From NCBI RefSeq assembly GCF_014897585.1, contig NZ_JABUXW010000012.1, positions 62,001-126,000 of the forward strand: DNA of 64,000 bases. Reading direction: 5' to 3'. The notes beneath the pieces were generated by a model that was given only the letters and a program-made list of their open reading frames with translations, was not told where the DNA came from and ran no database searches. This document shows, piece after piece, positions 1 through 64,000 of the stretch. The first letter of the stretch is position 1. Each line of letters opens with the position of its first letter. Source of the stretch: Brachybacterium tyrofermentans (GTDB taxonomy: Bacteria > Actinomycetota > Actinomycetes > Actinomycetales > Dermabacteraceae). A program made the translations under genes and the position numbers.

Positions 1-109
1 CGGTGTGGTCGCGGCGCACATCGCGCCACCGGGGGTCGAGATCCCACTCGGCGGCGAGTTCGGCGGCGGTGATGCTCTGGTCACCGGTGCGGCGGGTGAA
101 CTGCTCCAT
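1..109 (-). CDS. aceA: Isocitrate lyase, N-terminal part (cut by window edge)
   Basis: Reading leftward from an ATG at 109, 36 codons are visible. Residues 21-33 (EWDLDPRWRDVRR) match the conserved start of actinobacterial isocitrate lyases (EWxxxPRWxxVxR). A good ribosome site (AGGAG) lies 6 bases before the ATG. The family cleaves isocitrate to glyoxylate and succinate, the first step of the glyoxylate shunt. The neighbour, transcribed away from it, is a RamB-type regulator known to control aceA in corynebacteria, which supports the call. The catalytic region lies outside the window, so the assignment rests on the N-terminus and context. Confidence 0.72.
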   Translation of the reverse strand, partial: MEQFTRRTGDQSITAAELAAEWDLDPRWRDVRRDHT

Positions 110-162
110 GGTGGACTCCTCTGCTGCTCCACGTCCGACCGAAAGGGTCGAGCGATCCCGGC

Positions 163-259
163 GAACTTCGTCGGGTCCTCCCACTCTGGAGGCTCGATTC
201 CCCGAGCCGAAGGGGCCGAGTGGAAGAACTTCTGCCATATTTCTGGCACGGAGAACTTC
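163..259. promoter_or_regulatory. Divergent aceA/ramB control region with three GAACTTC repeats
   Basis: The 171 bp between the aceA and ramB starts carry the heptamer GAACTTC three times in direct orientation, at 163-169, 226-232 and 253-259. The last two are 27 bp apart and sit just before the ramB start. Repeats placed between a regulator and its likely target are candidate operators. RamB binding to these copies is an inference. Confidence 0.35.
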
Positions 260-280
260 CGGCGTGGCATCCTTTCCGCC

Positions 281-1765
281 ATGGCACACGACGACGTGGA
301 TCCCGACGACTCCTCCGATCGCCTCACCATCGGCCGCCGCATCCGCGCCCGGCGGCTCGAGCGGGGCCTGTCCCTGCGCGAGCTCGCCGAGGCGCTCGAG
401 CGGGCCCCCTCGCAGCTCTCCGTCATCGAGAACGGACGGCGCGAGCTGCGGCTCGGGGAGCTGCGGCGCATCGCCCGCGTGCTCGGGGTCGAGGTGGAGG
501 ACCTGCTGCGGCAGGAGGCCCCCTCCCGTCGGGCCGCCCTGGAGATCTCGCTCGAGAAGGCGCAGGCCGGCGCGCTGTACCAGGGGCTGGACCTGCCGGA
601 CCTCCCCGTGCGCCGCTCGCTGAGCGATGCCGCGATCGAGACGATCCTGCGCCTGCACGACGAGCTCGAGCACCTGCATCGCGAGCGCGCCGCGACCCCC
701 GAGGAGGCACGACGCGTGAACGGGCAGCTGCGCGAGGAGCAGTCGCGCTCGGGCAACTACTACCCCGAGCTCGAGGCGACCGCGCGGGACCTGCTGGCGC
801 GGATCGACCATCGCGGCGGCCCGCTCTCGCACCGCAAGGTCTCGCTGCTGGCTGCGGAGCTGGGCTTCAGCCTGCACTCGGTGGGCGACCTGCCGCACTC
901 CACCCGCAGCATCACCGATGCCGAGAACATGCGCATCTACCTGCCCCTCGAGCGCAGCGCCACCGACCCGCGCACCACGGTGCTGCAGGCGATCGCCGCC
1001 CATGTGCTCGGCGAGGAGGAGCCTGCCGACTACGGCGAACTGCTGCGACAACGCGTCGAGGTCAACTACCTGGCCAGCGCCATGCTGCTGCCGGAGGCGG
1101 GGGCCGTGGACTTCCTGCGCTCCGCGAAGGCCCAGCGCGAGCTGTCCGTGGAGGACCTGCGCGATGAGTTCTCCGTGAGCTACGAGATCGCGGCCCACCG
1201 CTTCACGAACCTCGTCACCCGCCATCTCGAGCTGCCCGTGCACTTCCTGAAGACCCACTTCAGCGGCGCGATCGTCAAGGCCTACCAGAACGACGCGGTG
1301 CGCTTCCCGACGGATGCGCTGGGCGCGGTGGAGGGGCAGCTGGTGTGCCGCTGGTGGAGCGCGCGCCAGGTCTTCCAGAGCGAGGACCGCATGAGCCCGT
1401 ACTGCCAGTACACCGACAAGCCCGGCGGCACCTACTGGTGCACCTCCCACATCGAGCCCGGCCCCGGCGGCGAGTTCTCCATCTCGGTGGGCACCCGCTT
1501 CGAGCACACCCGCTGGTTCCGGGGCCGCGAGACCACCCGTCGGTTCGCGTCCTCGTGCCCCGACCAGGAGTGCTGCCGCGAGCCCGAGCCGGCTGCCGAG
1601 GATCGTTGGCAGGGCAGCGTGTGGCCGGTGGCGCGCCTGCACGCCTCCCTGCTCGCCGCGATGCCCTCGGGCACCTTCACGGGGGTGGACCGGGTCGCGA
1701 TGCTCGAGTTCCTGGACCGGCATTCCCCGCAGCAGGGGCCGATGACCGGGATGCCCCAGCCCTGA
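281..1765 (+). CDS. ramB: RamB-type XRE regulator with ImmA/IrrE and DUF2083 domains
   Basis: A 494-residue cytoplasmic regulator. Residues about 15-72 form an XRE helix-turn-helix (IGRRIRARRLERGLSLRELA, then SQLSVIENGRRE). The middle resembles the IrrE/ImmA-like domain, with HVLGEE and VNYLASAMLLPE segments. The C-terminal third has the Cys-rich DUF2083 pattern (VCRWWSARQVFQ, YCQYT, YWCTSHIE, CPDQECC). This architecture is shared by RamB/short-chain-fatty-acyl regulators that control acetate and glyoxylate genes. The frame is open from position 5, but the ATG at 281 is chosen because it begins at the HTH domain and leaves room for a promoter. The divergent aceA fits the role. Confidence 0.8.
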   Translation: MAHDDVDPDDSSDRLTIGRRIRARRLERGLSLRELAEALERAPSQLSVIENGRRELRLGELRRIARVLGVEVEDLLRQEAPSRRAALEISLEKAQAGALYQGLDLPDLPVRRSLSDAAIETILRLHDELEHLHRERAATPEEARRVNGQLREEQSRSGNYYPELEATARDLLARIDHRGGPLSHRKVSLLAAELGFSLHSVGDLPHSTRSITDAENMRIYLPLERSATDPRTTVLQAIAAHVLGEEEPADYGELLRQRVEVNYLASAMLLPEAGAVDFLRSAKAQRELSVEDLRDEFSVSYEIAAHRFTNLVTRHLELPVHFLKTHFSGAIVKAYQNDAVRFPTDALGAVEGQLVCRWWSARQVFQSEDRMSPYCQYTDKPGGTYWCTSHIEPGPGGEFSISVGTRFEHTRWFRGRETTRRFASSCPDQECCREPEPAAEDRWQGSVWPVARLHASLLAAMPSGTFTGVDRVAMLEFLDRHSPQQGPMTGMPQP

Positions 1766-1803
1766 GGCGATACGACGTCCCCTCTCGTCCTCTTCGGCCA
1801 CAC

Positions 1804-1821
1804 GACCAGAAAATGCTGGTC
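1804..1821 (+). terminator. Small hairpin after ramB
   Basis: GACCAG (1804-1809) and CTGGTC (1816-1821) form a perfect 6-bp stem with a 6-base loop, 39 bp after the ramB stop. There is no T-run and the stem is short, so it may be a weak terminator or chance. Confidence 0.25.
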
Positions 1822-1944
1822 AGAGGCAGATCACGATCACGTGGTCATTACCGTCGGGCAACTGGATCGGCGCTCCGCACAGGCGGACACTGGCGATACG
1901 GCCGATGCCGCCGTGGCACCGACCGGGCCACGAAAGAGGTTGCC

Positions 1945-2490
1945 ATGAAACGCGTGCTCTCCGTGCTCGCCAGTCTTGTGCTCTTCGTCGGTCTGGGACT
2001 GACCACACCGCTCGCAGCCAATGCCGCGCCGTACTGCGGCATCGCCTGGGGGTCCCTTCCCGCATCACGGGCCGGAACGTCCTCGGCCCACCTCGATGAT
2101 CTGCGCACGGGCCGGCATGACTGCTATGACCGTCTCGTCATCGACCTCGACCACTCCGTCACCGGATACTCGGTGGCCTATGTGACCGCGGTCCACCGCC
2201 CCGGATCCGGATCCACCGTGCGCCTCGCCGGCGGCGCCGATCTGCAGATCGTCCTCAACGCTCCCGCGTACGACAGCGCTGGCCGGGCCACTTACGACCC
2301 GTCCTCCGCGAACACCGCCGTCGATGTCGACGGTTACCGCACCTTCGAGCAGGTCGCCTTCGCCGGCAGCTTCGAAGGGTCCACCACGATCGGCCTGGGC
2401 GTGCGCGCCCGGCTCCCGATGCGCGCGTTCGTCCTGGACGGACCGGGGAACGGCTCCCGGATCGTCGTGGACGTCGCCCATCGCTGGTGA
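1945..2490 (+). CDS. Secreted AMIN-like domain protein
   Basis: 181 residues with a clear Sec signal peptide (MKRVLSVLASLVLFVGLGLT, then PLAANAAP with an ANA-A cleavage site). The mature part has DDLRTGRHDCYDRLVIDL and YRTFEQVAFAGSFEGSTTIGLG, the pattern of small actinobacterial secreted proteins called AMIN-like. These form one beta-rich domain with unknown function, thought to act in the cell wall. The ATG at 1945 follows AAAGAGG at a suitable distance. The open frame extends upstream, but only this start gives the signal peptide. It stands alone and ends at a strong hairpin shared with the convergent permease. Confidence 0.75.
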   Translation: MKRVLSVLASLVLFVGLGLTTPLAANAAPYCGIAWGSLPASRAGTSSAHLDDLRTGRHDCYDRLVIDLDHSVTGYSVAYVTAVHRPGSGSTVRLAGGADLQIVLNAPAYDSAGRATYDPSSANTAVDVDGYRTFEQVAFAGSFEGSTTIGLGVRARLPMRAFVLDGPGNGSRIVVDVAHRW

Positions 2491-2523
2491 CGCGACGACG
2501 CGTCCCGTCACCTGCTCCCACAA

Positions 2524-2555
2524 CACCGGCGGCGCCCCACGGGGTGCCGCCGGTG
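2524..2555. terminator. Bidirectional terminator between AMIN-like gene and APC permease
   Basis: Arms 2524-2538 and 2541-2555 pair over 15 bp with one G-T wobble. The hairpin sits between two convergent stop codons (2490 and 2582), so it probably serves both genes. Confidence 0.7.
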
Positions 2556-2581
2556 CTCGCCGTCCGGGGTGCGGCCGATGA

Positions 2582-3979
2582 TCAGGGGGCCGACGCGGAC
2601 TCCCGGTCGGAGGCATCGGCCGCGGCCGCGCGCCGCGGGTCCAGGCAGCCGGCCACGAAGACGACCACCAGGATCACGCCGCAGATCAGTGCCGCGACTG
2701 TGCCGCCCACCAGCAGCGGGAAGTTCGCCAGCGAGATCGCGAGGACCACGAGCAGGCCCAGTCCGCCGAGCCCGGCCAGGACGAGAACCGGCACCGGCGC
2801 CCGCGCCGTCCGGTGCGTGATCCCGAAGCGCACCACGGCGAGGGACGTCAGGGCCATCATCACGATGACGCCCACGGCGCCGAGGCCGGAGTACCAGGTG
2901 TAGATCTCCACCACCGGGTCGAGCTGGGCGAGGGCCGAGACCACCACGATCAGGACGGTCACGCCGCTCACCCACAGGGAGGCGCGCGACGGCGCCCGGT
3001 GGACGGGGTGCGCCGCACCGAGGCTCGTGGGCAGCACGCCCCGGCGGCCGAGCGTGAACAGGTACCGGGTGACGATGTTGTGGAAGCCGAGCATGCACGC
3101 GAACATGCTGGTCACGACGAGGATCTGGACAAGATCAGCCATGATCGGGGCGATCACCTCACCGGTCAGCGCCACGATGATGCTGTCGGGGTTCGCGGTC
3201 GCCGCCTCGACGGCGGTTCCCGCGCCGAGGCCGGAGATGACCAGCCAGGCGGAGACCGTGTAGAGCACGCCGATCAGCAGCACGGCGAGGTAGGTGGCGC
3301 GCGGGATGGTGCGCAGCGGATCCTTCGCCTCGTGGCGGAACACGGCGGTGGCCTCGAAGCCGAAGAAGCCGAGGAAGGCGAAGAGCAGTCCCAGGCCCGG
3401 GGCGCCCGAGAGCGCCTCGGCGGGGCTGAACGGGGTGGCGCTCAGCTCCCGACCGGACAGCAGCACCCCGAGGTCGATCGCGAGGACGGCGAGGATCTCG
3501 AGCACCAGCACCACGCCGAGGACCTTCGCGGAGAGGTCGATCTTGCGGTAGCCGAGGAAGGCGACGATCGCGATCATGATCCCGGAGATCAGCCACCAGG
3601 GAACCTCGATCCCCGTTCCCAGAGCGAGCAGGTTTCCGGCCTGAACACCCAGGTAGCAGGTCATGGAGACGGTGAGCAGCACGTAGGAGAGCAGGGCGAT
3701 CGCTGCGGTGCCGAGGCCCGCGCGGCGGCCGAGCCCGCGATCGACATAGGCGTAGAACGCGCCGGCGTCGGGCACGTGCGGGGTCATCCAGGTGTAGCCC
3801 ACCGAGAACAGCAGCAGGATCACGGTCGCGGCGAGGATCATCAGCGGGGCGCCGACGGAGCCCGCCGAGAGCAGGATGATCGGGAAGTTCGCGACCACCA
3901 CGGTGATGGGTGCGGCCGCGGCGACGACCATGAGCACGATGCCCGCCACCCCGAGATTGCGTGTCAGATCCGTGTCCAC
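2582..3979 (-). CDS. APC superfamily amino acid/polyamine permease
   Basis: 465 residues with about twelve hydrophobic segments and the APC N-terminal pattern (GVAGIVLMVVAAAAPITVVV, then GAFYAYVDRGLGRRAG). The family imports or exchanges amino acids or amines across the cytoplasmic membrane, driven by ion gradients; the substrate cannot be read from sequence. A GTG at 3979 is chosen because GGGAGA lies about 10 bases upstream and the protein starts right before the first membrane segment; the frame continues upstream to 4108 without family-like sequence. It is followed by a bidirectional terminator and appears to be a single-gene unit. Confidence 0.82.
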   Translation of the reverse strand: MDTDLTRNLGVAGIVLMVVAAAAPITVVVANFPIILLSAGSVGAPLMILAATVILLLFSVGYTWMTPHVPDAGAFYAYVDRGLGRRAGLGTAAIALLSYVLLTVSMTCYLGVQAGNLLALGTGIEVPWWLISGIMIAIVAFLGYRKIDLSAKVLGVVLVLEILAVLAIDLGVLLSGRELSATPFSPAEALSGAPGLGLLFAFLGFFGFEATAVFRHEAKDPLRTIPRATYLAVLLIGVLYTVSAWLVISGLGAGTAVEAATANPDSIIVALTGEVIAPIMADLVQILVVTSMFACMLGFHNIVTRYLFTLGRRGVLPTSLGAAHPVHRAPSRASLWVSGVTVLIVVVSALAQLDPVVEIYTWYSGLGAVGVIVMMALTSLAVVRFGITHRTARAPVPVLVLAGLGGLGLLVVLAISLANFPLLVGGTVAALICGVILVVVFVAGCLDPRRAAAADASDRESASAP

Positions 3980-4184
3980 GGCTGTTCTCCCTCGCGTCGG
4001 CGACTGCGGCTCGTCGACTCGTCGTAGGCGGCACGAGGTGCCGCGGCTCGCGTGCCCGTCCGCTGACGGGCACAACGACGGAACGGTACGCGAGCGCCCG
4101 GTTCCCACGCCGCAGCGTCCACGGATCGGTGCAGGTCAGACACTTGCCGCAGGGACCGACTCGGGGACCGGCAGACGAGCAGAC

Positions 4185-4248
4185 GGACAGCCGACGGGAC
4201 GGACAGCCGACGGGACGGACAGCCGACGGGACGGACAGCCGAGGGGCC
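4185..4248. repeat. 16-bp tandem repeat, four copies
   Basis: The unit GGACAGCCGACGGGAC occurs at 4185-4200, 4201-4216 and 4217-4232, followed by a diverged fourth copy at 4233-4248. It lies 206 bp upstream of the permease start. No function is visible; such arrays often vary in copy number between strains. Confidence 0.85.
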
Positions 4249-4272
4249 GTCAGCAGAAGGAGCGGACAGCGG

Positions 4273-4304
4273 AACGGCCGGCCCCGAGAGGGGAACCGGC
4301 CGTT
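4273..4304 (-). terminator. Terminator of sodA
   Basis: AACGGCCGG (4273-4281) pairs with CCGGCCGTT (4296-4304). The stem continues inward with CCCC/GGGG around a GAGA loop, with an AA bulge on one side. It begins 62 bp after the sodA stop. Confidence 0.75.
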
Positions 4305-4365
4305 CGCGCAGCGATGCTGCAGCTCAGCAGCTGCGCCACGAGCGCTGCAGATCAGATGCTGAGGA

Positions 4366-4995
4366 TCAGGCGGTCGGGATGACCAGGCCGGAGCCCGTCG
4401 CGCGAGCCGTCTCGAACCGCTTCTGGACATCGGCCCAGTTCACGATGTTCCAGATCGCCTTCACGTAATCAGCCTTCACGTTCTGGTAGTCCAGGTAGAA
4501 CGCGTGCTCCCACATATCCAGCTGGAACAGCGGGATCGTCGCGACCGGCACACCGTTCTGCTGATCGTAGAACTGCTCGATCACAAGATTCCCACCGAGG
4601 GGCTCGTACGCCAGCACAGCCCAGCCCGAACCCTGGATCCCCAGAGCCGCCGCCGTGAAGTGCGCACGGAAACCGTCGAACGATCCGAAGAACTCATCGA
4701 TCGCCTGCGCGAGCTCACCGGTGGGCTTGTCGCCACCCTCGGGCGAGAGGTTCTTCCAGAAGATCGAGTGGTTCGTGTGACCACCGAGGTTGAACGCCAG
4801 ATCCTTCGAGAACTGGTTCACCGTCGCGAAATCACCGGACTCCCGCGCCGCCGCCAGCTTCTCCAGCGCCGTGTTCGCGCCCTTGACGTAGGTCGCGTGG
4901 TGCTTGGAGTGGTGCAGCTCCATGATCTTGCCGGAGATCGAGGGATCCAGCGCGCCGTAGTCGTAATCGAGATCGGGAAGCGTGTAGTCCGCCAT
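4366..4995 (-). CDS. sodA: Superoxide dismutase, Mn/Fe type
   Basis: 209 residues, the usual length. It converts superoxide to oxygen and hydrogen peroxide in the cytoplasm. Metal ligands are visible: H28 in the [12 protein letters not shown] motif, the His of [10 protein letters not shown], and the Asp and His of [11 protein letters not shown]. Mn versus Fe use cannot be decided from sequence. The gene sits directly downstream of soxR, and a consensus-like SoxR box lies between two promoter elements 31-61 bp upstream of its start, so SoxR control is likely. A strong terminator follows. Confidence 0.95.
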
Positions 4996-5025
4996 GATCA
5001 GTCCTTTCGTCGAGGTGATGTCTCG

Positions 5026-5056
5026 ACCCTAGGACCTCAAGCGCACTTGAGGGCAA
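5026..5056 (-). promoter_or_regulatory. SoxR-box promoter of sodA (19-bp spacer)
   Basis: On the minus strand TTGCCC (5051-5056) and TAGGGT (5026-5031) are separated by exactly 19 bp. The overlapping palindrome CCTCAAGCGCACTTGAGG (5035-5052, plus-strand reading) matches the enterobacterial soxbox arms CCTCAAG/CTTGAGG perfectly. Overlong 19-bp spacers carrying the operator are the hallmark of MerR/SoxR-activated promoters. Assignment to SoxR follows from the adjacent soxR gene. Confidence 0.85.
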
Positions 5057-5065
5057 TCCTGTCCG

Positions 5066-5554
5066 TCATCGTTCGTCCCCGGCGGAATCCTCGTCGTCGT
5101 GGATGCCGTCCAGGCGTCGTGGACCCACGCCCGTCGAGGCCAGGGCGTCGTCAGGGTTCAGCAGCGCGCACGCCTTCAGCGAGAGGCAGCCGCAGCCGAT
5201 GCAGCCGGTGAGCTCGTTCTCGAGCCGCTCGATGCTGCGCCGGCGCTCCTCGAGCTGCAGCTTCCACCGACGCGAGGCGCGTTGCCAGTCGGCGTGGGAG
5301 GGCGTGCTGTCCATGGGCACGTCCCCGAAGGCATCGTGCACGTCCGAGAGCGGCATCCCCAGGCGCTTGGCAACGGAGATCAGGGAGACCCGGCGCAGCA
5401 TGTGACGGGCGTAGCGGCGCTGGTTGCCGGAGGTGCGCACCGAGGCGATGAGGTCGAGATCCTCGTAATAGCGCAGGGCGGACTGCGCCACGCCGGTGCG
5501 CCGGCTCATCTCGCCGATCGTCAGCAGCTCGTCCGGTTCGTGCGGCACATTCAT
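5066..5554 (-). CDS. soxR: SoxR, redox-sensing MerR-family activator with [2Fe-2S] cluster
   Basis: 162 residues. The N-terminus is a MerR winged helix (LLTIGEMSRRTGVAQSALRY). A dimerisation helix follows, then the SoxR cluster motif CIGCGCLSLKAC, with cysteines spaced C-x2-C-x-C-x5-C. SoxR binds DNA in both states and activates transcription when its iron-sulfur cluster is oxidised. The ATG at 5554 is preferred; a GTG at 5560 is an alternative that adds two residues. It lies upstream of sodA in the same direction and divergent from the ferredoxin gene, with SoxR boxes on both sides. In many actinobacteria SoxR answers to redox-active small molecules rather than superoxide itself. Confidence 0.93.
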   Translation of the reverse strand: MNVPHEPDELLTIGEMSRRTGVAQSALRYYEDLDLIASVRTSGNQRRYARHMLRRVSLISVAKRLGMPLSDVHDAFGDVPMDSTPSHADWQRASRRWKLQLEERRRSIERLENELTGCIGCGCLSLKACALLNPDDALASTGVGPRRLDGIHDDEDSAGDER

Positions 5555-5569
5555 GGTCACCCCGTCCGC

Positions 5570-5600
5570 TTGACTTCAAGTGCGCTTGAGATCTTACGGT
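5570..5600 (+). promoter_or_regulatory. SoxR-box promoter of the ferredoxin gene (19-bp spacer)
   Basis: TTGACT (5570-5575) and TACGGT (5595-5600) are 19 bp apart. Between them CTTCAAGTGCGCTTGAGA (5574-5591) differs from the soxbox arms at one base in each half. The site lies between the divergent soxR and ferredoxin starts and could also feed back on soxR. Confidence 0.8.
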
Positions 5601-5632
5601 CCTCTCACACCGACTGGGAAGGACAAGCCTCC

Positions 5633-6436
5633 GTGACCTATGTGATCGCCCTGCCCTGCGTGGACGTGAAGGATCGTGCCTGCGTGGACGAATGCCCCGT
5701 GGACTGCATCTACGAGGGCAACCGGATGCTGTACATCCAACCCGACGAGTGCGTGGACTGCGGCGCCTGCGAACCCGTGTGCCCCGTCGAAGCGATCTTC
5801 TACGAGGACGACACCCCGGACCAGTGGGCCGACTACTACAACGCCAACGTCGACTTCTTCGACGACCTCGGTGCTCCCGGCGGCGCCGCGAAGATGGGCG
5901 TGATCGACAAGGACCACCCGCTGATCGAGGCCCTGCCCACACAGCCGAACCCCTCGCCTGACACGCATGTCAGGTTCCGCGCCAACGGGCCCGCAGCGCC
6001 ATACACTGCGGTCATGTCGATATCTGACACACATGTGAGGGCGCGCCCCTCCGGACACCCCGGTCGGGCCGACCTACCCGGGTTGCTCAGCATCGGTGGA
6101 CTCGCCAAGCTGACGCGGGTGAGCCCGCGATCCCTGCGGTACTACGAGGAGCAGGGACTCCTCGTCGCCCGCCGCACCGAGGCCGGCCACCGGCGCTACG
6201 AGTCCGAGGCCGTGGACCGCGTGCTCCTGGTCCAGCGCCTGTTCGCCGCCGGTCTGTCCAGTGCGGACATCCGGCCCGTCCTGCCCGGCATGATCGATGA
6301 CGCGCACTGCACCGAGGACCTCGTGACCGAGCTGCGCGAGCACCGCGACCGGCTGCAGCAGGAGGTCGAGCGACAGCTCGACACGATCGACATCCTCGAC
6401 GAGGTCATCGAGGAGCACAGCGCGCATGCCGGCTGA
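5633..6436 (+). CDS. fdxA: FdxA-type 7Fe ferredoxin continuing in frame into a MerR regulator
   Basis: The GTG at 5633 starts a classic actinobacterial 3Fe-4S/4Fe-4S ferredoxin: Cys9, Cys17, Cys21, Cys25 and a second CVDCGACEPVCP cluster site, then the FdxA tail (DQWADYYNANVDFF). Such ferredoxins are small electron carriers of about 105 residues. Here no stop follows ALPTQ at about residue 104: the frame stays open through a linker of about 20 residues into a complete MerR HTH protein, giving 267 residues. The linker contains two operator-like palindromes and an ATG at 6014, so two separate products, with the ferredoxin stop hidden by an indel or truly missing, are also possible. A SoxR-type promoter precedes the gene. 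Confidence 0.78.
   Translation: MTYVIALPCVDVKDRACVDECPVDCIYEGNRMLYIQPDECVDCGACEPVCPVEAIFYEDDTPDQWADYYNANVDFFDDLGAPGGAAKMGVIDKDHPLIEALPTQPNPSPDTHVRFRANGPAAPYTAVMSISDTHVRARPSGHPGRADLPGLLSIGGLAKLTRVSPRSLRYYEEQGLLVARRTEAGHRRYESEAVDRVLLVQRLFAAGLSSADIRPVLPGMIDDAHCTEDLVTELREHRDRLQQEVERQLDTIDILDEVIEEHSAHAG
5957..6040 (+). promoter_or_regulatory. Two related palindromes in the ferredoxin-MerR linker
   Basis: CCTGACACGCATGTCAGG (5957-5974) is a palindrome with 7-bp perfect arms. TCTGACACACATGTGAGG (6023-6040) is a close relative, 66 bp on centre to centre. They flank the internal ATG at 6014 and a CATACACT -10-like stretch at 6000-6007. They look like operators for the downstream MerR regulator, though they also read in frame as the repeated peptide DTHVR. 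Confidence 0.5.
6014..6436 (+). CDS. MerR-family regulator (possible separate gene inside the ferredoxin frame)
   Basis: If translated from its own ATG at 6014 this is a 140-residue MerR-family regulator: LLSIGGLAKLTRVSPRSLRYYEEQGLLV is the winged helix-turn-helix, followed by the usual long dimerisation helix (VTELREHRDRLQQEVERQLDTI). There is one Cys (DAHCTEDL) and no metal-binding cluster like that of SoxR, so the inducer is unknown. It shares frame and stop with the ferredoxin CDS. Palindromes around its start suggest autoregulation. The following small membrane-protein gene overlaps its end by 11 bp and is probably co-transcribed. Confidence 0.55.
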   Translation: MSISDTHVRARPSGHPGRADLPGLLSIGGLAKLTRVSPRSLRYYEEQGLLVARRTEAGHRRYESEAVDRVLLVQRLFAAGLSSADIRPVLPGMIDDAHCTEDLVTELREHRDRLQQEVERQLDTIDILDEVIEEHSAHAG

Positions 6437-6704
6437 GCTGCCGTCGGGCCGCAGGCGCTACACCGCCGGGGACTACTCCCTGACCTTCGGCCTCGCCGCC
6501 GTGGCCTGCATCGCGATCCCCGGGATCGGGGACTTCATCGCCACTCCCGTCGCCGTGGCCGCCATCACCCTCGGCCTGGTCGGGATCTGGCGCTGGGACA
6601 TGGGCCTCGCCCCGACCGTGCTGTCGGCCGCCGTGGGCGCCTCCCTCGGCGCCCTCTCCCTGTTCGCCGTCGTCCTGATGCTCATCGTCACCGCGGAGGC
6701 CTGA
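6426..6704 (+). CDS. Small membrane protein of unknown function
   Basis: 92 residues with three hydrophobic segments: about 19-36 (SLTFGLAAVACIAIPGIG), 38-56 (FIATPVAVAAITLGLVGIW) and 65-90. There are no recognisable motifs. It overlaps the end of the MerR frame by 11 bp, so translation may be coupled. The short polar N-terminus (PSGRRRY) should face the cytoplasm. The product is not assignable; a link to the redox genes upstream is only positional. Confidence 0.6.
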   Translation: MPAELPSGRRRYTAGDYSLTFGLAAVACIAIPGIGDFIATPVAVAAITLGLVGIWRWDMGLAPTVLSAAVGASLGALSLFAVVLMLIVTAEA

Positions 6705-6722
6705 CGTGCCAGACTCCTCGGC

Positions 6723-7631
6723 ATGAGCGACACCATCTCGTGGAGAACCCTTCAGCCCGGCCAGCGTGCCCGGATCCGTGTGTGGGACCGAGCGAGCGGG
6801 GAGGTGCGCACCGTCCATGAGTCCGCGCAGCGGCTCTACGAGGCGCCGAACTGGCTGGCCGACGGCCGCCTCCTGATCAACGGCGACGGGAAGCTCTGGT
6901 TCCTCGCAGCCGACGGCTCCTCTGAGCCCGATCTCTTCGACGTCCCGGGCCTGCCGCCGGTGAACAACGATCACGTGCTGCTGCGCGACGGCACCGGCGT
7001 GTTCGCCTCGGCGAACGACCACCACATCTGGCACGTCCCCTTCGACGGCTCCGAGATCACCCGGGTGACCAGCGAGGACGGGCCCCTGCACTTCCTGCAC
7101 GGGGTGAGCCCGGACGGCACGGAGCTGGCGTATGTGCGCGTCGTGCCGCAGGGACAGGACCCCTGGACCGCGGCCGCCCTCCATCTGATCGGCGCCGACG
7201 GCACGGGGGACCGGGCGCTGACCACCGATGCCGGCCCGGCCGACGGGCCCGCCTGGAGCCCCGACGGGCAGTGGATCCTGTTCAACACCGAGCAGTTCTC
7301 GACCGTGCCGGGCCACGCCCAGCTCGCGCGGATCCGCCCGGACGGCAGCGAGCTCGAGAAGCTGACCGCCGATGAGCGTGTGAACTGGTTCCCGCACGTC
7401 GCCCCGACCGGGGACGTCGTGGCCTACGTGAGCTTCGAGCCGGGCACGATCGGCCACCCGGAGAACCGCAGCGTCGAGCTGCGGCTCGTGAAGTGGGAGG
7501 CCTGGGACCAACCGACGACGCTCGTCGCCCTCCACGGCGGCCAGGGCACCATGAACGTGCCCAGCTGGGCACCGGACGGCTCGGCCTTCGCCTTCGTCGA
7601 CTACCCGATCGAGGAGTTCGACGCGCAGTAG
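6723..7631 (+). CDS. TolB-like beta-propeller protein
   Basis: 302 residues without a signal peptide. Repeated blade motifs of the PD40/TolB type are visible: WLADGRLLINGDGKLWFL, HGVSPDGTELAYV, AWSPDGQWILFN, HVAPTGDVVAYVS and SWAPDGSAFAFVD, spaced about 45-50 residues. Each is the W/V-S-P-D-G-x-x-h-h-a-h signature of a blade. Proteins of this kind form six- or seven-bladed propellers, often as protein or glycan interaction platforms; no catalytic domain is attached here. It is cytoplasmic by sequence. It lies 18 bp after the small membrane-protein gene and may share its transcript. Confidence 0.75.
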   Translation: MSDTISWRTLQPGQRARIRVWDRASGEVRTVHESAQRLYEAPNWLADGRLLINGDGKLWFLAADGSSEPDLFDVPGLPPVNNDHVLLRDGTGVFASANDHHIWHVPFDGSEITRVTSEDGPLHFLHGVSPDGTELAYVRVVPQGQDPWTAAALHLIGADGTGDRALTTDAGPADGPAWSPDGQWILFNTEQFSTVPGHAQLARIRPDGSELEKLTADERVNWFPHVAPTGDVVAYVSFEPGTIGHPENRSVELRLVKWEAWDQPTTLVALHGGQGTMNVPSWAPDGSAFAFVDYPIEEFDAQ

Positions 7632-7715
7632 GCCCAAAGAAGGACCATCAGCGCACCTTCCCCCGGGGCGGGGAGCGGGTAAGAATGGGCGGACCCCTCT
7701 CGAAGGAGGCCTCAC

Positions 7716-8102
7716 ATGGCCAAGTACGTGATGATCAAGCACTACCGCGGCGCGCCGGCCGGGGTGAACGACGTCCCGATGGATCAGTGGTCCGAGAGCG
7801 ACGTCGCGCACCACATGCAGTACATGGAGGACTTCGCGGACCGCCTTCGGGACAGCGGCGAGTTCGTCGACTCCCTGGCACTCTCCTCCGAGGGGACGTT
7901 CGTGCGCTACGACGGCGAGGGCCGTGCTCCGCTCACCGACTCGGCCGCCCTCGACGCGAAGGACCTGGTCGCGGGCTGGATGATCATCGACGTCGCGAGC
8001 CGGGAACGCGCCGAGGAGCTCGCCGCCGAGCTCTCCGCGGAGCCCGGGAAGGACGGGAAGCCGATCCACGAGTGGCTCGAGCTGCGGCCCGCCCTCGGCT
8101 GA
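7716..8102 (+). CDS. YCII-related (YciI/DGPF family) protein
   Basis: 128 residues. It starts MAKYVMIKHYRG and has the YCII-type ferredoxin-like fold pattern: a strand, a helix with HMQYMEDFADRLRDSG, then LVAGWMIIDVASRERAEELAAEL and a final PIHEWLELRP strand. Relatives include small proteins encoded next to ECF sigma factors, but most have no known reaction. A good ribosome site (AAGGAGG) precedes the ATG. A hairpin at 8130-8147 closes the unit. Confidence 0.75.
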   Translation: MAKYVMIKHYRGAPAGVNDVPMDQWSESDVAHHMQYMEDFADRLRDSGEFVDSLALSSEGTFVRYDGEGRAPLTDSAALDAKDLVAGWMIIDVASRERAEELAAELSAEPGKDGKPIHEWLELRPALG

Positions 8103-8129
8103 ACGACGTTCCGGTCGAGGAGCCCTGCG

Positions 8130-8147
8130 TCCCGCCGGAGGGCGGGA
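8130..8147 (+). terminator. Hairpin after the YciI-family gene
   Basis: TCCCGCC (8130-8136) pairs with GGCGGGA (8141-8147) around a 4-base loop, 28 bp after the stop. Confidence 0.5.
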
Positions 8148-8211
8148 ACGGGCGCAGACGCGCGACGCGACCTTATGGCATCCTGTCGGCCCACCGACCA
8201 GGAGGCCACCC

Positions 8212-8541
8212 ATGGCACAGCCCGCTGTCCCCGAACCCGTCGCGTCCTTCATCGACGCGGTCAACCGGCACGATGACCAGGCATTCCTCGACGCCTTCGG
8301 CACCGACGGCTCCGTCGACGACTGGGGGCGCGTGTTCCCCGACCGCGAGGCCATCAAGGCCTGGAGCGACAAGGAGTTCCTCGGGGCCGACGGCGTCCTG
8401 ACGCCCGAGGAGGTCACCGTCAACGGCACCCGCGTGACCGTCATCGGCGACTGGCGCAGCACCCACGCGAACGGACGCAGCTCCTTCGCGTTCGACGTCG
8501 ACGGCGAGCGCATCGCCCGGATGACGATCCGCGAGGGCTGA
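8212..8541 (+). CDS. NTF2-like/SnoaL-like domain protein
   Basis: 109 residues. PVASFIDAVNRHDDQAFLDAFGTDGSVDDWG is the typical opening helix pair and strand of the NTF2/SnoaL cone fold, and the end (FDVDGERIARMTIREG) is its final strand. Members are small pocket proteins, either polyketide cyclases, isomerases or non-catalytic binders; residues here do not distinguish them. The ATG at 8212 follows GACCAGGAGGCCACCC, a strong ribosome site. Single gene, convergent with the HAD hydrolase. Confidence 0.75.
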   Translation: MAQPAVPEPVASFIDAVNRHDDQAFLDAFGTDGSVDDWGRVFPDREAIKAWSDKEFLGADGVLTPEEVTVNGTRVTVIGDWRSTHANGRSSFAFDVDGERIARMTIREG

Positions 8542-8623
8542 CCCGCTCCCCGAGGATCCACGTCTCGAGCATCCACGACGTGAGGAGCAGTCCGCCTGCG
8601 GCCCCGCGGTGTCGGCGCGCTGG

Positions 8624-9166
8624 TCAGGCCGCGGGCTCGCCGAGCTCGTCGTCGAGCCGGCGCAGCAGGGACAGCAGCTCGGCCGGGGTTGCGATCGTGT
8701 GGTCGGGGACCTCGTCGGGCCCTGCCGGCTCCTTCGGATACCGGTCCGTCCAGGCCATATGGATGCTCATGATCCCCATCCGGTTCGCGCCGGCGATGTC
8801 CCGAGCCAGGTTGTTGCCGACCATCACGCAGCGCGCGGCGTCGGCCGGCTCAAGATCCAGGGCCCCCATGGCCGCCTTGAACATGCGGGGGCTGGGTTTC
8901 TCGTGCCGGATCGCATCGGAGCAGGTCAGCGTCTCGAACAGGTCGAAAAGCCCATGCTGGGTCAGCAGGTTCTCGAAGGAGACGTAGCGACCGTCGGCGA
9001 CCAGGGCGAGGCGGAATCCGGCGGCGACGAGATCCCGGACCATGCGATCGGCCCCCGGGATCACGTCGGCGGAGAGGACCACTCCCGTGTCGTCGTGGAC
9101 CTGGGTGCCTTCGTCGATGAGGGTGTCGCCGCAGTCCAGCAGCACGATCAGGGATCTCGGGGTCAT
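8624..9166 (-). CDS. HAD-superfamily hydrolase
   Basis: 180 residues. Motif I is LLDCGDTLID (nucleophile Asp then Asp three residues on), motif III is around KPSPRMFKAA, and motif IV is MVGNNLARDIAGANRMG, so all core HAD signatures are present. The cap is small and the protein short. Enzymes of this group hydrolyse phosphate esters in the cytoplasm; the substrate is not deducible. It begins 14 bp after the PepSY gene ends in the same direction, so it may be the last gene of the CHRD-sortase-PepSY transcript. Confidence 0.8.
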   Translation of the reverse strand: MTPRSLIVLLDCGDTLIDEGTQVHDDTGVVLSADVIPGADRMVRDLVAAGFRLALVADGRYVSFENLLTQHGLFDLFETLTCSDAIRHEKPSPRMFKAAMGALDLEPADAARCVMVGNNLARDIAGANRMGIMSIHMAWTDRYPKEPAGPDEVPDHTIATPAELLSLLRRLDDELGEPAA

Positions 9167-9179
9167 GCGCTCAGCCTAG

Positions 9180-10685
9180 TCACCGCCGAAGCCGACCGAC
9201 GATCGTATCGACGATGACGAAGGCAGCCAGGCTCACGCCCATCAGCGGCAGCATGAGGCCGATACCCGCGGCGGCGAGCAGCACCAGGGCCGCGCCCCAC
9301 CACGGGGCCCGACGCAGCGCGCCGCGACGGGGCGGCTTCCCGAATCCGCTCCCGCCCTTGGTGGGCCGGCGCTGCCACCACATCAGGTATCCCCAGATGA
9401 TCATCGCGACCACGGCCGAGGCGATCACGAACAGGACGATCTGGTTGACCAGCCCGAACATCGATCCCATGTGCAGGTCGATGCCCCAGCGGGTGAGTTT
9501 GGCGGCGAGGTCCGCCTCGGCGAAGTCGGTGCGGTCCACGACCTCCAGGGTGCTGCCGTCGATCGCGATCGCGTCCACCTTCGTGGGATAGCTGCGCTGG
9601 ATCTCCTCGACCACCCAGGCGGAGCCGGCGTCGGCCGGAGGGCGGATCTCCACGAGTCCCATGTCGATGTTCGCGGAGCGACCAGCAGCGAGCACACGGT
9701 CGATCTGGCCGAGATCGGCCCTGGGCGCGGCAGCGGCTTCGCCGGGACCGGCTGACTCAGCTGCACCTGCCACAGGTGCCTCGTGATGCGACTCGTGCTC
9801 GGCGTGCTCCCCGGAATCCTTGCCCGTCATCCCCTCCATGCTGTCCATGTCGCCCGTGTCCGACGTACCCTCCGCACCGGCGGTCGTCTCCTGCGGCAGC
9901 TCGGTGCTGACGGCGGCGGTGGTGAAGCCGAAGGCCTCGCGGATGGTGCCGATGTTCCCTCCCCCGTACTGGGACCAGGTGATCCCGGTGGCCGAGAGGA
10001 ACAGGGCGCCGAGCAGCACCCACGCCCCGGCCGAGGAGTGCAGGGAGAGCGTGCGTCGATAGCCACGTGCCCGGAGATCCGGGAGGAGCAGGTCCCGCGC
10101 CCGTCGGCCGCGTCGAGCCCGTCGGGCCCGCCGGATCCAGAGCCCGAGCCCCGCGAGCGCGATCACCCCGAGCCAGGAGGCGGAGAGCTCGCTGTAGAGC
10201 CGGCCCACCTCTCCCAGATGCAGGTTGCGGTGCAGCTGGTCGACCCAGGTGCGCAGCGGCAGGGAGCCGCTGGTGCCGTAGACGGTGAGGTCGCCGCGGA
10301 TCTCCGCGGTCGCCGGATCCAGCATGATCACCCGCGACTCGCCCTCGCCGAGGGATCCGTCGGCATACATGACGCGGGTGGTGTCCCCGACCTCCGGGGC
10401 CGGGCGGACCGCCGTGACGACCGCACCCTCACTCTCGCCCTCGCCCTCGCCGACATAGGCCTGCGCCGCGGCGACCTGCTCGGCGAGCGGGAGCGGCGGG
10501 CCCTCGGACGGTGCCGTGAGCTCCTGGGCGTAGACCTGCTGCTCGAGCTGCGGGGTCAGGGCGTAGAGGGCCCCGCTGGCCGCGGAGATCAGGATGAAGG
10601 GGGCGACGAGGATCGCGGCGTAGAAGTGCAGCCTGAGGAGCAGAGGGCCGAACCAACGGTCACGCGGGGCAGCCGGAGTGGCCAT
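9180..10685 (-). CDS. PepSY-associated membrane protein with Met/His-rich loop
   Basis: 501 residues. It starts with a short cytoplasmic arm and a membrane segment (FYAAILVAPFILISAASGALYALTP), the hallmark of PepSY_TM proteins. Three more membrane segments (about 165-185, 215-235 and 410-430) and a C-terminal pair follow. PepSY-like stretches lie outside the membrane. About residues 275-310 form a Met/His/Asp/Glu-rich loop (DTGDMDSMEGMTGKDSGEHA, ESHHEA) that looks suited to bind a metal such as copper; this is inferred from composition. It is the third gene after the CHRD protein and sortase. The family is associated with metal uptake or reduction and envelope functions. Confidence 0.82.
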   Translation of the reverse strand: MATPAAPRDRWFGPLLLRLHFYAAILVAPFILISAASGALYALTPQLEQQVYAQELTAPSEGPPLPLAEQVAAAQAYVGEGEGESEGAVVTAVRPAPEVGDTTRVMYADGSLGEGESRVIMLDPATAEIRGDLTVYGTSGSLPLRTWVDQLHRNLHLGEVGRLYSELSASWLGVIALAGLGLWIRRARRARRGRRARDLLLPDLRARGYRRTLSLHSSAGAWVLLGALFLSATGITWSQYGGGNIGTIREAFGFTTAAVSTELPQETTAGAEGTSDTGDMDSMEGMTGKDSGEHAEHESHHEAPVAGAAESAGPGEAAAAPRADLGQIDRVLAAGRSANIDMGLVEIRPPADAGSAWVVEEIQRSYPTKVDAIAIDGSTLEVVDRTDFAEADLAAKLTRWGIDLHMGSMFGLVNQIVLFVIASAVVAMIIWGYLMWWQRRPTKGGSGFGKPPRRGALRRAPWWGAALVLLAAAGIGLMLPLMGVSLAAFVIVDTIVGRLRR

Positions 10686-10694
10686 GGTGGTTCC

Positions 10695-11432
10695 TCAGTT
10701 CTGGACGAGGCGGGCGAAGACGACAGTGTTGTCGAGGTGGTGTCCGTCGGCGTCGAGATCTCCGCCGCAGGTGATGACGCGCAGCTCCGGACCGTCTGTG
10801 CGGCCGTAGACCGCGAGCGTGGGGAACTCGTCCATGGGATAGCGAGCGGAGTCGTAGACCTCGAAGGTCGCGGTGGTCCCGTCCTCCCGTTCGACGTCGA
10901 TCCGGTCGCCGGGGGCGAGACCGCCGAGCTCGAAGAAGACCGATGGGTCGCCATGCCAGGTCACGTGCCCTTCGATGACCGATGGACCGTTCTCCCCGGG
11001 GGTGGGTGACCCGTCGAACCAGGCCGGCTGGTTCGCGCGGTCGCCCTGGGGGGCGAGCAGCTCGCCGTTCTGCCCGAGCCCGATCGGGAAGAGCTCCTCG
11101 TCCACGCCGATCGACGGGATCGTCATCGACGTCGGCTCGGATCTATCCAGGGGCGCCACGGGGGTAGCTGCCTCCTCCGTGGGGTCGGGCTCAGCGATCT
11201 GCGGCTCCTCGTCGGGCTCCTCGGCCGCGGTGCTGGGGACTGCTGAGGGCTCCGCACTGCCCCCGTCGGAGACCTCGGGCCCCTGAGAGCGCAGCTCGGG
11301 CTGCGGTGGGTCGCCGACCTGGCCGGTCAGCGAGATGACGAGCAGCGTCGCGCCGAGGAGCGCGACCACCACCAGGGCGGCGACCATCAGTCGACGGCCG
11401 CCGCCCTGGCGGGATGATCCCTGAGGGGTCAT
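10695..11432 (-). CDS. Class E/F-type sortase
   Basis: 245 residues: cytoplasmic tail, one membrane anchor (LMVAALVVVALLGATLLVISL), an acidic Pro/Glu linker, then the sortase domain. The catalytic triad is visible: His in VIEGHVTWHGD, Cys in LRVITCGG, and Arg in TVVFARL. Sortases cut a C-terminal sorting signal and link proteins to the cell wall. The ATG at 11432 lies one base past the stop of the CHRD gene, so the two are probably translationally coupled. The upstream CHRD protein, with a C-terminal hydrophobic-plus-RKR tail, is the likely substrate. Confidence 0.85.
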   Translation of the reverse strand: MTPQGSSRQGGGRRLMVAALVVVALLGATLLVISLTGQVGDPPQPELRSQGPEVSDGGSAEPSAVPSTAAEEPDEEPQIAEPDPTEEAATPVAPLDRSEPTSMTIPSIGVDEELFPIGLGQNGELLAPQGDRANQPAWFDGSPTPGENGPSVIEGHVTWHGDPSVFFELGGLAPGDRIDVEREDGTTATFEVYDSARYPMDEFPTLAVYGRTDGPELRVITCGGDLDADGHHLDNTVVFARLVQN

Positions 11433-11433
11433 G

Positions 11434-12207
11434 TCACTTCTGGAGCGCACGCTTGCGGAGCGCGACCGCACCGGCGAATGCAGCGGCGATCAGGCCACCG
11501 CCAGCGACCATCATGCCGGCGTTCTCGATGCCGGCAGTGGTGCCGTCACCGGTCTCGGCGCCACCCTCGGGCATATCGGCCATCTGGCTCACCTGGAGCG
11601 CACCACAGGCGGCGGGGTCAGTGGCCTCGGACGGCAGCGACTCGTCCAGATCGGACATCTGGTCACCGTCGTAGGTGCCGTTGCCGTTGTGGTCCACGCC
11701 GTGGAGCACCACGGAGCCCTCGCCCTTGGCCAGGCTCGCGGCGACGTCGTCGCTGACCTCGAAGGTGCGCTCATAGGTGCCGCCCTCACCGGCCGGGAAT
11801 CGGTCCACCGCCAGGGCGCTGTCGGGGCTGGTGTCACCGTCGTTGGTCAGGGAGACCGCGACCGCGCCATAGGAATCGGCGGCATCGGTGGTGCGGATCG
11901 CACCCTCGAACCCGGTGCCCTCCATCCCCGGATCGGGGCACTCGTTCTTGCCACCGATGTGGATGTGCTGAGCATGGGGAGCGCCGGCCAGCAAGCCTGC
12001 ACTGTCCAGCTTCACCGTGACCTCGTTGCCGTCGAGCGTGATCCATGCGGAGCCCGAGGCGCCGGAATCGTTGAGCTCGGTGAGGTTGGCTTCCAGGGAG
12101 GTCGTGTCAGGACCCTCTGCCAGCGCGGCGCCGGATGCTCCGAACATGCCGAGCATGGCCGTGGCCGCGAACAGGGGGAGCACTCGCTTCGTCGTCGTGC
12201 GCATCAT
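11434..12207 (-). CDS. Secreted CHRD-domain protein with sortase-like C-terminal anchor
   Basis: 257 residues. A signal peptide (RVLPLFAATAMLGMFGASGAALAE) is followed by a CHRD domain: LEANLTELNDSGASGSAWIT, AQHIHIGG, then VSLTNDGDTSP and VVLHGVDHNGNGTYDG. The C-terminus has AETGDGTTAGIENAGMMV, a hydrophobic stretch and the basic end ALRKRALQK, the layout of a cell-wall sorting signal but without a clear LPXTG. The function of CHRD domains is poorly known. GAAGGAG precedes two in-frame ATGs (12207 and 12204). A SigK-type promoter lies 60 bp upstream. It heads an operon with the sortase and PepSY genes. Confidence 0.8.
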   Translation of the reverse strand: MMRTTTKRVLPLFAATAMLGMFGASGAALAEGPDTTSLEANLTELNDSGASGSAWITLDGNEVTVKLDSAGLLAGAPHAQHIHIGGKNECPDPGMEGTGFEGAIRTTDAADSYGAVAVSLTNDGDTSPDSALAVDRFPAGEGGTYERTFEVSDDVAASLAKGEGSVVLHGVDHNGNGTYDGDQMSDLDESLPSEATDPAACGALQVSQMADMPEGGAETGDGTTAGIENAGMMVAGGGLIAAAFAGAVALRKRALQK

Positions 12208-12266
12208 GACTCCTTCGTGGGCCACCGGACAGCCGTGCGACTGCCGAGGACGGTGACGTGGGAGTG

Positions 12267-12295
12267 GTTCGGAGCCCGGAGGGGATCGGATTGGA
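12267..12295 (-). promoter_or_regulatory. SigK-type ECF promoter of the CHRD-sortase-PepSY operon
   Basis: On the minus strand TCCAATCCG (12287-12295) and GCTCCGAAC (12267-12275) are 11 bp apart. Both nonamers and the spacing are identical to those upstream of the fasciclin gene at 13135-13163. That spacing puts CCAATCC and CCGAAC 15 bp apart, suitable for ECF -35/-10 boxes. The ATG lies 60 bp downstream. Confidence 0.8.
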
Positions 12296-12608
12296 CGGAT
12301 CACAGATCTTTCTGAGATCAGATCGCCGACAGGCCGACGACGCTGGTCGGCGACGGACCGACGGCATGGACCGGCGGCATGGCGCGGCGGCACGGCGCGG
12401 CGCATGCGAGACGACACAGCGAGACGGCTCAGCGCGACGACGAGCCCGAGGGCGCCAGGGCCCCCGGGCTCGCGGAACGTGGAGGTCGGTCACGCTCCCG
12501 GAGCAATGCCCCGGCCTCCGCGAACCGGCCTGGTCGCCCTGGGACGGCGCCGGAGCTCGCGCCGATGAGGAGCTCGATCGCCTCGCGCCCTCCTGATCCG
12601 AGACAGCA
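12296..12608. other. Gene-free stretch between CHRD promoter and tRNA-Ala terminator
   Basis: No convincing ORF. It contains GC-rich imperfect repeats built on CGGCATGG/GCGGC (12360-12405) and a hairpin with 8-bp perfect arms, CGAGCCCG (12441-12448) and CGGGCTCG (12465-12472). Its orientation and role are unclear. Confidence 0.5.
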
Positions 12609-12643
12609 CAGAGGCCCTCCCCCGACTCGGGAAAGGGCCTCTG
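12609..12643 (-). terminator. Terminator after tRNA-Ala
   Basis: CAGAGGCCCT (12609-12618) and AGGGCCTCTG (12634-12643) form a perfect 10-bp stem, 13 bp beyond the 3' end of tRNA-Ala. Confidence 0.7.
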
Positions 12644-12655
12644 ACCTGCTATACG

Positions 12656-12728
12656 TGGAGACTAGGGGGGTCGAACCCCTGACCTGAAGCTTGCAAAGCT
12701 ACCGCTCTACCAACTGAGCTAAGTCCCC
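12656..12728 (-). tRNA. tRNA-Ala (UGC)
   Basis: 73 nt on the minus strand. The acceptor GGGGACT pairs with AGTCTCC, including the G3-U70 pair that identifies alanine tRNAs. D arm (GCTCAGTTGGTAGAGC), anticodon loop TTTGCAA with anticodon TGC, and T arm (GGGGTTCGACCCCC) are present. The anticodon stem has one T-T mismatch. CCA is not encoded. Confidence 0.95.
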
Positions 12729-12762
12729 GTATCCATTTGTGTCGATCGTACCTTCCGGCAGA

Positions 12763-12912
12763 TCAGGCGGACGTGTCCTGCTGGGAGGAGACCTTCTCGG
12801 CCTCAGTCCAGAGATCGTTGCGAAGACGATCAGACTCGATCTTCCGCCAGGTGAGGAGACCGGCCGCGGACGTGCCGATCAGGACTGCTGCAACCTTGAT
12901 GAACGTCTTCAT
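12763..12912 (-). CDS. DLW-39 family small protein
   Basis: 49 residues between the two tRNA genes. One N-terminal membrane-like helix (FIKVAAVLIGTSAAGLLTW) is followed by RKIESDRLRNDLWTEAEKV, with the defining Asp-Leu-Trp at residues 33-35. This tiny family is conserved near gyrA and the tRNA-Ile/Ala genes in Actinobacteria; its function is unknown. GGAGG lies 7 bases before the ATG. Its presence here supports the ancestral gyrA-DUF3566-tRNA-DLW-39 neighbourhood. Confidence 0.88.
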   Translation of the reverse strand: MKTFIKVAAVLIGTSAAGLLTWRKIESDRLRNDLWTEAEKVSSQQDTSA

Positions 12913-12933
12913 CGTGTCCTCCGATCCTCGAAG

Positions 12934-13007
12934 TGGGCCTAACTGGACTTGAACCAGTGACCTCTGTCTTATCAGGACAGCGCTCTAACCGACTGAGCTA
13001 TAGGCCC
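12934..13007 (-). tRNA. tRNA-Ile (GAU)
   Basis: 74 nt on the minus strand. The acceptor GGGCCTA pairs perfectly with TAGGCCC. The D arm is GCTCAGTCGGTTAGAGC, the anticodon loop CTGATAA with anticodon GAT, and the T arm CTGGTTCAAGTCCAG. The discriminator base is A and CCA is not encoded. Confidence 0.96.
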
Positions 13008-13134
13008 GTAGGGGCTGATCTCGACATCAACTTTCGACGTCAACCACCGACGAACAACATTACAGCCCCCCTCCCCTCTCGTCCAACCGACCTGGGCGGG
13101 TGTACGGGAGGTCACAGGAAGACATCCGGGCCGT

Positions 13135-13163
13135 TCCAATCCGTCGGCCCGGCGGCTCCGAAC
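13135..13163 (+). promoter_or_regulatory. SigK-type ECF promoter of the fasciclin gene
   Basis: TCCAATCCG (13135-13143) and GCTCCGAAC (13155-13163) are 11 bp apart, identical in both boxes and spacing to the site upstream of the CHRD operon. It lies 53 bp before the fasciclin ATG. The 11-bp centres of the two sites differ, so this is a conserved two-box promoter and not a duplicated segment. Confidence 0.8.
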
Positions 13164-13215
13164 TCTGTGCATGACGCCGCTGCGGTGTCAGCAACGGATC
13201 ACCAAGGAGACCGCC

Positions 13216-13920
13216 ATGAATACTCGAACGATGCTTCCCAAGCTCGGAGCCCTCGCCGCCACCGTCGCACTGATGAGCGCGTGCTCTGGTGGTATGAGCG
13301 ACGACGGCGAGACGGACGACCAGCAGCCCGCGGCCGGCGAGAGCCAGGCCTCCGACGGCGGCGGCATGGGCTCCGACGAGGACATGGACGACATGGACAT
13401 GGATCCCGCGGCGAAACTCGTCGGCGCCGGGTGCGCCGACTACGCCTCGATGGTCCCGGACGGCGACGGATCGGTCGAGGGCATGTCCCAGGATCCGCTG
13501 AGCGTTGCGGCCTCCAACAACCCGTTGCTCACCACCCTCACCTCGGCGGTCTCGGGCGAGCTGAACCCCGACGTGAACCTCGTCGACACCCTCGATGGGG
13601 ACGAGTTCACCGTGTTCGCCCCGGTCGATGACGCCTTCGGCGCCATCCCCGAGGACGACCTGAACGCCCTCGTGATGGACGCGGACAGCCTGTCCACCGT
13701 CCTGACCTACCACGTGGTTCCCGGCCAGATCACTCCTGACGAGATCGCCGACTCGACCCAGACCACGGTGCAGGGCGAAGACGTCGAGATCACCGGCAGC
13801 GGTGACGACCTCATGGTCAACGGCTCGACCGTGATCTGCGGCGGCGTCCAGACCCAGAACGCGACCGTGTACCTGGTCGATACCGTTCTGATGCCGCCGT
13901 CGATGGCGGACGCCAGCTGA
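13216..13920 (+). CDS. Fasciclin-domain lipoprotein (MPT70/MPT83-like)
   Basis: 234 residues. A lipoprotein signal with lipobox LMSAC puts the lipidated Cys at residue 23. An acidic Met/Asp-rich linker ([16 protein letters not shown]) follows, then one FAS1 domain: [41 protein letters not shown] and the ending [17 protein letters not shown]1 proteins mediate adhesion and surface interactions. In mycobacteria the MPT70/MPT83 homologues are the main SigK targets, and here the gene stands directly before sigK-rskA behind a SigK-type promoter. A 13-bp hairpin separates it from sigK. Confidence 0.9.
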
Positions 13921-13945
13921 ACCGCGCACACTGGATGGACACGTT

Positions 13946-13984
13946 GAGCGGGCGGGGAACCATCGTCGATCTCCCCGCCCGCTC
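13946..13984 (+). terminator. Terminator of the fasciclin gene
   Basis: GAGCGGGCGGGGA (13946-13958) pairs perfectly with TCCCCGCCCGCTC (13972-13984), 26 bp after the stop and 25 bp before the sigK start. Confidence 0.75.
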
Positions 13985-14008
13985 GCACTGTCCTCCAAGG
14001 AGCTGTGA

Positions 14009-14647
14009 ATGGCGCACGATCCTCCCCCGTCGCATGACCCGCCCCGGTCAGCAGCGCAGCCGCTGACTGCTCCGCGAGGAGGCGTACCGGACGATTCCGC
14101 CGCCTCCGCTATCGCAGAGCTGCTGCACCGAGTCGGCGAAGGGCAGGAGGATGCCTTCTCCGATCTCTACGACCGCACCTCGTCCTTGTTGTTCGCCCTG
14201 GTCAAGCGTGTTGTCAGAGATGTATCGATCAGCGAGGAAGTGCTGCAGGAGGTGTTCGTGGAGATCTGGAAGCAGGCTCCCCGGTTCGATGCCCGACGAG
14301 GCTCGGCCCACGGGTGGATCTGCACCATCGCCCACCGCCGTGCCGTCGACACCGTCCGCTCCGTCGACGCCTCCCGGCGCCGCGACTCCGCAGAAGGGCT
14401 GCGCGCACTGGACGAGAACGTCGTGGACGTGCAGGAGGAGGGGATCATGAGGGTGGAGTCGCAACGGGTCGCCACGGCGATGCGATCGCTGACACCGCTC
14501 CAGTCCGACGCCATCCGACTGGCGTACTTCTCCGGCTACAGCCACAGCGAGGTCGCGAAGATCCTCGATATCCCGCTGGGAACGGCCAAGACCCGAATAC
14601 GGGACGGAATGATCGTCCTCCGAGACAGTCTGGGGGTGACCTCGTGA
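14009..14647 (+). CDS. sigK: ECF RNA polymerase sigma factor, SigK-like
   Basis: 212 residues. Region 2 (FSDLYDRTSSLLFALVKRVV, then EEVLQEVFVEIWKQAPRFD) and region 4 (MRSLTPLQSDAIRLAYFSGY, then SHSEVAKILDIPLGTAKTRI) are intact, typical of ECF sigma factors. The downstream gene overlaps by 4 bp and encodes an RskA anti-sigma factor, which with the neighbouring fasciclin gene identifies the SigK group. It directs RNA polymerase to the TCCAATCCG-N11-GCTCCGAAC promoters by inference. AAGGAG precedes the ATG. No copy of that promoter is seen directly upstream, so its own transcription may depend on read-through or another promoter. Confidence 0.88.
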   Translation: MAHDPPPSHDPPRSAAQPLTAPRGGVPDDSAASAIAELLHRVGEGQEDAFSDLYDRTSSLLFALVKRVVRDVSISEEVLQEVFVEIWKQAPRFDARRGSAHGWICTIAHRRAVDTVRSVDASRRRDSAEGLRALDENVVDVQEEGIMRVESQRVATAMRSLTPLQSDAIRLAYFSGYSHSEVAKILDIPLGTAKTRIRDGMIVLRDSLGVTS

Positions 14648-15567
14648 ACGAGCAGAAGCGTGATATGACCGGCGCCTGGGCCCTGAACGCCCTGGACGCC
14701 GACGAGCGCGCCCTGATCGAGGACTTCCTCGCCCAGGATCCCGACGCAGCGTCCGAGGCGCACTCCCTCGAGGAGACCGCCGGTGAGCTCGCCCGCGGTC
14801 TCGAGCCGGAGGCCCCTCGCCCCGAGCTGAAGTCCTCGCTGATGGCGCGGATCTCGCAGACTCCCCAGCTGTCCACGGTGGACCAGGACTCCTCCGAGGA
14901 GGACCGGTCGGCACCGCGCGCGGCGACCCATCGCCGGGCCGGCGTGCCGCCCACCGACGCGGAAACCGAGACCGCAGCGACATCCGGGAGCACGACCGGC
15001 CCCGAGAGCGACGCCGGATCAGATGCGGCAGATGGGGGCCATGACGCCACCGTGATCCCCCTGGATCGCTACCGGTCCAGCGTCCGGCGCTCACGCTGGC
15101 TGTCCGTCGCCGCTGCGGCGCTGATGGTCACGAGCGTCGCAGGCGTCGGTCTCTGGAGCTCGGAGCGGGCTGCCCGGGACGATGCGCGGGCGACCATCGA
15201 GGCCCTGGAATCGCAGCAGGCCGGCTCGGACGAGGAGCAGGAGATGATCTCCGCACTCATGGCGGCGGACGACACCTCCCAGCTCACCGTGCCCTCCGCC
15301 CACGGCGGGGACCTGCACGTCATGTACTCCCGGGACCAGCAGGCCATGATCGTCCAGGCCGCTGGACTCCCGGAGCTGCCGAGCGACAGCACCTATCAGC
15401 TCTGGATCGTGGACGGCACCGCGAAGGATGCAGGCTTGATCTCCGAGCCGGACCAGATCGTGATGGCACGAGAAGAGATGTCCCCGACGGCCCAGATCGG
15501 TCTCAGCATCGAACCGGCCGGCGGTTCGGAGGAACCCACCGACGTGATCGCGATCCAGGAGTTGTGA
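14644..15567 (+). CDS. rskA: Anti-sigma factor RskA
   Basis: 307 residues. The N-terminal cytoplasmic zinc-free anti-sigma domain begins TGAWALNALDADERALIEDF, as in RskA. A disordered acidic/Ser-rich linker follows, then one membrane span (WLSVAAAALMVTSVAGVGLW) and an extracytoplasmic RskA domain with YQLWIVDGTAKDAGLIS. It holds SigK inactive at the membrane until cleaved by regulated proteolysis, as known for mycobacterial RskA. The GTG start at 14644 overlaps the sigK stop (GTGA), and its own stop overlaps the next ATG (TGATG), so three genes are tightly coupled. Confidence 0.9.
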   Translation: MNEQKRDMTGAWALNALDADERALIEDFLAQDPDAASEAHSLEETAGELARGLEPEAPRPELKSSLMARISQTPQLSTVDQDSSEEDRSAPRAATHRRAGVPPTDAETETAATSGSTTGPESDAGSDAADGGHDATVIPLDRYRSSVRRSRWLSVAAAALMVTSVAGVGLWSSERAARDDARATIEALESQQAGSDEEQEMISALMAADDTSQLTVPSAHGGDLHVMYSRDQQAMIVQAAGLPELPSDSTYQLWIVDGTAKDAGLISEPDQIVMAREEMSPTAQIGLSIEPAGGSEEPTDVIAIQEL

Positions 15568-17174
15568 TGAACACACACACCGACCGCCAGGAGTCCTCCG
15601 CCCGCGGCCCCCGCGCTGCACGGCCCGAGGTCCCCTGGTGGTCGGTGCTCGCCGGCGTGATCGGCGGGATCGTGCTGCTGGCCGTCGCGGAGCTGGTCTC
15701 CCTCGCCTTCAGCTCCTCCTCGGCGCCGTTCGTGGCCGTCGGCGGCGGGTTCATCGACATCATCCCGCCCTGGGTGAAGGACCTGGCGATCGGCCTGTTC
15801 GGCACCAAGGACAAGCTGGTCCTGTTCGCCTCGATGGTCGTGGTGTATCTGGTGCTCACGGCGTTGAACGGGGCCCTCGGATCCCGTCGGCCCCGCACGG
15901 CAGCCGCCGTGCTGGCGGGACTCGGCGTCTTCGCCACGATCATCGTGCTGACCCGGGCGCAGAACTCCGTCCCCGACGCGATCCCGACCGTGCTCGGAAC
16001 AGCGGTCGCGGTCCCGACGCTGCTGCTCCTGCTGCGCGCCGTGCGCGCTCCCTCCGCAGGTGCGAGGGCCGATGTCGTACAGGGGAACGCGGCGGGCTGG
16101 TCCCGACGGCGATCCCTGGTGGGCGTGGGGATGGTCGGCATCCTCGCCGTCATCGTCGCGGCGGGTGCTCGAGGGGTCAACGCGAGCCGCGAGATCGCGA
16201 GCAAGGCCGCCGGGTTCGCCCTGCCCACGCCGCCCACCCGCGCCGAGGAGATCCCCGCCGACGCCCGGGTGGACGTCGAGGGCATGCCCGCGTACCTCAC
16301 GCCGAACGACGACTTCTACCGGATCGACACGGCCCTCGCCGTCCCCCGCGTCGATCCGACGACCTGGGAGCTGCGGATCCACGGACTGGTCGACCGCGAG
16401 CTCACGCTGACGTTCGAGCAGCTGCTCGCCGAGCCGATGATCGAGAAGCATGTGACGCTGACCTGCGTCTCCAACACCGTCGGCGGAGATCTCGCCGGGA
16501 ACGCGACGTGGCTCGGCGTGCCGGTGCGCACGCTGCTGGACCGCGTCGGCGTCAAGGACGGGGCCGACATGGTGCTCTCCCGCTCCATCGACGGCTTCAC
16601 CGCCTCCACGCCGATCGAGGCCCTGACCGACGACCGCGACTCGTTGATCGCCGTGGGGATGAACGGTGAGCCGCTGCCCCAGGACCACGGGTATCCGGTG
16701 CGGATGGTCGTCCCCGGCCTGTACGGGTACGTCTCGGCCACGAAGTGGCTCACCGAGCTGACCGTGACCCGTTTCGCCGACGAGACCGCCTATTGGACCG
16801 ATCGCGGCTGGTCCGAGCGCGGCCCCATCAAGATCGCCTCCCGCGTGGACGTGCCGCGATCCTTCGGGAAGCTCTCCCCGGATGCCGACGGCGCCGTGAT
16901 GCTCGGCGGCACCGCCTGGGCGCAGCAGCGCGGCATCTCCGCCGTCGAGGTGAGGATCGACGACGGCGACTGGCGCGAGGCGGAGCTGGGTGCGGAGGTC
17001 AGCGCCGACACCTGGGTCCAATGGTCACTGCAGTGGGAGGACGCCACCGCCGGCGATCACAGCGTCTCGGTGCGGGCCACCGGCGGCGATGGTGAGCAGC
17101 AGACCGAGGAGCGGGCGAATCCGGTGCCGAACGGTGCGAGCGGATGGCACACGATCGAGTTCACCGTCGAATGA
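15567..17174 (+). CDS. Membrane-anchored molybdopterin-dependent oxidoreductase (sulfite oxidase fold)
   Basis: 535 residues. The first 190 hold four to five membrane segments (about 25-45, 70-90, 105-125 and 180-200). A sulfite-oxidase-type molybdopterin domain follows on the outside: YLTPNDDFYRIDTALAVPRV, then HVTLTCVSNTVGG with the presumed molybdenum-ligand Cys at residue 300, LVGVPVRTLL-like turns, and HGYPVRMVVPGLYG. The end is an immunoglobulin-like Mo-cofactor dimerisation domain. The substrate is unknown; relatives include YedY-like reductases that repair oxidised envelope proteins. The start overlaps rskA by one base, so it belongs to the sigK operon. Confidence 0.87.
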   Translation: MNTHTDRQESSARGPRAARPEVPWWSVLAGVIGGIVLLAVAELVSLAFSSSSAPFVAVGGGFIDIIPPWVKDLAIGLFGTKDKLVLFASMVVVYLVLTALNGALGSRRPRTAAAVLAGLGVFATIIVLTRAQNSVPDAIPTVLGTAVAVPTLLLLLRAVRAPSAGARADVVQGNAAGWSRRRSLVGVGMVGILAVIVAAGARGVNASREIASKAAGFALPTPPTRAEEIPADARVDVEGMPAYLTPNDDFYRIDTALAVPRVDPTTWELRIHGLVDRELTLTFEQLLAEPMIEKHVTLTCVSNTVGGDLAGNATWLGVPVRTLLDRVGVKDGADMVLSRSIDGFTASTPIEALTDDRDSLIAVGMNGEPLPQDHGYPVRMVVPGLYGYVSATKWLTELTVTRFADETAYWTDRGWSERGPIKIASRVDVPRSFGKLSPDADGAVMLGGTAWAQQRGISAVEVRIDDGDWREAELGAEVSADTWVQWSLQWEDATAGDHSVSVRATGGDGEQQTEERANPVPNGASGWHTIEFTVE

Positions 17175-17198
17175 GGCGGAGGATCGGTCGGCGCGGGG

Positions 17199-18575
17199 TC
17201 AGGGAGCCGTGATCGCGTCGTGGGCCGCCAGGGCCTCCTCACGGGAAGCGCGCAGATCGACCACGGGAGCTGCTCGGTGGTCGGTCCCGATCTCAGGAAC
17301 CCATCGACGCACATAGCGGCCCTCGCCGTCGAACCGGCTCTGCTGCCGGTCGGGGTTGAACACCCGGAAGTACGGGGCGGCGTCATCGCCGGTGCCGGCC
17401 ACCCACTGCCAGTTGAACGGGTTGGAGGCCTCGTCGGCGTCGACCAGGGTGTCCCAGAACCACTCCTCCCCGCGACGCCAGTGCACGCGCAGGTTCTTGG
17501 TGAGGAACGAGGCGACGACCAGGCGCACCCGGTTGTGCATCCACCCGGTCACCCAGAGCTCCCGCATCCCGGCATCGACCAGGTCGATGCCTGTGCTGCC
17601 CTGCTGCCAGGCACGAAGGCCCTCCTCGTCGTCCCGCCAGTCGAAGGCGTCGAACCGGGGTCGCACGTTGCGAGTCGCGAGATCGGGCAGGTGGTAGAGG
17701 CGGTGCCACGCGAACTCCCGCCACAGCAGCTCCGAGCGGAACGTCTCCGGGCCCGTCGCGCGGCCCGACGTCAGGCTGCGGTGCCAGACCTCGTGCGGGG
17801 ACACCTCCCCGTAGCGCAGGTGCGGGGACAGTCCCGACGTCCCGTCGATGCCGGGTCGATCCCGATCCTCCGCATACTGGTCGAGCACGTTCTCGAGGGC
17901 ATCCAGGCGTGCCCGGGCGCCCATCTCCCCCGGGGTCCAGGCCTCGCGCAGCCCACCGGCCCAGTCCGGCGCCGTCGGGAGCCATCCGCGGCCCTCCAGG
18001 GCCCGGGCGAACTCGACCTCGTCGAGCCAGCGGCTGCTGTCCTGGGACCCGGTGAGCTCGGGTCCACGCAGCCGCGGCGGCGGCCCCTCGGGGAGGCGGG
18101 GCTCTGCGGTCTCGCGGCAGGCCCGTGCGAACGGCGAGTAGACCTTGTAGGGGTCTCCCGCCTGCGTGGAGATCGTCCACGGCTCGTGGAGCAGATAGCC
18201 GTCGACGCTCTCGGCCCTCAGCCCGCTCTCCCGCAGTCTCGCCTTCAGGCGGGCATCCACCGCGCGACGGGGCTCGTGATAACGACGGGTCCAGACCACG
18301 GCCTGGGCCGCGGTGTCCTCCACGAGCTGTGGGATGAGCTGCTCGGGGTCGCCGCTGAGCAGGACCAGCGGCACCCCGTGCTCGCGCAGCCGAGCTCCGA
18401 GCTCGGTCAGCGAATGGTGAAGCCACCACAGCGAGGCGGCCCCGGGTGGACGCACCCCGGCGAGCTGCTCGTCCACGTGCACGGCCACCACCTCGCCGTC
18501 GGCCGCCGCGGCCCGCAGGGCCGGGTTGTCGTGGATCCGCAGATCGTCCCGCACCCACCAGATCGACGTCGTCAT
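17199..18575 (-). CDS. phr: Deoxyribodipyrimidine photolyase
   Basis: 458 residues. It opens with IWWVRDDLRIHDNPAL, the photolyase antenna domain. The FAD domain contains GTSGLSPHLRYGEVSPHEVW, ELLWREFAWH, and near the end FNWQWVAGTGDDAAPYFRVF followed by FNPDRQQSRFDGEGRYVRRW. These are the standard class I CPD photolyase motifs. The enzyme uses blue light to split pyrimidine dimers in DNA. Length and motif order are normal. It is a single gene converging on the sigK operon. An AT-rich near-palindrome lies upstream and could be its operator. Confidence 0.93.
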   Translation of the reverse strand: MTTSIWWVRDDLRIHDNPALRAAAADGEVVAVHVDEQLAGVRPPGAASLWWLHHSLTELGARLREHGVPLVLLSGDPEQLIPQLVEDTAAQAVVWTRRYHEPRRAVDARLKARLRESGLRAESVDGYLLHEPWTISTQAGDPYKVYSPFARACRETAEPRLPEGPPPRLRGPELTGSQDSSRWLDEVEFARALEGRGWLPTAPDWAGGLREAWTPGEMGARARLDALENVLDQYAEDRDRPGIDGTSGLSPHLRYGEVSPHEVWHRSLTSGRATGPETFRSELLWREFAWHRLYHLPDLATRNVRPRFDAFDWRDDEEGLRAWQQGSTGIDLVDAGMRELWVTGWMHNRVRLVVASFLTKNLRVHWRRGEEWFWDTLVDADEASNPFNWQWVAGTGDDAAPYFRVFNPDRQQSRFDGEGRYVRRWVPEIGTDHRAAPVVDLRASREEALAAHDAITAP

Positions 18576-18606
18576 GCTGGCCCTTCTCTCGCACGAGTGA
18601 CTGATC

Positions 18607-18625
18607 TATATAGCTTAGCTACATA
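18607..18625 (-). promoter_or_regulatory. AT-rich near-palindrome upstream of photolyase
   Basis: TATATAGCTTAGCTACATA is a 19-bp inverted repeat with one mismatched pair, in an unusually AT-rich patch of this GC-rich sequence, 32 bp upstream of the photolyase ATG. It could be an operator overlapping the promoter, perhaps for a light- or MarR-type regulator; this is inference. Confidence 0.45.
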
Positions 18626-18666
18626 AATTCGCACGAGGGCACCACGGTCCCCCGGGGAGCCCGTCC

Positions 18667-19458
18667 TCAGCGAAGCCCGTCCTCGGCCACCAGGCCGTGC
18701 TCTCGGACCAGGGCGTTCAGCGCGTCGGGCGCCGCAGCCAGGCGGGCGCACACCTCGGCGGCGTCCCCGATCAGCAGCTCGGCCCCGGTGAGCGCGACCA
18801 GCTCGTCGAACATCTCCTGCTGACGGTGGCGCAGCGGGATGGGACGCTCGTGGGCGACGACGCCCCAGCTGGAGGCGTACACGTCGTAGTGGGAGGGGGT
18901 CTCGCCGGTGGCGAGGGTGAGCGGGAACCGCGAGGCGTCCAGGCGCACCCGCTCGTAGTTCGGTTCGGTCTCGTCGACCACCGCGAGCTGGGCGTCGTCG
19001 AACCACGTGGCCACGAGCTCCATCCGCTCGCCGTCGGCCCGGTACGGGGCGGCGGGAATGTACCCGCGGGCGGACGTGTGGGCGCAGTGTCCGACGGCCA
19101 GACCGTGCACCGTGCAGCGCACGAACGGGGTGGCGATCTGCAGGTCACGGCCGGAGCGGGCGTACTTGCGGGCGATCGTCTCCGGAGTCTGGTTCGAGCC
19201 GACGGCCACCACCAGGGTGCGTTCGGCGAGCGGCGCGGCACCCTCGGCGGCGAGGGCTTGATCGATCGCGGCGACGTCCACGAGAGCACGGTCCCGGGCC
19301 CCGGTCGATGCCTCGGTCGGGGCGTCGTCGGCACCTTCCGGATCCAGATCCACGATCCCGCTGCCCAGCAGGAGCGCCGAGCGCACGGCGGGGCCGGTCC
19401 AGGGATAGTCCTCCGGGGCGTCGGGGAGCGTGGGGGCGGAGGTCGTCGAGGAGGACAT
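18667..19458 (-). CDS. Unrecognised cytoplasmic protein
   Basis: 263 residues, no signal peptide or membrane segment. The centre has RTLVVAVGSNQTPETIARKY, then TPFVRCTVHGLAVGHCAHTS and GYIPAAPY, then VVDETEPNYERVRL. A glycine-rich GSN turn followed much later by E-x-NYERV is reminiscent of gamma-glutamylcyclotransferase-like folds, but the match is too loose to name a function. Conserved-looking Cys and His residues (RCTVHG, GHCAH) might bind a metal. Codon use is like its neighbours. It stands alone, upstream of the photolyase in the same direction. Confidence 0.7.
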   Translation of the reverse strand: MSSSTTSAPTLPDAPEDYPWTGPAVRSALLLGSGIVDLDPEGADDAPTEASTGARDRALVDVAAIDQALAAEGAAPLAERTLVVAVGSNQTPETIARKYARSGRDLQIATPFVRCTVHGLAVGHCAHTSARGYIPAAPYRADGERMELVATWFDDAQLAVVDETEPNYERVRLDASRFPLTLATGETPSHYDVYASSWGVVAHERPIPLRHRQQEMFDELVALTGAELLIGDAAEVCARLAAAPDALNALVREHGLVAEDGLR

Positions 19459-19505
19459 CCTCCGACCCTAGCGAGATGACGCGCTCATCCCGAGGATCTC
19501 GTGGT

Positions 19506-19602
19506 CGGTCGCACGCTCGCCCCTCGCCCGAGTGCGACCCCCTCACCCGAGTGCGACCAAGGCGTTGTGCTGACGGCCTGAGAACAGCGCCTGGGTCGCA
19601 CT
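19506..19602. repeat. Four GGTCGCAC copies in both orientations
   Basis: GGTCGCAC (19506-19513), AGTGCGACC (19531-19539 and 19550-19558, each inside CCCGAGTGCGACC) and GGTCGCACT (19594-19602) cluster within 100 bp between two divergent genes. The arrangement could be an operator array or a small mobile-repeat remnant. Confidence 0.6.
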
Positions 19603-19632
19603 GGATGCGCGGGCGGTCTCTAGAGTGGGGGG

Positions 19633-20112
19633 ATGAGCGAACAGCGTGCGGTCGATGCCCTGACGGCCTCCGGTCTCGAGTTCGAGATCACCCGCCATGG
19701 GAGGGTCGGCTCCCTCGCGGAGGCGGCCGCCGCCCGGGGGGTCGAGCCGCGGGACATCATCAAGACCCTCGTGGTGCGCCGCGCCGAGGGCGAGTACCTG
19801 TTCGTGCTGGTCCCGGGCGATCGGGAGATCTCCTGGCCCAAGCTGCGCTCATTCCTCGGCGTGAACCGCCTGTCCATGCCGGACAAGGACGTCGCACAGC
19901 AGGCCACCGGGTACGAGCGCGGCACCATCACCCCGTTCGGCTCCACCACGGCCTGGCCCGTCGTCGCCGACCTCGACCTCAGCGGGGATCCCGAACGACG
20001 GATCTCCCTGGGCGCCGGCGCCCACGGCGTCGCCGCGACCGTCAACGCCGAAGCGGCCCTCTCCCGCCTCCACGCCCAGGTCGCCGACGTCACCGACCTG
20101 CAGGCCCCGTAA
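19633..20112 (+). CDS. ybaK: YbaK/EbsC-type aminoacyl-tRNA deacylase
   Basis: 159 residues. It has the YbaK/ProX pattern: SLAEAAAARGVEPRDIIKTLVVR, YLFVLVPGDREISWPKLR, then a GYERGTITPFG loop and DPERRISLGAGAHGVAATV. The conserved Lys of IIKTLVV and the GxITPFG motif mark the editing pocket. These proteins hydrolyse mischarged tRNAs such as Cys- or Ala-tRNA-Pro in trans; the exact preference cannot be read. Single gene ending at a bidirectional hairpin. Confidence 0.88.
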   Translation: MSEQRAVDALTASGLEFEITRHGRVGSLAEAAAARGVEPRDIIKTLVVRRAEGEYLFVLVPGDREISWPKLRSFLGVNRLSMPDKDVAQQATGYERGTITPFGSTTAWPVVADLDLSGDPERRISLGAGAHGVAATVNAEAALSRLHAQVADVTDLQAP

Positions 20113-20195
20113 CCCTGCCCCCCGGATCCGCAGGACTCCGGCCCGGAAACAGGGCACGGGACGGACTCGGGACAGCACCGCCGAAACACCGAACG

Positions 20196-20224
20196 GGCGG
20201 GCACCGCGAGGGTGCCCGCCCGGT
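20196..20224. terminator. Bidirectional terminator between ybaK and the gyrA operon
   Basis: CGGGCGGGCACC (20196-20207) and GGTGCCCGCCCG (20213-20224) form a perfect 12-bp stem between convergent genes. Confidence 0.85.
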
Positions 20225-20260
20225 GCCCGGCGAGGTGGTGCGCCTGCGCGGCGCGACCGG

Positions 20261-20833
20261 TCACTCGTCGGTGAAGGTCAGCTTCAATCCGCCCAGCAGC
20301 GCCGCCACCAGGTTGTAGAGGAAGGCCAGCAGGGTGCCGAGCGCGGTGATGATCACGACGTTCACCACGGCGACGATCGTGCCGTAGCTGACCATCTTCG
20401 AGAACTGAAAGAACTCCATGAAGGGCAGCGGGCTGCCGCCATTGAGGTCGCGCCCCAGCTGGTCGACCTTGTCCCACAGGCCGATCGCGTCGACGAGGTT
20501 CCAGGTCAGGATCACGGCCACGACGGTCGCGATACCGAGGGCGATCGCCACCAGGAAGGACAGCTTCATCACCGAGAACGGGTCCAACCGCGCCAGCGTG
20601 AGGCGCACGCGGCGGGGGCCGCGCTTCTCGGCCTCGGCGGCAGGCGACGACGTCGTCGTCTTCTTCGGGCTGCGGCTGGCGCCCTTGGACGCCGACCCCT
20701 TGCCGGAACCGATCGACTGCTCCGAGCTGGCTGTCGTGCCGCCCTCAGCGCCGTCCTCGAACGACGGGAGCTTGGTGGTCGCCTCCGGAGACGTCGTGGT
20801 ACCGCTCGCGGCCCTCGAGTCACTCGTGCTCAC
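20261..20833 (-). CDS. DUF3566 membrane protein
   Basis: 190 residues. A disordered charged N-terminus (about 80 residues) precedes the DUF3566 region: VRLTLARLDPFSVMKLSFLV, a first membrane segment (LVAIALGIATVVAVILTWNL), a loop with LNGGSPLPFMEFFQFSKM, and a second membrane segment continuing into FLYNLVAALLGGLKLTFTDE. This family sits immediately after gyrA throughout Actinobacteria. Its role is unknown, though the position implies a link to the replication/division neighbourhood. It starts 3 bp after gyrA stops, so it is co-transcribed. Confidence 0.92.
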   Translation of the reverse strand: MSTSDSRAASGTTTSPEATTKLPSFEDGAEGGTTASSEQSIGSGKGSASKGASRSPKKTTTSSPAAEAEKRGPRRVRLTLARLDPFSVMKLSFLVAIALGIATVVAVILTWNLVDAIGLWDKVDQLGRDLNGGSPLPFMEFFQFSKMVSYGTIVAVVNVVIITALGTLLAFLYNLVAALLGGLKLTFTDE

Positions 20834-20836
20834 GGA

Positions 20837-23647
20837 TCACTCCTCGATCTGGTCGTCGTCGCCGGCCGGCGATTTCTCGGACGGGTCTGAGCCTAGATCA
20901 TCGGACGGTGCCTGGTCCTGCTCCGACTCCCCGTCGGACGCGATCTCCACAGCATCCCCATCTGCGACGTCCGCGCTCTCCCCCTCGACATCCGCGAGCA
21001 CGGGTGCCTCGGCGCCCTCGATCTCCTCGTCGATCTCGGATTCGGGGCTGGTGGTGACCAGCAGGATCCGATCGCCCTTGTCGGGCTTGGCGAAGACGAC
21101 GCCCATCGTGGTGCGGCCCTTGGGCGGCACCTCGGCGACGCGCGAGCGGACCACACGGCCCTTCTCCATCACCACGAGCAGCTCGTCGGACTCGTCGACG
21201 GCGGCGGCGCCCACCAGGTGGCCGCGGTCGTCAGGGAGCTTCGCGACCCGGATGCCCAGGCCGCCACGGCCCTGCACGCGGTACTCGTCCAGACTCGTGC
21301 GCTTGGCGTAGCCGCCATCGGTCACGGTCATCACGAACTGATCGGGCCGCAGCACATCCATCGCCAGCAGCTCGTCATCGTGACGGAACTTCATACCCGT
21401 GACACCGCTGGTCGCACGGCCCGTCGGCCGCAGCACGTCGTCGGCCGCCGGGAACCGCACGGACTGGCCGTTGCGGGAGACCAGGATCAGGTGGTCGTCC
21501 GCGTTGACCGCACGGGCCGCGATCACGCGGTCCGGCTGCGTGCCGTCGATCCCGTCGATGTCGCGCAGGTTGATCGCGATGATGCCGCCGGTGCGGTTGG
21601 AGTCGAAGGCCGTCAGGGCCGTCTTCTTCACCAGGCCGGAGGCGGTCGCGAGCACCAGGTACTGGGTGTCCTCGTAGGTGTCGATCGCGAGCACGGAGGC
21701 GATGCTCTCCTCCGGCTGGAACGCCATCAGGTTCGCGACGTGCTGACCCTTGGCGTCGCGCGCCGCCTCGGGCAGCTCGTAGCCCTTGGCGCGATAGACG
21801 CGGCCCTGGTTGGTGAAGAACAGCAGCCAGCGGTGCGTCGTGGTGGTGAAGAAGTGCTCGACGACGTCGTCCGCGCGCAGCGAGGCGCCGCGCACCCCCT
21901 TGCCACCGCGCTTCTGGGCGCGGTACTGGTCCTCGCGGGTGCGCTTGACGTAACCACCACGGGTGATGGTGACGACCACGTCCTCCTCGGGGATCAGATC
22001 CTCCATGGACATGTCGCCGTCGAAGGGCAGGATCTCCGTGCGGCGGTCGTCGCCGTACTTGTCGACGATCTCCTGCAGCTCCTCGGAGACGATCTCGCGC
22101 TGGCGCTCCGGCGAGCTCAGGATCGCGGTGTACTCCTCGATGAGGGCCTGGAGCCGGTTGTGCTCATCGGTGATCTTCTGACGCTCCAGGGCGGCCAGGC
22201 GGCGCAGCTGCATCGCGAGGATGGCGTTGGCCTGGATCTCGTCGATCTCGAGCATGTTCATCAGCCCCACGCGCGCCTCGTCGGCGTCCGGGGAACGACG
22301 GATCAGGGCGATGACCTCGTCGAGCGCGTCGAGCGCCTTGAGGTAGCCGCGGTAGATGTGGATCTGCTCCTCGGCCTTGCGCAGGCGGTACCGGGTACGA
22401 CGCACGATGACGTCGATCTGGTGCTTGGTCCACTCGCGCACGAAGGAGTCGATCGACAGGGTGCGGGGCACCCCGTTCGCGAGCGCCAGCATGTTCGCGG
22501 AGAAGTTCTCCTGCAGCTGGGTGTGCTTGAACAGGTTGTTCAGCACGACCTTCGCGACGGCGTCGCGCTTGAGCGTGATGACCAGGCGCTGACCGGTGCG
22601 GCCGGAGGTCTCGTCGGTGATGTCGGCGATGCCCTGGATCTTCCCGAGCTTGACCATCTCGGCGATCTTGCGCGCGAGGTTGTCCGGGTTGACCTGGTAC
22701 GGCAGCTCGGTGACCACGAGGGACATGCGCCCGTTGATCTCCTCGGTGGAGACCACGGCGCGCTGGGAGATGGAGCCGCGACCGGTGCGGTACGCCTCCT
22801 CGATGCCCTTGGTGCCGGCGATGGTGGCGCCGCTGGGGAAGTCGGGGCCCTTGATGAAGCGCAGGCACGCGTCCAGCAGCTCGGGCTTCGAGGCCTCGTG
22901 GTTCTTCAGCAGCCACTGCACCGCGTCGGCGACCTCGCGCAGGTTGTGCGGCGGGATGTTCGTGGCCATGCCCACGGCGATGCCGGAGGAGCCGTTGACC
23001 AGCAGGTTCGGGAAACGGGCGGGCAGCACGACGGGCTCGTCGACGGTGTTGTCGTAGTTGCCCTGCATATCGACCGTCTCCTGGTCGATGTCACGCACGA
23101 GCTCGAGGGCCAGCGGAGCCATCTTGCACTCGGTGTATCGCGGGGCGGCCGCGCCGTCGTCGCCCGGGGAGCCGAAGTTCCCCTGGCCCAGGATCAGCGG
23201 GTAGCGCATCGCCCAGGGCTGCACGAGGCGCACCATGGCGTCGTAGATCGCGCTGTCGCCATGGGGGTGGTAGTTGCCCATGACCTCGCCGACGACCTTC
23301 GCGCACTTCGAGAAGGAGCGGTCGGGACGGTAGCCGCCGTCGTACATCGCGTAGACGATCCGGCGGTGCACGGGCTTGAGGCCGTCGCGCACGTCGGGCA
23401 GCGCACGCGAGACGATCACGCTCATCGCGTAGTCGAGGTAGGAGCGCTGCATCTCCTGGTTGAGGTCGACCTGGGTGATGCGGTCGATCTCGTGCTCGTC
23501 GAGCGGGTCGACGAGGGTGACGGTGCGGTCCGTCGCCTCGGAGGTCGAGACCTCGTGGGCACCCTCGGGGGTGGCCTGTCCGGCCATCCCCGCAGGCAGC
23601 TCGGGGTTCTCGTCGGGGTTCGTGGGGTCCTGCGGGGTGTCGCTCAT
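20837..23647 (-). CDS. gyrA: DNA gyrase subunit A
   Basis: 936 residues. The breakage-reunion domain has [20 protein letters not shown], the catalytic-Tyr region [10 protein letters not shown], and [20 protein letters not shown]. The quinolone-determining stretch [15 protein letters not shown] keeps the Ser and Asp typical of sensitive enzymes. The C-terminal beta-pinwheel carries the GyrA-box ([12 protein letters not shown]). The last 90 residues are a long acidic tail ([20 protein letters not shown]). With GyrB it introduces negative supercoils. It follows gyrB by 87 bp in the same direction, and DUF3566 follows it. Confidence 0.98.
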
Positions 23648-23734
23648 GAGGCGGGAGGCCTTTCAGGTGGGGCCGATGGTCGTGGCGCTCCCAGGGGCGC
23701 GGGCTCTCGCCCTGCGCCGCTCCGGGTGCCGAGA

Positions 23735-26310
<2,576 letters not shown>

Positions 26311-26360
26311 CGTGGGCCCTCCCGTCAGACCGAGCCGCGGCCCGACGGGAGGAGCCCACG
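26311..26360 (-). terminator. Terminator of the riboflavin operon
   Basis: The arms 26311-26329 and 26342-26360 pair (CGTGGGC plus CCTCCCGTC against GACGGGAGG plus GCCCACG, one bulged A), 10 bp after the ribH stop. Confidence 0.8.
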
Positions 26361-26369
26361 CTCTGTGGA

Positions 26370-26858
26370 TCAGTCCCCGGCGGGGAGGCCTGCGAGCACC
26401 CGCGAGGTCGCGATCGCCGCGGAGGCCGCTTCGTGGCCCTTGTCCTCACGGGACCCCTCGAGCCCCGCGCGATCGAGGGCCTGCTTGTCGTCATCGCAGG
26501 TCAGAAGACCGAAGCCGACGGGCACGCCGTGGTCGAGGGCCACCCGGGAGAGGCCGTCCGTCGCCGCCGCGCACACGTACTCGAAGTGCGGGGTGCCTCC
26601 GCGGATCACCACGCCGAGCGCCACCACGGCGTCGTGGGTGCGGGCGAGCCGGTCCGCGATCACGGGGAGCTCGAAGGATCCGGGGGCGCGCACCAGCACG
26701 GGCTCGGCGATCCCGGCGTCGGCGCAGGCCCGCAGGGCGCCGGCGATGAGGCCGTCCATGACCTGCTCGTGCCAGGAGGAGGCCACGATGGCGATCCGCA
26801 GCGCGGGTCCGTCGGCGTGGGAGGCGAGGTCGATCGTGGGGCTTCCGTGTCCGCTCAT
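26370..26858 (-). CDS. ribH: 6,7-dimethyl-8-ribityllumazine synthase
   Basis: 162 residues. Motifs: [55 protein letters not shown] (catalytic His in the HFEYV segment), and [18 protein letters not shown] near the end. It condenses 5-amino-6-ribitylaminouracil with 3,4-dihydroxybutanone phosphate in the penultimate step of riboflavin synthesis; the family forms 60-mer or pentamer shells. The ATG at 26858 overlaps the ribBA stop by 4 bp (ATGA). It is the last gene of the operon. Confidence 0.97.
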
Positions 26859-28255
26859 GCGGGGTCTCCGTTCGGTGAGGTGTTCGGGGAGGGGGTCGGT
26901 GCGGTGCTCGATGAGGTCGCGGGGAGGCCGACGAGGGCATGGCCCAGCCGGTCCCGCTTGGTGGTGAGATAGGCGAGGTTCTCGGGGGTGACGTGCGTGC
27001 TCAGCGGCACGATCCCGGTGACCTCGATCCCTCCGGCACGCAGAGCGTCGGCCTTGGTGGGGTTGTGGGTGAGCAGGGAGATCGTGCCGACGCCGAGACG
27101 GCCCAGTATCGCCGGCACGATCGCGAAGGAGCGGTCGTCGACGGGGAGGCCCAGGTCGAGGTTGGCGTCGACGGTGTCCCGGCCCTGCTCCTGGAGGGCG
27201 TAGGCACGCAGCTTCGCCATCAGGCCGATGCCGCGCCCCTCGTGGCCGCGCAGCAGGATCAGCAGGCCCCGCCCGGCGGCGTCGATCCGCGCCAGGGACT
27301 CCTCGAGCTGGGGTCCGCAGTCGCAGCGCAGGGAGCCGAAGACGTCCCCGGTCACGCACTCCGAGTGGATCCGGGTGAGCACGGGAGCCGCTGTGGTGAG
27401 GTCGCCGCGGGCGAGGACCAGATGTTCGGCGGCACCCTCGCGCACGGCGAGGGCCCGGAAGGTGCCGCGCGGGGTTGGCAGCGAGACCTCGTCGGTGACC
27501 TCGAGGTCCGCAGTGTCAGCAGCACCGACAGCACCGGGTGCCGAGCCGTCGCTCCGGAGCGACGCCTCCGCGGCGCGGCGGTGCTCGACCAGAGCCTCGA
27601 TGGAGACCATCACCAGGTCGTGCTCGTCGGCGAAGGCCCGCAGGGCGGGGCCGCGCATCATGGTGCCGTCGTCGTGGATGAGCTCGACGATCATGCCCAC
27701 CTCAGTGCGGCTGGCGAGCCGGGTGAGGTCCACGGCGGCCTCGGTGTGGCCGCGCCGTTCGAGCACGCCGCCGTCCCGGGCACGCAGCGGCAGCACGTGT
27801 CCGGGGCGGATCAGATCGCCGGGGGCGGCGCCCTCCGTGCCGAGCACCTGCAGGGTGCGGGCGCGGTCGGCGGCGCTGATGCCGGTGGTCACGCCCGTGC
27901 TCGCGTCGACGCTGATCGTGTACGCGGTGCGCAGGGGGTCGGTGCTGTGCTCCACCATGAGCGGCAGCTCGAGAGCGTCGGCGCGGGCGGCGGTCATCGG
28001 GGCGCAGAGGAGCCCGCTGGAGTGGCGCACCGCGAAGGCGAGCAGCTCCGGGGTCGCGGCGGAGGCGGCGAGTATCAGGTCGCCCTCGTTCTCACGGTCC
28101 TCATCATCGACGACCACCACCGGTTGCCCGGCGGCGATCGCGGCGATCGCCGCCTCGATGGGGTCCAGTCGCAGCGAAGCGGGCGGAGCGGTCTCCGGGT
28201 CGACCGCGGGCGCGGTCATCGGGGCGGCCCCCTGCGTGGGGTTCGAGATGGTCAT
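26855..28255 (-). CDS. ribBA: Bifunctional 3,4-dihydroxybutanone-4-phosphate synthase / GTP cyclohydrolase II
   Basis: 466 residues. The N-terminal half is the RibB domain with [19 protein letters not shown] and [13 protein letters not shown]. The C-terminal half is GTP cyclohydrolase II with the zinc-site Cys residues in [20 protein letters not shown] and the motif [18 protein letters not shown]. It supplies both starting materials of riboflavin: the four-carbon unit and the opened GTP. The ATG at 28255 overlaps the ribE stop by one base (TGATG), and its stop overlaps ribH. The Ala/Pro-rich ends are not conserved. Confidence 0.97.
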
Positions 28256-28947
28256 CAGTGGGCCTCCGTCGCAGGGGTCTGGGTGGGTGCGGGCTGCTGC
28301 GGGTCTGCCTGCAGGGGATCTGCCTGCGCCGGGACGGCCTGCGCGCCGAGGAGCTTCTCGACGTACTTGGCCAGGACGTCGACCTCGAGGTTCACCCGGT
28401 CGCCGACCCCCTTCGCGCCCAGCGTCGTGCGCTCGAGCGTCTCGGGGATCAGCCCGATGGTCACCTCGTCGCCGTCGATCGCGGCCACGGTGAGGCTGAT
28501 CCCGTCCACGGCCAGGGATCCCTTCGCGACGACATAGCGGGCCAGTCCCCGCGGCTCGTCGGCGCCGGGACCCGGCAGGGCGATGCGCAGCAGGGTCGTG
28601 CCGCCGTCCTGGTCGCGGCCCACGATCTCGCCGACGCCGTCGACGTGGCCCTGGACGATGTGTCCGTCCAGGCGGCCGTCGGCCCGCACGCAGCGTTCGA
28701 GGTTGAGGCGGTCCCCGGCCTGCAGCCCGCCGAGGCTGGTGGCGGCGAGGGTGGTGGAGATGACGTCGGCGCTCCACAGCTCGCCCTCGACGTCGGTGAC
28801 GGTGAGGCAGCAGCCGTTGACGGCGATCGAGTCGCCGAGGGAGATGCCGACCAGGACGTGGGGTGAGCGAAGGCGCAGGCGGGCCGCGGAGTCGGTCCGT
28901 TCGATGCTCTCGACGGTGCCGAGCTCTTCGATGATGCCGGTGAACAT
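28255..28947 (-). CDS. ribE: Riboflavin synthase alpha chain
   Basis: 230 residues. It begins MFTGIIEELGTVES, the hallmark N-terminus. Two tandem lumazine-binding barrels follow; the first has SLGDSIAVNGCCLTVTDVEG and the second DGISLTVAAIDGDEVTIGLI. It dismutates two lumazine molecules to give riboflavin. The C-terminus has an extra low-complexity tail of about 30 residues (QADPLQADPQQPAPTQTP). GGAAGGACC lies before the ATG. It begins 15 bp after ribD. Confidence 0.96.
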   Translation of the reverse strand: MFTGIIEELGTVESIERTDSAARLRLRSPHVLVGISLGDSIAVNGCCLTVTDVEGELWSADVISTTLAATSLGGLQAGDRLNLERCVRADGRLDGHIVQGHVDGVGEIVGRDQDGGTTLLRIALPGPGADEPRGLARYVVAKGSLAVDGISLTVAAIDGDEVTIGLIPETLERTTLGAKGVGDRVNLEVDVLAKYVEKLLGAQAVPAQADPLQADPQQPAPTQTPATEAH

Positions 28948-28962
28948 GGTGGTCCTTCCGGG

Positions 28963-30039
28963 TCAGGCGGCGCGGGGCCGCAGGGTGAGGCGGAGGTCAG
29001 TGCGACCATCCGGTGAGGTCAGGGGGGTGGAGTCGAGCAGCTCGAGATCGAGGCGCTCGATGAGCGTGGAGATGCCGAGGTCGCCGGTCGCGGGCCGACC
29101 GGCACCGAGCAGGGTGGGGGCGAGATGGACGATGAGCTCATCCACCAGCCCGGCGCGCAGGAAGGCCGCGGCCAGCGTGGGTCCGCCTTCGAGGAGCACG
29201 TGGCGCAGGCCGCGGGCGAAGAGGTCCTCCAGGGCGGCCGACGGGTCCTGGGTGGGCAGGACGATCGCCTCGCCGGCGCCGTCCGGGGTGGGCAGCGGCG
29301 GGAAGGCGCCGGTGCCCATGACCGCCCGGACGGGCTGACGGGGATGCAGGGAACCATCGGGCCGGCGCGCGGTGAGGCTCGGTGAGTCAGCTCGGGCAGT
29401 ACCGGTGCCGACCAGGATCGTGTCGCAGGTGGTGCGCAGGCCGTGGACCTCCTCGCGGGCGGCCTCGCCGGTGATCCAGCGGCTGCTTCCGTCGGCCGCC
29501 GCCGCCCGGCCGTCGAGGGTGAGGGCGAGCTTCATGGTGACCAGGGGCCGTGCGTGCCGCAGTCCGTGCTCCCAGCCGCGGTTCAGCGCATCGGCCGCTG
29601 CGGCGAGGTCGGCGGGGATGTCGAGCTCGACGTCGATGCCGGCATCGCGCAGCAGCTCGACCCCGCCGGCGGCCACCGGGTTGGGATCGCGATGAGCGAC
29701 CACCACGCGGCCGACGCCGGCGGCGAGGAGTGCCTGGGCGCAGGGTCCGGTGCGGCCGGTGTGCGTGCAGGGTTCGAGGGTGACGACGGCGGTCGCGCCG
29801 TGGAGCATGGGAGCAGTGCTGGCGTCGGTGCTGTTCAGCGCATGATTCCGGGCGTGATTCAGGGCGTCGGCCTCGGCGTGGGGCGTGCCGGCGCCCCGGT
29901 GATGTCCCTCGGCGAGGATCGTGCCCTCGCGGTCCAGGAGCACGCAGCCCACCCGCGGGTTCGGGCCGTAGGGAAGGCCGGGCTGCGCGGCGATCTCCAG
30001 GGCGCGCTGCAGCGCGCTGCGCTCGGCAGGGTTCAGCAT
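28963..30039 (-). CDS. ribD: Bifunctional diaminohydroxyphosphoribosylaminopyrimidine deaminase / reductase
   Basis: 358 residues. The deaminase domain has the zinc motif HAEADAL together with TLEPCTHTGRTGPCAQALL, and the reductase domain follows with MKLALTLDGRAAAADGSSRW and VLLEGGPTLAAAFL. It performs the second and third steps from GTP to riboflavin. GGAGGAGAG precedes the ATG. First gene of the operon; an FMN riboswitch lies 126 bp upstream. An Asn/Asp/Ser/Thr insertion (about residues 64-78) is unusual but lies in a variable loop. Confidence 0.96.
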   Translation of the reverse strand: MLNPAERSALQRALEIAAQPGLPYGPNPRVGCVLLDREGTILAEGHHRGAGTPHAEADALNHARNHALNSTDASTAPMLHGATAVVTLEPCTHTGRTGPCAQALLAAGVGRVVVAHRDPNPVAAGGVELLRDAGIDVELDIPADLAAAADALNRGWEHGLRHARPLVTMKLALTLDGRAAAADGSSRWITGEAAREEVHGLRTTCDTILVGTGTARADSPSLTARRPDGSLHPRQPVRAVMGTGAFPPLPTPDGAGEAIVLPTQDPSAALEDLFARGLRHVLLEGGPTLAAAFLRAGLVDELIVHLAPTLLGAGRPATGDLGISTLIERLDLELLDSTPLTSPDGRTDLRLTLRPRAA

Positions 30040-30164
30040 GGTCTCTCCTCCGGTCCGCTGCTCGCGGTCCCGGTGGAGGGGAAGGGGTACGGGAACGCCG
30101 TCCCCCGGGGTGCTCGGTCGCGGCGCACCAGGGGTGCGCGGCGAGAGACCGCTCGAGGACGTCG

Positions 30165-30295
30165 TTCGCGTGCGCTTCCCATCCGGACTCTAACCGTCGG
30201 CCCAGGAGTTCCACCTGGTCAACCGAGGGCCAGAGGCCATCGGGTCGCGGACTATCACCGCCGGCTCGGAATTTCACCGACCCCAGTGCACGCGA
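30165..30295 (-). promoter_or_regulatory. FMN riboswitch (RFN element)
   Basis: On the minus strand the conserved RFN blocks are seen in order: GGGGTCGGTGAAATTCCGA, CCGGCGGTGATAGTCCGCGA, the variable arm, CTGGTGGAACTCC-like sequence near 30210, then CCGACGGTTAGAGTCCGGAT and GGGAAGCGCACG. It binds FMN and lowers expression of the downstream rib operon. The boundaries are estimates. Confidence 0.95.
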
Positions 30296-30394
30296 GCTCT
30301 TCAGCTCGTCGCTCTCCACGGTAGCAGGAGACCGGTCGCGCGCCGAGAGTCGAGGCGGCAGATGAACTCGACCTCACGATCCGACGGCACAGGG

Positions 30395-30418
30395 CTCAGC
30401 CGGTCAGGGGGCTGAGCA
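30395..30418 (-). terminator. Terminator of dciA/recF transcript
   Basis: GCTCAGCC (30395-30402) pairs with GGCTGAGC (30411-30418), 46 bp after the dciA stop. It should insulate the riboswitch-controlled rib operon from the replication genes. Confidence 0.6.
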
Positions 30419-30463
30419 GGTCGCAGGGCTCATCCGACCGCGGGGACGAGCCACTCGCAGCGC

Positions 30464-31309
30464 TCAGCCGTAGGTGTCGCGGGGGCCGCGCCAGGTCACG
30501 GTGCGCCGTCCCTTCTTCCAGGTCCGCTCGGCGGCGGCCGGTCCGGTCACCCGCAGCTCGGCGACGACGTGGGAGCCGACGTGCTCCTCGATGGTGGTGA
30601 TCAGGCGGGGCGTGAGCATCCGCAGCTGCGAGGCCCAGGCGGAGGAGGAGGCGCTGATCACGAGCACCCCGTCCTCGAGGGAGACCGGGCGGCAGTGCGC
30701 GCTGACCTTCTCCCCGACGATGTCGTCCCATTCCTCCAGCACCCGGCCGGCGTTCATACCCGCGTTCCACCCGAGGTTGCCGAGCACCTTCCGCAGCACG
30801 GTCTCGATGCCCTGCGGATCGCGAGGGTCCGGCCGGGACCCCGAATAGCCGGGAGAGCTGCCGGAACGGTCTCGCACGTCGCGGGCCTGGGTCTTCGCCG
30901 AGATCGGGAACAGGCCGCGATCCCGAGCGGCCGCTCGAGACCGGTTCACGGTGCGCCGCGCCAGCTCGAAGGGATCCGGAGGGGTCGGCAGCTCGGGCGG
31001 GTCATAGACCTCGCCGGGCTCGTCTCCCTCCCCGCGGATCTCGGCCGACGGCGCTCGTCGAGCTGCCATCGTGGGAGGTCGGGTTCGGCGCCCGGTGGTG
31101 CTCCCCGCAGCGTGAGCATCCGGCTGCTCACGCGAGGCGTCGGCGTCCCGGGATAGCTCCTCGCCGTCGGGTCCGGTCCCGTCCTGAGGATTCGGCCCCT
31201 GCGGAGGGGTCCGCCAGGTCGAGAGATCGTAGGGATTGGCCAGCTGCGGCCGTGCGGGGATGCCGCCGCTTGATCCTCCGGAACCCTTCCCTGCTCGGGG
31301 CGGCGTCAT
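30464..31309 (-). CDS. dciA: DUF721/DciA-type protein
   Basis: 281 residues. A long disordered Pro/Arg/Glu-rich N-terminus (about 160 residues) is followed by the DUF721 domain: IETVLRKVLGNLGWNAGMNA, LEEWDDIVGEKVSAHCRPV, then VLVISASSSAWASQLRML and the ending ELRVTGP. DciA is the ancestral bacterial loader/partner of the replicative helicase DnaB. The ATG at 31309 overlaps the recF stop (TGATG); a GTG one codon earlier is an alternative. Its place after recF is the conserved actinobacterial position. Confidence 0.9.
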   Translation of the reverse strand: MTPPRAGKGSGGSSGGIPARPQLANPYDLSTWRTPPQGPNPQDGTGPDGEELSRDADASREQPDAHAAGSTTGRRTRPPTMAARRAPSAEIRGEGDEPGEVYDPPELPTPPDPFELARRTVNRSRAAARDRGLFPISAKTQARDVRDRSGSSPGYSGSRPDPRDPQGIETVLRKVLGNLGWNAGMNAGRVLEEWDDIVGEKVSAHCRPVSLEDGVLVISASSSAWASQLRMLTPRLITTIEEHVGSHVVAELRVTGPAAAERTWKKGRRTVTWRGPRDTYG

Positions 31310-32562
31310 CACAGGCCGCCCTCGCGGGGCACGGCGGATCCCAGGCTCACGTCGACCACATGCATCTCCCCGTCGAGCGAGTCGGGGATGTCGGTGTCGT
31401 TGGCCGTGGTCACGAGCACCTGAGAGGCATCGGTGATAATCCGGCCGAGGCGTTCGCGACGATGCACATCGAGCTCGCTGAACACGTCGTCGAGGATCAG
31501 GATCGGTTCGCCGTCACCGAGGTCCCCCTCCTCGAGGCGCAGCAGGTCGTAGGAGGCCAGGCGCAGGGCGAGGGCCAGGGACCAGGATTCGCCATGGCTG
31601 GCGTAGCCCTTCGCCGGGAAGTCGTGCAGCCGGATCTCGAGGTCATCGCGGTGGGGGCCGGTGAGGCTGACGCCGCGGTCGATCTCCTCGTCGTGCCGGG
31701 TCGAGAGCATGGCCAGCATCGCATCGTGGATCTCGCGGGTGCTCGGGAGATCCCCGGGGACGGTGCCGAGCTCATCGAGCACACTCGAGCGATAGCTGAC
31801 GTCGGCCGGAGAGGAGAGATTGCCGCGCTGGTCAGGAGGCAGGTCCAGGGCCTGCTCGGCACCTTCGTCGGAGGAGACCCGCAGATAGGAGTAGCCCAGA
31901 TGGGGCCGCAGACGGTTCACCAGGTGCAGGCGGGCACGCAGCAGCTCGGCGCCGAAGCGGGCCAGCTGCTGATCCCACACCTCAAGGGTCGAGCTCGCGG
32001 AATCCGCGGGATCCAGCCCGCCGACGCTGCGTCCGCTGCCGCCGCGGCGCATGGACCGCATCTGCTTGAGCAGGTTGCTGCGCTGTTTGAGGACGCGGTC
32101 GTAGTCGGCCTTGACCGAGGCGAAACGTGGGGCGATCTCGAACAGGAGCTCATCGAGGAAGCGCCTGCGGCCTTCGGGGTCGGCCTTGATCAGGCCCAGA
32201 TCCTCAGGGGCGAAGAGCACGGCCCGCACCTCGCCGAGCAGATCCCGCAGCCTCGACACGTTCTGACCCTGCAGTCGTGCCCGGTTGGCCTTTCCCGGCG
32301 TGACCTCGAGGTCGATCTGGACAGGGCGGCCGGCCCGCAGGAAGCTCGCCCGGATGATCGCGGTCGCTTCCCCGCGACGCACGAGTGCGGCGTCGTGGGG
32401 GACACGATGGCTGGACAGGGTCGCGAGATACCAGACGGCCTCGACGATGTTGGTCTTGCCCTGCCCGTTCTGGCCCACGAGCACCGTGATCCCCGGTTGC
32501 ACGGAGAGGCTGAGCTGCTCGTACGAGCGGAAGTCGGTGAGGTCGAGAGCGGTCAGCTGCAT
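31309..32562 (-). CDS. recF: DNA replication and repair protein RecF
   Basis: 417 residues. Walker A is VLVGQNGQGKTNIVEAVWY; the RecF-typical FRSYEQLSLSV opening precedes it; the ABC signature is near SHGESWSLALALRLASYDLL, and Walker B is ILILDDVFSELD. It is an SMC-like ATPase that helps load RecA at gaps. The order dnaN-recF-dciA is canonical. It starts 19 bp after the dnaN stop. Confidence 0.97.
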   Translation of the reverse strand: MQLTALDLTDFRSYEQLSLSVQPGITVLVGQNGQGKTNIVEAVWYLATLSSHRVPHDAALVRRGEATAIIRASFLRAGRPVQIDLEVTPGKANRARLQGQNVSRLRDLLGEVRAVLFAPEDLGLIKADPEGRRRFLDELLFEIAPRFASVKADYDRVLKQRSNLLKQMRSMRRGGSGRSVGGLDPADSASSTLEVWDQQLARFGAELLRARLHLVNRLRPHLGYSYLRVSSDEGAEQALDLPPDQRGNLSSPADVSYRSSVLDELGTVPGDLPSTREIHDAMLAMLSTRHDEEIDRGVSLTGPHRDDLEIRLHDFPAKGYASHGESWSLALALRLASYDLLRLEEGDLGDGEPILILDDVFSELDVHRRERLGRIITDASQVLVTTANDTDIPDSLDGEMHVVDVSLGSAVPREGGL

Positions 32563-32581
32563 GGAGGGACCACTCCCTCGC

Positions 32582-33706
32582 TCAGATCCGCATCGGCATG
32601 ATCAGGTACTTGTACGACGTGTCAGGGGTTCCTTCGAGGGAATCCTGACCGCTCATGACGGACGGCTTGATCGAGTCGGTGAAGGTGAGCCGCACGAACT
32701 CGGCACCCAGAGCGCCGAGACCGTCGAGCAGGAAGCCCGAGTTGAAGCCGACCACGAGGTCCTCGCCGTCCAGATGGGCCTCGAGCACTTCGCTGGCCTG
32801 GGCGTCATCTCCGGCGCCGGCCTCGAGCGCGACCTGACCCTCGGTGAAGGACAGACGCACCGGGGTGTTGCGCTCGGCCACGAGGGAGACCCGCTTGACG
32901 GCATCGATGAGAGCCCCGGTGGAGACCACGGCGGTGATCGCGGTGGTCTCGGGGAACAGCCGACGCACCGGCGGGTATTCGCCGTCGACCAGGGTCGACG
33001 TGGTGCGGCGGCCGCCGGCCTCGAAGCCGATGAGGTTCGCGGAGGAGTCCTCGGCCAGGGCGATCTCGACGCTGCCGCCGGTGGACAGCGAGCGGGCGAC
33101 CTCATGGAGGGTCCGACCGCGCACCAGGGCGGTCTGCTCGGTGCCCGGCGACGCCGGGTTCCACGTGAGCTCGCGCAGAGCGAGGCGGTAGCGGTCGGTC
33201 GCCATGAGCGTCATGGTCTCGCCGGAGATCTCGACCTTCACGCCGGTCAGCAGCGGGAGGGTGTCGTCCTTGGAGGCGGCGACGGTGACCTGGCTGATCG
33301 CCTCGGCGAAGACATCGGCCGCGACGGAGCCGGCGACCGGAGGCATGCTCGGCAGCTGGGGGTACTCCTCGACCGGGAGCGTCGCCAGGGCGAAGCGGGC
33401 CGATCCGCAACGGACCTGCAGCTTCGTGCCTTCGAGAGCGATGGAGACGTCCTTGTTGGGCAGAGCCCGGACGATGTCGGAGAGCATGCGGCCCTGCACG
33501 AGCACCTCACCGGGCTGCTCGATCTCCGCGTCGAGCCGGATCTGCGCGCTGACCTCGTAGTCGAAGGTCGACAGCTGCAGCTCACCTCCGGCTTCAGCGA
33601 CGATTCGCACGCCCTGCAGGATCGGCATCGCCGGTCGCACGGGGAGGGTTCGGGTGGCCCAGGAGACGGCGTCGCCGAGGACGCCGCGATCGAGGTGGAA
33701 CTTCAC
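32582..33706 (-). CDS. dnaN: DNA polymerase III beta sliding clamp
   Basis: 374 residues from a GTG at 33706 (VKFHLDRGVLGDAVSW) with GGAGTGG upstream; the upstream in-frame ATG at 33748 would add residues not seen in the family. Three clamp domains are recognisable, with motifs LSTFDYEVSAQI, LMATDRYRLALRELTW and the C-terminal YLIMPMRI pocket strand. It encircles DNA and tethers polymerase III. Located between the origin region and recF. Confidence 0.97.
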   Translation of the reverse strand: MKFHLDRGVLGDAVSWATRTLPVRPAMPILQGVRIVAEAGGELQLSTFDYEVSAQIRLDAEIEQPGEVLVQGRMLSDIVRALPNKDVSIALEGTKLQVRCGSARFALATLPVEEYPQLPSMPPVAGSVAADVFAEAISQVTVAASKDDTLPLLTGVKVEISGETMTLMATDRYRLALRELTWNPASPGTEQTALVRGRTLHEVARSLSTGGSVEIALAEDSSANLIGFEAGGRRTTSTLVDGEYPPVRRLFPETTAITAVVSTGALIDAVKRVSLVAERNTPVRLSFTEGQVALEAGAGDDAQASEVLEAHLDGEDLVVGFNSGFLLDGLGALGAEFVRLTFTDSIKPSVMSGQDSLEGTPDTSYKYLIMPMRI

Positions 33707-34302
33707 CGTTGCCACTCCTTCGCAGTGGTCGAAAGCCAGAACAGGCACGGACGGAGCACAGCGTATCGGTTCTCGCGGCCTCTCGCCGACACACCGGGGC
33801 TGATCCTTGACTTCCGTTCTTCGCGCACCATCCCCTGCGCGGGGATCCGACGCCGATCCGGGGTCGTCACCGTCCTCGTCCCCGGCTCCTCATCGCTCCC
33901 CAGCACTCAGGAATCACACGATCTCGTCGCCGTCTTCGGCACCCCGCCTCCTCCACATCCCCGTCGAGCAAAGAACTACAGTCCTCTTCTTCACGGCTGT
34001 TAATACAGTGGATAACTACGATCGATGCAGGTCACCACGTATGAGGCTCACGTGGATGGATCGTTGATCGATCTGTGGTCCTCGTGGGTGGGCTGTGCAC
34101 GTCCGCGCTGTCCCGAGCAGTTCATGTCATTCCTCGGTGCACATCGGCTCGTGCGTGGGAGCTTGTCATTCCACATTGTCCACAGAGTTATCCACATTTG
34201 GGGAGAACTGCGCTCTGACCTGCCGTGTTCTTCTCATGATGACGGAAGGCCCAGCGTCGGTCCTTCTGGTGCCCGTCACGACGCCGCGGTTGCGGCGCCG
34301 GG
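33707..34302. other. oriC: dnaA-dnaN intergenic region, candidate oriC
   Basis: A 596-bp gene-free stretch in the usual actinobacterial oriC position. DnaA boxes seen: TTGTCCACA (34176-34184) and TTATCCACA (34188-34196) are perfect, and AGTGGATAA (34007-34015) is one mismatch off in the other strand. An AT-richer patch (33980-34020) lies near the last. Box number is low for an actinobacterial origin; a denser cluster lies at 45.7-45.9 kb. Confidence 0.6.
34282..34297 (-). terminator. Possible dnaA terminator
   Basis: CGCCGC (34282-34287) and GCGGCG (34292-34297) form a 6-bp GC stem with a 4-base loop, directly after the dnaA stop. It is short, so low confidence. Confidence 0.35.
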
Positions 34303-36000
34303 TCACTTCCGCGGAGCGGAGTTGTTGCTCTTGATCCGGGCTGTGAGCTCCGTGACCTGGTTGAAGATCGCTCGTCGCTCCTTCATGAGCTCGCTGATCT
34401 TCTTGTTCGCGTGCATCACCGTGGTGTGATCGCGGCCGCCGAACTCCTCGCCGATGCGGATCAGGGGCATGTCGGTGAGCTCGCGGCACAGGTACATGCC
34501 GATCTGCCTCGCCGAGACCAGCCGACGCGAGCGCCCGGTGCCCACGATCTCCTCGACGGAGAGCCCGAAGTACGTGGCGGTCTGCACGATGATCGTCGAG
34601 GCGGTGATCTGGGTGCCGTCGTCGTGGGAGAGCAGATCCTTCAGGACGCTCTCGGCGAGCGTGACGTCCATGGGCTGACGCGACAGCGAGTGCAGCGCCT
34701 GCACGCGGATCAGCGCGCCTTCGAGCTCACGGATATTGGTGGCGATGTGCGAGGCGATGTACTCGAGCACGTCATGGGGCACCTCGCCGGTGTCCTCCTG
34801 CGCGACCTTCTTGCGCAGGATGGCGATCCGGGTCTCGAGGTCGGGCGGCTGCACGTCCGTCATCAGGCCCATCTCGAAGCGGGACCGCATGCGGTTCTCG
34901 AAGCCGCCGAGCTCCTTCGGGGGCAGGTCCGACGTGATGACGATCTGCTTGTCGGTGTTGTACAGCGTGTTGAACGTGTGGAAGAAGGCCTCCATCGTCT
35001 CCGGTGCACGCTGCAGGAACTGGATGTCGTCGATGAGCAGGATGTCGATGTCGCGGTACCGGCGCTGGAACTCCTGCGCCTTGCCGAACTGACCGGACTG
35101 CACGGAGTTGATGAAGTCGTTGGTGAACTCCTCGGAGTTCACGTACCGCACCACGACGTCCGGGTAAAGGCTCTGGGCGTAGTGGCCGACCGCGTGCAGG
35201 AGGTGAGTCTTGCCCAGGCCCGAGCCGCCGTAGATGAACAGCGGGTTGTATGCCTTGGCCGGGGTCTCGGCCACGGCCGAGGCGGCAGCCTGTGCGAACC
35301 GGTTCGAGGAACCGATCACGAAGGTGTCGAAGGTGTACTTGGCGTTGAGCCGGGAGTCCTCTCCGAGGGTCGACTGACCGGTACGGGCGGGCCGTCGCGG
35401 AGGGAGCGCCGGCGAGGGGGCGGAGGACCCGCTCAGGGCGGAGAACCCGGCGTAGGCGCTGGGGTCGTCGGCCGCAGTGCCGGTGTACGCACCGCCGAGG
35501 GAGAAGCGGTCCTCGGTCGCGAAGGGTCCCGCGCTGGCAGAGGAGCTGCTGGAGGGCATCGCGGCCTGTCCGGGCTGGTCGCTCGAGGGCAGCACCGACC
35601 CTTCGTCACGGCGGAAGGGCGCGTTGTGGATCTCCTGGGTGGGAGTATCCACATCTCTGTCCACAAGATGTGTACTTCCAGCGTCGGATGCCGAGGTCAC
35701 GGCGGTGCTGGGGGTCGGTTCCTCATCGTCTTCGCCGAACAGTGCCTCGTCGACCGTCACGGCGAAGCGCATATCGCGGCCGGTGGCCTCGCTCAGAGCA
35801 GCGGACAGAGCGCCGGCGATGCGGTGCTCGAAGAGCTCCTTCGCCGAGGTGGAAGGGGCTGCGACCAGGGCGGTGTCTGCGACGACGGCCATCAGGCGGG
35901 ACAGTGTCAGCAGGGCGATCACGCGCTGGGACACGGTGTCGTCACGGCGCAGGGTCTGCAGGGTGCGCTCCCAGATCGCGGCGACATTCGCGTCAGACAT
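34303..36000 (-). CDS. dnaA: Chromosomal replication initiator protein DnaA
   Basis: 565 residues from an ATG at 36000 ([20 protein letters not shown]); the open frame continues upstream without family sequence. Domain I is N-terminal; domain II is a long Ser/Ala/Pro-rich linker (about 90-215), longer than in many bacteria. The AAA+ domain has Walker [19 protein letters not shown] (around 255) and Walker [12 protein letters not shown]. Domain IV ends with the DnaA-box signature [15 protein letters not shown]. It binds DnaA boxes and opens the origin. Boxes overlapping its upstream region (36040-36083) suggest autoregulation. Confidence 0.98.
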
Positions 36001-36039
36001 CAGGTTTCTCCGTAGGGGGACGAGAGGCGGTCCGGATAG

Positions 36040-36083
36040 TTTTCCACAGTAGCGGCTGTATTGTGGATCAACACTGTGGACAA
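36040..36083. promoter_or_regulatory. DnaA boxes upstream of dnaA
   Basis: TTTTCCACA (36040-36048, one mismatch), TGTGGATCA (36062-36070, one mismatch, reverse) and TGTGGACAA (36075-36083, perfect, reverse) lie 40-83 bp upstream of the dnaA ATG. Likely autoregulatory sites, possibly part of the origin. Confidence 0.75.
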
Positions 36084-36243
36084 CTCCCGGTGAGGCCTCC
36101 GTCTCCCTCGTCCCCCCTGTGTCGTCCGACCGTCTCGTCGCACCGCTCCGGCCAGCCGGAGGCGTTCGGAGGCCGTCGCGGGCACGAATCGCCGGGGATA
36201 AGTGAGAATCCGGCCACAACGCGCCCTCTACGGGCTCCTGCCG

Positions 36244-36272
36244 TTGACCCGTCGCGGACTCGCTCCTAAGAT
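36244..36272 (+). promoter_or_regulatory. rpmH promoter
   Basis: TTGACC (36244-36249) and TAAGAT (36267-36272) with a 17-bp spacer match housekeeping -35/-10 elements. The start of rpmH lies 186 bp downstream. Confidence 0.7.
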
Positions 36273-36457
36273 CGACCAGTCAGCGCTGCGCGACGTCCCG
36301 ATACGGTTCCCGGGTCCACTGTGGACCCACTCCGGTGTCGGATCGGTGTCACGGCAGCCGCCCCGTCGAGAGCGGGCGCGCCCGGACGGTCCCGTTCGTG
36401 CAGCAGACCACAGACCACCGCGAGGGGCACGTTCGTGCCCACGATCGAGGAGAACCG

Positions 36458-36595
36458 ATGAGCAAGCGCACGTTCCAGCCGAACAACCGTCGTCGCGCGA
36501 AGAAGCACGGCTTCCGCGCCCGCATGCGCACCCGCGCCGGCCGCGCCATCCTGAACGCACGTCGCACCAAGGGTCGCGCCGAGCTCTCCGCCTGA
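36458..36595 (+). CDS. rpmH: 50S ribosomal protein L34
   Basis: 45 residues: [20 protein letters not shown] and the end [18 protein letters not shown] are the universal L34 sequence, rich in Arg and Lys. It belongs to the large ribosomal subunit. GAGGAGA lies 7 bases before the ATG. It is first in the rpmH-rnpA-yidD-yidC-jag-rsmG cluster running right from the origin. Confidence 0.98.
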
Positions 36596-36638
36596 GACGG
36601 ATCTGCCGACGTGACCAGGGGTTTCAGGCACTGGTCCT

Positions 36639-37007
36639 GTGAACTGGTCTAGTCACCGACTGCATACCGGCGAACAGTTCCGCGCCATCACCCGTGGCGG
36701 AGCGCGCAGCGCCCGATCCCACGTGGTCGTGCACCTCTCCCTGCTTCCGCAGGATGGAGATGCACCCCGCGTGGGATTCGTCGTGTCCAAGCGGATCGGC
36801 AACGCGGTGGTGCGCAACCGGGTGACCCGTCGTCTGCGGGAGATCGTGCGCCCGCAGTTCGAGGGTCTGCCCCCGGGGTCGGCGATCGTGCTGCGGGCGC
36901 TCCCCGGTATCGACGAGCAGCCCTTCGACGAGCTCGAGGCCGAGGTGGCCTCAGCGCTCGGCTCGGCGGTCCGCAAGCTCGAGCGTCGACGCGGCGGCGA
37001 CCGGTGA
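36639..37007 (+). CDS. rnpA: Ribonuclease P protein component
   Basis: 122 residues from a GTG at 36639. HRLHTGEQFRAITRGG leads into VGFVVSKRIGNAVVRNRVTR, the family's RNA-binding RNR motif, and LREIVRPQF. It assists the catalytic RNA in removing 5' leaders of tRNA precursors. The ribosome site before the GTG is weak, so the exact start is less certain. It follows rpmH by 43 bp, and its stop overlaps the yidD start (GTGA). Confidence 0.96.
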   Translation: MNWSSHRLHTGEQFRAITRGGARSARSHVVVHLSLLPQDGDAPRVGFVVSKRIGNAVVRNRVTRRLREIVRPQFEGLPPGSAIVLRALPGIDEQPFDELEAEVASALGSAVRKLERRRGGDR

Positions 37008-37363
37008 CCGGCGAAGCCCCCGGTCGTTCGCCCCACGGCGCGGCGGCCGGTGCTGCCGGCGACCCGGGGGATCGTCGTGGTCCGCTGAGACTCATCCTCG
37101 AGCTCCCACGCCGCGCGCTCGCCCTCCTGGTGCGCGGTTATCAGGTCGGGATCTCGCCCTATACCCCACCGGCATGCCGGTACGACCCGGTGTGCTCGCA
37201 GTACGGCATGGACGCCCTGCGGGTGCACGGAGCGGTGAAGGGAACGATCCTGACCACGGGACGGATCTTCCGCTGCAATCCGCTCAGCCATGGGGGCCCC
37301 GACCCGGTCCCCGCCCCGGGCATGTGGAGGAATCCACGCCGACTGCGGCACCCAGCCCACTAG
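37004..37363 (+). CDS. yidD: Membrane protein insertion efficiency factor YidD
   Basis: 119 residues. The core is VRGYQVGISPYTPPACRYDP then VCSQYGMDALRVHGAVKGTI and RIFRCNPLSHGGPDPVP, the complete YidD signature with its conserved cysteines (PACRYDPVCSQY, FRCNP). It aids YidC-dependent insertion at the membrane. An N-terminal Ala/Gly/Arg extension of about 25 residues is not conserved. The GTG start overlaps rnpA by 4 bp. Confidence 0.95.
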   Translation: MTGEAPGRSPHGAAAGAAGDPGDRRGPLRLILELPRRALALLVRGYQVGISPYTPPACRYDPVCSQYGMDALRVHGAVKGTILTTGRIFRCNPLSHGGPDPVPAPGMWRNPRRLRHPAH

Positions 37364-37448
37364 GGCCTACTCTTGTCCAAGATTCCCGACCACAGCCGAC
37401 ACCTCGTATGAACGTCATACGCATCCGTGCGGCAGGAAGACCAGGCCG

Positions 37449-38555
37449 ATGAACCCCCTGTACCCGATCGAATGGGCCGTCTCATGGCTCATGGTGAAGT
37501 TCCATGCCGTGCTGTCGGTGTTCATGGAGCCGGATTCCGGCCTGACCTGGGTGCTCTCCATCGTGGGCCTCACCGTCGTGGTGCGAACCCTGATCATCCC
37601 GCTGTTCGTGCGCCAGATCCGCGCCTCGCGCGCGATGCAGATGGTCTCGCCCGAGCTGCAGGCCGTCCAGAAGAAGTACAAGGGCAAGACGGACCAGGCC
37701 TCGAAGCAGAAGATGGCCGAAGAGACCATGGCGATCTACAAGGACGCCGGCGCCAGCCCGTTCTCCTCGTGCCTGCCGGTCCTGCTGCAGATGCCGATCT
37801 TCTTCGGCCTCTTCCGCGTGCTGTACAACAAGCTGCCCGACGCCGCCGAGGGCGCCGGCTTCGGCCCGCTGACCCCTGAGCTCGCCCGCAGCGCCAGCAA
37901 CTCCACGTTCTTCGGCGACATCACCATCGCCGACAGCTTCCTGAACACCGGCGACGGCGGCATCACCACCCGCATCGTCGCGGGCATCATCATCGCCTGC
38001 ATGTGCGCGGTCACCTTCTTCACCCAGAAGTCGCTGACCATGAAGAACATGCCCAAGGCAGCCCTCGAGGGCCCCATGGCCAGCACGCAGAAGATGATGC
38101 TGTACATGCTCCCGTTCATCTACGTGATCACGGGCCCGGGCATGCCGATCGGTGTGCTCATCTACTGGCTGACCACCAACGTGTGGACCTTCTGCCAGCA
38201 GTACATCGTCATCCAGGCCGCCCCCACGCCGGGATCGGACGCTGCCAAGGCGCGCCAGGAGCGCATCAACGCCAAGCGTGAGAAGAAGGGCCTCGAGCCC
38301 CTCGACTTCACCCCGCCGAAGAAGGTCTCCACCGAGCCGGAGCCCGAGCAGCCGCTGCGAGTGCAGCCGCCGTCCAAGAACAAGGGCGGCAAGAAGCTCT
38401 CCGATCAGGAGAAGCTCGAGCGAGCACGCGCGGCCCGGGAGAAGGCCGCCGAGGAGCGGCGCGCGGCCCAGGAAGCGGCGGGCGAGACCCCGACCCCGCC
38501 CTCGTCGGGCTCGTCCGCGCTGAACAAGGGCGCGAAGAAGAAGCGTAAGAAGTGA
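37449..38555 (+). CDS. yidC: Membrane protein insertase YidC
   Basis: 368 residues, the Gram-positive/actinobacterial short form without a large periplasmic domain. Membrane segments are near residues 10-28, 40-60 (VLSIVGLTVVVRTLIIPLFV, with the conserved Arg), 112-130, 180-200 and 225-245. The loop SRAMQMVSPELQAVQKKYKG is the typical cytoplasmic hairpin. The C-terminal tail of about 100 residues is rich in Lys, Glu and Ala and may bind ribosomes. It inserts and folds membrane proteins. Starts 85 bp after yidD, before jag. Confidence 0.97.
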   Translation: MNPLYPIEWAVSWLMVKFHAVLSVFMEPDSGLTWVLSIVGLTVVVRTLIIPLFVRQIRASRAMQMVSPELQAVQKKYKGKTDQASKQKMAEETMAIYKDAGASPFSSCLPVLLQMPIFFGLFRVLYNKLPDAAEGAGFGPLTPELARSASNSTFFGDITIADSFLNTGDGGITTRIVAGIIIACMCAVTFFTQKSLTMKNMPKAALEGPMASTQKMMLYMLPFIYVITGPGMPIGVLIYWLTTNVWTFCQQYIVIQAAPTPGSDAAKARQERINAKREKKGLEPLDFTPPKKVSTEPEPEQPLRVQPPSKNKGGKKLSDQEKLERARAAREKAAEERRAAQEAAGETPTPPSSGSSALNKGAKKKRKK

Positions 38556-38628
38556 CCTCGCACCCCGGGAGCATCGATGCTCCCGGGGCGCACCTCTCTC
38601 ATCCCGAGCATGTCCCCGGAGGATCCTC

Positions 38629-39390
38629 ATGAACGACAGCACGTCTGATGTCCCCACGGCCGCCGAGGCCGACGAGAACCTGAGCGCTGCTCCCGAGCAG
38701 GACGCGAGCGCACAGCCCATCGCCCCCGCGCCCTCGCCCGCCGTTGTCGAGGAGGACGCCGCCTCGGAGGACGCCACGGACGGCCCCGCTCAGGACAACG
38801 ACGCTGCCGAATACTCCGATGCCGCCAGCACCACGGACGGCACCGAGGGCCAGCCGACGGACGGCGCGGCGGCGGAGTCCGCTGAGGAGTCCGCGGAGAA
38901 CACCCCTGCCGAGACGTCGGAGGAGCGGATGCGCCGGCTCGAGGAGGAAGGCGACATCGCAGCCGACTACCTCGAGGAGCTGCTGGACATCGCGGATCTC
39001 GACGGTGACATCGACATCGACGTGGACGGCGACCGGGCCTCCGTGGAGATCGCCGGCGCCGATCGACTCGCGACGCTGAACCGGCCCAAGGGCGAGCTGC
39101 TGGATGCGCTGCAGGAGCTCACGCGCCTGGCTGTGCAGTCCCGCACCGGCAACCGCTCCCGACTGATGCTGGACATCGGCGGATTCCGTGCGGAGCACAA
39201 GGGCAGCCTCGAGGAGCTCGCCGAGAAGGCGGTCGCGGAGGCGAAGGAGGGTGACGCCGCTGTCCCGCTGCGTCCCATGAACCCCTTCGAGCGCAAGGTC
39301 GTCCATGATGTCGCCAAGCGTGAGGGTCTGCGGTCCGAGTCCGACGGTGACGGCAAGAACCGCCACGTCGTGATCTACCCGGCCTCCTGA
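38629..39390 (+). CDS. jag: Jag/KhpB RNA-binding protein (KH and R3H domains)
   Basis: 253 residues. The first 95 are acidic and disordered (Ala, Glu, Asp, Thr). The KH domain runs about 110-190 (ADYLEELLDIADLDGDIDID, then RTGNRSRLMLDIGGFR). The R3H domain ends the protein with NPFERKVVHDVAKREGLRSE and RHVVIYPAS. Relatives bind RNA and affect cell elongation and division. GGAGGATCC precedes the ATG. It sits in its conserved place between yidC and rsmG. Confidence 0.94.
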   Translation: MNDSTSDVPTAAEADENLSAAPEQDASAQPIAPAPSPAVVEEDAASEDATDGPAQDNDAAEYSDAASTTDGTEGQPTDGAAAESAEESAENTPAETSEERMRRLEEEGDIAADYLEELLDIADLDGDIDIDVDGDRASVEIAGADRLATLNRPKGELLDALQELTRLAVQSRTGNRSRLMLDIGGFRAEHKGSLEELAEKAVAEAKEGDAAVPLRPMNPFERKVVHDVAKREGLRSESDGDGKNRHVVIYPAS

Positions 39391-39398
39391 GGCGCCCG

Positions 39399-40064
39399 GT
39401 GCTTCCCCTTCCTGATTCCCTGCGCCCGTCGGCGGAGCGTCTGTTCGCAGATCGCCTCGGCCTGGCGGAGCGCTTCGCGAGCATGCTCGCCGAGCAGGGT
39501 CCTGAGCGTGGTCTCATCGGTCCTCGTGAGGTCGAGCGGCTCTGGGGACGGCACATCCTCAACTGCGCCCTCATGGCCGACGCCATCGATCCGTCGGCAC
39601 GCACTCTCGCCGACATCGGATCCGGCGCCGGTCTGCCGGGTGTGGTCCTGGCGATCGCCCGCCCCGACCTGACGGTGACGCTCGTGGAGACCATGCAGCG
39701 ACGGGCCAGCTGGCTCGAGGAGGTCGACGCCGAGCTCGGCCTGGGCCTCGAGGTGGTGCGTGCCCGCGCCGAGGATCTGCATGGTGAGCGATCGTTCGAT
39801 GTCGTGACCGCTCGTGCGGTGGCAGCGCTGGACAAGCTCGCACGCTGGACCCTCCCGCTGGTGGCCGATGGCGGGGAGCTGCTGGCCATGAAGGGCGGAT
39901 CCGCCGCCGAGGAGGTCGACAAGGCGTCCAAGGCCCTGGCGACGCTGGGCGGGATCGATCCGCGCATTGAGCAGTACGGGGTCGGCGAGGTTGAGGTTCC
40001 CACTACAGTGGTCCAAGTGCGTCGCCGTGCACAGGGGACCAGGAAGGGAGAGACACGTGGCTGA
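39399..40064 (+). CDS. rsmG: 16S rRNA (guanine-N7) methyltransferase RsmG
   Basis: 221 residues from a GTG at 39399. The SAM-binding motif is LADIGSGAGLPGVVLAIARP, preceded by EVERLWGRHILNCALMAD, both typical of RsmG. It methylates G527 of 16S rRNA. It starts 8 bp after jag stops and overlaps the parA start by 8 bp. Its loss confers low-level streptomycin resistance in known species. Confidence 0.95.
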   Translation: MLPLPDSLRPSAERLFADRLGLAERFASMLAEQGPERGLIGPREVERLWGRHILNCALMADAIDPSARTLADIGSGAGLPGVVLAIARPDLTVTLVETMQRRASWLEEVDAELGLGLEVVRARAEDLHGERSFDVVTARAVAALDKLARWTLPLVADGGELLAMKGGSAAEEVDKASKALATLGGIDPRIEQYGVGEVEVPTTVVQVRRRAQGTRKGETRG

Positions 40065-40980
40065 ACAGCACGAAGATTCCTCCCCAGGACGAGGGTCGAT
40101 GGAGGACACTCCGCTGATGCGCGAGCTCGCCAGAGATCACGCACGCCGCAAGAAGCTCGATGGTGTCCGGTTCGGTGCTCCGGAGTCGACCCGGATCATC
40201 ACCATCGCCAATCAGAAGGGCGGAGTCGGCAAGACGTCGACGACCGTGAACATGGCAGCAGCGCTGTCCATGGGCGGATTGCAGGTGCTGGTGATCGATG
40301 CGGACCCGCAGGGGAACACCTCCACAGCCCTGGACATCGAGCATCATGCCGAGGTCCCGAGCATGTACGAGGTGCTCGTGGAGTCCGCTCCACTGGCGGA
40401 CGTCGTCCAGGATGTCCCGGACATGGCGCGGCTGCAGTGCGCGCCGGCCACGATCAACCTCTCCGGTGCCGAAATCGAGCTGGTCTCCCTGGTGGCGCGT
40501 GAGAACCGACTGCGCAATGCGATCCGGGACTACCTCGAGCACCGTGAGTCCGAGGGGCTGCCCCGTCTGGACTATGTGCTGATCGACTGCCCGCCGTCGC
40601 TGGGCCTGCTGACCGTGAACGCACTGGTCGCGGCCCGCGAGGTCCTGATCCCGATCCAGGCCGAGTACTACGCGCTCGAGGGTCTGAGCCTGCTGCTGAA
40701 CAACATCGATCTGATCCGCCAGCATCTCAACCCCGAGCTGGTGGTCTCCTCGATCATGCTGACCATGTACGACGCCCGAACCCGGCTCGCCGCACAGGTC
40801 GCACAGGACGTCCGGGAGCATTTCCCGGAGCAGACCCTGGAGACGACGATCCCCCGTTCGGTGCGTATCTCGGAAGCCCCGAGCTACGGGCAGACTGTGC
40901 TCACGTACGATCCGGGCTCCAGCGGCGCCCTCGCCTACCGGGCCGCCGCCCACGAACTCACGATCCGACCCGCCCCATGA
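40057..40980 (+). CDS. parA: Chromosome-partitioning ATPase ParA
   Basis: 307 residues from a GTG at 40057 with GGGAG upstream. The deviant Walker A is IITIANQKGGVGKTSTTVN. VLVIDADPQGNTSTAL is the A' motif, YVLIDCPPSLGLLT is Walker B, and SEAPSYGQTV is near the end. ParA dimers bind the nucleoid with ATP and pull ParB-parS complexes apart. The gene begins inside the rsmG end and is followed 88 bp later by parB. A short near-palindrome in that gap may be an operator. Confidence 0.96.
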   Translation: MAEQHEDSSPGRGSMEDTPLMRELARDHARRKKLDGVRFGAPESTRIITIANQKGGVGKTSTTVNMAAALSMGGLQVLVIDADPQGNTSTALDIEHHAEVPSMYEVLVESAPLADVVQDVPDMARLQCAPATINLSGAEIELVSLVARENRLRNAIRDYLEHRESEGLPRLDYVLIDCPPSLGLLTVNALVAAREVLIPIQAEYYALEGLSLLLNNIDLIRQHLNPELVVSSIMLTMYDARTRLAAQVAQDVREHFPEQTLETTIPRSVRISEAPSYGQTVLTYDPGSSGALAYRAAAHELTIRPAP

Positions 40981-41016
40981 CAGCACCCTCGAGGCATCGT
41001 CGCGACGACGCTCCGC

Positions 41017-41031
41017 ATGTTTCAGGAACAT
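41017..41031. promoter_or_regulatory. Near-palindrome between parA and parB
   Basis: ATGTTTCAGGAACAT (41017-41031) is a 15-bp inverted repeat with one mismatched pair, 37 bp before the parB ATG. Its left half TGTTTCA equals a parS half-site, so it may bind ParB; no other support. Confidence 0.3.
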
Positions 41032-41068
41032 CCCCCGCTGAACAACGCTTTCCGGAAGGACGACGGCC

Positions 41069-43051
41069 ATGACGCAGAAGCGAGGACTCGGTCGAGGACT
41101 CGGCGCCCTGATCCCGGGCGCTGGTTCGAGCCCCGCTCCGGAGCAGGAGCTGCGCACCCGTGCGCAGCGGGCGTCTGCCGCTGACCAGGAACCATCGAGC
41201 CCTCGTCCGGTGGACATGTTCTTCTCCGGGGAGAAGGCCTCCGAGGACCAGGACTACCCGCAGCGGGAGCGGGGCACCCGCACCGATCTGGCGGGCGAGA
41301 TGGCACGCGCCGCCGCTCAGCGCCGCGGCCGAGGAGCATCCACCCGGTCGACGACCTCCCGTGGTGCTGCGACATCCGCGGAGGGCCCGACCGAGACCGC
41401 TGAGGCCCCGACGACGGCGAAGCCGAGCCGCACGCGCTCCACGGGCGCGGCAGGCACGTCCTCCTCGACGTCGTCGACCACGAAGTCGTCGACCACGAAG
41501 CCCTCCACGGCGAAGTCCTCCACGGTGAAGGCCTCCGGTGCGAAGTCGTCTGCCTCGACGTCCTCCGCCCCGAAATCCTCGGCCTCGAAGCCCACCTCGG
41601 GGAAGAAGGACCCGGCGAAGCCCACCACGTCGAAGCGCGCTTCCGCGACGTCGACCCCGTCGAAGGCTGCTTCCGAGAACGTCACTGCCACGACGACGGC
41701 TCCTGCGAAGACCGCCCCCACTGCGTCTGCCTCGACAGAGGCGGCGCCCCCGAAGACCGCTGCCCTCACGACCACTCCAGCGAAGACTGCCCCCGAGAAG
41801 GCCGCCCCCGACAAGGCCGCCTCCGCGACGGCCGAAGCGGCCGCTGCCGGCGACGCTGCGGAGCAGCCCGCCTCGGTGCCGACCGCTTCCTCAGGGAGCG
41901 CGCCCGCACCGGTTGCCGCTGGCGGGACCGACTCCGTCTCGGCCCCGGCGGAATCGACACCGGCAGAGCCGACACCGGCAGGGACGACACCAGCAGAGAC
42001 GGCACCGGTGGAGCTGGCACCAGCGGAGCCGACGGCGACCGCTCTGTCCTCCGGCGACGACGCCCTCGCTGCGAAGGCCGCGTCGGACGATGTCGTCGCA
42101 GGCAGCGCTGCTGCCGAGGTCGAGGCCGACCAGCCGGCGTCGGCCCCTTCAGACGAAGCCCCTTCGGACGAGCTGCCGAGCGATGTTCACGGTCGTCAGG
42201 AGCTGGTGAGCGTCCCGGGCGCCGAGTTCGCCGAGATCCCGATCCACGAGATCCGCGAGAACCCGCGGAACCCGCGCACGATGTTCGATGACGACGAGCT
42301 CGACGAGCTCGCCTTCTCGCTCCGCGAGGTCGGCGTCCTGCAGCCCGTCGTCGTGCGGCCGATTCCCGTCACAGACGAGGGTGAATCCTTCGAGCTGGTC
42401 ATGGGTGAGCGGCGCTGGCGGGCAGCCCGCCGTGCCGAGCTGACGGCGATCCCCGCGATCATCCGCGAGACCAGCGACGATGACCTGCTCCGGGATGCTC
42501 TGCTCGAGAACCTTCACCGTGCGCAGCTGAATCCGCTGGAAGAGGCCAACGCCTATCAGCAGCTGCTCGAGGACTTCGGCTGCACGCAGGACGAGCTCGG
42601 TGAGCGGATCGGTCGTTCACGCCCGCAGATCACCAATACGCTTCGACTGCTCCGACTGCCCGCGCTCGTCCAGCGACGACTCGCCAGCGGCGCTCTGAGT
42701 GCAGGCCACGCCCGCGCACTTCTCTCCCTGGACGATCCCGCCTTGATGGAGGAGCTCGCCCAGCGGATCGTGAGCGAAGGCCTGTCTGTGCGCGCGGTCG
42801 AGCGACTGGTCGCTCGGGGAGGCCAGCAGGCCCCCGCGCGGACGATCCGCCGTACGACCTACGATCCCCACGTCGTGGATCTGACCAGTCGACTCTCGAA
42901 CCGGCTGGAGACCCCGGTTCGTATCGACGTGGGCAAGCGTAAGGGCAAGATCACTCTGGAGTTCACGAATCTCGAGGATCTGGACCGTCTGATCGACTCC
43001 ATGGGTCTGGCCGTTCCGGCGACGGGTACTGACGAGGACGTGGCGGACTGA
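41069..43051 (+). CDS. parB: Chromosome-partitioning CTPase ParB with long low-complexity insert
   Basis: 660 residues, about twice the usual length. The N-terminus is the ParB start (MTQKRGLGRGLGALIPGAGS). Residues about 95-375 are a Ser/Thr/Ala/Lys/Pro-rich stretch with repeats such as PAKTAP and TTKSST, turning acidic at its end. The conserved ParB core starts near 381: FAEIPIHEIRENPRNPRTMF, then VMGERRWRAARRAEL (about 446) and LLENLHRAQLNPLEEANAY (about 480), the CTP-binding motifs. The parS-reading HTH is ELGERIGRSRPQITNTLRLL, and the C-terminal dimer domain follows. All key motifs are intact, so it should be active. A parS-like array lies right after it. Confidence 0.95.
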   Translation: MTQKRGLGRGLGALIPGAGSSPAPEQELRTRAQRASAADQEPSSPRPVDMFFSGEKASEDQDYPQRERGTRTDLAGEMARAAAQRRGRGASTRSTTSRGAATSAEGPTETAEAPTTAKPSRTRSTGAAGTSSSTSSTTKSSTTKPSTAKSSTVKASGAKSSASTSSAPKSSASKPTSGKKDPAKPTTSKRASATSTPSKAASENVTATTTAPAKTAPTASASTEAAPPKTAALTTTPAKTAPEKAAPDKAASATAEAAAAGDAAEQPASVPTASSGSAPAPVAAGGTDSVSAPAESTPAEPTPAGTTPAETAPVELAPAEPTATALSSGDDALAAKAASDDVVAGSAAAEVEADQPASAPSDEAPSDELPSDVHGRQELVSVPGAEFAEIPIHEIRENPRNPRTMFDDDELDELAFSLREVGVLQPVVVRPIPVTDEGESFELVMGERRWRAARRAELTAIPAIIRETSDDDLLRDALLENLHRAQLNPLEEANAYQQLLEDFGCTQDELGERIGRSRPQITNTLRLLRLPALVQRRLASGALSAGHARALLSLDDPALMEELAQRIVSEGLSVRAVERLVARGGQQAPARTIRRTTYDPHVVDLTSRLSNRLETPVRIDVGKRKGKITLEFTNLEDLDRLIDSMGLAVPATGTDEDVAD

Positions 43052-43078
43052 TCCCGCTCGAGGTCGAGTGACGACGAC

Positions 43079-43128
43079 CTGACACAGAGGAGGGGCCGGC
43101 GACATCGCCGGCCCCTCCTCTGTGTCAG
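43079..43128 (+). terminator. Perfect 24-bp inverted repeat after parB
   Basis: The arms 43079-43102 and 43105-43128 are perfect inverted copies of 24 bp separated by two bases. It starts 28 bp after the parB stop and would form a very stable hairpin or cruciform, marking the border to the gene-free 3-kb region. Confidence 0.85.
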
Positions 43129-43624
43129 AGACGGCAGCCGTGTCCGTGAGGTCGACTGCGTCAGAGAGGATATCTGCGCGCGTTGCCGCTGTTGTCGGGC
43201 CCTTCTAGCTCTTGAGACAGTTCGAGAGGCGCTGTGCGTCCGACGCCGGGATGTGGGGCCGGGCGGGTTTGCGGTATCGCAGTCGGGCCTGGTTCGTGTG
43301 CCGACAAGGGGCCGCACGTGTGAGACTACGATCACACCCTGTGTCAGGGCTACGGAAGTGACATCACCCAGTGGCCTGTCATAACCGAGGTATACCCTCT
43401 CCCCACTGGTTGCACCTCAAGCCCTTCGTCAACACTCCACATTGGTCCTTGTGGACAACGCCGTGATGCGCTGTTGCAGGTGAGGCACGAGATTGCCGAG
43501 TTATCCACCGCTGTGTACACATCTGTGGACCGACTACGCGCAGCCCGCCCCGGAGCAGATCTGACATACTCACCCCATCCCCCATGTGGTCTCGCTCGAG
43601 GCGAGGTGCGCTCTCGCGGGAGTG

Positions 43625-45577
43625 TGTTTGCCGTGAAACTCATCCGGCGGTCCGATCGGTGACTGGCCTGGGCTATAGGCGCAGACGTTCGACGTGAAAC
43701 GCTGCTGTCGACCGGGCGGGGTACCCAATCCACAACTGTTGCGGTCTTCTGCTGTTGGCACGCGGCGGCGAGCCTCACGCGCGGCGGACCACCCTTTGCG
43801 CCTGTCCTTGCCGCACGGTCTGTCCGTTGTAGAGTCTGTGGTTTCGCGTGAAACAGGGGCGCATGGTATGAAGGCGCTTAGCGCGGCGCGGTCGGTATGT
43901 CACGCGATGTTTCACGTCGAACGGCACCGGGGGCCAGCCGTGGACCTGCTGGGCTCGATCGGTCGTGACGCGCCCGCGCCTGGCACGGGAGGGATGCCGA
44001 GACCGAAGCACCTCCGTCAGGGAATGGATCGGGCCAGCAGTCTGCTGACTTGCGCTCCATCACGTGGAACCCGCTCACATATGGCGTGAGGAGCAGATGT
44101 TCAGGGTTCCGCATACAGTTTCACGTGGATCCTAACGTTTGGCAACGATGGAGCACGTCTCGGCACCCGACCTTCTCAGCTTTCCCTGCGATTCCGAGGG
44201 CGCCACTAGTCTTCTATCGGCTTCCGGCGGGACCCATGCCGTAGCGCGACGGCTCTCTTGTACTCGATGGATCGCCGCAACTGAATCCGTTTCACGGGAA
44301 ACATGTGGGGGCAACCTGCAACTTTTGCCAGACAGGTTCGCCCGGCTTTGCCTGCTATTTGACTCCGTCCTCAGGTTTCCCGTGAAACAGCATGCCTAAA
44401 CCCTTCGTGCGGTTGTGAGGAGTTCGAGCTTTCTGTCTGGAACCTCTGCCCACGGCCGGCACATGCTCGACGTGTACAACGAGGTCACTTCCGTAGCTAG
44501 GCGCTTGCGTTACACGTGGAACATGGCCGGTGAGTCCCGGATCGGGGACATGTTGGCGGAGCTGGAAGAGCCAACATGATGGACTGGATCTCTCTCACAG
44601 CGATTCGGTCGCGCATGGAACCCCTTCATCGTTGGCGATGCTGGCGAGTCGCCTTCATGGTGGCGTACGGGCTCTCGGATCGCGGCAGATCATCCGGGAG
44701 GCATTAGCGAACAGGGTGCACGTGAAACATCCCGTAGTGGAAGAACGTTGAGAGGTCCGTATGTCTAGTTCGGCACCGGTACCTCGTGTTTCACGGGGAA
44801 CATCGCGCTGGTTGACCCATCATCGTTCTGGGGTTCGGACCGCGCCTCGCGGAGTCAGTTGCTGGGTGAGACCGACAAGCTGCTACGACGCGCAGCGCAG
44901 CGATCTCGTGACGTTTCTCGTGAAACACTGAACTCTGGCAGGACGGTGCATTCTTGGAGCTGTCAGTACTCAGCGTGCAGTGCGTGATCTCTCTCTCGCG
45001 CCCCATGCGGGGGACATTGCCCGCCGACCAGTCTCCATGCAGCACGGTTGAGTAGCGACGGGTTCACGTGAAACGCCATGAACTCGGTGAGGCGACCCGG
45101 GATGCTCGACAGCGCGGTGCGCACGGCACAAAGTACGTCGACGCCACATCCCGACAGTCCTCCAAGGGTCAACTTTTATGTGGATGGGACGGCGACGTGG
45201 CTATGTTTGCCGTGAAACTCTCGTCTAGGCGCAGCGCCTTCGCCGCCACCATGCGATGGGATTCGCGCAACGGGTACCGGGACCGAGATTGTGAGGTTCA
45301 CAAATTGGCCCATCCACCCACGCCCCGACTGAGCGCGCCCGCAAGAACCCGCGTCCCTGCTCGACCGGATCTGGCTTCACGCGAAACGTGGCGTCCGCCA
45401 GAGATCGAACCGGATGTGGTCAGTTGCCCTCTTGTGTATGAACGACACGTTGACAACCAGTGACCGAGAAGGATCCCACGCTCTCCCGAGTCACTGGATT
45501 GACCGAGCCACTCGTGACGATGGCCGACGGCTGCCCAGGGCTCTGGGACTGCTCGAGCCGCGTTCGCACGTGAACCG
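43625..45577. repeat. parS: Array of about sixteen parS-like sites
   Basis: Compared with the consensus TGTTTCACGTGAAACA, 16-mers start at 43625, 43686, 43840, 43908, 44056, 44117, 44288, 44374, 44508, 44714, 44787, 44912, 45060, 45204, 45373 and 45562. Most match 12-14 of 16 positions (43840, 44288, 44374, 44787 and 44912 have 14; 44056 and 45562 are weakest). None is perfect. Spacing is 61-206 bp. Two copies (43625 and 45204) are identical, TGTTTGCCGTGAAACT. This looks like the chromosomal centromere bound by the adjacent ParB. Confidence 0.8.
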
Positions 45578-45686
45578 TGCCGCGGCCTAGGCATGGTCCG
45601 TCGAGAGCACGACGAGCACCAGAGAAGGGTGCATTCACTGGAGGGCGGTGCACGGGATTCAGCGTTATGCACACTGTGCGAAACCT

Positions 45687-45918
45687 TGTGGAAAACCGAA
45701 AGTCGCCATGTGACTGGCATCACGCCTACGGGCACGTCGACAACAAGCACTCGACCGTGTGTCATCACTCCCTGATGACATAATCGCAGGTCAAGCAGAT
45801 ATTCAGTGAAGCCACCGTGGTGCGATCACTTCACGGTTATCCACATTCTGCTGTGGACAACCTTGTGGATGGAGCCGCTCAACGATGTGGACGTGGGTGT
45901 GGATAACCTTGTGGACAA
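45687..45918. other. DnaA-box cluster, possible second or main origin element
   Basis: Perfect boxes: TTATCCACA (45837-45845), TGTGGACAA (45852-45860), TGTGGATAA (45898-45906) and TGTGGACAA (45910-45918). Weaker ones: TGTGGAAAA (45687-45695), TGTGGATGG (45864-45872) and TGTGGACGT (45886-45894). Four perfect boxes in 82 bp is denser than in the dnaA-dnaN gap. It could be part of oriC or a DnaA-titrating/reactivating site. Confidence 0.7.
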
Positions 45919-46140
45919 TCCTGTCTCTGCACGTCAAGCGCTGCCTGGTTCCGCAACTTGACAGAGGCGTTCGGGCCCGCACCAGCGCTCTGTTCCGGGC
46001 GAACACTCTCCCTGGTGGCCTACCCATCCAGCTGCTCCGCGAGCTCGTGCCGAGACGTCGGCGTGCACGTGCGTGGAACGGGGATCCTCGTTCCCTCGAT
46101 GTGGTGTCGTTGCCAGTCCCATGGCGCTCAACTCAGCGTG

Positions 46141-46190
46141 GGAGCTTGGGAGCTTGGGAGCTTGGGAGCCCGGGAACTCGGGGACTTGGG
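46141..46190. repeat. 9-bp tandem repeat
   Basis: The unit GGAGCTTGG is repeated three times from 46141 and then degenerates (GGAGCCCGG, GAACTCGGG, GACTTGGGC). It lies just past the stop of the thioredoxin-like gene. Confidence 0.75.
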
Positions 46191-46199
46191 CCTGCTGTC

Positions 46200-46769
46200 C
46201 TAGATCGGACGCGCAGTGCGAATCGGGCCGAACTCGCGAGCGATCTCGTGCTTCGGAAGGGCTCCCGTGCGTCGGTGCATGAGCCGCCAAGTCCCTGCCA
46301 TCACGGTGTGCTCTCCAGTACTGGACGTGACGGGAAGGTCGCGGAGGACGAGGTGCTCGTCAGGGCGTGACAGGCTCTCAGCCGCCCCTGGGTGTGCCGC
46401 CCCTGTCCCTGCGGCCGCGGTCTCCACTGCCGCAGTCTCGACTGCCGCTGCCGCTGCTTCTGGCCCTGCTTCCCGTGTCTCCACTGCCCCCGCAGCGATG
46501 CTGGACGCAGTCTCGCCCAAGCCTCCAGGAGAGTCAGTGACCTGGTCCGTGACCTTGATGAACCGCAGCCAGGTGGGTACGACGTCGACGCTCAGGAGAT
46601 CGAGCATCTCGTCCTGCGAGGCGTCCACCACGACCGCTCGGACAGTGTCGCCCCAGCGCCGTGAGAGTTCGCGCAGTACGGTCTCGGCCGGCCGTGCCGG
46701 CCCCGCCCAGTCCGCCGTGACCAGCACGACGGCAACGTCGGGCGCGGACGGAGACTCGATCTCGGCCAT
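46200..46769 (-). CDS. Thioredoxin-fold protein lacking the active-site cysteines
   Basis: 189 residues in the trxA position, 49 bp after trxB. The thioredoxin strand and motif region reads VTADWAGPARP (residues 17-27): Trp21 and Pro24 of the W-C-G-P-C motif are kept, but both Cys are Ala (codons GCG 46704-46706 and GCA 46695-46697). The cis-Pro loop VVPTWLRF (Pro65) is intact. An Ala/Glu-rich insert of about 50 residues follows, then a thioredoxin-like ending (GALPKHEIAREFG). It has no Cys at all, so it cannot be a dithiol reductase; a chaperone, TrxB partner or regulator is possible. Start codon supported only by position. Confidence 0.75.
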   Translation of the reverse strand: MAEIESPSAPDVAVVLVTADWAGPARPAETVLRELSRRWGDTVRAVVVDASQDEMLDLLSVDVVPTWLRFIKVTDQVTDSPGGLGETASSIAAGAVETREAGPEAAAAAVETAAVETAAAGTGAAHPGAAESLSRPDEHLVLRDLPVTSSTGEHTVMAGTWRLMHRRTGALPKHEIAREFGPIRTARPI

Positions 46770-46818
46770 GGCGTCGATCTCAGGGCTGGAGCCGGCTCGG
46801 GAACTGATCAGCGGTCGG

Positions 46819-47943
46819 TCAGCGTCCGACGGTCGCAGCGTCGATGACGACCGTCTCGGTCTGCTCGGTCTGCTCGGTCTGCTCGGTCTGCTCGGACTTC
46901 GCCAGTTCGTCGGCCAGTGCCGCCTGGTCGGTCAGCCAGCGCTCGGCATCCAGAGCCGCCTGGCAGCCGGTTCCCGCCGCGGTGATCGCCTGGCGGTAGG
47001 TGTGGTCGACGACGTCGCCCGCTGCGAACACACCGGGCACCGAGGTGTAGGTGGAACGCCCTTCGCAGAGGATGTACCCCTCGTCGTCGAGGTCGACCTT
47101 CCCCCGCAGCAGATCGGTGCGCGGCAGGTGTCCGATCGCCTCGAACACGGCGGACGTCGGCATCACGCGCTCCTCGCCGGTGACGGTGTCGCGCAGCGTC
47201 ACGGAGTCGACCTTCTCGGCGCCGTTGATGCTGACGACCTCGCTGTTCCACGCGAAGGTCAGCTTCGGGTCTGCCTGGGCCCGACGAGCCATGATCTTCG
47301 AGGCGCGCAGCTCGTTGCGGCGATGCACCAGAGTCACGGACTTGCCGAAGCGCGTCAGGAACGTGGCCTCCTCCACGGCGCTGTCGCCACCGCCGATGAC
47401 CACGATGTCCTGGTCCTTGAAGAAGAAGCCGTCGCAGGTGGCGCACCAGCTGACGCCCTTGCCCGAGAGCTCCTTCTCGCCGTCGACACCGAGCTCGCGG
47501 TATGCGGATCCGGTGGACAGGATGATCGACTTGGCGCGGTACACGGTGCCGTCGTCCAGCGTGACCGTCTTGATCTCGCCCTCGAGCTGAAGATCCACGG
47601 CATCGTCGTAGATGACCTCCGCACCGAACCGTTCTGCCTGCTCCTGCATCGTGGCCATGAGCTCGGGCCCCTGGATCCCGTTCGCGAAGCCCGGGAAGTT
47701 CTCGACATCGGTGGTCGTCATGAGCGCGCCGCCGGCATCGAGCGCACCGGCGATGACGATCGGCTTCATCTCGGCACGCGCCGTGTAGATCGCGGCGGTG
47801 TACCCGGCGGGTCCGGAGCCGACGATGACGACCTCGTGGATGGTCTCGTCACCGGAGATCTCGGGAGCGGTGGCCGGGGCTGCGGCCGGGGCGGACGCCG
47901 TGGGGGCGCCGAGGATGTTCAGGGCCTGAATGGGCTGCGACAT
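46819..47943 (-). CDS. trxB: Thioredoxin reductase
   Basis: 374 residues from an ATG at 47943. FAD site [20 protein letters not shown], redox pair WCATCDGFF (Cys167 and Cys170), NADPH site [20 protein letters not shown], and the final FAD motif [20 protein letters not shown]. It reduces thioredoxin with NADPH in the cytoplasm. The N-terminus has about 35 extra residues; the C-terminus has a repeated TEQ tail ([13 protein letters not shown]) encoded by a 9-bp tandem repeat at 46854-46895. It lies upstream of the Cys-less thioredoxin-like gene and downstream of the membrane genes, in one transcription unit. Confidence 0.95.
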
Positions 47944-48052
47944 GTCGGGGATGTCCTTCCGTGGGTTTCGTCGTGGGTCGTCGGCAGTCAGCGGGAGGAC
48001 CGCGACCAAGTATGGGCTATGGCGATGGGAGTGTCGGAGGACGGAACGAGGC

Positions 48053-48655
48053 TCACAGGGAGCCGATCATCACCTCGCCGGACCACAGCCTCAGCTGGGC
48101 CGGATCGGTGGCGTCGGACTCCTGGTTCCCGCATTCGGGCCGCACCACGGTGGCGGAGACCGTCCCGCCGTTGGCCTGCAACGTCTCGCGATCCATCGGA
48201 CCGTGGACGAGCAGCCACGACGGTGTCTCGTCGGCGCTCCATGCCACCTCCTCCATGATCAGGATCGAATCCGGGATCCCCTGCTGTCGCAGGCACGCCG
48301 AGGGGTCGAAGCTCGTCGGGGGCTGGATCATGCCGGCGTCGACGAGTCTCTGCACCTCGGTCCCGAGGCTTCCCTCATTGACAACGGGAACACCGGACGA
48401 ATTCTTCCCGGCCCCTGCTGCTGAGTCGACCGATGTGGACACGGTGCGCGCCCGATTGGCGGTCGAGTGCTCGAGAGCGACCGTGAGCTGGACCCCCAGC
48501 AGGGCGGAGATCGCGATGGCGATCAGCACCACCGGGATGGGGACGCCGAGCATCGTGGCGAACCGTGAGCGCCGCCCCGCTCTCGCACGGCCGGTGGACG
48601 ACGGGGCGGGAACCCGTCGTTGCGGCCGTGAGATGCGGGGCACCTTCGGTGTCAT
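48053..48655 (-). CDS. Single-pass membrane protein of unknown function
   Basis: 200 residues: a basic cytoplasmic arm ([20 protein letters not shown]), one membrane span ([20 protein letters not shown]), then an outside domain of about 125 residues with two Cys (SACLRQQG and RPECGNQ) that could form a disulfide. No domain is recognised. Its ATG overlaps the end of the pseudokinase gene by 4 bp, so the two are coupled. In many actinobacteria this spot holds sigM and its anti-sigma factor; neither is present here. Confidence 0.78.
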
Positions 48656-51378
48656 TCGGGGGTGATCTCGGCGATCCGGGCGCGGAAGCGGCCCGCCTCG
48701 TTGCTGTCCGGCGGAAGCTCGGGGATGTAGAGCGCGACCTTCTCCGCGTCGACGGGCTTGTCGGGCTCCAGACGCACCTCTCCGTCGCCGGCGAACTTGC
48801 CGGTGGCGAGGACGTCGCCGAGGGAGCCGTCATCGTTCACGGCTCGCAGCTCGAGGGTGCCGCCGGTGTTGCGGGCTGTGGCCACGGTGAGCGCCGTGAC
48901 CTTCGACTTCTCGGCGAACGACACCTGGATGGCGACACCCTCCTTGAGGCCGCCGAAGTCCGGGCTGGCGTAGTGCTGTGTGGACCAGAACGTGGCAGGG
49001 TCGCCGTCGGTGAGGCGGTCCTGCTGGTCGGTGTGGTCAGGATCCCCGCCACCCTCGGCGGACAGCTCGACCCCGGAGATCTCCGGGGCCGGGAGCTCGG
49101 GCTCCTTGGTGGGTTCCTTCGTGGGCTCCACGGGGGCTTCCCCGGACTCGGTCGGCGCAGGTGTGGTCGGCGCGGCCTTGGTCTCCAGCGGGTCCGTGAT
49201 CCTGTCACGCAGCCCCGAGGTCGCCGTGGTCACAGCGAACACGGCAGCGATGATCGTCAGCAGCACGGCACCGGCGATGATCCACTGGGACTGCCGCGAC
49301 CGCTCCTCCGGGGCGCGGGGTCCGAGGGCATAGGTGCCCGGATCATCGGAATCCACGGCCACGCTGACCACGTCACGCAGCAGCGAGCTGCGAGCGTACG
49401 GCGCGGCGGACTCCTCCGGCTCCGGATCGCTGCCGGTCCGATCTCGCCCCCGCACCACGATCGGGCCCGTGGCGGCAGGTTCGGTGCGGCCGAGAACGGG
49501 CACTGCGCTCGGCGACGAGGCAGCCGACGAGGCGGCCGCCGTGTCGGTGTCGTGACCGTCGGGCGCCTGCTGAGGGGTCTGCTCTGCGGCGAACTGCATC
49601 GGGTCGTCCCGGTGCTCTGAAGGCTGCTGGGCGGCGGCTGCTCCGTCCGCCCCGGCAGCAGGCGCGAGCGGCTGAGGAGAGCCGGATGTGGAGGACTCAG
49701 AGGGCGGGGACCCCGCCTCGGCGGAGCTCGCGCCCGGGGCGGTCGACGAGGCGAGTGCACCTGCTCCCGCAGCAGCGGCCGCGCCGGCGCCGAGGGCAGG
49801 AAGAACCGCGGTCCCCTCCTGGGCGGAGTGTGCCGACGGGTCGTCGGTCTCTGATCCCGACGCCGACGTCTTCTGGCGCATCGGTGCGGCAGGTGCTGCA
49901 GGCGCCGTCGCCGCGACATCGAGATGGCCCGGGAACGGGCTGGTCCCGCGCTTCTGGTCGAGGTGGAGCTCCTTGACGATCGCCTCGGCATCGGCCGATC
50001 GGCGCGCGGACTCCTCGGCGGCCTGTCGGTCAGCTTCCTGAGCAGCGGCCGCGGCACGGTCCTGTTCCGCGGCGTGGTCGGCGGCGGTTCGGTCGACAGT
50101 CTCCTGGTCACCGGCGTCCCGCCCCTCGACGGGCTGCCCAGCGGAGGATGCGGTCTCGGCCGCGGAGCCCTCGGCGCGGCCGGCGGACCGGCGGGGTGCC
50201 TCTGCGGCGCCATCCGCCGCGTCTGTCGAGGCATCACCGGTATGTGCGGCGACGGCGCCTGCAGCGCCTGCAGCACCTGCCGCCCCGGCTGCTCCGACGA
50301 CACCGGCGGCGCCGGCGCTCGACGGGGAGGCCTGCGCGGAGGACGCCTGCGTGTCAGCACCAGCACCAGCACCAGCGCCGGACGCAGGGCGCACGACGGT
50401 GTCTTCGGTGTCATCCGCGGCAGATCGCACGATGGTGTCCGCAGTGTCCCCGGTGGCAGGCCGCACGACGGTGTCCGCGGTGTCGCCGGTCGCAGCTGTC
50501 GTGCTGGTGCTGCTATCGGCAGTGCTGCTGCCGTCGGCGGCGATGGTCCGGGCGTGGCGTGCGGTTCCTGCGTGCGGGTAGGCCTCGAGGGTGACCGGGA
50601 TCGACTGCCAGGGCTCGAGCGCCGAGATCAGCTCGCGCGTGGTCTCGGGGACGTCGTCGGCCGACTCGTTCAGCACCAGGTCGCACAGCAGATCGAGATC
50701 CGCCGGGATCGCGGAGTCGACGAGCGTCGAGGGCAGGGGCACCAGCCCGTCCGGGCCGTGCTTCGGGGCCTTCCCCGTCAGGGCGCGGTAGAGCAGGGCG
50801 ACCAGGGAGGCGGTGTCCTGGAACGAGGCCACCTCACGAGAGCGGTCCAGGCCGGGGTGCGACGCGGCCTCCACCCCCACGCCGAGCACGACGACCTCAC
50901 CGGAGCGGGTGTTGACGAACAGGCGGTTGGAGTCGAGGAACTGATGGCGCACCCCGCGACGGCGGGCCGCCTCGAGGCCGGAGGCGGCTTCGCCGATGAT
51001 CGAGCGCGCGGTCTCGGGATGCAGGCTCGTCGAGCCCAGCAGCGCGGCGAGCGGAGGCGCGGTCGGCACGGGATACTCCACGACCGTCGTCGGACCACCC
51101 CCGGAGGGATCTCCGGTCTCGCCGTCCCGGGGGTCGTCGAGCACGACGATCTCGCGAACGGGCAGCAGGTGGGGATCATCGACGAGATAGGCGCGGCGCA
51201 CGGCGTCGGCCGCTTCGAGGGCGGTCTCGCCCTGCACGATGAAGAGCACGACGCTCTCCCCGGTGGCCACGGTGCGGGCGCGATGCCACACAGCGCCGTC
51301 GGCGACGCCTGCCAGGGGGATCTTCCCCTCGAGCGTCCACCGGGAGCGCAGAGCGTCCTCTAGCGAGATCGTGTTCAC
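48652..51378 (-). CDS. Pseudokinase with membrane span and extracellular discoidin-like domain
   Basis: 908 residues from a GTG. Residues 1-260 resemble a Ser/Thr kinase fold (RSRWTLEGKIPLAGVADGAV, LLAALLGST-like hinge, GLEAARRRGVRHQFLDSNRL) but lack the catalytic Lys, the HRD Asp and the DFG motif, so it is a pseudokinase. A long Ala/Asp/Thr-rich linker with repeats (TADTVVRPATGD, TEDTVVRPASG) follows, then one span (WIIAGAVLLTIIAAVFAVTT, near 700) and a C-terminal carbohydrate-binding-like domain (VELSAEGGGDPDHTDQQD, DPATFWSTQHY). In mycobacterial MviN the pseudokinase and this domain are fused to MurJ. Here they are separate, just after murJ. Likely regulates lipid II flipping or wall assembly. 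Confidence 0.85.
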   Translation of the reverse strand: MNTISLEDALRSRWTLEGKIPLAGVADGAVWHRARTVATGESVVLFIVQGETALEAADAVRRAYLVDDPHLLPVREIVVLDDPRDGETGDPSGGGPTTVVEYPVPTAPPLAALLGSTSLHPETARSIIGEAASGLEAARRRGVRHQFLDSNRLFVNTRSGEVVVLGVGVEAASHPGLDRSREVASFQDTASLVALLYRALTGKAPKHGPDGLVPLPSTLVDSAIPADLDLLCDLVLNESADDVPETTRELISALEPWQSIPVTLEAYPHAGTARHARTIAADGSSTADSSTSTTAATGDTADTVVRPATGDTADTIVRSAADDTEDTVVRPASGAGAGAGADTQASSAQASPSSAGAAGVVGAAGAAGAAGAAGAVAAHTGDASTDAADGAAEAPRRSAGRAEGSAAETASSAGQPVEGRDAGDQETVDRTAADHAAEQDRAAAAAQEADRQAAEESARRSADAEAIVKELHLDQKRGTSPFPGHLDVAATAPAAPAAPMRQKTSASGSETDDPSAHSAQEGTAVLPALGAGAAAAAGAGALASSTAPGASSAEAGSPPSESSTSGSPQPLAPAAGADGAAAAQQPSEHRDDPMQFAAEQTPQQAPDGHDTDTAAASSAASSPSAVPVLGRTEPAATGPIVVRGRDRTGSDPEPEESAAPYARSSLLRDVVSVAVDSDDPGTYALGPRAPEERSRQSQWIIAGAVLLTIIAAVFAVTTATSGLRDRITDPLETKAAPTTPAPTESGEAPVEPTKEPTKEPELPAPEISGVELSAEGGGDPDHTDQQDRLTDGDPATFWSTQHYASPDFGGLKEGVAIQVSFAEKSKVTALTVATARNTGGTLELRAVNDDGSLGDVLATGKFAGDGEVRLEPDKPVDAEKVALYIPELPPDSNEAGRFRARIAEITPE

Positions 51379-51433
51379 GAGCCGTCCTTATCGTCGTCGT
51401 GCGGGCGAGCGTCCGTCACGAGCGTCTTCCATG

Positions 51434-53173
51434 CTACGAGGTCACCGGTCGACCGCGACGCGTCAACCGGGTCACGACACGCTGTACCTGCCCGACCAGC
51501 CAGCGCACCTCGGTCATCTTCAGCACCCACCCGGCGGCCGCGAACACCATCGCCATGACCACCCCGATGACTGCTCCCACCAGAACCGCCACCAGTCGGT
51601 GCGACCAGATCACGTCGTCGAGCAGCGCGACCAGGCCCGCTCCGGCCGCCCAGCTGAGCACCGTGGCGGCCAGGAGCTTGCCCGCCACGATCGCTCCGGT
51701 GCGCATGCTCGGCGGCGTGGTGCCGAGCCTGGCGGCGTGCCGACGCAGCTGCCACATGCCGACCAGCCAGGCCACGAGGTTCCCGAGGCTGGTGCAGGCG
51801 GCGGCGGTCATCGTCGCCCACATCGGATCGACCGTGAGCAGGATGACCGGGATCGCCGCGAGGCTGATCGCGGTGATCGGGATCTGCGAGAGGAAGGGCG
51901 TGCGCGCGTCCTCGTAGGCGTAGAACACGCGCTTGATCAGGTACAGCGAGGCGAAGGGCACCAGGCCCAGCATGTAGGCGATCAGCACGTTGCCGTTGGC
52001 GCGGGCACCGATCTCGCCCGTGCCGCCGCCGATCACCCACATGATCGGGCCCGCCAGAGCGATGAACACGGCCACGCACAGCATCATCGGGATCGCGAGC
52101 AGACGGTTCGTCTCCGCGTACCGGGCGAGCGCGCCGGCATGGTCGCCGTCGACCGCGCGTCGGGAGATCGTCGGGAAGACGGCCGTGACCACGGCGACCG
52201 CGATGATCCCCTGCGGGATCATGAAGGCCATGTAGGCCCAGTCCAGGCTGAGCAGTCCGGGATAGCGGGCCGCCTGCTCGGGGTGGTCGCGGAGCTTCTC
52301 GGTCATGAACCCGGCGCGGGCGGTGGACCAGCGCGTGGCCCACACGCCGAGCTGGCCGAGGCCCAGCATCGCGAGGGTCCACAGGCCGATCTTCGAGAGC
52401 TTGCCCAGGCCGAGACCACGGAATCCCCAGCGGGGCCGCAGTCGCAGATCGAGCTTCTTGACGTACCAGAACAGGAACACGACCTGCGCGGCCGATCCGC
52501 CGACGTTGATCGCGGCCATCGCGATGATCATCGGCAGGGTCCACTCCGAGGGAGCGCCGACCTTTCCCCACATGCCCAGGAACAGGGCTGCGCCCACGAT
52601 GCCCACCAGGTTGTTGAGCACCGGAGCCCACTGGTACGGACCGAAGGAGTCATGGGCGTTCAGCAGCTGCCCGCACATCACGTACAGCGCCGAGAAGAAG
52701 ACCTGCGGCATCATCCAGTAGCCGAGCTGCACGGCCAGGGCGTAGGTCTCCGGGGGCAGCACGCCGCTGGTCAGGGGCAGCAGGAGCGGGACTCCCACCA
52801 TGCAGATCACGGTGATCGCCAGGGAGAACGTGGCGACGAGGGTCATGAGGCGGGAGATGTAGTCGCTGCCCCGGTCCGGGCGCTTGACGGCCCGCACGAT
52901 CGCGGGGACCAGGATGGCGTTCAGGGTGCCGCCGCCCACGAGCAGCCAGACGGTGTTCGGGAGCGTGTTCGCGGCGCTGAACGAGCTGGCCGCAGCGGAC
53001 ATGGACCCGGCGAGGATCAGACCGAACATGAAGTTGCGGACGAAGCCCAGCAGGCGGGAGACCGTGGACCCGGCGGCCATCAGCACGCTGGCCTGCATGA
53101 GCTTCGAGCGGCTGGAGGGCACGCCGTGGCGGCGGTGGCGCGGGACGTGCTGCACGCGGAGGGCGGAGCTCAT
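51434..53173 (-). CDS. murJ: Lipid II flippase MurJ
   Basis: 579 residues with about fourteen membrane segments. It has the MurJ/MviN opening LMQASVLMAAGSTVSRLLGF, the conserved LVGGGTLNAILVPAI and FSALYVMCGQLLNAHDSF, and internal FMIPQGIIAVAVVTAVFPTI. It moves the peptidoglycan precursor lipid II across the membrane. The C-terminus stops after a short basic tail, so no kinase domain is fused. The ATG at 53173 overlaps the DUF6049 gene end by 4 bp. The pseudokinase gene follows after 55 bp. Confidence 0.96.
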   Translation of the reverse strand: MSSALRVQHVPRHRRHGVPSSRSKLMQASVLMAAGSTVSRLLGFVRNFMFGLILAGSMSAAASSFSAANTLPNTVWLLVGGGTLNAILVPAIVRAVKRPDRGSDYISRLMTLVATFSLAITVICMVGVPLLLPLTSGVLPPETYALAVQLGYWMMPQVFFSALYVMCGQLLNAHDSFGPYQWAPVLNNLVGIVGAALFLGMWGKVGAPSEWTLPMIIAMAAINVGGSAAQVVFLFWYVKKLDLRLRPRWGFRGLGLGKLSKIGLWTLAMLGLGQLGVWATRWSTARAGFMTEKLRDHPEQAARYPGLLSLDWAYMAFMIPQGIIAVAVVTAVFPTISRRAVDGDHAGALARYAETNRLLAIPMMLCVAVFIALAGPIMWVIGGGTGEIGARANGNVLIAYMLGLVPFASLYLIKRVFYAYEDARTPFLSQIPITAISLAAIPVILLTVDPMWATMTAAACTSLGNLVAWLVGMWQLRRHAARLGTTPPSMRTGAIVAGKLLAATVLSWAAGAGLVALLDDVIWSHRLVAVLVGAVIGVVMAMVFAAAGWVLKMTEVRWLVGQVQRVVTRLTRRGRPVTS

Positions 53174-55656
53174 GAGCGGTCCTCCTCACGGGGTTCGATG
53201 TCGGTGTCGGGGGTGATGTCAGTGTCTGTGTCGCCGGTGGTGTCGGAGTCCGGCGGGCCGGCGGGGTCCGGGCCCCCGGCCGATCCGGTGCCGGACGATC
53301 CGGTGTCGGGCGCTCCGCCGCCTGCCGCGCTGGGTGGTTCCTTGGCGCGTTCGGACCAGATCGCTGCGACCGTGCCGGTGTCGGCCGTGGACAGGCCCGA
53401 CCGGGACAGCTCGACCGGATCCTCGGGGCCATGCGCCGCCGGTGCCCGGGTCGAGGCGCCGGTGTGGCGGGCGCGGGCGACGCCCACGATCACCAGCACG
53501 CCCATGGCGATGACCACCACGAGGGTGGTCCAGTTCTCCCAGGCGGGGTTCACCGTCAGGGGCACGGTGGCCGGCTCGGTGAGGACCTGGCCGTCCTCCG
53601 AGGTGAGCACCGTGGTCAGGGTGACGGTCCCGTTGGCGACCGCGTCGACCGGGACGGTCGCATCGACCTGGCTGCGGGCAGGGACCTCCACGGCCTCGAT
53701 GTCACCGATCTGCACCAGCGGGCGGTCCGACGTCACGCGGGTGCTCACCGTGATCGGGGTGTCCAGGCCGTTGGAGATCGTGACCGGCACGCCCACGGAG
53801 TCCGAGATCAGGTTGTACCCGGAGGCGGGGACCACCTCGATCTTTCCCTGCATCTCCTCGGCGGAGGTCTCCGCGCTCCGGGCGAGCTCCTCGGAGCGTT
53901 CCGGGGACCCCCGCCAGAGCCTTGAGGTGCTGGTGAGCAGCTCGAGGCGGGGCACCGCCAATGAGGCGTCGTCCTCCATCACGGAGGCGAGCGTGTCCAG
54001 CCGCGTCCACGTGTCCGCGGCGGCGGTGAGCGTCGGGGCGTCCAACAGCTCCGGATCGGAGGCCGCCTCCAGGTGCTCCCAGCGGCCGTTCGTCCCCGGG
54101 CCGGAGGGCAGCAGGTCGTCCCCGCTGACCCGGCCCAGGGCGAACGGCGTCCCGGAGTCGTCCTGGGCGTGCGTGGTCCACGCGCGCTGCGAGGCGGCCG
54201 TGAGCAGCGAGTTCGTGGACCCGGTCTCGATCCAGGGAGCCTCGGCGAAGGCATCGAGAGCGGCCCCTGCCGCGGTGGGATCGAGCTCCGCGGCGAGATT
54301 CGGGGAGATGAGCAGATGGCGAGGAGCGGTCGTGAACTCCGAGGCGATGGTGGCGGTCTCCGCGAGCAGTCGCTGCTGGGTCTGCTCCGTGTCCGAATCC
54401 GCCGTGAGCAGGGAGAACTCGTCCGAGAGCACGGGGTCCGGTGCCAGCAGCGGCAGCTCCGAGCCGCTGCCGTCCTCGGACTCGTAGACGCCGAACGAGC
54501 TCGGCGTCACCGTTGAGGAGGCATTCTCCTGCAGAGAGGTCGACGGGATGATCGCCGCGCCCGCCCCGGCATCGACCAGCTGCTGGAGGGACGCCGCGTC
54601 GACCTCCGATCCCTCGAGCCCCATCACCCTCGCGCGGGGGTTGATCCCGGTGGCGTCCCAGGTGGTCTGCGCGCGGTCGGTGGCGACGCTGCTCATCGTG
54701 GTCGCCCCGGCTTCGCCGAGGCTCACGAGATCCGCCTGGGCATAGGGCATCGCGAGCACGGTGCGCTCCCCGACGCCCTCCACGAGCGCCGTGGCGAGCT
54801 CGGTGGACCCCGGGTCGGGGGCGTAGGTCGGCACGGGATGCTCCGCGTCCTCCTCGGCGGTGTCGGCCTCCGGGGTGGGGTCGACCAGGAGCTGCGGCGG
54901 GTCCAGCAGGGCAGGATCCAGCCACCAGTCGACGTCGTCGCGCAGGGCGAGGGCGCGGGTCGTGGCGAGATGCCCCGACTCCAGGGACTGCTGTGCCGCC
55001 TCGGGGTCGGTGATCGCGGCCGCCGGGTCGCGGGAGGCCACGGGCAGCAGGACGGACTGCGTGATCGCGGCGTCGGCGTCCGCCGGGCGCCACACCACGA
55101 AGGAGCGGATCGCCCCCAAGGGGTCCCCCTCGGCGACGGCGGTCAGGGAGATCCGCCGGGTGCCCCAGTAGTACGGAGCCTCCGAATAGCCGAGCTCCTC
55201 GGCGGAGGCCTCCACGGTGAGCGTCCTCGACTCGCCGGGAGCGAGCGGAGTCGGATCGTCGGAGGAGGCGAGGGCGGCGCCGGAGGTGTCCGCGCTGGTG
55301 TCGGCCTGCCACTCGGCGAGCATCGCCCGATCCGTGACCCGGGAGGTGCGGGTGCGCAGCTGCAGGGCGACGTCCGGCAGCGTCTTCGAGGAGTCGTTCG
55401 TCACCTCGACCTCGGCGGTGAGCGTGCCGTCGGGGTCCAGGGAGGTGGGGGTGAGGGAGACGAGATCCATGCTCACCGGGGCATCCGCCGCGGGCGGCGG
55501 CGGGGCCGACGGGGCAGCGGACTGTGCGGGGGCACCGGCGGCGTGGGCAGCGGGAGCAGGGCTCGACAGGCCGCCCACCAGCACCGATGAGGCAAGGAGC
55601 AGTGCCGTCAGCAGTGCCGCGAGCACCGGGCGCACGGGTAGCGGGGACGACGGCAT
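53170..55656 (-). CDS. DUF6049 secreted membrane-anchored protein
   Basis: 828 residues from an ATG at 55656; the frame is open far upstream, but this start gives a signal peptide (LAALLTALLLASSVLVGGLS, AHA cleavage site). A large outside part with beta-rich segments follows (VSMDLVSLTPTSLDPDGTLT, VEVTNDSSKTLPDVALQLRT), then one span near 703-725 (TLVVVIAMGVLVIVGVARAR) and an acidic Pro/Ser tail. This family is always found next to murJ in Actinobacteria and is presumed to act with it in wall synthesis; the mechanism is unknown. Divergent from pcnA, with only about 110 bp between them. Confidence 0.88.
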   Translation of the reverse strand: MPSSPLPVRPVLAALLTALLLASSVLVGGLSSPAPAAHAAGAPAQSAAPSAPPPPAADAPVSMDLVSLTPTSLDPDGTLTAEVEVTNDSSKTLPDVALQLRTRTSRVTDRAMLAEWQADTSADTSGAALASSDDPTPLAPGESRTLTVEASAEELGYSEAPYYWGTRRISLTAVAEGDPLGAIRSFVVWRPADADAAITQSVLLPVASRDPAAAITDPEAAQQSLESGHLATTRALALRDDVDWWLDPALLDPPQLLVDPTPEADTAEEDAEHPVPTYAPDPGSTELATALVEGVGERTVLAMPYAQADLVSLGEAGATTMSSVATDRAQTTWDATGINPRARVMGLEGSEVDAASLQQLVDAGAGAAIIPSTSLQENASSTVTPSSFGVYESEDGSGSELPLLAPDPVLSDEFSLLTADSDTEQTQQRLLAETATIASEFTTAPRHLLISPNLAAELDPTAAGAALDAFAEAPWIETGSTNSLLTAASQRAWTTHAQDDSGTPFALGRVSGDDLLPSGPGTNGRWEHLEAASDPELLDAPTLTAAADTWTRLDTLASVMEDDASLAVPRLELLTSTSRLWRGSPERSEELARSAETSAEEMQGKIEVVPASGYNLISDSVGVPVTISNGLDTPITVSTRVTSDRPLVQIGDIEAVEVPARSQVDATVPVDAVANGTVTLTTVLTSEDGQVLTEPATVPLTVNPAWENWTTLVVVIAMGVLVIVGVARARHTGASTRAPAAHGPEDPVELSRSGLSTADTGTVAAIWSERAKEPPSAAGGGAPDTGSSGTGSAGGPDPAGPPDSDTTGDTDTDITPDTDIEPREEDRS

Positions 55657-55764
55657 GGTGACACTGTAAGCGGCCGCTACCGTAGAGGGGTTGCGGGCGC
55701 ACGACACCCTCACATCGCGTCGTCGCCGTGCCGCCCCTCCCTCCGACCCACGACAGGACCTCCT

Positions 55765-57321
55765 GTGATCGCTCCCGCCGACCCTGCTGGCCCCGCTGAC
55801 CCCGTCGACCCGATCGGCCCTGCTGACGCTGCTGGCCCTTCCGACTCCGGCGACCCCGCTGCCGCCGCCGATCGACTCGCCACCGCCCGGACCCGGTCCG
55901 CCCGCATGTTCCGGGCGCTGCCGGAGGAGATCCACGACCTGGGCCGACGCTTCGAGGCAGCCGGCTTCGAGCTCGCCCTCGTGGGCGGGCCGGTGCGGGA
56001 CGCAGTGCTGGGACGCTCGAGCGCCGACCTCGACTTCACCACCAGCGCCCGCCCTGACGAGACCGAGGCCATCCTGCGCACGTGGACGCGCGACGGCGGG
56101 ATCTGGGACATGGGCCGCGACTTCGGCACCCTGGGCGGGGTCCGCAACGGGGTGAAGGTCGAGATCACCACCTATCGCACCGAGTCCTACGACCCCACTA
56201 GCCGCAAGCCCCAGGTCGCCTATGGCGACACCCTGGAGGGAGACCTCTCCCGTCGTGACTTCACGGTCAACGCGATGGCGGTGCGGCTTCCCTCCCTCGA
56301 GCTGGTGGATCCCTTCGACGGGCTCGCCGACCTCTCGCGGACCGTGCTGCGCACCCCCGTCGGCCCGGAGCAGTCCTTCACCGATGATCCGCTGCGCATG
56401 ATGCGCGCGGTGCGCTTCGTCTCCCAGCTCGGGTTCCGCATCGAGGACGCCACGGCCGACGCGATCGAGTCCCTCGCGGAGCGGATCACGATCGTCTCGG
56501 CCGAGCGTGTGCGCGAGGAGCTGGTGAAGCTCATGCTCGGGGCCCATCCCCGCGGCGGTCTCGAGCTGCTCGTGGAGCTGGGGCTGTCCGCCCATGTGCT
56601 GCCGGAGCTGCCGGCCCTGAGCCTGGAGATCGACGAGCATCACCACCACAAGGACGTCTACCAGCACACCCTCACCGTGCTGGATCAGGCCATCGACCTC
56701 GAGAGCCCCGCCGGCTCGGGAGGCCCGTGCGAGGCTCCTGACCTGGTGCTGCGGCTGTCCGCGCTGTTCCACGACATCGGCAAGCCGGCGACGCGGCGCT
56801 ACGAGCCCGGCGGAGCGGTCACCTTCCGCTTCCACGAGACCGTGGGCGCGAAGATGACCGCGAAGCGGATGAAGGCGATGACCTTCGACAAGGACACCAC
56901 CAAGAAGGTGGCACGCCTGGTCGAGCTGCACCTGCGGTTCCACGGCTACGCCGAGGCGCCGTGGAGCGATTCGGCCGTGCGCCGCTATGTCACGGACGCC
57001 GGGGAGCTCCTGCAGCACCTGCACCGGCTGACCCGCGCGGACGTCACCACCCGCAACCGCCGCAAGGCACGAGGGCTGGCGCGCGCCTATGACGAGCTCG
57101 AGGCGCGCATCGATCATCTGGCCGAGCAGGAGGAGATCGGGCGGATCCGCCCTGACCTCGACGGGAACCGGATCATGGAGATCCTCGGGATCGGTCCCGG
57201 CCGTGAGGTGGGCGACGCCTACAAGCACCTGCTCGAGCTGCGCATGGAGCACGGCCCGCTCGGCGAGGACCGTGCCAGCGAGGAGCTGAAGGCCTGGTGG
57301 GAGGCCCGCGACCAGGGCTGA
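55765..57321 (+). CDS. pcnA: CCA-adding tRNA nucleotidyltransferase with HD domain
   Basis: 518 residues from a GTG at 55765. The nucleotidyltransferase motifs are LVGGPVRDAVLGRSSADLDF (about 72-91), with the metal Asp pair, then RRDFTVNAMAV and DDPLRMMRAVRFVSQLGF. The C-terminal HD domain is LFHDIGKPATR (about 333). It repairs and builds the CCA end of tRNAs. The N-terminus carries a low-complexity repeat (PADPAGPADPVDPIGPADAA) before the family starts near residue 48, so an internal start is possible. Divergent from DUF6049. Confidence 0.95.
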   Translation: MIAPADPAGPADPVDPIGPADAAGPSDSGDPAAAADRLATARTRSARMFRALPEEIHDLGRRFEAAGFELALVGGPVRDAVLGRSSADLDFTTSARPDETEAILRTWTRDGGIWDMGRDFGTLGGVRNGVKVEITTYRTESYDPTSRKPQVAYGDTLEGDLSRRDFTVNAMAVRLPSLELVDPFDGLADLSRTVLRTPVGPEQSFTDDPLRMMRAVRFVSQLGFRIEDATADAIESLAERITIVSAERVREELVKLMLGAHPRGGLELLVELGLSAHVLPELPALSLEIDEHHHHKDVYQHTLTVLDQAIDLESPAGSGGPCEAPDLVLRLSALFHDIGKPATRRYEPGGAVTFRFHETVGAKMTAKRMKAMTFDKDTTKKVARLVELHLRFHGYAEAPWSDSAVRRYVTDAGELLQHLHRLTRADVTTRNRRKARGLARAYDELEARIDHLAEQEEIGRIRPDLDGNRIMEILGIGPGREVGDAYKHLLELRMEHGPLGEDRASEELKAWWEARDQG

Positions 57322-57502
57322 GGCCTGACCGCCAGGTCGATCCGGCCTGGTCGCGGTGTGAGCGAGGCCGCATGAGACGTGCACACCCTGTGTGTTTCTC
57401 GGCGGAGACGTTCCGTCGGGCCGGGAGGCGTGTCCATACTGGGATGCCGTGCGCCCTCCGGCGCATGGACCAGTTCGTCCCCTCGAAGGACCAGGAGCAG
57501 TC

Positions 57503-60103
57503 ATGAGCGATTCTCGACGCTCGTCCCGCGGCTCGTCGGACCGATCGAACCGATCGAAGAAGCCGACGGGCGGTGGCGCACGCCGCGCAGCAGGAGTGCG
57601 CCGCGCGCCCTCGTCCTCCGGGAAGCCGGCGGAGCCCAAGGGCACCAGCCGCACCGGTCGCCGTGCAGGGGCCTCCTCCGAGGGATCGTCGGCCGCGAAG
57701 CGCTCGACGGCCGCTGGCGGCGCGGCGTCGACGGCAGGGAGACCCGCCAGCTCGAAGCCCGCCGCGGCGACGAGCGGCGGCACCGCGTCCTCACGGGGAG
57801 CGAGCCGCACCTCGGTCAACGCCCGTCACGCCGGCACGGCGGCGACGGCCGGCGCGGCCGCAGCCTCGGCCGGCAAGGGGCGGAAGAAGAAGGTCGCCGC
57901 GACGAACTTCCTGAACTACCCGCGGGCGGGCCGGAAGAACCCCTGGCGCTGGTTCCCCTCGCTGCGCCTGATCGTGGGCGCGATGGCGCTCATGGTCCTC
58001 GCCGGGCTCGGCTTCGCCGTCTGGCTCTACAACGACACCTCCGTTCCCGAACCCTCCGACTTCGCCCTCGCCCAGACCAGCCGGGTCTACTACGCCGACG
58101 GCGAGACCGAGATGGGCACGTTCAGCGAGATCAACCGCACCGAGCTCGACGCCGACGAGATCCCGCAGAACGTCAAGGATGCTGTCGTCGCGAGCGAGGA
58201 CGACACCTTCTACGAGAACCGTGGCGTCTCCCCGCGCGGCATCGTGCGGGCCCTGGTCAACAACCTCCAGGGCGGTGCACGCCAGGGCGGCTCCACGATC
58301 ACCATGCAGTACGTGGAGCGGTACTACACGGGCAGCGAGACGTCCTACGTGGGCAAGGCCAAGGAAGCGATCATGGCCCTGAAGATCGACCAGGAGCTGG
58401 ACAAGGACGAGATCCTGTCGCGCTACCTGAACACGATCTACTTCGGCCGCGGCGCCTACGGCGTGCAGGAGGCCTCGCAGGCCTACTTCGGCAAGGACGC
58501 CGCGGACATGACGGACGCGGAGGCCGCGCTGCTCGTGGCGGTCATCCCCGGCCCCTCCTCCTATGACCCTGCCGTGAACAAGGAGAAGTCCGTCGAGCTG
58601 TGGGATCGCGTGATCTCTCGCGAGGTCAACGTCGGGGAGATGTCCCCGGAGGACGCCGAGGTGCTCGAGTTCCCCGACACCGTCGAGCCCAAGAGCGAGA
58701 ACACCCTGGCCGGGGACAAGGGCTACCTGCTCGACCAGGTGCGCACCGAGCTCGTCGCCGAAGGGTTCACCGAGGACGAGATCAACACCGGCGGCTTCAC
58801 GATCGTCTCCACGATCGACCCCGGGATCCAGAACAACACCGTCGAGGCCGTCAAGAACCTCCCCGAGGACCGGCCGGAGCAGAATCGCGTCGGCACGGTC
58901 ACGATGGATCCCTCCACGGGGGCGATCCGAGGCATGTACGGCGGCGAGGACTTCGTGACGCAGCCGCGCAACGACGCCACCCAGTCGCGCATGCAGGCCG
59001 GCTCGATCTTCAAGACCTTCACCCTGATCGCGGCGCTCGAGGACGGCTACCCGCTGGACTCCCAGTGGGACGGCAACTCGCCGAAGACCTTCCCGGGCTG
59101 GACGGTCAACAACTTCGGGGACTCCGACTACGGCCGGGTGAGCCTGAGGAAGGCCACCGCCAGCTCGATCAACACGGCGTACGCCGAGGCGAACCTCGAG
59201 GTCGGTCCCCAGCGCACGATGGACACCGCGATCGCCCTGGGCCTTCCGGAGAAGACCCCCGGGCTCTCGGCCGACGCCTCGAACGTGCTCGGCTCGGCGT
59301 CCCCGACGGTCACGGAGATGGGCGAGGTCTACGCGACCATCGCCGCGGGCGGCATGCACCGGGACTCCTACATCGTGCAGGACGTGACCCGGCCCGACGG
59401 CTCCTCGCGCTATGAGCACCAGTCCGAGGAGAAGCGGGTGATGGACGAGGACGTCGCCACCAATGCGACGGTCGCGCTCCAGGGCCCGCCCACCACCGGC
59501 TCCGCCCGCGACCTGCAGGGCGTCATGGACGGCCGCGAGGTCGCAGGCAAGACGGGCACCTCGGAGAAGTTCCGCTCGGCCTGGTTCGTGGGCTTCACCC
59601 CGCAGCTGGTCACCGCGGTGGGCATGTTCCAGCCGTCCGAGGACGGCACCACGGAGGAGCAGCTGACCCCCTTCGGCGGCGAACGGAACATCACCGGCGG
59701 CACCTTCCCGACGGCGATCTGGGGCGACATCATGTCGCAGTCCCTGGAAGGTCAGGAGATGCTCGAGTTCCCCGGTGAGGTCACCCTGGACAACGAGACC
59801 CGCGAGCGCAACACTCCGCCGCCGACGCAGGCCCCGCCGCCCACGCAGGCGCCGGAGCCGACCGAGGAGCCGACGACGGAGGAGCCCACGGAGGAGCCGA
59901 CGACGGAGGAGCCGACCGAGGAGCCGACGACCGAGGAGCCGACGGAGGAGCCCTCGGAGGAGCCCTCCGACGAGCCCTCTGAGGAGCCCTCCGACGAGCC
60001 GTCCGACAAGCCGTCGGACAAGCCCTCCGACGCGGCGAAGGACAAGCCGAGCAAGAAACCGGAGAAGGACACCCCGGAGTCGAGTGACGGGGGCGGGGAC
60101 TGA
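57503..60103 (+). CDS. Class A penicillin-binding protein (bifunctional transglycosylase/transpeptidase)
   Basis: 866 residues from an ATG at 57503 with CAGGAG upstream. A long Ser/Ala/Gly/Arg cytoplasmic arm (about 150 residues) precedes one span (IVGAMALMVLAGLGFAVWLY). The GT51 domain has VVASEDDTFYENRGV and QGGSTITMQYVERYY. The transpeptidase domain has the SxxK serine (AGSIFKTF, Ser501), SSINTAYAE and KTGTSEKF (about 683). The end is a repetitive acidic tail of EEPTTEEPTEEP and PSDEPSEEP units. It polymerises and cross-links peptidoglycan outside the membrane. Located after pcnA, before the iron transporter. Confidence 0.95.
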   Translation: MSDSRRSSRGSSDRSNRSKKPTGGGARRAAGVRRAPSSSGKPAEPKGTSRTGRRAGASSEGSSAAKRSTAAGGAASTAGRPASSKPAAATSGGTASSRGASRTSVNARHAGTAATAGAAAASAGKGRKKKVAATNFLNYPRAGRKNPWRWFPSLRLIVGAMALMVLAGLGFAVWLYNDTSVPEPSDFALAQTSRVYYADGETEMGTFSEINRTELDADEIPQNVKDAVVASEDDTFYENRGVSPRGIVRALVNNLQGGARQGGSTITMQYVERYYTGSETSYVGKAKEAIMALKIDQELDKDEILSRYLNTIYFGRGAYGVQEASQAYFGKDAADMTDAEAALLVAVIPGPSSYDPAVNKEKSVELWDRVISREVNVGEMSPEDAEVLEFPDTVEPKSENTLAGDKGYLLDQVRTELVAEGFTEDEINTGGFTIVSTIDPGIQNNTVEAVKNLPEDRPEQNRVGTVTMDPSTGAIRGMYGGEDFVTQPRNDATQSRMQAGSIFKTFTLIAALEDGYPLDSQWDGNSPKTFPGWTVNNFGDSDYGRVSLRKATASSINTAYAEANLEVGPQRTMDTAIALGLPEKTPGLSADASNVLGSASPTVTEMGEVYATIAAGGMHRDSYIVQDVTRPDGSSRYEHQSEEKRVMDEDVATNATVALQGPPTTGSARDLQGVMDGREVAGKTGTSEKFRSAWFVGFTPQLVTAVGMFQPSEDGTTEEQLTPFGGERNITGGTFPTAIWGDIMSQSLEGQEMLEFPGEVTLDNETRERNTPPPTQAPPPTQAPEPTEEPTTEEPTEEPTTEEPTEEPTTEEPTEEPSEEPSDEPSEEPSDEPSDKPSDKPSDAAKDKPSKKPEKDTPESSDGGGD

Positions 60104-60182
60104 CCGAGGGCTGCGAGCGCGGCCCGAGGGTGAGCCGGATCACCGATCTGTTCTCCCCGGCCCCCTGTGAGGACGAATTACG

Positions 60183-60201
60183 TGAGGCTAGGCTTACCTA
60201 A
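60183..60201 (+). promoter_or_regulatory. IdeR/DtxR-type iron box
   Basis: TGAGGCTAGGCTTACCTAA matches the 19-bp DtxR/IdeR consensus (TTAGGTTAGGCTAACCTAA) except at two positions and one allowed W swap. It lies 48 bp before the siderophore-binding protein gene and should repress it when iron is plentiful. Confidence 0.85.
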
Positions 60202-60248
60202 GTAAGGCCGGGGATTCCCGGCCGGCCCCACGTCGTCGCAGGAGTCCC

Positions 60249-61328
60249 ATGAGCCCCGCCGCCAGCCGCCCGACCCGCCGTACCTGGATGGCCGGAGCGC
60301 TCGCCGCGCCCTTCGTCCTCGCCGCCTGCAGCGCCGGCGGCGAGGAGGGGAACAACGGCTCGGGCACGAACTCGGGCTCGGGGGCGGATGCCGCCGGCGG
60401 GGCCGCGGGCGACTTCTCCCCCGTGACCCTCGACCACGCCCTGGGCACGGCGGAGATCACCGCGAAGCCAGAGCGCGTCGTGACCCTCGGACAGGGGTCC
60501 GCGGAGACTGCCATCGCGCTCGGGCTGATCCCCGTCGGCATCGAGGAGTACCCCTGGGGGGCCGACCCCGAGACCGGGTACCTGCCATGGATCCACGACG
60601 CCGTCGCAGAGGCTGGCGGTGAGCTTCCTGAGCAGTTCACGGGAGGCTCGGAGCTCGATGTGGAGGCGGTCCTCGCGCTCGAGCCCGACGTGATCCTGGC
60701 CCCCTGGTCCGGCCTCACCCAGGAGCAGTTCGACGTGCTCACGGACATCGCCCCCACGGTCGCCTATGCGGAGCAGCCCTGGGTGATCACCTGGGAGGAG
60801 CAGATCGCCACGATCGGCAGGGTGCTGGGCGAGGACGAGGCGGCGGCCGGTCTGATCGAGGAGATCCAGAGGACCTTCGAGGAGGCCGCGCAGCCCGGCT
60901 ACGCCGACGTCAGCTTCTCCTTCATCTACAACTCGGGTCCCGGCACGCTGGGCGTCTTCTACCAGGACGAGCAGCGGGTGGCGATGGTCAGCGCCCTGGG
61001 ACTGCGCGTCGACCCCGTCAACCAGGAGCTCGGCGAGTGGGATGTCCCCGGCACGGATTCCGCCATGATCGGACTGGAGAACGCGGACAAACTGGCGGAC
61101 TCCGATCTGATCTTCACGTTCTACTCCGACGAGGCGAACCGCGCCGAGATCGAGACGCAGGACCTCTACGCCTCCATCCCGGCAATCTCGCACGGCGCGA
61201 TCGTGGCCCCCACGGATCAGTCGTTCGTGACGGGGTCCTCGATCATCACCCCGCTCACCGTCCCCTGGGCGCTGGAGCGGTACGTCCCGATGATCGACGA
61301 GGCCATCGCGCAGGTCCCTGCCTCCTGA
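60249..61328 (+). CDS. Iron-siderophore ABC transporter substrate-binding lipoprotein
   Basis: 359 residues. The signal has twin Arg (RPTRRTWMAGALAAPFVLAA) and a lipobox ending at Cys27 (LAAC). The mature part has the FepB/FhuD pattern VTLDHALGTAEITAKPERVV, VEAVLALEPDVILAPWSG and a long linking helix, closing with FVTGSSIITPLTVPWALERY. It binds ferric siderophores outside the cell and hands them to the permease below. An iron box lies upstream. It starts an operon with two permeases and an ATPase with 1-bp or overlapping junctions. Confidence 0.93.
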   Translation: MSPAASRPTRRTWMAGALAAPFVLAACSAGGEEGNNGSGTNSGSGADAAGGAAGDFSPVTLDHALGTAEITAKPERVVTLGQGSAETAIALGLIPVGIEEYPWGADPETGYLPWIHDAVAEAGGELPEQFTGGSELDVEAVLALEPDVILAPWSGLTQEQFDVLTDIAPTVAYAEQPWVITWEEQIATIGRVLGEDEAAAGLIEEIQRTFEEAAQPGYADVSFSFIYNSGPGTLGVFYQDEQRVAMVSALGLRVDPVNQELGEWDVPGTDSAMIGLENADKLADSDLIFTFYSDEANRAEIETQDLYASIPAISHGAIVAPTDQSFVTGSSIITPLTVPWALERYVPMIDEAIAQVPAS

Positions 61329-61329
61329 G

Positions 61330-62430
61330 ATGACCGGGACCTCCACGATGCCCCGCGGCTCGGCCGAACGTGCGTCGGCAGATCCTGTGCCCGCCGACCC
61401 TGCGCCGGCCGACCCCGTCCGCACGCCCGGGCGGGACGACGGCCGCCGGCTCCCGCGGTGGACCGCGCTGGTCCTGGCCGCCGGGCTCCTCGTCGTGGCG
61501 TGCCTGGCGAGCCTCTTCCTGGGGTCGCGGGAGACGGATCTGGCGGGCGTGTGGTCGGTGCTGCGGGGCGACGGCGAAGAGCATCTGCGGCAGGTGGTCG
61601 CCGCCCGCGGGGCGCGCACCGTGCTCGGTGCTGCGGTCGGGGCGGCGCTCGCCGCCTCGGGGCTGATCATCCAGGGCGTCACCCGCAACCCCCTCGGGGA
61701 GCCTGGCCTGCTGGGAGTGACCTCCGGGGCCTCGGCCGCCGTGGTCACCGCCACCGCCTTCCTCGGCTTCTCCGGCGGAGCGGGGACCGTGTGGGTCGCG
61801 CTGCCCGGTGCGTTCCTCGCGGTCGTGGTGGTCTACCTGCTGGGACGCCCGGCCGGAACCCATTCGGTGGTGCCGCTGATCCTGGCCGGCGCCGTGATCT
61901 CCGCGGTGCTCCACGCCTATATCCAGGCCATGATCCTCACCCGTCCGGACGTCTTCGAGTCGTACCGGCACTGGGTGGTCGGATCCCTGGCCGGCGCCTC
62001 CTACGACGCCCTCGCAGCGGTGGGCCCCGCCCTGCTGCTCGGGCTGCTGCTCGCGGCTCTGGTCGCCCCGGGCCTGAACACCCTGGCCCTCGGGGACGAC
62101 GTCGCGACCGCGCTCGGCACCCGGGTGGGCCTGCTGCGCGTCGGCTCGATCCTCGCGGCGACCCTGCTCGCCGCCGCCGCGACCGCCGCCGTCGGCCCGA
62201 TCGCCTTCATCGGGCTCGCGGTGCCCCATCTCGTGCGCGCCCTGGTGGGCACGGACCACCGGTGGCAGCTGCCCACCTGCCTCCTGCTCGGGGCCGCCCT
62301 GCTGCTGGGATCCGACGTGGTGGCCCGGGTGATCGTGCGCCCCCAGGAGCTCATGGTCGGGGTGATCACCGCCTTCCTCGGGGCGCCGTTCCTGCTGTGG
62401 GCCGTGCGCCGCGGCATGGTGACCACCTGA
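61330..62430 (+). CDS. FecCD-type iron-siderophore permease, first subunit
   Basis: 366 residues with about ten membrane segments and the FecCD motifs VAARGARTVLGAAVGAALAA, GLIIQGVTRNPLGEPGLLGV, and GPIAFIGLAVPHLVRALVGT. With its partner it forms the channel for ferric-siderophore import. The ATG at 61330 lies one base after the upstream stop; an ATG at 61348 is a possible alternative. A Pro/Ala-rich stretch of 40 residues precedes the first span. Its stop overlaps the next start (TGATG). Confidence 0.94.
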   Translation: MTGTSTMPRGSAERASADPVPADPAPADPVRTPGRDDGRRLPRWTALVLAAGLLVVACLASLFLGSRETDLAGVWSVLRGDGEEHLRQVVAARGARTVLGAAVGAALAASGLIIQGVTRNPLGEPGLLGVTSGASAAVVTATAFLGFSGGAGTVWVALPGAFLAVVVVYLLGRPAGTHSVVPLILAGAVISAVLHAYIQAMILTRPDVFESYRHWVVGSLAGASYDALAAVGPALLLGLLLAALVAPGLNTLALGDDVATALGTRVGLLRVGSILAATLLAAAATAAVGPIAFIGLAVPHLVRALVGTDHRWQLPTCLLLGAALLLGSDVVARVIVRPQELMVGVITAFLGAPFLLWAVRRGMVTT

Positions 62431-63413
62431 TGGCCCGCTCCTGGACCCTCGGCCTGCTCCTGCTGGTCGCGATCCTCGGCGGCGGCCTCGCGACCCTCGC
62501 CTGGGGTGATCTCGGCGTGGGCCCGCGCGATCTCGTCACCGCGGCCCAGGGCGGAGCCGACACGAAGGTCACGTTCGTCCTCGAGCGACTCCGCGGGCCC
62601 CGCCTGCTCGTCGGGATCGGCGCCGGGATCGCGTTCGGGGTGGCCGGTGCCCTGTTCCAGACCGTCACGCGGAATCCGCTCGGGAGCCCCGACGTGATCG
62701 GGCTCGGCAACGGAGCGGGTGCCGGGGTGGCCCTGGCGACGCTGCTCGCGCCCGGCATCGTGCCCGCCCCCGTCGGCGCCGTGCTCGGCGCCGCGGTCGC
62801 CATCGGCCTGGTCCATGTCTCCACCGGACTCGGCTTCGCCTCCCCGGCCCGGGTGATCATCACCGGGATCGGCGTGGCCGCGATGGCCCTGGCCCTCACG
62901 CAGTACGTGGTCGCGGTGTCCCTGCGCGACGCCTCCAGCCAGCTCGCCGGCTACCTCGTGGGCACCCTGAACTCCCGCAGCCTCGGCCAGGCCGCACTGA
63001 TCGCCGTCGCCCTGGCCGTGCTGATCCCGTTGACAGCGCTCCTCGCCCACGACCTGCGGATGATGGACCTGGGTGATCAGCTGGCGGACGCGCTCGGGGG
63101 CAACGCGGTGCGCACCCGGACTGCGGCGATCCTGCTGTCCGTGCTGCTGGCCGCCGCGGCCGTCTCCGTGGCTGGCCCGATCGCCTTCGTGGCCCTGGCC
63201 GCGCCGCACATCGCCCGCCGGATGAGCGGGACCCCGGGCCCGCACCTTCCCCTGTCCGCGCTGGTGGGGGCCCTGATCATGGTTCTCGCGGACTTCACCG
63301 TCCAGCACGTCGCCCCGGTCGAGGACCTCCCGGTCGGGGTCATCACCGCCGGGGTGGGCGGCCTGTACCTGGGGTACCTGCTCGTCACCGACTGGAAGAA
63401 GGCCGACGCATGA
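62430..63413 (+). CDS. FecCD-type iron-siderophore permease, second subunit
   Basis: 327 residues. Motifs: LERLRGPRLLVGIGAGIAFG, VTRNPLGSPDVIGLGNGAGA and GPIAFVALAAPHIARRMSGT, matching FecD/FepG. About nine or ten membrane segments. It pairs with the preceding permease. The start overlaps the upstream stop by one base (ATG at 62430), and the stop overlaps the ATPase start by 4 bp (ATGA), so the four genes are translated as one unit. Confidence 0.94.
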   Translation: MARSWTLGLLLLVAILGGGLATLAWGDLGVGPRDLVTAAQGGADTKVTFVLERLRGPRLLVGIGAGIAFGVAGALFQTVTRNPLGSPDVIGLGNGAGAGVALATLLAPGIVPAPVGAVLGAAVAIGLVHVSTGLGFASPARVIITGIGVAAMALALTQYVVAVSLRDASSQLAGYLVGTLNSRSLGQAALIAVALAVLIPLTALLAHDLRMMDLGDQLADALGGNAVRTRTAAILLSVLLAAAAVSVAGPIAFVALAAPHIARRMSGTPGPHLPLSALVGALIMVLADFTVQHVAPVEDLPVGVITAGVGGLYLGYLLVTDWKKADA

Positions 63414-64000
63414 GCGCACCGCTCACCGAGCCCATAGGGTCCGCCGATCCCTCGTCCCTGCGCCTCGCCGGGGCCACCGTCGCCTACGCCGAACGGCCCG
63501 TGCTCGAGGGCTTCGACCTCGAGGTGAGCCGCGGGATGTTCACGGCGGTGATCGGGCCCAACGGCTGCGGCAAGTCGACGATGCTGAAGGCGCTGGCCCG
63601 CACCCTGCGACCCCGGGCCGGCGCCGCGCTGCTCGACGGCCGGCCCCTGGCGCAGTGGCGCTCCAAGGCCATCGCCCGACGGATCGCGCTCCTGCCCCAG
63701 GACCCCGTGGTCCCCGAGGGGATCACGGTGAAGGCCCTGGTCGCGCGAGGACGCCACCCGTACCACTCCCCGTGGCGCCAGTGGCTGAGCGGGGATGACG
63801 AGGTCGTCGCGGAGGCGCTCCGCGCGACCGGCGTCGAACAGATCGCCGACCGGCCCGTCGCCGGGCTCTCGGGCGGACAGCGCCAACGGGTCTGGATCGC
63901 CATGATCCTCGCCCAGGACACCGAGTACGTGCTGCTGGACGAGCCCACGTCGTTCCTCGACATCGCCCACCAGATCGAGGTGCTCCACCTGTGCCAGGAC
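63410..64000 (+). CDS. Iron-siderophore ABC transporter ATPase (cut by window end)
   Basis: 197 codons are visible from the ATG at 63410; the frame is still open at the end. Walker A is VIGPNGCGKSTMLKALARTL, the Q-loop RRIALLPQDPVVPEGITVKA, the ABC signature LSGGQRQRVWIAMILAQ and Walker B YVLLDEPTSFLDIAHQ, the FepC/FecE type. It powers the permease pair upstream. The start overlaps the previous stop (ATGA). Only the last part of the protein (H-loop and end, roughly 70-80 residues by family length) is missing. Confidence 0.95.
   Translation, partial: MSAPLTEPIGSADPSSLRLAGATVAYAERPVLEGFDLEVSRGMFTAVIGPNGCGKSTMLKALARTLRPRAGAALLDGRPLAQWRSKAIARRIALLPQDPVVPEGITVKALVARGRHPYHSPWRQWLSGDDEVVAEALRATGVEQIADRPVAGLSGGQRQRVWIAMILAQDTEYVLLDEPTSFLDIAHQIEVLHLCQD

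What the first reader, a model, noticed from the sequence alone, without database searches (positions are those of the whole stretch)
43625..45577. Array of about sixteen imperfect parS-like sites, none matching consensus
Sequence shows sixteen 16-mers related to TGTTTCACGTGAAACA between parB and the trx operon, every 61-206 bp (mean about 130), with about fourteen matching at least 12 of 16 positions and none perfect. Most other bacteria use a few near-perfect parS sites scattered around the origin. A dense block of weak sites could load ParB cooperatively or reflect shifted ParB specificity. The lack of any perfect site is itself striking, as if high-affinity sites are avoided.
Basis: partly seen in the sequence, partly recalled or inferred. 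Interest (0 to 1): 0.8.

Follow-up and report, generated by a model that had tools for sequence, protein, structure and literature searches.

The report
Centromere array avoiding perfect ParB sites
These bacteria appear to mark their chromosome for segregation with a row of about fourteen evenly spaced, slightly flawed binding sites, and across the genus evolution seems to have removed nearly every perfect site, as if the strongest grip on the DNA were harmful.

Summary
The array is real. The window is Brachybacterium. Fourteen parS sites (core GTTTCACGTGAAAC, at most 2 mismatches) lie at 43625-45388, between parB and the convergent trx side; two further claimed sites are marginal. No match with up to 3 of 16 mismatches exists elsewhere in the 4.6-Mb genome. 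All 34 Brachybacterium parB loci examined carry such an array, evenly spaced in 32 of 32 tested.

The missing perfect site is not chance. In 33 arrays (G007 pooled apart) there are 1 perfect, 217 one-mismatch and 196 two-mismatch cores; an independent-position model predicts 60 perfect. The same model fits nine sister-genus arrays (55 seen, 57 predicted). One single change, A7C, occurs 85 times against one perfect core. Too-strong (perfect) and too-weak (A7C in both halves) sites are both rare, as expected if affinity is held in a window. Hairpin, restriction and specificity-shift explanations fail or lack support. Exceptions: G007 (four perfect sites) and G020 (one).

Best reading: an ordinary ParABS centromere whose sites are selected against maximal ParB affinity. 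The reason (capping ParB/SMC loading) is inferred; no binding data exist. New variant of a known kind.

The parts
43625..45388 (.). parS array: 14 sites with <=2 mismatches to the core GTTTCACGTGAAAC, none perfect, mean spacing 134 bp; candidate chromosomal centromere
43625..43640 (.). site 1 TGTTTGCCGTGAAACT, 2 core mismatches
43686..43701 (.). site 2 CGTTCGACGTGAAACG, 2 core mismatches
43840..43855 (.). site 3 GGTTTCGCGTGAAACA, 1 core mismatch
43908..43923 (.). site 4 TGTTTCACGTCGAACG, 2 core mismatches
44117..44132 (.). site 5 AGTTTCACGTGGATCC, 2 core mismatches
44288..44303 (.). site 6 CGTTTCACGGGAAACA, 1 core mismatch
44374..44389 (.). site 7 GGTTTCCCGTGAAACA, 1 core mismatch
44508..44523 (.). 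site 8 CGTTACACGTGGAACA, 2 core mismatches
44714..44729 (.). site 9 GGGTGCACGTGAAACA, 2 core mismatches
44787..44802 (.). site 10 TGTTTCACGGGGAACA, 2 core mismatches
44912..44927 (.). site 11 CGTTTCTCGTGAAACA, 1 core mismatch
45060..45075 (.). site 12 GGGTTCACGTGAAACG, 1 core mismatch
45204..45219 (.). site 13 TGTTTGCCGTGAAACT, 2 core mismatches
45373..45388 (.). site 14 GGCTTCACGCGAAACG, 2 core mismatches
44056..44071 (.). marginal parS-like 16-mer (11/16); status undecided
45562..45577 (.). marginal parS-like 16-mer (10/16); status undecided
41069..43051 (+). parB, 660 aa: N-terminal GLGRGL motif, low-complexity linker of about 360 aa, ParB_N (386-483), HTH_ParB (486-583), ParB_C (599-643)
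39967..40980 (+). parA (start codon uncertain)
45665..45918 (.). DnaA-box cluster on the far flank of the array (6 boxes with <=1 mismatch, 4 exact); the densest such cluster found lies at or just beyond this end of the array in 33 of 34 genus loci
46819..48009 (-). thioredoxin-reductase-like gene (Pyr_redox_2), on the convergent right-hand side

Best explanation
The array is the chromosomal parS centromere of a standard ParABS system. In Brachybacterium each site is kept at an intermediate ParB affinity: changes that make a site as strong as the perfect core are selected against, and so are changes that make it too weak. Spacing is kept near 140 bp while the spacer sequence drifts. The centromere is thus about 14 moderate ParB loading sites in place of a few strong ones. 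Inferred, not shown: the cap on affinity limits ParB (and through it SMC) loading at any one point and lets bound ParB leave its site quickly, so that load is spread over ~1.8 kb. Shown here from sequence: site number, even spacing, depletion of perfect cores, persistence of sites in the clade that could be tested, unchanged specificity residues. Not shown: ParB binding, affinities, any SMC effect.
For: The genome's only <=3/16-mismatch parS matches lie here, beside parB. All 34 genus parB loci examined carry the array. Perfect core absent genome-wide in 36 of 38 genus genomes (33 of the 35 that have any <=1-mismatch match), present in 9 of 9 genomes of five sister genera. 33 arrays: 1/217/196/37 cores with 0/1/2/3 mismatches; an independent-position fit predicts 60 perfect. 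An affinity-window fit (three extra parameters) reaches logL -2185.6, against -2308.1 for independence, -2224.4 for forbidding the perfect core only and -2214.8 for free weights per mismatch class. In the sister genera none of these helps (-364.5, -365.2, -364.6, -364.0): 57 predicted, 55 seen. A7C single: 85, in 30 of 33 genomes, vs perfect 1, where neutral exchange predicts 24 (11 with a fourfold C bias). A7C in both halves: 1; T5C single 11 but T5C in both halves 18. G011/G013 share 11 sites at 53% spacer identity; 7 cores changed and none of 22 states is perfect, while in the sister-genus pair G045/G046 6 of 11 shared sites toggle between perfect and one mismatch. Spacing CV 0.46 vs 0.89 for random placement, 32 of 32 genomes.
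Against: No binding or in vivo data. Affinity is inferred from substitutions, with T5C taken as mild and A7C as stronger because sister genera carry 26 T5C and 4 A7C singles. The window model still misfits single forms (it predicts 22.6 for one A7C strand form where 46 are seen, and 14.3 for one T5C form where 4 are seen). G007, nested in the genus with support 100, has four perfect sites and G020 has one, so the rule is not absolute. A simpler estimate (n1 squared over n2) overshoots in the sister genera (93 vs 55), so only the fitted model is used. Persistence of sites could be judged in few pairs: at about 48% spacer identity the other Brachybacterium pairs share only 2-7 aligned sites, and G011/G035 share 8. 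Lack of a perfect core also occurs in 25 sampled genomes of other genera, so the cause may not be specific to this genus. Pseudomonas data say a strong site is needed for segregation there (PMC4368675 passages).
Confidence: 0.6

Rival explanations
1. Redundancy and drift: with 14 sites selection on each is weak, so they decay; perfect cores are missing only because there are many more imperfect sequences than one perfect one.
For: Cores vary greatly (65 distinct forms with <=2 mismatches). Site number rises from other actinobacteria to this family, and degeneracy rises again from sister genera to this genus.
Against: Comparing single sequences removes the counting argument: the A7C single occurs 85 times and the perfect core once; neutral exchange predicts 24, or 11 with a fourfold mutational bias to C. 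Sister genera with similar site numbers keep 55 perfect ones. In the G011/G013/G035 clade sites persist while spacers diverge strongly, so there was time to reach the perfect form.
Confidence: 0.12
2. Shifted specificity: Brachybacterium ParB prefers another sequence, so the canonical core is simply not its best site.
For: A7C is the base that distinguishes NBS from parS at position 6 of the half-site (PMC7383237 passages; mapping of positions mine), and it is the commonest change here.
Against: No new consensus: A7C is frequent in one half and nearly absent in both (85 vs 1), which two equal half-sites bound by a homodimer cannot give independently. Residues aligned by me to Caulobacter R173, T179 and G201 are R, T and G, as in relatives that use perfect sites; the residue aligned to 184 is K or R in the actinobacteria compared.
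Confidence: 0.1
3. Asymmetry is what is selected: ParB should meet one good and one poor half-site, so that loading or clamp closure is polar.
For: 308 of 413 imperfect sites keep one perfect half. In two f11/g26 genomes (G213, G136) 17 of 18 sites have exactly one T5C half and the 18th one other change; G229 has 5 of 5 A7C singles, all facing the same way.
Against: Symmetric T5C/T5C sites occur 18 times in Brachybacterium, several of them in G013 and G035, and 3 times in two other g26 genomes, which also have 1-2 perfect sites. Facing is not strongly biased in Brachybacterium (166 vs 142) and its trend along the array is weak (p=0.025). In the other families the sites may lie in coding sequence, which could fix their facing; not tested.
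Confidence: 0.1
4. A second factor that recognises the perfect core (a competing ParB-like protein of a plasmid or integrated element, or a nuclease) makes perfect sites costly.
For: The genome has four further PF02195 matches on other contigs; of the two whose proteins I scanned, one also carries an HTH_ParB domain.
Against: Avoidance spans the genus, while these extra genes were looked for in this genome only. A factor with a short motif is excluded: 46 sites keep TTCACGTGAA and 142 keep CACGTG.
Confidence: 0.06

Closest known systems
Chromosomal ParABS centromere (ParB/Spo0J with parS)
   Same: parA-parB pair beside the sites, ParB_N + HTH_ParB + ParB_C, parS-type specificity residues, sites confined to one region near dnaA (dnaA named from the ORF translation, not from a family search).
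   Different: No perfect core; ~14 intermediate sites in one 1.8-kb block with even spacing.
Multi-site parS clusters of Streptomyces and other actinobacteria
   Same: Many sites near the origin (Streptomyces cluster known from listings and a reference title only; sister genera seen).
   Different: In the 30 loci outside the family that I scanned, 97 of 114 cores with <=2 mismatches are perfect; sister genera mix perfect and imperfect ones that fit independence.
Pseudomonas aeruginosa graded parS set
   Same: Sites of graded affinity; double-mismatch sites with one intact arm bind better than sites with both arms changed (PMC4368675 passages).
   Different: There two sites are perfect and the strong ones are necessary and sufficient; weak ones cannot replace them. 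This Brachybacterium genome has only imperfect sites.
Noc/NBS nucleoid occlusion system
   Same: NBS has C at the position where Brachybacterium sites most often change (A7C).
   Different: NBS is read through Q173/R201-type residues, which this ParB lacks; the protein scores below the NCBIfam Noc cut-off (203.8 vs 315).

Membership tests
Chromosomal ParABS | ParB with N-terminal CTPase domain, HTH and dimerisation domain | tested here: met
   PF02195, PF17762 and PF23552 all over cut-off; residues 37-233 of the 309-aa query align to 6t1f ParB. CTPase activity itself untested
Chromosomal ParABS | Adjacent ParA ATPase gene | tested here: met
   AAA_31 E 2e-54 for the preceding gene
Chromosomal ParABS | parS-like palindromic sites beside parAB and nowhere else | tested here: met
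   11 of 11 genome-wide <=3/16-mismatch hits in the array
Chromosomal ParABS | At least one perfect or near-perfect high-affinity parS | tested here: not met
   No perfect core in the genome. This is a usual property, not a strict definition; five sites have a single core mismatch and whether they bind strongly is untested
Chromosomal ParABS | ParB binds the sites and spreads | not testable with these tools
   needs EMSA/ChIP-seq
Noc/NBS | NBS-type specificity residues (Q173, R201 equivalents) | tested here: not met
   R and G at the aligned positions
Noc/NBS | NCBIfam TIGR04285 score over cut-off | tested here: not met
   203.8 bits, cut-off 315

The most novel reading that the evidence does not exclude
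Bacterial centromere sites can be under stabilising selection for an intermediate ParB affinity, with the strongest possible site counter-selected. Brachybacterium shows it genus-wide with a dense even array; exactly-one-mismatch sites in other Actinomycetales families would be convergent cases with a different set-point, and G007 a reversal of it.
Probability: 0.5. Interest if true: 0.82.

Novelty: new variant of a known kind. Interest (0 to 1): 0.7.

Why it matters
parS is usually treated as better the closer it is to consensus. A genus that keeps a dense centromere yet almost never holds a perfect site suggests that too much affinity has a cost. That makes an open question directly testable: how strong should a ParB loading site be, and does the number of sites trade off against their strength? 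G007, a probable natural revertant nested in the genus, and sister genera with the same array but perfect sites give ready-made comparisons.

Tried and rejected
Chance: rejected. Perfect sites elsewhere in the genome: none. Perfect palindromes or hairpins avoided as such: rejected, 19 of 413 imperfect sites are perfect 14-bp palindromes of another sequence. Restriction site or short motif inside the core avoided: rejected, since CACGTG is kept in 142 and TTCACGTGAA in 46 of 413 sites. Young sites not yet perfected: disfavoured in the one clade where it could be tested (G011/G013/G035); other pairs are too diverged to tell. Helical phasing of the spacing: none at the six periods tried, 10.0-11.0 bp. 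Facing of the poorer half along the array: weak, p=0.025, not used. GC skew over 200 kb of two genomes (G003 in 3 contigs, G024 in 1) did not resolve the origin. A quadratic fitness fit ended in a poor optimum and was replaced by the window model. Linker length against fraction of perfect sites (rho -0.53) and, within Brachybacterium, against mean mismatches (rho 0.46, p=0.008) is confounded by ancestry and contradicted by G042, so it is a lead only. A ParB-only tree was poorly resolved and replaced by a five-gene tree; a first five-gene tree used a misframed parA query and was redone.

The three-mismatch class (37) contains some chance matches (1.4 expected per 20 shuffled arrays). Of the 25 other-genus genomes without a perfect core I looked at the sites of 12.

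Full report
What is there. The window lies in a Brachybacterium genome: its ParB is 79-94% identical over the best segment to 19 Brachybacterium loci and 77% to one Dermabacter locus among GTDB genomes. Downstream of parA and parB (41069-43051) and ahead of the convergent thioredoxin-reductase-like gene lie 14 sites with one or two mismatches to the parS core GTTTCACGTGAAAC, from 43625 to 45388, none perfect. The two remaining claimed sites are marginal. Shuffles give a mean of 0.03 hits with <=3/16 mismatches per window, against 11 seen. The whole genome has these 11 and no other.

Conservation. All 19 Brachybacterium loci have 10-16 sites with >=12/16 matches within 5 kb downstream of parB. 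Fetching the parB loci of the genus (34 of 38 genomes had one at E 1e-60) shows the array in all 34 (split in two in G017). Spacers are hardly alignable between species: of 427 sites in the 34 genomes, only the sister pair G013/G035 gave flank matches above my threshold. Spacing is nevertheless regulated: median 138 bp, mean CV 0.46 against 0.89 for uniform placement, lower than the random median in 32 of 32 genomes tested, without helical phasing. Sites near the edges are somewhat weaker (rho 0.24).

The perfect core is missing. Positions 1 and 16 of the 16-mer carry 0.05 bit, so the motif is the 14-bp core. An exact whole-genome search finds it in 2 of 38 Brachybacterium genomes (G007 four times, G020 once) and in 9 of 9 genomes of five sister genera, 3-9 times each. 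Three of the 38 are incomplete and have no <=1-mismatch match at all, so the fair count is 33 of 35 without a perfect site. In 33 arrays (G007 apart) there are 1, 217, 196 and 37 cores with 0, 1, 2 and 3 mismatches; in nine sister-genus arrays 55, 54, 13 and 3. In 30 loci outside the family, 97 of 114 cores with <=2 mismatches are perfect.

Not unique as a bare fact. In a sample of 248 genomes of the order, 196 have a perfect core and 236 have at least a one-mismatch match. So 40 have imperfect matches only: 15 Brachybacterium and 25 of other genera.

Is it selection? A model with independent positions, symmetric halves and spacer base composition predicts 60 perfect cores in Brachybacterium and 57 in the sister genera; 1 and 55 are seen. 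Forbidding the perfect core alone raises the log likelihood from -2308.1 to -2224.4, free weights per mismatch class give -2214.8, and a penalty for being too strong, set on an additive score (three extra parameters), reaches -2185.6. In the sister genera none helps (-365.2, -364.6, -364.0, -364.5). The clearest comparison is one sequence with another: the A7C single is found 85 times and the perfect core once. If the two were equally fit, exchange at the spacer base composition predicts 24 perfect cores, and 11 even with a fourfold bias to C (P 7e-10 and 3e-4). These P values treat sites as independent; the unalignable flanks make that reasonable but not exact. A simpler estimator (n1 squared over n2) gives 94 here but also overshoots in the sister genera (93 vs 55), so I do not rely on it.

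The pattern is graded. In sister genera the commonest single is T5C (26), which I take as a mild change; A7C is rare there (4). In Brachybacterium T5C alone is rare (11), T5C in both halves common (18), A7C alone very common (85), T5C with A7C common (64), A7C in both halves nearly absent (1). Too strong and too weak are both avoided. That the mild/strong order reflects ParB affinity is inference.

Time was available, in the one clade that tells. G013 and G035 (80% spacer identity, 13 and 12 sites) share 12; G011 and G013 (53%) share 11, of which 7 changed core, and none of the 22 states is perfect; G011 and G035 share 8. In the sister genus, G045 and G046 (52%) share 11 sites, of which 6 toggle between perfect and one mismatch. 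Seven other Brachybacterium pairs at about 48% identity share 2-7 aligned sites and cannot decide.

What it is not. Palindromes as such are allowed (19 of 413 imperfect sites), and CACGTG (142) and TTCACGTGAA (46) are kept, which speaks against hairpins, restriction sites or any short motif. A specificity shift is unlikely: the residues I aligned to Caulobacter R173, T179 and G201 are unchanged (passages of PMC7383237; alignment; comparison), and a shift would act on both halves alike.

Evolution. In a five-gene tree (47 taxa, 1419 columns) the genus is monophyletic (support 90) and G007 is nested with four perfect-free species (support 100), so its four perfect sites are most simply a regain. 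G007 also has the shortest ParB linker of those measured in the genus (260 aa against 299-487). The link between linker length and site quality is only a lead, because G042 has a 418-aa linker and seven perfect sites.

Other lineages. In two genomes of another family (f11, g26: G213, G136) 17 of 18 sites have exactly one T5C half and the 18th one other change, with no perfect and no double-T5C site. Five other g26 genomes have 0-3 perfect sites, and two of them have double-T5C sites (three in all; G071 was not scanned for doubles); G229 (f9) has five A7C singles and nothing else. Other genomes without a perfect core (G153, G270) have scattered matches, not a cluster. These lineages may include parallel cases, but species are few and related, and coding constraint was not tested.

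Mechanism. Published work fits an affinity cap but does not prove it: ParB must leave parS to spread (PMC8367383 passages), parS acts as a catalyst of clamp closure through both half-sites (PMC8494293 passages), and in B. subtilis a larger SMC pool with all parS sites present hampers chromosome folding (PMC8357415 passages). My reading is that many moderate sites spread ParB and SMC loading. Against it, P. aeruginosa needs a strong site (PMC4368675 passages).

In print. A search for Brachybacterium with parS and ParB listed two papers; the passages of one (PMC4255298) do not treat Brachybacterium parS, and the other was not opened. A search for phrases such as imperfect, suboptimal or low-affinity parS listed ten papers, most of them off topic; of the three on parS, passages of one (PMC8367383) were seen and two (PMC8299390, PMC9040568) were not opened. 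Searches turned up no title on selection against perfect parS. That is no proof of absence, as subscription papers are not held.

Noticed in passing
window 45665-45918: A DnaA-box cluster (6 boxes with <=1 mismatch, 4 exact) flanks the array; in 33 of 34 genus loci and 6 of 9 sister-genus loci the densest such cluster lies at or just beyond this end of the array. The dnaA-dnaN gap (exact boxes at 34176 and 34188) was not always inside the fetched loci. It could be the origin or a DnaA sink.
   Followed up: partly
window 41126-42208: ParB carries a low-complexity linker of about 360 aa between the N-terminal GLGRGL motif and the CTPase domain (395 aa by the motif-to-motif measure); 299-487 by that measure in the other genus members measured except G007 (260), and 194-255 in six of seven sister-genus loci measured (418 in G042).
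   Followed up: partly
L129, L130, L158, L157 (G213, G136, G148, G229): parS clusters of other Actinomycetales families made mostly of sites with one changed half, mostly facing one way.
   Followed up: partly
L112 (G017): The array is split by about 2.7 kb without sites; 14 sites in all, none perfect.
   Followed up: no
[not shown]
   Followed up: no
G000:C21:38329, C23:59267 and 59722, C56:2126 (L153-L156): Four more ParB_N (PF02195) matches on other contigs of this genome; of the two proteins scanned (L154, L156), L154 also carries an HTH_ParB domain.
   Followed up: partly
G153 and G270 (f4, g22): No perfect core, but 15 and 19 one-mismatch matches scattered over several contigs, unlike a centromere cluster.
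   Followed up: no
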